Assembly (NCBI GenBank): GCA_020283715.1
Contig: JAIQCW010000008.1
Span: 1 to 13,405, forward strand
Direction: 5' to 3'
Source: Cytauxzoon felis
Taxonomy: Eukaryota > Apicomplexa > Aconoidasida > Piroplasmida > Theileriidae
DNA length: 13,405 nt
A program made the position numbers and the translations under genes. The notes beneath the pieces are model-generated. The model was not told the origin of the DNA and did not search any database. It was given only the letters and a program-made list of their open reading frames with translations. Positions 1 to 13,405 of the stretch are shown piece after piece (position 1 is the first letter of the stretch; each line of letters opens with the position of its first letter).

Positions 1-732
1 AGTGGAGATGGAACAGAAAGTTCTATGAGTAATAAATATAATACTTTCAATGAAATATTTAAGAGTGTATATAAGACATTATTACCATCAACACAGAGTG
101 GTATTAATGGTCAATTAGGTTTAGAAATATATGGTGGATTATATAGAATTAATGATAAAATATCATTAGAAATGAAATTAATTAATAATACATCAGTATT
201 ATTTACATTAATAGCTATACAATTTAATACAAATTCATTTGGATTATCACCAATTAATTCATTAAATACACCTATTAATATACAACCAAGTAAAAATTCT
301 ATATGTCATATATCACTTAATCCTAATATTATACCATCAAATATACCACCAACTGATCCTATTAATATACAAGTAGCTATTAAAACTAATATTGATATCT
401 TTTATTTTAATATCACTTGTGAATTACCTATTGTACTTAAATATGATGCAGAACTTAATCTTGATCAATACAAATTCCATTGGAATCAATTCAATAATAA
501 AATTATACCATTCAATTTCAATAATATACAAAGACTTATTAAAAGATTCAAAACACTCAATATCTTCCATATCGCCAATAATCTCTTTAATAATAACGCA
601 TACTATTTCTATGCAATCACCACAAACTCACTCGCTATACTTATCGAACTTTATAATGAACAAGCCAATATCAAAACAGAATCATCCGCACTCATACCAC
701 TCGTTATCAATACACTCAAACTTGTTAATTGA
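1..732 (+). CDS. Beta-adaptin (AP-1/AP-2 beta subunit), C-terminal appendage, 5' partial
   Basis: The frame is open from base 1 to the TGA at 730-732, so the window cuts off the N-terminal part of a larger protein. The visible 243 residues match the beta-adaptin appendage. First comes a beta-sandwich subdomain with GLEIYGGLYR, an IQFNTNSFGLSP segment and INIQVAIKTNIDIFYFN. Then follows a platform subdomain with KFHWNQF and NIFHIANN, ending at LKLVN. In the family this domain binds clathrin and accessory proteins on transport vesicles. The trunk and hinge are outside the window. Apicomplexans are thought to use one beta subunit for AP-1 and AP-2, so I do not choose between them. The methionine at base 25 is internal, not a start. 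Codon use drifts from TTA/ATA-rich to CTC/ATC-rich towards the 3' end. The gene is convergent with the one at 841-2930, with about 108 bp between the stops. Confidence 0.92.
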   Translation, partial: SGDGTESSMSNKYNTFNEIFKSVYKTLLPSTQSGINGQLGLEIYGGLYRINDKISLEMKLINNTSVLFTLIAIQFNTNSFGLSPINSLNTPINIQPSKNSICHISLNPNIIPSNIPPTDPINIQVAIKTNIDIFYFNITCELPIVLKYDAELNLDQYKFHWNQFNNKIIPFNFNNIQRLIKRFKTLNIFHIANNLFNNNAYYFYAITTNSLAILIELYNEQANIKTESSALIPLVINTLKLVN

Positions 733-840
733 AGGATGAACTTAGCGAAACGAAGTGAGCAACGAACGAATGTAATGAGTGAGTAACGAAGGAACTTGCG
801 ACTGAGGCGTTGTCTACACGACGTGTTATCCTATCTACCC
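733..840. repeat. Short degenerate iteration between two convergent genes
   Basis: This is the whole spacer between the stops of the beta-adaptin gene and the modular gene, so it must serve as 3' flank for both. It is richer in G and C than its surroundings. At about 743-795 it repeats short words of the types ACGAA, GAGTGAG and AACGAAC. I see no tRNA or other RNA gene in it. The element locus at 841-917 starts directly after it. Confidence 0.45.
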
Positions 841-917
841 TCACCTCTTCCACTCGCCGTGGAGGCCTTCTCTAATTAGCTCCCCTTCCAGCTCCCATAG
901 ATCGCTTACAGGATATA
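841..917 (-). repeat. Foldback-element arm (R type), locus 1, forms the 3' coding end of the modular gene
   Basis: In the minus direction this carries the core signature of the element arms: AGCGATCTATGGGAGCTGG, then GGGGAGCTAATTAGAGAAGG, then the small hairpin CCACGGCGAGTGG. Here it is translated in frame as SDLWELEGEL and onward, and supplies the stop codon. Compared with other copies the box on its inner side has decayed. It is a single arm without an inverted partner. Confidence 0.85.
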
Positions 918-2930
918 CACCAATAATGTCATTATACATGACGAAAACTAATTTGAATGAAATATTATAAAGTTTATATTCATATCTAATGTAATCAGTT
1001 GGTACTCCATTTTGACCATTGCCAGGAGTTGGAGTAACAGTAATCTCTTGACCTTCAGCATTTGCTTTATATGTACCATTGTCAATTGTATTAGTCTTTC
1101 CAATATCAATTTCATATTTAAGTTTGAGTTCCTCAAGTTTACCTCCAAGTGTTCTAAGATTAGTACTTGGATTTTCTGGATCTACACTGGAAAGAGTACC
1201 CTCTAATTGCCATTGATTTCCTCTCTTATAATATGTCTGACCACCTTCTTTTTTAACACAAACTATTAGGGGAAATTCATGCTTAGTAGAGTCGTTAGTG
1301 TGATAATATACATAAACTGCTTGAACATTATTCTCTTGAGTTATACCATTCAATGGAAAGCCATTATGTTTAACTGAAGACAAGTTGAATGAACTTTCGT
1401 CAGTACGTTCATGCTTATATCTAACGTAACCATCTGGTACTGTAGACTGATCTGGATCCTTCTTAGTAACAGTAATTACTCTCTTCGAAGGATCATTATT
1501 ATCACCTGTCACATATTTAATTGGCGCTGTATTATTCTTGGCAACATAATCTAATTTTAAAACATATCCTAATGGTGGATAACCTTTATCATTAGAAGGA
1601 AGTGCACCGCTAATTCCTTGGAGTTTTCCTTTAAGTTTACCATCAATTGTACCCGTGGAACCTGGATCTATTTCATCATATTCAGTTCCAGGGGATGCAT
1701 TCGTCCATGCATTACCAGTTCCACGTGAATACCATTTATTACTAGAACCAGATCCACCAGTTGGAGATAAACATATTAACAGTGGTTTTTCTAGTTCAGG
1801 CTGATTACTTGCATTCAGTGGAAAATATACAAATACGAATTTTTTACCAGTGAGCTCAGCTTCAGGTATTTGTGTTATGGCTTGTCCATGTATTGTAACA
1901 CGATTTATAACATCATTAGTTACAACGGAATGTTTAAAACCTTTATATGTGTTAGTAGTGTCCGTTACTGGTGAAACAGTAATTTTATTGGTCTCCTCGG
2001 TAGCATTACCAGGACGTGCTAAGTATTTACCACCACCAGAATCGGTTTTCTCAAGCTTAACTTCAAATTTCCCTTTAAGAGTATTAAGATCAGCATCTTT
2101 TAAAGTTTCCGGGTCTGCAGTTAGATTGTCAATTGTAGTCCATTTATTTCCCCTTTGATAATACGTGGAAGTGGTAGTCTTAACACATACAATCAATGGA
2201 AATTGATGATCATTGTCCTCACTATTTCCACGGTAATATACATAAACTGCCGTAACACCTTTAGTTCCACCAGATATTCCACCCAATACATGATCATTAT
2301 GTTTAACTGAAGACAATGTGAAGTTAGAACCAGCTGTCGTAGGTTTATGATCGTATCTAACATAATTATCTGGTACTGGACCATTAGTCGTACCATCCTT
2401 CCTTTCAACCGTAAACTCCTCATTACCAGTTCTATATTTAATCTTATTACCAGAACCTGCCGTCAAAGGCCTCTTATCTAATTTAATTACATAATTGGCT
2501 GTACCAGGAGGAGTAAATTCTTTAGCACCTGCTGCGTCAAGTACTGTATCAGTGACTTGAGTATCTCCTCCAGTAGCACTCGGATCTTTATTGGTAAAGT
2601 TAGTTTTGTCTTCACTCCAATCAGTGGCTGAATCACCCGCCTTATACCACGTATTCTTAGAAGGATCTGAAGGAGGACCCTCAGATATACATATTACCAT
2701 GGGCTTAGTCGGTTCAGCAATCTTATAATAAACATATATAGCACCGTTATTTCCAATTTGCTTATTCATATTAGCATTCAAACCACCCCCTTCCATGGTA
2801 ACATCACTATGAATTATCTTCTTGAGTGTAAATGTTTCAGTAGGAACACTATTAGAATGTTTATAACCGACCCATGTACTACTAGGACCACCAGTTTCAG
2901 TATTAACTGGAACTTTCGTCACTTGAATAT
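841..2930 (-). CDS. Modular Thr/Asn/Gly-rich protein of unknown function, probable lineage-specific family; first exon not resolved
   Basis: The open frame runs from a probable splice acceptor (TTTTCAG, exon from 2930) to a TGA at 841-843, about 696 residues. There is no ATG at its start: the first Met-like codon is GTG at 2922, so a 5' exon is missing. Counting from that codon there are four modules: A (about 16-183), B (184-324), C (325-495), D (496-640). B and D are closely alike, A and C are a longer variant. Each has a Y-x-H start, a stretch with VYVYY or VFVYF, then PLIVCV or PLLICLS, then YY or WY, RG and W. A fifth module begins at 641 (PTDYIRYEYK) but stops after about 32 residues. 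Residues 673-693 are translated from a dispersed element. The style recalls T. equi-type multigene families, from memory only. One weak candidate first exon is 3018-3072. No function can be assigned. Confidence 0.75.
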
Positions 2931-3424
2931 CTGAAAATATTTTGAAATATTCATGGTATAAAACACCATAAATAACAGGTTATAGGGATAAAAACACCAT
3001 TTACACTACATTTTAACAATCTATTGATGATTGAGAAGTGAATACAATATATACTACTACATATACCGACATGAACTGAAGTTAGTACCTATATAATACT
3101 TATAATAGTACTAATTATATATACTTTAATAAATTATTATAATATTATTAGAAGATTGTAAATGATTGAGAGAAGATGAATATTGTAATTATCATTCAAT
3201 TAATTTGTATATTATTATAGTATATAACCTCGGGTGGATTACCTGTAGCTGATCTACGGGAAGCGAAGGGATAACTAAATAGAAGAGCTCCATGCAATGG
3301 AAAAGATGGACTTCAAGTGGAACGACTAGTGAAATGACCTGGATTTGATCATAATAATATTCGATGGATTAGCATCACTTCACTCATTTGATTAGCTCAT
3401 AATTTGTATAATAAATTTCTACTT
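2931..3424. other. Intergenic region: upstream flank of the modular gene and one element arm
   Basis: About 490 bp lie between the acceptor of the modular gene and the stop of the next minus-strand gene. It should hold the missing first exon and promoter of the modular gene. On the minus strand a candidate first exon runs 3072-3018 (ATG, 18 codons, then a weak GTTAAA donor), which joins in phase to the acceptor at 2931. This is not convincing without a transcript. Bases 3227-3322 hold an element arm. The rest is AT-rich and I see nothing else in it. Confidence 0.5.
3227..3322 (+). repeat. Foldback-element arm (R type), locus 2, solitary
   Basis: It starts with the box ACCTCGGGTGGATT, continues through AGCTGATCTACGGGAAGCG and TAAATAGAAGAGCTCC, has the hairpin CCATGCAATGG, and ends with a second box, GGACTTCAAGTGGAA. 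No inverted partner is visible nearby. It lies between two minus-strand genes and touches no recognised exon. Its short reading frame is broken after ADLREAKG. Confidence 0.85.
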
Positions 3425-4158
3425 CTATTCACTATCTGGGTCTTTATAATAGTCTCCTAGGAACAGGAAATATGGGTGACTTGGTAGATAATTTTTTAAT
3501 AACCAATCTGGTCCACGTTCCTGATGAAATGTGAAATTAATGATAATTCAACATACACGTCTGCGACGGTCTAGATATCTAGTAATTGGATTTGTATTTT
3601 CAGCCAATTCACGTTCCTTTGCAGCCTCAATCCATTCTTTTGTATAACGTTTGGGTTTAATACCTGTAAATGTGATGATTATATTATCAATTAGAAATAT
3701 CATTCATAGAATAATGACATCGTCAACCAACCAATGAGGAACGAATTTTGTAATAGAAATGCTAGTGTAAAGAGTACAACTATGCAAGGTAATGCGGTAA
3801 TATGTGTTGGATATTGTAATAACCAAGCTACCCACGCACGATGTTGTCTACCGAATTCACCAACGAGTACTGTATGGAATACACCGGCGGGACGCAATGT
3901 CCAATGTTCCCAATTATATCTGTGATTATATATAGGTTTAACATTGCGATATTTCTTTGGTGTTCCATCTTCATTAAATTCTCTTGGAGGTGGTGGTGGT
4001 AAATTATGTACCGGAGGCAAGGATGCGAAATTACGACGACCAAGTGTACTTACTATAAAATTAGGGGGAAAATATATTTATAATAAATGAATAGCAAAAA
4101 TACCATCGAGTATATATGGACGTAATATGATACAGCGACCCAGACGTATAAAATACAT
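3425..4158 (-). CDS. Small single-span membrane protein, probably mitochondrial, 4 exons, 192 aa
   Basis: I join exons 4158-4104, 4052-3732, 3663-3557 and 3520-3425 on the minus strand. Introns are 51, 68 and 36 nt with GT/AG ends, and all phases fit. The ATG at 4158 is the first after an in-frame stop. The N-terminus (MYFIRLGRCIILRPYILD) is basic and hydrophobic without acids until residue 18, as in a mitochondrial presequence. A proline-rich stretch (about 36-41) and an aromatic/basic region (NWEHWTLRPAGVFH at 65-78) follow. One hydrophobic span lies at about 103-125. The tail is charged (IKPKRYTKEWIEAAKERE) and ends with HPYFLFLGDYYKDPDSE. Such small proteins often belong to the divergent apicomplexan respiratory chain or ATP synthase, but I do not recognise the family and that role is inference. 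It is not in an operon; about 230 bp separate it from the helicase upstream. Confidence 0.8.
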
Positions 4159-4385
4159 TTTGAAATTCCAATAAAAATAAATCTGGCGGTTTCACAAATT
4201 TTCTAAAAATATAATACGTAATACATTTTATAAATGAATATAACTTCAATATAAATTATAAGTTCTATAATTTATACTAAAAAATCCACATCACAGTATA
4301 TACGGCACACTGAGTAATAGGGCACAGGTAGACAATAAATAATACGGGAGAATCTTATAACATATATATACTTTTTATTATTAAA

Positions 4386-7300
4386 TTATGATTTTACATC
4401 TGATTTGAACCAATTTGGTACATAATTTACAAGCCATTCATTAGTAATCTCTGTCACATTGTGTATATACACCCTTTTTGTACGAGTACAGTCGTTATAC
4501 ATTATAAAACTGCATATTCATAACTAACATCTAGATAAACATACTTCGGTAACGGCTGTCTGTTGAATAAGACCGATGAAGGATGGATAAACACCTCGTG
4601 ACTATTCACCTAAATATCATTTATGATCCTATATTATACAACCTTCAGTTATCATTCCAAAGTCAGTCCTGCCGTCAGCTCTTCCAATTACATATCCCTG
4701 AAGGGTATAGCCACTCCCAGAGATCGTGGCAGAAGCTTAGTGAATGGACCTCAAGTGGAGTACCCGTAGCTGATCTCAGGGAAGCGGAGGGTGAGGTAAA
4801 TGAAAGAGCTGTCTGCAAGACCAACGGTGGTTGTAACCTCAGGTGGAAGAAAATTAAAGATGATTTGGATTAATATGTTAACGTACGTGTGTAATGTAAG
4901 ATTTTTTATTTGATGAGAGTTTGGCGGAATTGATCCAATTGGCTTTACAGAGGCATTTTCTAACATTATCCCAATGTGATGGATCTTTACATTTGGTTAT
5001 ATTGATTAAATTTATGGGTGGCATCATCATTATCTTAACCAATTGTTCTCTTATGTCATTTGCCTTCTTAAACGCATTGTTATTAAAACCAAATTGACTA
5101 CATACAATATCCTTACGGGGGGCCTAATAGTATTAATAATTAATCCTATTTGAAAGAAGGGAGCTGTGTATATGACTTCTAATACCTGCCCCATCTGAGG
5201 TCTTCCCACACGCCGTGGAGGCCTTCTCTATTTACCTCCCCCTCAAGCTCCCGTAGATCGCTCTAGGGTATTCCACTTCAGCTTGAGGTTACATCCTCTA
5301 CACCTCTGCCACGATCTCTGGGAGTGGCTATACTCTTTAGAGGAAGGTAATTGGAAGAAGGCTCCATGCAATGGCAAGATGACCTCAGGTAGAAAGGCAA
5401 AACTACATGTAGTGCCCATTATTGTTGTATGAACATACATTCTCCCAGATGTTATAGAAATTTAGTAGTGTGAGATGATCACCAGTATTGTGCGATAGAT
5501 TTTTTCTTAATTTAATTGCATTTAAATCTAAATTTTTTATTGATATTTTACCCCATCCCCACAAACCTCCATCGAAAAATGACATTTCAGTTGATAGCAT
5601 GGATACGATGGTTAGTATTTCAGATACACATTCGAATTCTATTGATGTTAACAGTAATTTTGAGTGTATTGGTACCAATGGTATCTTCCCCATCATTATA
5701 CTATAGATTTTTTAAAAATAAAATCAAAATATATTAATTAACATACCCAAAATCAGTTAATTCACCTTTAGATGATATCGCACCCAATTTATATAATGTT
5801 ATTGCTGCTGATAATATATTATTTTTATAGGGCGGATCTATATATGGGAAATCTATGGGGTTATTTATCCCCATCATCTATAGTGATTTTTTTCAATATA
5901 TAAATATGAACATACTTTTAATTCTAAATATATATTAGATACATCAACACATTGAATTTCTGGTATTGTATGTTTCATCATTTTATTGTAAGATTCAATT
6001 GTATACAAGCGATAAACCTTGCCTATATAGAAATATTTAATAGACATAGAAACTACAACCAGAGGTACAATCCTAAACGATCTACTACAACACTGTTGCA
6101 TACACCTCCACCCGATGTCGTCTTGCAGACAGCTTCTCTATTTACTTCCCCCTCCGCTTCCCTGAGATCAGCTGCGGGTTCCACTTGAGGTTACATACTC
6201 ATTAACAACACTTCAGCCACGATCTCCGGGAGTGGATATACTCTTTAGAGATGGGTAATTAGAAGAGCTGACGGCAGGACGGACCTCAGGTGGAGAGGCT
6301 CCATGCCTAGTGGGAACTGAGGTTGTAACCTCTGGTGGAAGGGCGAGTGAAAGACAAGGTTGAAGGACCTGTGGTAGAAAATTGACTACAAGATGGTGTA
6401 TGGTAACAATAGTTGTACAATTGATGAATAAGGTTGTTTATTCGGTTGACTAACCTGGTCCGGATCTTCCAGCTCTTCCGGCCCTTTGTTCAGCGGATGC
6501 TTTTGAGGTTGGATTGATGTTTAATGCTTCAAAATTTGTCTTGGATACGAATGATCTTTGTTTAACAAGTCCTGTATCGATTACAAATTTGATATTTGGT
6601 ATTGTAATTGATGTTTCTGCGATATTTGTTGATAATACAACTTTCCTATGACTTTTTGATGTCTTTTTAAACACTAATGATTGACGTTCCATAGATAATG
6701 CAGCGTATAATACAACGATTTCTAAATCTTTCCATCTGTTAAGATTATATAAATCATCACCTAACTTTACACGTATCTTTTTTTTTATATTTTTAGAATC
6801 ACCATTGACAGCTGCATATTCTTTTATACACTTGTCAAGCATTGAACACCTATCCTTTAATAAACGCTCCATTATCTCAATATCATCTTGACCAGGGAGA
6901 AATACCAAAACATCTCCAGTAGATGATGTCAAATTCAATTGCAAAACAGCAATCATAGCAGCCTAATGAGGAATAGATATAAATAAAAAATAATATGATT
7001 CTGAAAGGTCAGGAAATATCAACTATATCTTTACAAGTAGCTGTTCCAACTGAAGTCCAATCCACCTTTCTTCCCACTGCCGTGGATGCTTCTTCATTTA
7101 GTTATCCCTCCGCCTCCCTGAGATCAGCTACGGGTATTCCACTCGAGGTTATAATCTAATCTCGACGAGATAAGCATAAAATGATAGTTTCTATGTTTGA
7201 AGGGATATCTCAATAAATATAAATCGGAATTAAATGAGGTTTATTAAACTCGATACAATCATCAAATTCCTCTTCAATGAGATATTGAGATTTAAAATTC

Positions 7301-8140
7301 ATCCATTATTAATTCCACAATCTTCAGTAGTTTCCACAGAAATTCAGGAATTCCTTCAAATTTTGGAGGTAAATCGAAACTAGTGGAAAACAGTGATTGG
7401 ACCTCAGGTGGAATGCCTGGAAGCGATCTCTGGGAGCTGGAAGGGGAATAAATAGAAGAGGCGCCACGGCAGTGGGAAGAATAGTTGGATTGGACTTCAG
7501 TTGGAATGTATGGATTCAGTAATATTGAATATAGTGAACATCAAATTACCTCTATATAATCTTCATGTGGTTTTGAAGTGTAATAAATTTCAAGTGGGTA
7601 TTTACGCCCGGGTACATGTATATAGTTGGAGTTGTCAAAAAATTTACGCAACTTATTACAATCGATTGTGGCAGACATAATAATAACTTTAAGATCTTTC
7701 CTTTTAGGTAAAGCCAATTTAATTAATCCCAGTAATACATCTGATCTGATTGAGCGTTCATGAACTTCATCTATAATAACTACTGAATAATTAGATAATA
7801 TTGGATCATCTATAGCTTCTCTTATTAATATACCATCCGTTACATATTTTATACGTGTCTTGTCATTTGTTTTATTATGGAATCTTATTTTATAACCAAC
7901 TAAATCACCAACCTCTACATCCATTAATTGCGATACATATTTACATAAAGAACATGCTGCTACACGCCTTGGTTGCGTTATCACTATATTTATATCACCA
8001 TATTCTTCATATATCAACTTTGGTATTATCGTTGATTTACCACTACCTGTTTCACCTGAAATTATCAACACCTGAGAATTCTTTATCAAATTCAATATAG
8101 AGTCTGATAATCGTTGTACAGGTAATAATACATCCTCCAT
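4386..8140 (-). CDS. DEAH-box (DEVH variant) RNA helicase, 8 exons, 670 aa
   Basis: Exons on the minus strand are 8140-7550, 6962-6455, 6022-5916, 5877-5747, 5700-5439, 5111-4887, 4609-4545 and 4509-4386. They total 2013 nt with consistent phases. Motifs in order: Walker A GETGSGKST (29-37), Ia TQPRRVAA (55-62), II DEVH (124-127), III SAT (156-158), FLPGQDD (218-224), V STNIAETSIT (308-317) and VI QRAGRAGR (356-363). The winged-helix/HA2 part follows (GKVYRLYT, IDPPYKNNIL, ILTIVSMLS, GDHLTLLNFYN), then the OB-fold part with HPSSVLFNRQ (617-626) and NEWL near the end. The family unwinds RNA in splicing or ribosome assembly. With almost no N-terminal extension it resembles DHX33/DHX35-length members more than Prp22 or Prp16; I cannot pick the ortholog. 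Motif II has Val instead of Ala. Four introns (277-587 nt) contain foldback elements; the other three are 35-46 nt. An in-frame stop shortly before the ATG fixes the start. Confidence 0.95.
4655..4848 (+). repeat. Short foldback element, locus 3, in helicase intron 6
   Basis: The left part (4655-4735) is an S-type arm in reverse: TCCTGCCGTCAGCTCTTCC, then CACTCCCAGAGATCGTGG. The right part (about 4741-4848) is an R-type arm running forward: ACCTCAAGTGGAGTACCC, AGCTGATCTCAGGGAAGCGG, closing box ACCTCAGGTGGAA. The spacer is only about 15 bp. The host intron is 4610-4886, so only about 80 bp of it is not element. Confidence 0.9.
5189..5394 (-). repeat. Short foldback element, locus 4, in helicase intron 5
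   Basis: The left part (5189-5291) is a reversed R arm: CCATCTGAGGT box, the hairpin region ACACGCCGTGGAGG, CTCCCGTAGATCGCT, inner box TTCCACTTCAGCTTGAGGT. After a short spacer the S arm runs forward (about 5306-5394): GCCACGATCTCTGGGAGTGG, TATACTCTTTAGAGG, hairpin CCATGCAATGG, closing box ACCTCAGGTAGAA. It lies wholly inside the 5112-5438 intron. Confidence 0.9.
6106..6380 (-). repeat. Short foldback element with extra terminal boxes, locus 5, in helicase intron 2
   Basis: A reversed R arm (6106-6193) with TTGCAGACAGCTTCTC and CCCTGAGATCAGCTG is followed by a 25-bp spacer and a forward S arm (6215-6297) with GATCTCCGGGAGTGG and GAAGAGCTGACGGCAGGAC. Beyond the usual end, the ACCTSAGGT box is repeated in decayed form: ACCTCAGGTGGAG near 6283, ACCTCTGGTGGAA near 6328 and ACCTGTGGTAGAA near 6367. 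The R arm has a 2-nt deletion that breaks its short reading frame. It is inside the 6023-6454 intron. Confidence 0.9.
7044..7506 (-). repeat. Long foldback element with 240-bp core, locus 6, in helicase intron 1
   Basis: Both ends read inwards with the same sequence, TTCCAACTGAAGTCCAATCC, then TTCTTCCCACTGCCGTGG, so this is a clear terminal inverted repeat pair of about 105 bp (7044-7150 and 7398-7506). The core between them matches the core of the long element at 12348-12820 in the opposite orientation on the window, and in the same orientation relative to the host transcript. The host intron is 6963-7549; the exon junctions on both sides are firmly placed by helicase conservation. Confidence 0.92.
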
Positions 8141-8755
8141 TACTCAATTATTTTTAATCATCTCAACACTACATCTATACACATTTACTCTAGGGTATAT
8201 CAATACATAAAAATCCAATCACACATTAATGTTATTCTCATATATAACATAAATATATATGATCTTAAACTTATATAATTATTTATTTTATATATTCTAT
8301 AACATGAAAACAACATGTTAAGTCTGTCTACACGATTAATCCTTCCTGATGTCCAAACATACTCTTTACTACCTTATCTTCGTCTTGCAGACAGCTCTCC
8401 ACTTGAGGTCTAATTCTACTCTTCTTTCCATCTCCAACCTTATCTTCATCTTGCAGACAGCTCCTCTATTTACTTCCCCCTCCGCTTCCCTGAGATCAGC
8501 TACGGGTATTCCACTTGAGGTTACATACAACACATCCTTAGCACCATCTTCCATCATTCCCATGATAGATGATCCATCACTATCTTCACCACGATCTCTG
8601 GGAGTGAATTTACTCTTTAGAGATAGGTAATTAGAAGAGGCTCCACGCCTAGTGGAAAAGGAGTTGCATTGGACCTCAGGTGGAGAGTTGATATGACTTC
8701 GGCATATGTGATAACATGATAAAAGTATGTGTACGAGTTTACAAGATTATTATTA
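8141..8755. other. Intergenic region between transporter stop and helicase start
   Basis: Of the 615 bp, about 300 (8381-8684) are a foldback element. The 240 bp next to the helicase start (8141-8380) are AT-rich and should contain its promoter and 5' leader. No further gene is visible, and reading frames over the element arms (for example 8369-8563 minus) are explained by the repeat. Confidence 0.6.
8381..8684 (-). repeat. Short foldback element with duplicated outer segment, locus 7, intergenic
   Basis: A reversed R arm (about 8446-8523: TTGCAGACAGCTCCTC, CCCTGAGATCAGCTACGGG, TTCCACTTGAGGT) and a forward S arm (about 8586-8684: ACGATCTCTGGGAGTG, hairpin CCACGCCTAGTGG, box ACCTCAGGTGGA) flank a 60-bp spacer. 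The outer segment CGTCTTGCAGACAGCTC followed by TCCACTTGAGGT is present a second time at 8391-8409, suggesting a partial tandem duplication or a nested insertion. Confidence 0.88.
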
Positions 8756-10240
8756 TTAGAGTGTGATTTTATATTTTCTTCTCTTGGCGAATTCGAGTGA
8801 TGCAACGAGTATTGTTTGTATGAATCCAAAAGAGACAAAGAGTGGTAGTGCGCTGATCATTTTAGAATCATTAGCTTCAGTGATTGATTTATAGATGGTT
8901 GGTGTGATGATTGCAGATAATCCACCTACGAAGCTAACGAGTCCAATAATAATTGTATGTATTGATGGATCGAAAGTTTCAACAGAGAACATGATTACTT
9001 GTCCACCAAAATATGTAAAAAATAGACTGAACCATACGATTGCAATATATTTTGTAACTATATGATTTATTAATAGCATACATAAAAAGACAACTGAACA
9101 TAATGCTTCATACCATAATGTGAACATACTCCCCATTTTATCTAAAAATGGGGAGAATACTATACATGGTATAAATGTTAATGGCATTAGAATACCCAAT
9201 AATGTTCTTTGATTATCAGTAAATAATTGACTAACTGAACTCATTGTATATATTGATATCATTACAACTATAATAAATACTGATGTTAATAATAAGAAAT
9301 GATATGATAATACTGATGTTAATATTAATTTTAATTTTGATGTTGGTATATTATATTTTGATAAAAATAATTCTAATGAACTTAAATTATTATTATGGGG
9401 TTTATTATTTCCTTCTTCAATTAATTTTATATCAGAATCTATTTTATCAAATTCTAAACTAGATTTTTTATATGTTATATCTAATGCTTCATTTATTTCT
9501 TCTTGTTTATAAAACCTCATAGTGGGGTAATATAACAAATATAATATGAGGCAAACCCCAGGACATAATATTGCATATATTAACATAAGTGTAGTAAATG
9601 TTATACCAAAATGATCAAATAATAACTGCATTAATACAGGTATAAACATCCCTATTGATGTTGATGCTGATAATACTGATGTTATAAATAATTCACTACC
9701 AGGATATAATATAACTGCATTTAATGATGAATAAATTATGGGGTCCATTCCCAACCCTAATAAAATTGCACCAATATTATAATAATTAAATGTTTCACAT
9801 GAAAATGCAATCAATATCATCCCACAAAACATTAAAAATGACCCCATAACTGCTGTCAATTTCGCACCCAAAAATGAATTAAAACAACCAGCAAATGCTG
9901 ATGACATTAATACTGATGCATTTATAATATTATATATATAATTTATAGATTCATTCTGCTCTATACATAAATATGGCTGCTCTACACCATCAATTATCAA
10001 TGGACCCTCCACACCATCACATAACCATACAAAAGCACCAGATCTCACAAGCATGTGATAAAATGGGGCAAATCCCCACATAAATCTTGATAATGTTAGC
10101 ATACCATAAATACCGACGATAAGAAATTGAGTTCTAGATAATCCATAACGTAAAGATTGTTTAGTAACATCACAACCTTCTTCAGTAGTTACTTGATCAT
10201 ATATACTATCTTTAAGACGGATTCTACATTTATGTTCCAT
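8756..10240 (-). CDS. Major facilitator transporter, ApiAT/SLC43-like, 12 membrane spans, 494 aa
   Basis: This is a single uninterrupted frame, with ATG at 10240 and TAA at 8756-8758. A TTG codon 12 nt upstream extends the frame but is unlikely to be used. Six hydrophobic spans, a long charged central loop (about residues 235-290, with KKSSLEFDKIDSDIKLIEEG) and six more spans make a 6+6 MFS layout. Near the N-terminus the segment RFMWGFAPFYHMLVRSGAF followed by WLC fits what I recall of apicomplexan amino-acid transporters (ApiAT, formerly NPT): a W and a GA-x-x-WLC at the first outer loop. These import amino acids across the parasite plasma membrane. The substrate cannot be read from the sequence, and other MFS groups are possible. 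The C-terminus is short and basic (AKRRKYKITL). It is intronless, unlike its neighbours. Codons near the 3' end become rich in CTC, TTC, ATC and GCC. Confidence 0.9.
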   Translation of the reverse strand: MEHKCRIRLKDSIYDQVTTEEGCDVTKQSLRYGLSRTQFLIVGIYGMLTLSRFMWGFAPFYHMLVRSGAFVWLCDGVEGPLIIDGVEQPYLCIEQNESINYIYNIINASVLMSSAFAGCFNSFLGAKLTAVMGSFLMFCGMILIAFSCETFNYYNIGAILLGLGMDPIIYSSLNAVILYPGSELFITSVLSASTSIGMFIPVLMQLLFDHFGITFTTLMLIYAILCPGVCLILYLLYYPTMRFYKQEEINEALDITYKKSSLEFDKIDSDIKLIEEGNNKPHNNNLSSLELFLSKYNIPTSKLKLILTSVLSYHFLLLTSVFIIVVMISIYTMSSVSQLFTDNQRTLLGILMPLTFIPCIVFSPFLDKMGSMFTLWYEALCSVVFLCMLLINHIVTKYIAIVWFSLFFTYFGGQVIMFSVETFDPSIHTIIIGLVSFVGGLSAIITPTIYKSITEANDSKMISALPLFVSFGFIQTILVASLEFAKRRKYKITL

Positions 10241-10989
10241 TTTGAATAACAAAAGATAATATTATTTATAATTTCAATTATATATACGCAAATCAATTTA
10301 ACAATGCGATAATTATTTGTTACATATTAAATATATAGATAGACATGTAATGATATGTTCATGTGAATCGGTAATATTAAAACCGATAACATATCTTATT
10401 ATTAAATTTATAAAAATGAAATACAATAATACAAATCTTTTTAACTGCAATTAAAATGCAAATTATAAAAATCTAGAGATAAAAATAGAATAATACTCTC
10501 CTTTAATTTATTAACTACACAAATGACAATTAAACAGTAGAAAACATAAATTTTTTAAAGTATATAAAACATTAAACAGATTTATTTATCAATGATAATG
10601 TCTATATACAATTACATCAAACATTCATATATTCACTTCATTTATTACATGTATGTGTCAGTATATAAAGATCCATGTAGCCAAAGTAGGGCTATCTTAC
10701 AGATACATAAAATAATATATAGATCATTTTACACTACAAAAATTGCATAACATTATACATCATATTAAATTATAATAAAAACAGTTCAATAATTTGTCCG
10801 ATAAATAGTTACAATATTTATATTATTATTATAAAGATTCTATGAATTAATATAAAATCCATCTTAAATCTAGAATTTGTCTAATATATAACATGTAAAT
10901 TTTTAGATTTTAATAATATTAATGTGTACATTTAAATATTTTATCATCCATCGTTTATATATTATTAGACATATTATATACCTCTTCTT
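10241..10989. other. AT-rich intergenic region, no gene seen
   Basis: About 750 bp lie between the transporter start and the stop of the next minus-strand gene, the longest element-free stretch without coding in the window. It should contain the transporter promoter and the 3' flank of the upstream gene. A small patch at 10675-10705 is less AT-rich and can form a short GTAGCC/GGCTAT hairpin. I found no tRNA, no plausible exon chain and no copy of the dispersed element. Confidence 0.55.
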
Positions 10990-11671
10990 CTACCAACAAT
11001 ATTTATCCCTAGAGGATTTTACACGTTCATTTAATCTATCTTCGGCCGTCATTGTACTATTTACCTTTTTTGTGACTGTTTTATATCCCCACATACCAGT
11101 CTTCTCACGTAATGTTACTAGTTGAGATGACCTCTTGAGAGTTTTAAGAGCCTCTAATTCATCATTATCTTGAATATCCTCAAGTTTTCCTATAATATAA
11201 TTTTTATATTGATATAAATCAACTAACGTATATAAAATTGAGTAGTAGTTATCAAATCATTACTAAATGGCTGATCTATACACAATGTACGATGACTTAA
11301 TATACTTTCTATAACGCGTTCCTCATTTAAATGTGTTAATGGATGTTTAATGATCAATAAATCACCGCACTTAGCTTCTTCTAAAAATTTAGTTTCAAAT
11401 CTATAGAAAATTTATAGAGAGTATAGAAATTCATGTATTGGTAGCCTTGTATACACTTAAATAACATTCTTTCAACTTACCCTTGTATAGTTTTTCCTGT
11501 AGATAGTATTCTACCAGTGCCCAGTGTCTGTTTGGAGGAATCATCATTAGTACCACTTTCATTATTATTCGATGACTTTTTAATCTTCAGTCCTTTAGCT
11601 TTTGATACACCTTTCAATTTCAATTTTCCACCAATTTTGCGATTGTATATATCACCGGTTGATGATGTCAT
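10990..11671 (-). CDS. Conserved protein of unknown function, 3 exons, 187 aa
   Basis: Exons are 11671-11481, 11400-11228 and 11189-10990 on the minus strand. The 80- and 38-nt introns have GTAAGT and GTTAGT donors and TATAG acceptors; the joined length is 188 codons with consistent phases. The start ATG is followed by a short polar segment, then a Lys-rich stretch containing KLKLKGVSKAKGLKIKK, which resembles the start of FAM32A-like proteins, though the rest does not. Next come GTGRILSTGKTIQGFETKF and a compact domain with GDLLIIKHPLTHL, ERVIESILSHRTLCI and PFSNDLITTTQFYIRK. A helical basic tail contains LREKTGMWGYKTVTKKVNS and ends DRLNERVKSSRDKYCW. I think this layout recurs as an uncharacterised protist protein, but that is memory, not a search. 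No signal peptide or membrane span is visible. It is divergent from the gene starting near 11875. Confidence 0.85.
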
Positions 11672-11874
11672 TATTACGATATATAAGCGTCATTGAAGAC
11701 GAAGCATCTTCAACTCTATAGAAATTAAAGTTGAAAATTTTCAAAGACAAATTAATAGAATATTTGTCATTAAAATTTCATCCATTAATATGTATAACTT
11801 ATCCCCAGTATATATTATTTACACCTTTATATACACCTTCAGTATTCCAATATACACATAAATGGTAATTGTAG
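11672..11874. promoter_or_regulatory. Divergent promoter region with a 14-bp palindrome
   Basis: The two genes on either side point away from each other, so this 200-bp segment must hold both promoters, and possibly the first exon of the plus-strand gene. It contains the perfect palindrome TTGAAAATTTTCAA at 11731-11744 and, overlapping it, an inverted pair TTCAAC (11709-11714) and GTTGAA (11730-11735). In DNA this AT-rich a palindrome can arise by chance, so a binding site is only a suggestion. Confidence 0.3.
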
Positions 11875-13405
11875 TGGAGATTGGGATTCTTCTTGAAAGT
11901 TACCAATGGAATCTTGAAGGATGATGTTCAATATGTATATATAAGAGTAATGATGTATAATATAGTTACAAATGGTTATTTTGTTAATGGTATTAACAAT
12001 ACGAGGATAAAATTATATCCTCAAGTATTAGGTATACATAAAGTACATGAACATAATTTATGTAATGCCCTTAGAGATTTTGGTCTAATTATTAAATCTG
12101 ATGTGTATGTTCAATCCTCTTTTATATCTCATCATCAATACTTATAGGAAAAATGTATTGTTGAATTATAACTACGATTTCCTTAAATTCATTCATCTCA
12201 TGAGATCAAGTGAAATCTGTATGATCGCACATGGATACTCACTACTCCAACTCAATGATCTCAAATGGTGGGATCAATTCACCAATATCGTAGCCAATGT
12301 ACGTCTATACACATAATATAAAAGAAATTATGTTGTAACTAACTCGATTCCACTCTTACTCTCCTTTTCAACTTGCCGTTCTTTCCACTAGGCGTGGCGC
12401 CTCTTCTAATTAGTTCCCCTTCCAGCTCCCGTAGATCGCTTCCAGGTATTCCACTTGAGGTCTCACATGAGGACATATTCACTAATTTCATTACTTCATT
12501 TTTACCTCCAAAATTTGAAGGAAATCCTGAATTTCTGGGGAAACTCATGAAGATTGTAGAATGACTATTGGATGAAATTCTGATATTAATACTTCATTGA
12601 AAAGGATCTTGATGATTTATTGAATTTACTGAATTCCAGTTCATTCCATATTATAATCATCGAGATATTCTCACAAACATAGATTCAGTCACTTTATACA
12701 TATCTCGCTGAGATTAGGTTTTATACCTGAAAGCGATCTACGGGAGCTGGAAGGGGAAGTAAATAGAAGAAGCCTCCACGGCAGTGGGAAGAAAGGTGTA
12801 GTATTGTACCTCAGGTGAAATGGACCTTGATTATATGATATATATTATATTATAGTGTTTGTATGATATGGATGGTAAAGAGATATCTGGATTTATATAT
12901 AGTTTATCTAAGGTGATTAGATGTTTATATTTGATATAATTGAAATAGGTATATAAATATAAGCATTCATTGATTTGTAAATTGATTGATGAATCGACAT
13001 CATGGATAAGGCATGCATCACCATCATCATTATCATTATTAAGTATATTGAATTTATATTAATATAAAATATTATATAAATTTAGTTAAGACTGTTACAA
13101 ATTTAAATTTTGATAGGAAATATTTAAATTTATTGAATAAACGTGCTATTGAATTAATTAATGAATTGAATATTGTTGATGTTGTTTTTTTTAGTATGTT
13201 TATTTATTATTTATTTATTATAAATTTTAGTGACTTCTAATACTGAAGCTCGAAATCGTGATGTTAAATTATATAATAAATTATGTATACGATGTATTGA
13301 ATTAATTAATCATATTGAATTACATCAATTACGTGCTATTGGTTTGTTGATGGTTATTGATTTATTATTACTACTCTTTTTATTACACCACCCCCTTCAA
13401 TACTT
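11875..13405 (+). CDS. HPR-type helical-repeat protein, probably mitochondrial RNA-binding, 3' partial
   Basis: Exons inferred: 11875-12104, 12148-12298, 12856-12912, 12949-13042, 13086-13193 and 13231 to the edge (or to a donor at 13353). Introns are 43, 557, 36, 43 and 37 nt and every phase fits. From about 12185 the product is a chain of roughly 37-residue helical units: MRSSEICMIAHGYSLLQLN, DGKEISGFIYSLSKVYKYK, SPSSLSLLIKTVTNLNF, then KRAIELINELNIVDVVFF and RCIELINHIELHQLRAIGLL. This spacing and the EIS/SLSK pattern are those of heptatricopeptide (HPR) repeats. In apicomplexans these often come with a C-terminal RAP domain in mitochondrial RNA- or rRNA-binding proteins; any such domain would be beyond the window. 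The start is uncertain: an exon 11790-11807 (ATG, six codons) joins in phase to the acceptor at 11874, while the ATG at 11862 runs into a stop. The 557-nt intron holds a long foldback element. Confidence 0.82.
12348..12820 (+). repeat. Long foldback element with 240-bp core, locus 8, in intron 2 of the HPR gene
   Basis: The left arm (12348-12463: CCACTAGGCGTGGCGCC, CTAATTAGTTCCCCTTCC, GTAGATCGCTTCCAGG, TTCCACTTGAGGT) is inverted relative to the right arm (12722-12820: AGCGATCTACGGGAGCTGG, hairpin CCACGGCAGTGG, box ACCTCAGGTGAAA). The core (about 12500-12722) shares long stretches with the core of the 7044-7506 element, beginning CCAAAATTTGAAGGAA and ending near TCTCGCTGAGATTAG. It fills most of the 12299-12855 intron; exon phase is 0 on both sides. 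Confidence 0.92.

Follow-up and report, generated by a model that had tools for sequence, protein, structure and literature searches.

Five long introns in a 13,405-nt stretch of the Cytauxzoon felis genome (hereafter the window) each contain one copy of a structured repeat, which raises the question of whether this element creates introns or enters introns that already exist. Theileria genomes have been called compact, with average intron lengths of 64–76 nt in orthologous sets (PMC2612703). Our analysis makes it probable that a non-autonomous repeat has inserted into pre-existing introns and intergenic spaces of this piroplasm genome, enlarging the introns that received it.

In the assembly used (8.62 Mb in 181 contigs), the window corresponds to contig 5; it was analyzed together with 200 kb from three long contigs, for a sample of 213,405 bases. 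The G+C content of the sample was 30–35%; the published values for C. felis are 31.8% G+C and 9.1 Mb (PMC3748084). Masking of the repeat by similarity yielded 98 loci of 95–659 nt with 20-nt margins, covering about 13.6% of the 213,405 bases. Genes were predicted with a simple gene finder self-trained on the sample sequence, which settled on donors including GTATGT and GTAAGT and on a T-rich acceptor whose last bases are mostly TAG or CAG. This gene finder fuses same-strand neighbors and ignores stops in split codons, and it penalizes masked bases as coding, so that by construction no element could be assigned to an exon. Intron tallies refer to the 254 of 270 predicted introns for which both neighboring exons were at least 30 nt long. 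The features of the window that matter here, with element halves named by class (W, X, Y and Z), are as follows.

770–930, unstranded: partial element, single X2 half at 869–906
3234–3320, unstranded: partial element, single X1 half at 3248–3285
4404–8140, minus strand: DEAH-box RNA helicase gene; a Theileria equi protein was the best among the matches listed (66% identity)
4610–4886, minus strand: helicase intron of 277 nt with one element (Y half 4681–4728, X1 half 4769–4806), placed by ortholog matching and splice motifs
5124–5438, minus strand: helicase intron of 315 nt with one element (X half 5225–5262, Y half 5310–5343), from gene finder and orthologs
6023–6454, minus strand: helicase intron of 432 nt with one element (X1 half 6135–6172, Y half 6218–6265), from gene finder and orthologs
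6963–7549, minus strand: helicase intron of 587 nt with a long-center element (X1 half 7095–7128, X2 half 7422–7458), from gene finder and orthologs
8330–8700, unstranded: intergenic element (X1 half 8463–8500, Y half 8590–8637)
12299–12855, plus strand: intron of 557 nt in a putative HPR gene with a long-center element (X2 halves 12403–12440 and 12732–12769), from the gene finder alone

An earlier note on this DNA had described these five introns, four in the helicase and one in the HPR gene, as holding one element each, and this description stands, with ortholog support for the four helicase introns and the gene finder alone for the fifth. Its lengths of 587, 432, 277 and 557 nt agree with ours, but the intron it gave as 327 nt measures 315 nt here. 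The gene finder did not predict the 277-nt intron, but absorbed it into a call of 896 nt (4053–4948); we judged this call wrong, together with another long call at 2931–3432 and a 20-nt call at 986–1005. After these were dropped, the remaining gene-finder introns in the window measured 36, 68, 39, 46, 38, 38, 80, 43, 36, 43, and 37 nt, close to the short introns listed earlier. The helicase was indeed hit four times, as had been pointed out, but this is less odd in the sample as a whole, where 39 of 97 predicted genes with a CDS of at least 300 nt had an element intron and 14 had two or more (some of them fused models). A search of viral contigs for relatives of the helicase exons returned none. 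Elsewhere in the window, the frame of a large minus-strand gene with repeat domains (1006–2930) appears by eye to continue at its 3′ end into the partial element at 770–930, which may provide the C-terminus of that gene.

Across the 254 introns of the 213-kb sample, no element was found in the 146 introns of up to 100 nt, compared to 66 of the 108 longer ones, a number that still counts the two long calls rejected in the window and, probably, further fused models. With four alternative settings of the gene finder, elements were present in 65 of 99, 60 of 84, 50 of 73, and 45 of 64 introns above 100 nt. The absence from short introns is partly arithmetic, given that the 72 elements for which both ends could be placed measured 105–522 nt. 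Pfam matches spanned element introns in genes for dynamin, DIS3, a WD40/PUL protein, and an Exo_endo_phos protein. Among 24 listed candidates for element-free introns above 100 nt, seven were examined against Pfam matches, and five of these lay within a match: 138 nt (TCP-1 chaperonin), 127 nt (Exo_endo_phos), 149 nt (BTB domain of a Kelch protein), and 223 and 275 nt (PEPCK). The other two were set aside, as a 235-nt candidate contained leucine-rich coding sequence and looked mis-modeled, and a 222-nt candidate fell outside its Pfam match. The generalization from the window that every intron above 100 nt holds an element is therefore contradicted by the sample, both by the proportion of 66 in 108 and by the five element-free introns of 127–275 nt within Pfam matches. 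The link between long introns and elements is real and strong, but not universal.

The boundaries of element introns bear most directly on whether the element brought the intron with it. In the 66 element introns, the stretch lacking element similarity had a median of 46 nt on the donor side (1 nt in three cases and at least 16 nt in the rest) and of 50.5 nt on the acceptor side (up to 13 nt in seven cases). Introners are recognized in part by element ends that supply or coincide with splice sites, but here only 3 of 66 introns had element similarity reaching to 5 nt or less from the donor, and only 3 had it that close to the acceptor. Introner copies also form introns that resemble each other up to and including their ends, but 20-nt stretches close to the intron ends showed no greater similarity among element introns than among 32 element-free introns of 55–100 nt (0.316 versus 0.327, and 0.345 versus 0.319). 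Intron phases 0, 1, and 2 were distributed 34/26/10 among 70 element introns and 77/44/25 among 146 short introns (P = 0.57). We detected no target-site duplication at the 72 two-ended elements over 648 combinations of length and offset (best excess, 2 observed versus 0.2 expected), nor any duplication across the splice boundaries of the 66 element introns in 105 comparisons (smallest nominal P, 0.055).

The part of an element intron not covered by element similarity had a median of about 105 nt, versus a median of 42 nt for short introns. In 10-kb bins, total intron density showed a weak increase with that of elements (rho = 0.39, P = 0.077), and short-intron density did not fall (rho = 0.05, P = 0.82); these trends lean towards intron creation, and fused models inflate them. 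Folding of 62 element introns was more stable than that of one shuffle each (−0.306 versus −0.241 kcal/mol per nt). The idea that element folding shortens the intron was not supported, as the median exterior-loop length was 20 in these 62 introns versus 17 in the shuffles.

The earlier note had proposed comparing intron positions with those of orthologs, and we did so at the protein level, with the intron positions of relatives inferred from annotated proteins rather than read in DNA. At the 587-, 432-, and 315-nt helicase junctions, neither the query protein nor any of 15 apicomplexan orthologs had a gap or insert, and at the 277-nt junction most ortholog rows joined directly, with inserts in the T. 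equi and T. orientalis rows. An insertion test was then applied to helicase, dynamin, and DIS3, chosen for clear homology, counting inserts present in at most one third of piroplasm orthologs within conserved parts. Four of the 11 minority insertion sites coincided with element-intron junctions, versus 0.18 expected (nominal P = 1.8e-5, an optimistic value given that the test was devised after inserts had been seen in alignments), and none of the eight short-intron junctions in the three genes had a counted insert. One counted junction insert was in dynamin, three were in DIS3, and none was in the helicase. All three DIS3 element junctions were thereby marked, by 11 residues in T. parva, 11 in T. 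equi, and 5 in T. parva, and the dynamin insert was a single residue in T. orientalis. By our reading, the three longer inserts, those of DIS3, open with codons compatible with read-through into a GT donor in the phase of the query. Private inserts at exact junctions are the trace that a mis-called splice site at the same places in the relatives would be expected to leave. The comparison thus gave indirect signs of introns in relatives at four of ten element junctions and, outside the count, at the 277-nt helicase junction, but no sign at the other five.

The same alignments contained other irregularities. DIS3 of T. parva and T. annulata lacked the stretch between two short-intron junctions (670 and 694), which looks like a missed exon, and the inserts or missing stretch in the DIS3 entries P0252 (T. 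parva), P0241 (T. equi), and P0250 (T. annulata) look like public annotation errors. At dynamin residue 259, the query predicted protein lacked about eight residues present in the orthologs, and that predicted intron boundary is therefore probably slightly off.

Elements were not confined to introns. Depending on the gene-finder setting, 51–72 of the 98 elements lay in predicted introns and 26–47 between genes, corresponding to 2.45–3.21 and 0.89–1.38 elements per kb of non-element sequence, respectively, or a density 2.3–3.2 times higher in introns. The suggestion that insertion is tolerated only in introns is thus favored as far as entry into existing introns is concerned, but not in its exclusiveness, given the 26–47 intergenic copies. 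Among 49 element introns with two halves, viewed in gene orientation, 23 had Y on the left and X on the right versus 11 with the reverse arrangement, a possible bias. Element density seemed regional, with none in contig 85 from 60001 to ~79600 (the first 19.6 kb sampled there) or in contig 162 at 90001–100000, and dense stretches beside them. Neighboring duplicated genes were present on contig 162 (~89700–100000; 92% over 98 aa) and contig 75 (~127300–129700; 85% over 241 aa). We sought paralogs differing by an element, and the near-identical duplicates in the sample had no element introns.

The architecture of the element proved more surprising than its link to introns. Element halves share the loop GATCTNNGGGA, and in the 172 halves selected for the exact loop the three adjoining pairs were complementary in 164, 166, and 163, versus 88, 61, and 60 after shuffling. 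As the copies are related and the shuffles ignore this, the comparison overstates covariation. A safer argument comes from how many stem types there are: when one mismatch in the loop was tolerated, the triplets were fully paired in 167 of 192 halves and comprised eight kinds, three of which occurred once or twice. A second hairpin was resolved in 57 of the 65 Y halves, and its pairs held in 56, 57, and 57 across three stem types, the third pair being invariant. The tags beside the halves are partly hairpins: among 122 tags with a GCA loop, 56 paired fully (GTCT/AGAC 42, CCAT/ATGG 8, CTCT/AGAG 5, and GCCG/CGGC 1) and 46, those of the GACG kind, did not.

Most loci (63 of 98) had two halves, 21 had one, 12 had three or four, and 2 had none. 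Both halves were head to head in all 63 two-half loci, giving an inverted terminal structure; the other 35 of 98 loci had a different number of halves. The 76 adjacent inverted pairs comprised 54 X-Y, 8 X-Z, 6 X-X, and 5 W-Y pairs and 3 with an unclassed half. Halves thus follow a class rule: X pairs with Y or Z, W pairs with Y, X pairs with X only at a distance of about 300 nt (299–323 nt in the six loci), and Y never pairs with Y (0 of 76, versus 11.5 expected by chance). Tags on the left and right were independent (21 of 70 alike, versus 19.25 expected). The arms consisted of repeated units with ragged ends, and decay of these units away from the core showed no clear trend (mean mismatches of 2.37, 2.34, 2.95, and 2.79 at ranks 1–4, with a threshold near background). 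A search of the window against Rfam gave no match at the gathering threshold.

Genome-wide, a strict half pattern had 1,770 matches, versus none for the reversed control, and about 3,500 elements is the estimate obtained when the 98 loci are scaled by the ratio of densities. A 37-base piece of the element had no match in viral contigs and none in prokaryotic contigs. RVT_1, the single reverse transcriptase family searched, matched one locus (contig 56, 73024–74436) in a 1010-aa open frame shared with a Telomerase_RBD match; this locus goes with telomerase, and we rejected a retroelement reading of it. Searches with DDE_3 (PF13358), MULE (PF10551), and rve (PF00665) gave no matches, with controls responding in prokaryotes, and piggyBac-type, Helitron, and hAT families (PF13843, PF14214, PF05699) gave none, with their controls also silent. 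These limited family searches thus revealed no source enzyme. Titles and abstract openings, with partial journal coverage, contained no description of the element, and the passages retrieved by term from the C. felis genome paper (PMC3748084) and the Tpr family paper (PMC10730637) named no such element.

We favor insertion into existing introns because splice sites are not derived from the element, phases match those of short introns, and no flanking duplication was found. The strongest support, of an indirect kind, comes from the minority inserts at element-intron junctions of DIS3 and dynamin, and the intergenic copies point the same way. The observations behind this reading are protein-level continuity at the helicase junctions of the predicted gene, unrelated intron ends, matching phases, paired stem types, and the class rule. 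Under this scenario, a non-autonomous repeat of roughly 100–520 nt, composed of two head-to-head half-modules and bearing interchangeable hairpin tags on the arms, would have spread to an estimated ~3,500 places, both introns that already existed and intergenic spaces. An intron entered in this way would keep its own splice sites and unique flanks, grow to 300–600 nt, and still be removed. Elements would be younger than the introns that house them, and copies landing in coding sequence would probably have been lost to selection. The conserved loops may be recognized by an enzyme from another source; our best guess, held with low confidence, is that copying involves an enzyme recognizing the hairpins in DNA or RNA.

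That the element instead creates introns, by entering exons and supplying splice sites as introners do, seems rather unlikely. This alternative would account for the strong association with long introns (66 of 108), for the 2.3–3.2-fold higher density in introns than between genes, and for the weak positive trend between element density and total intron density. However, the splice sites lie outside the element, intron ends are unrelated, phases equal those of short introns, no duplications were found, and inserts in the proteins of relatives suggest introns at some of the same junctions, so that the earlier note's proposal of introner-like elements creating introns is not supported. We also regard it as quite unlikely that the host maintains these elements as structured RNAs or regulatory modules, rather than carrying them as selfish repeats. 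Several paired stem types around conserved loops and the class rule for two halves would fit such a role, but structure needed for copying would likewise be conserved, copies are very many, 21 of 98 loci have a single half, and the window had no Rfam match at the gathering threshold. Growth in place without any mobile element, by local duplication and gene conversion of hairpin units, could explain the missing target-site duplication, the ragged arms of repeated units, and the independent combination of left and right tags; it is very improbable given that the same paired core is dispersed over 98 masked loci in 213 kb and 1,770 strict half matches genome-wide.

The presence of a structured repeat of ~300 nt in about one quarter of predicted introns makes intron growth separable from intron birth. 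If the element is indeed mobile, the hairpin code would suggest a copying mechanism that has yet to be recognized. Tentatively, it may even represent a new kind of repeat, with interchangeable stem-loops, conserved loops, variable stems, a class rule, neither target-site duplication nor recognized enzyme so far, and residence in about one quarter of introns.

Among known systems, introners as described in PMC9860276 are likewise short repeats abundant in introns, and terminal inverted repeats are reported there for 72 of 177 introner families assessed. In contrast, the element studied here leaves splice sites outside its limits, has many intergenic copies, and showed no flanking duplications. 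The introner elements of Amoebophrya are similar in several respects, being hairpin-forming intron repeats of an alveolate parasite with no general transposase (PMC7789003). There, inverted repeats of 8–20 nt join the intron ends and direct repeats of 3–5 nt overlap the exon/intron boundaries (PMC7789003), whereas intron ends here are ordinary and such a direct repeat was not found. The Cytauxzoon lineage lies not far from reported introner cases. MITEs are short, non-coding elements with inverted halves, located in introns and near genes, and intron-inserted MITEs are known; our element shares these features, but differs in its ragged ends and internal hairpins, in lacking target-site duplication, and in having no transposase within our limited searches. 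Foldback elements likewise have inverted arms of repeated modules around a variable center. Unlike in those elements, the tags on the two arms are independent here, and therefore pairing from arm to arm is not preserved, whereas the local hairpins often are.
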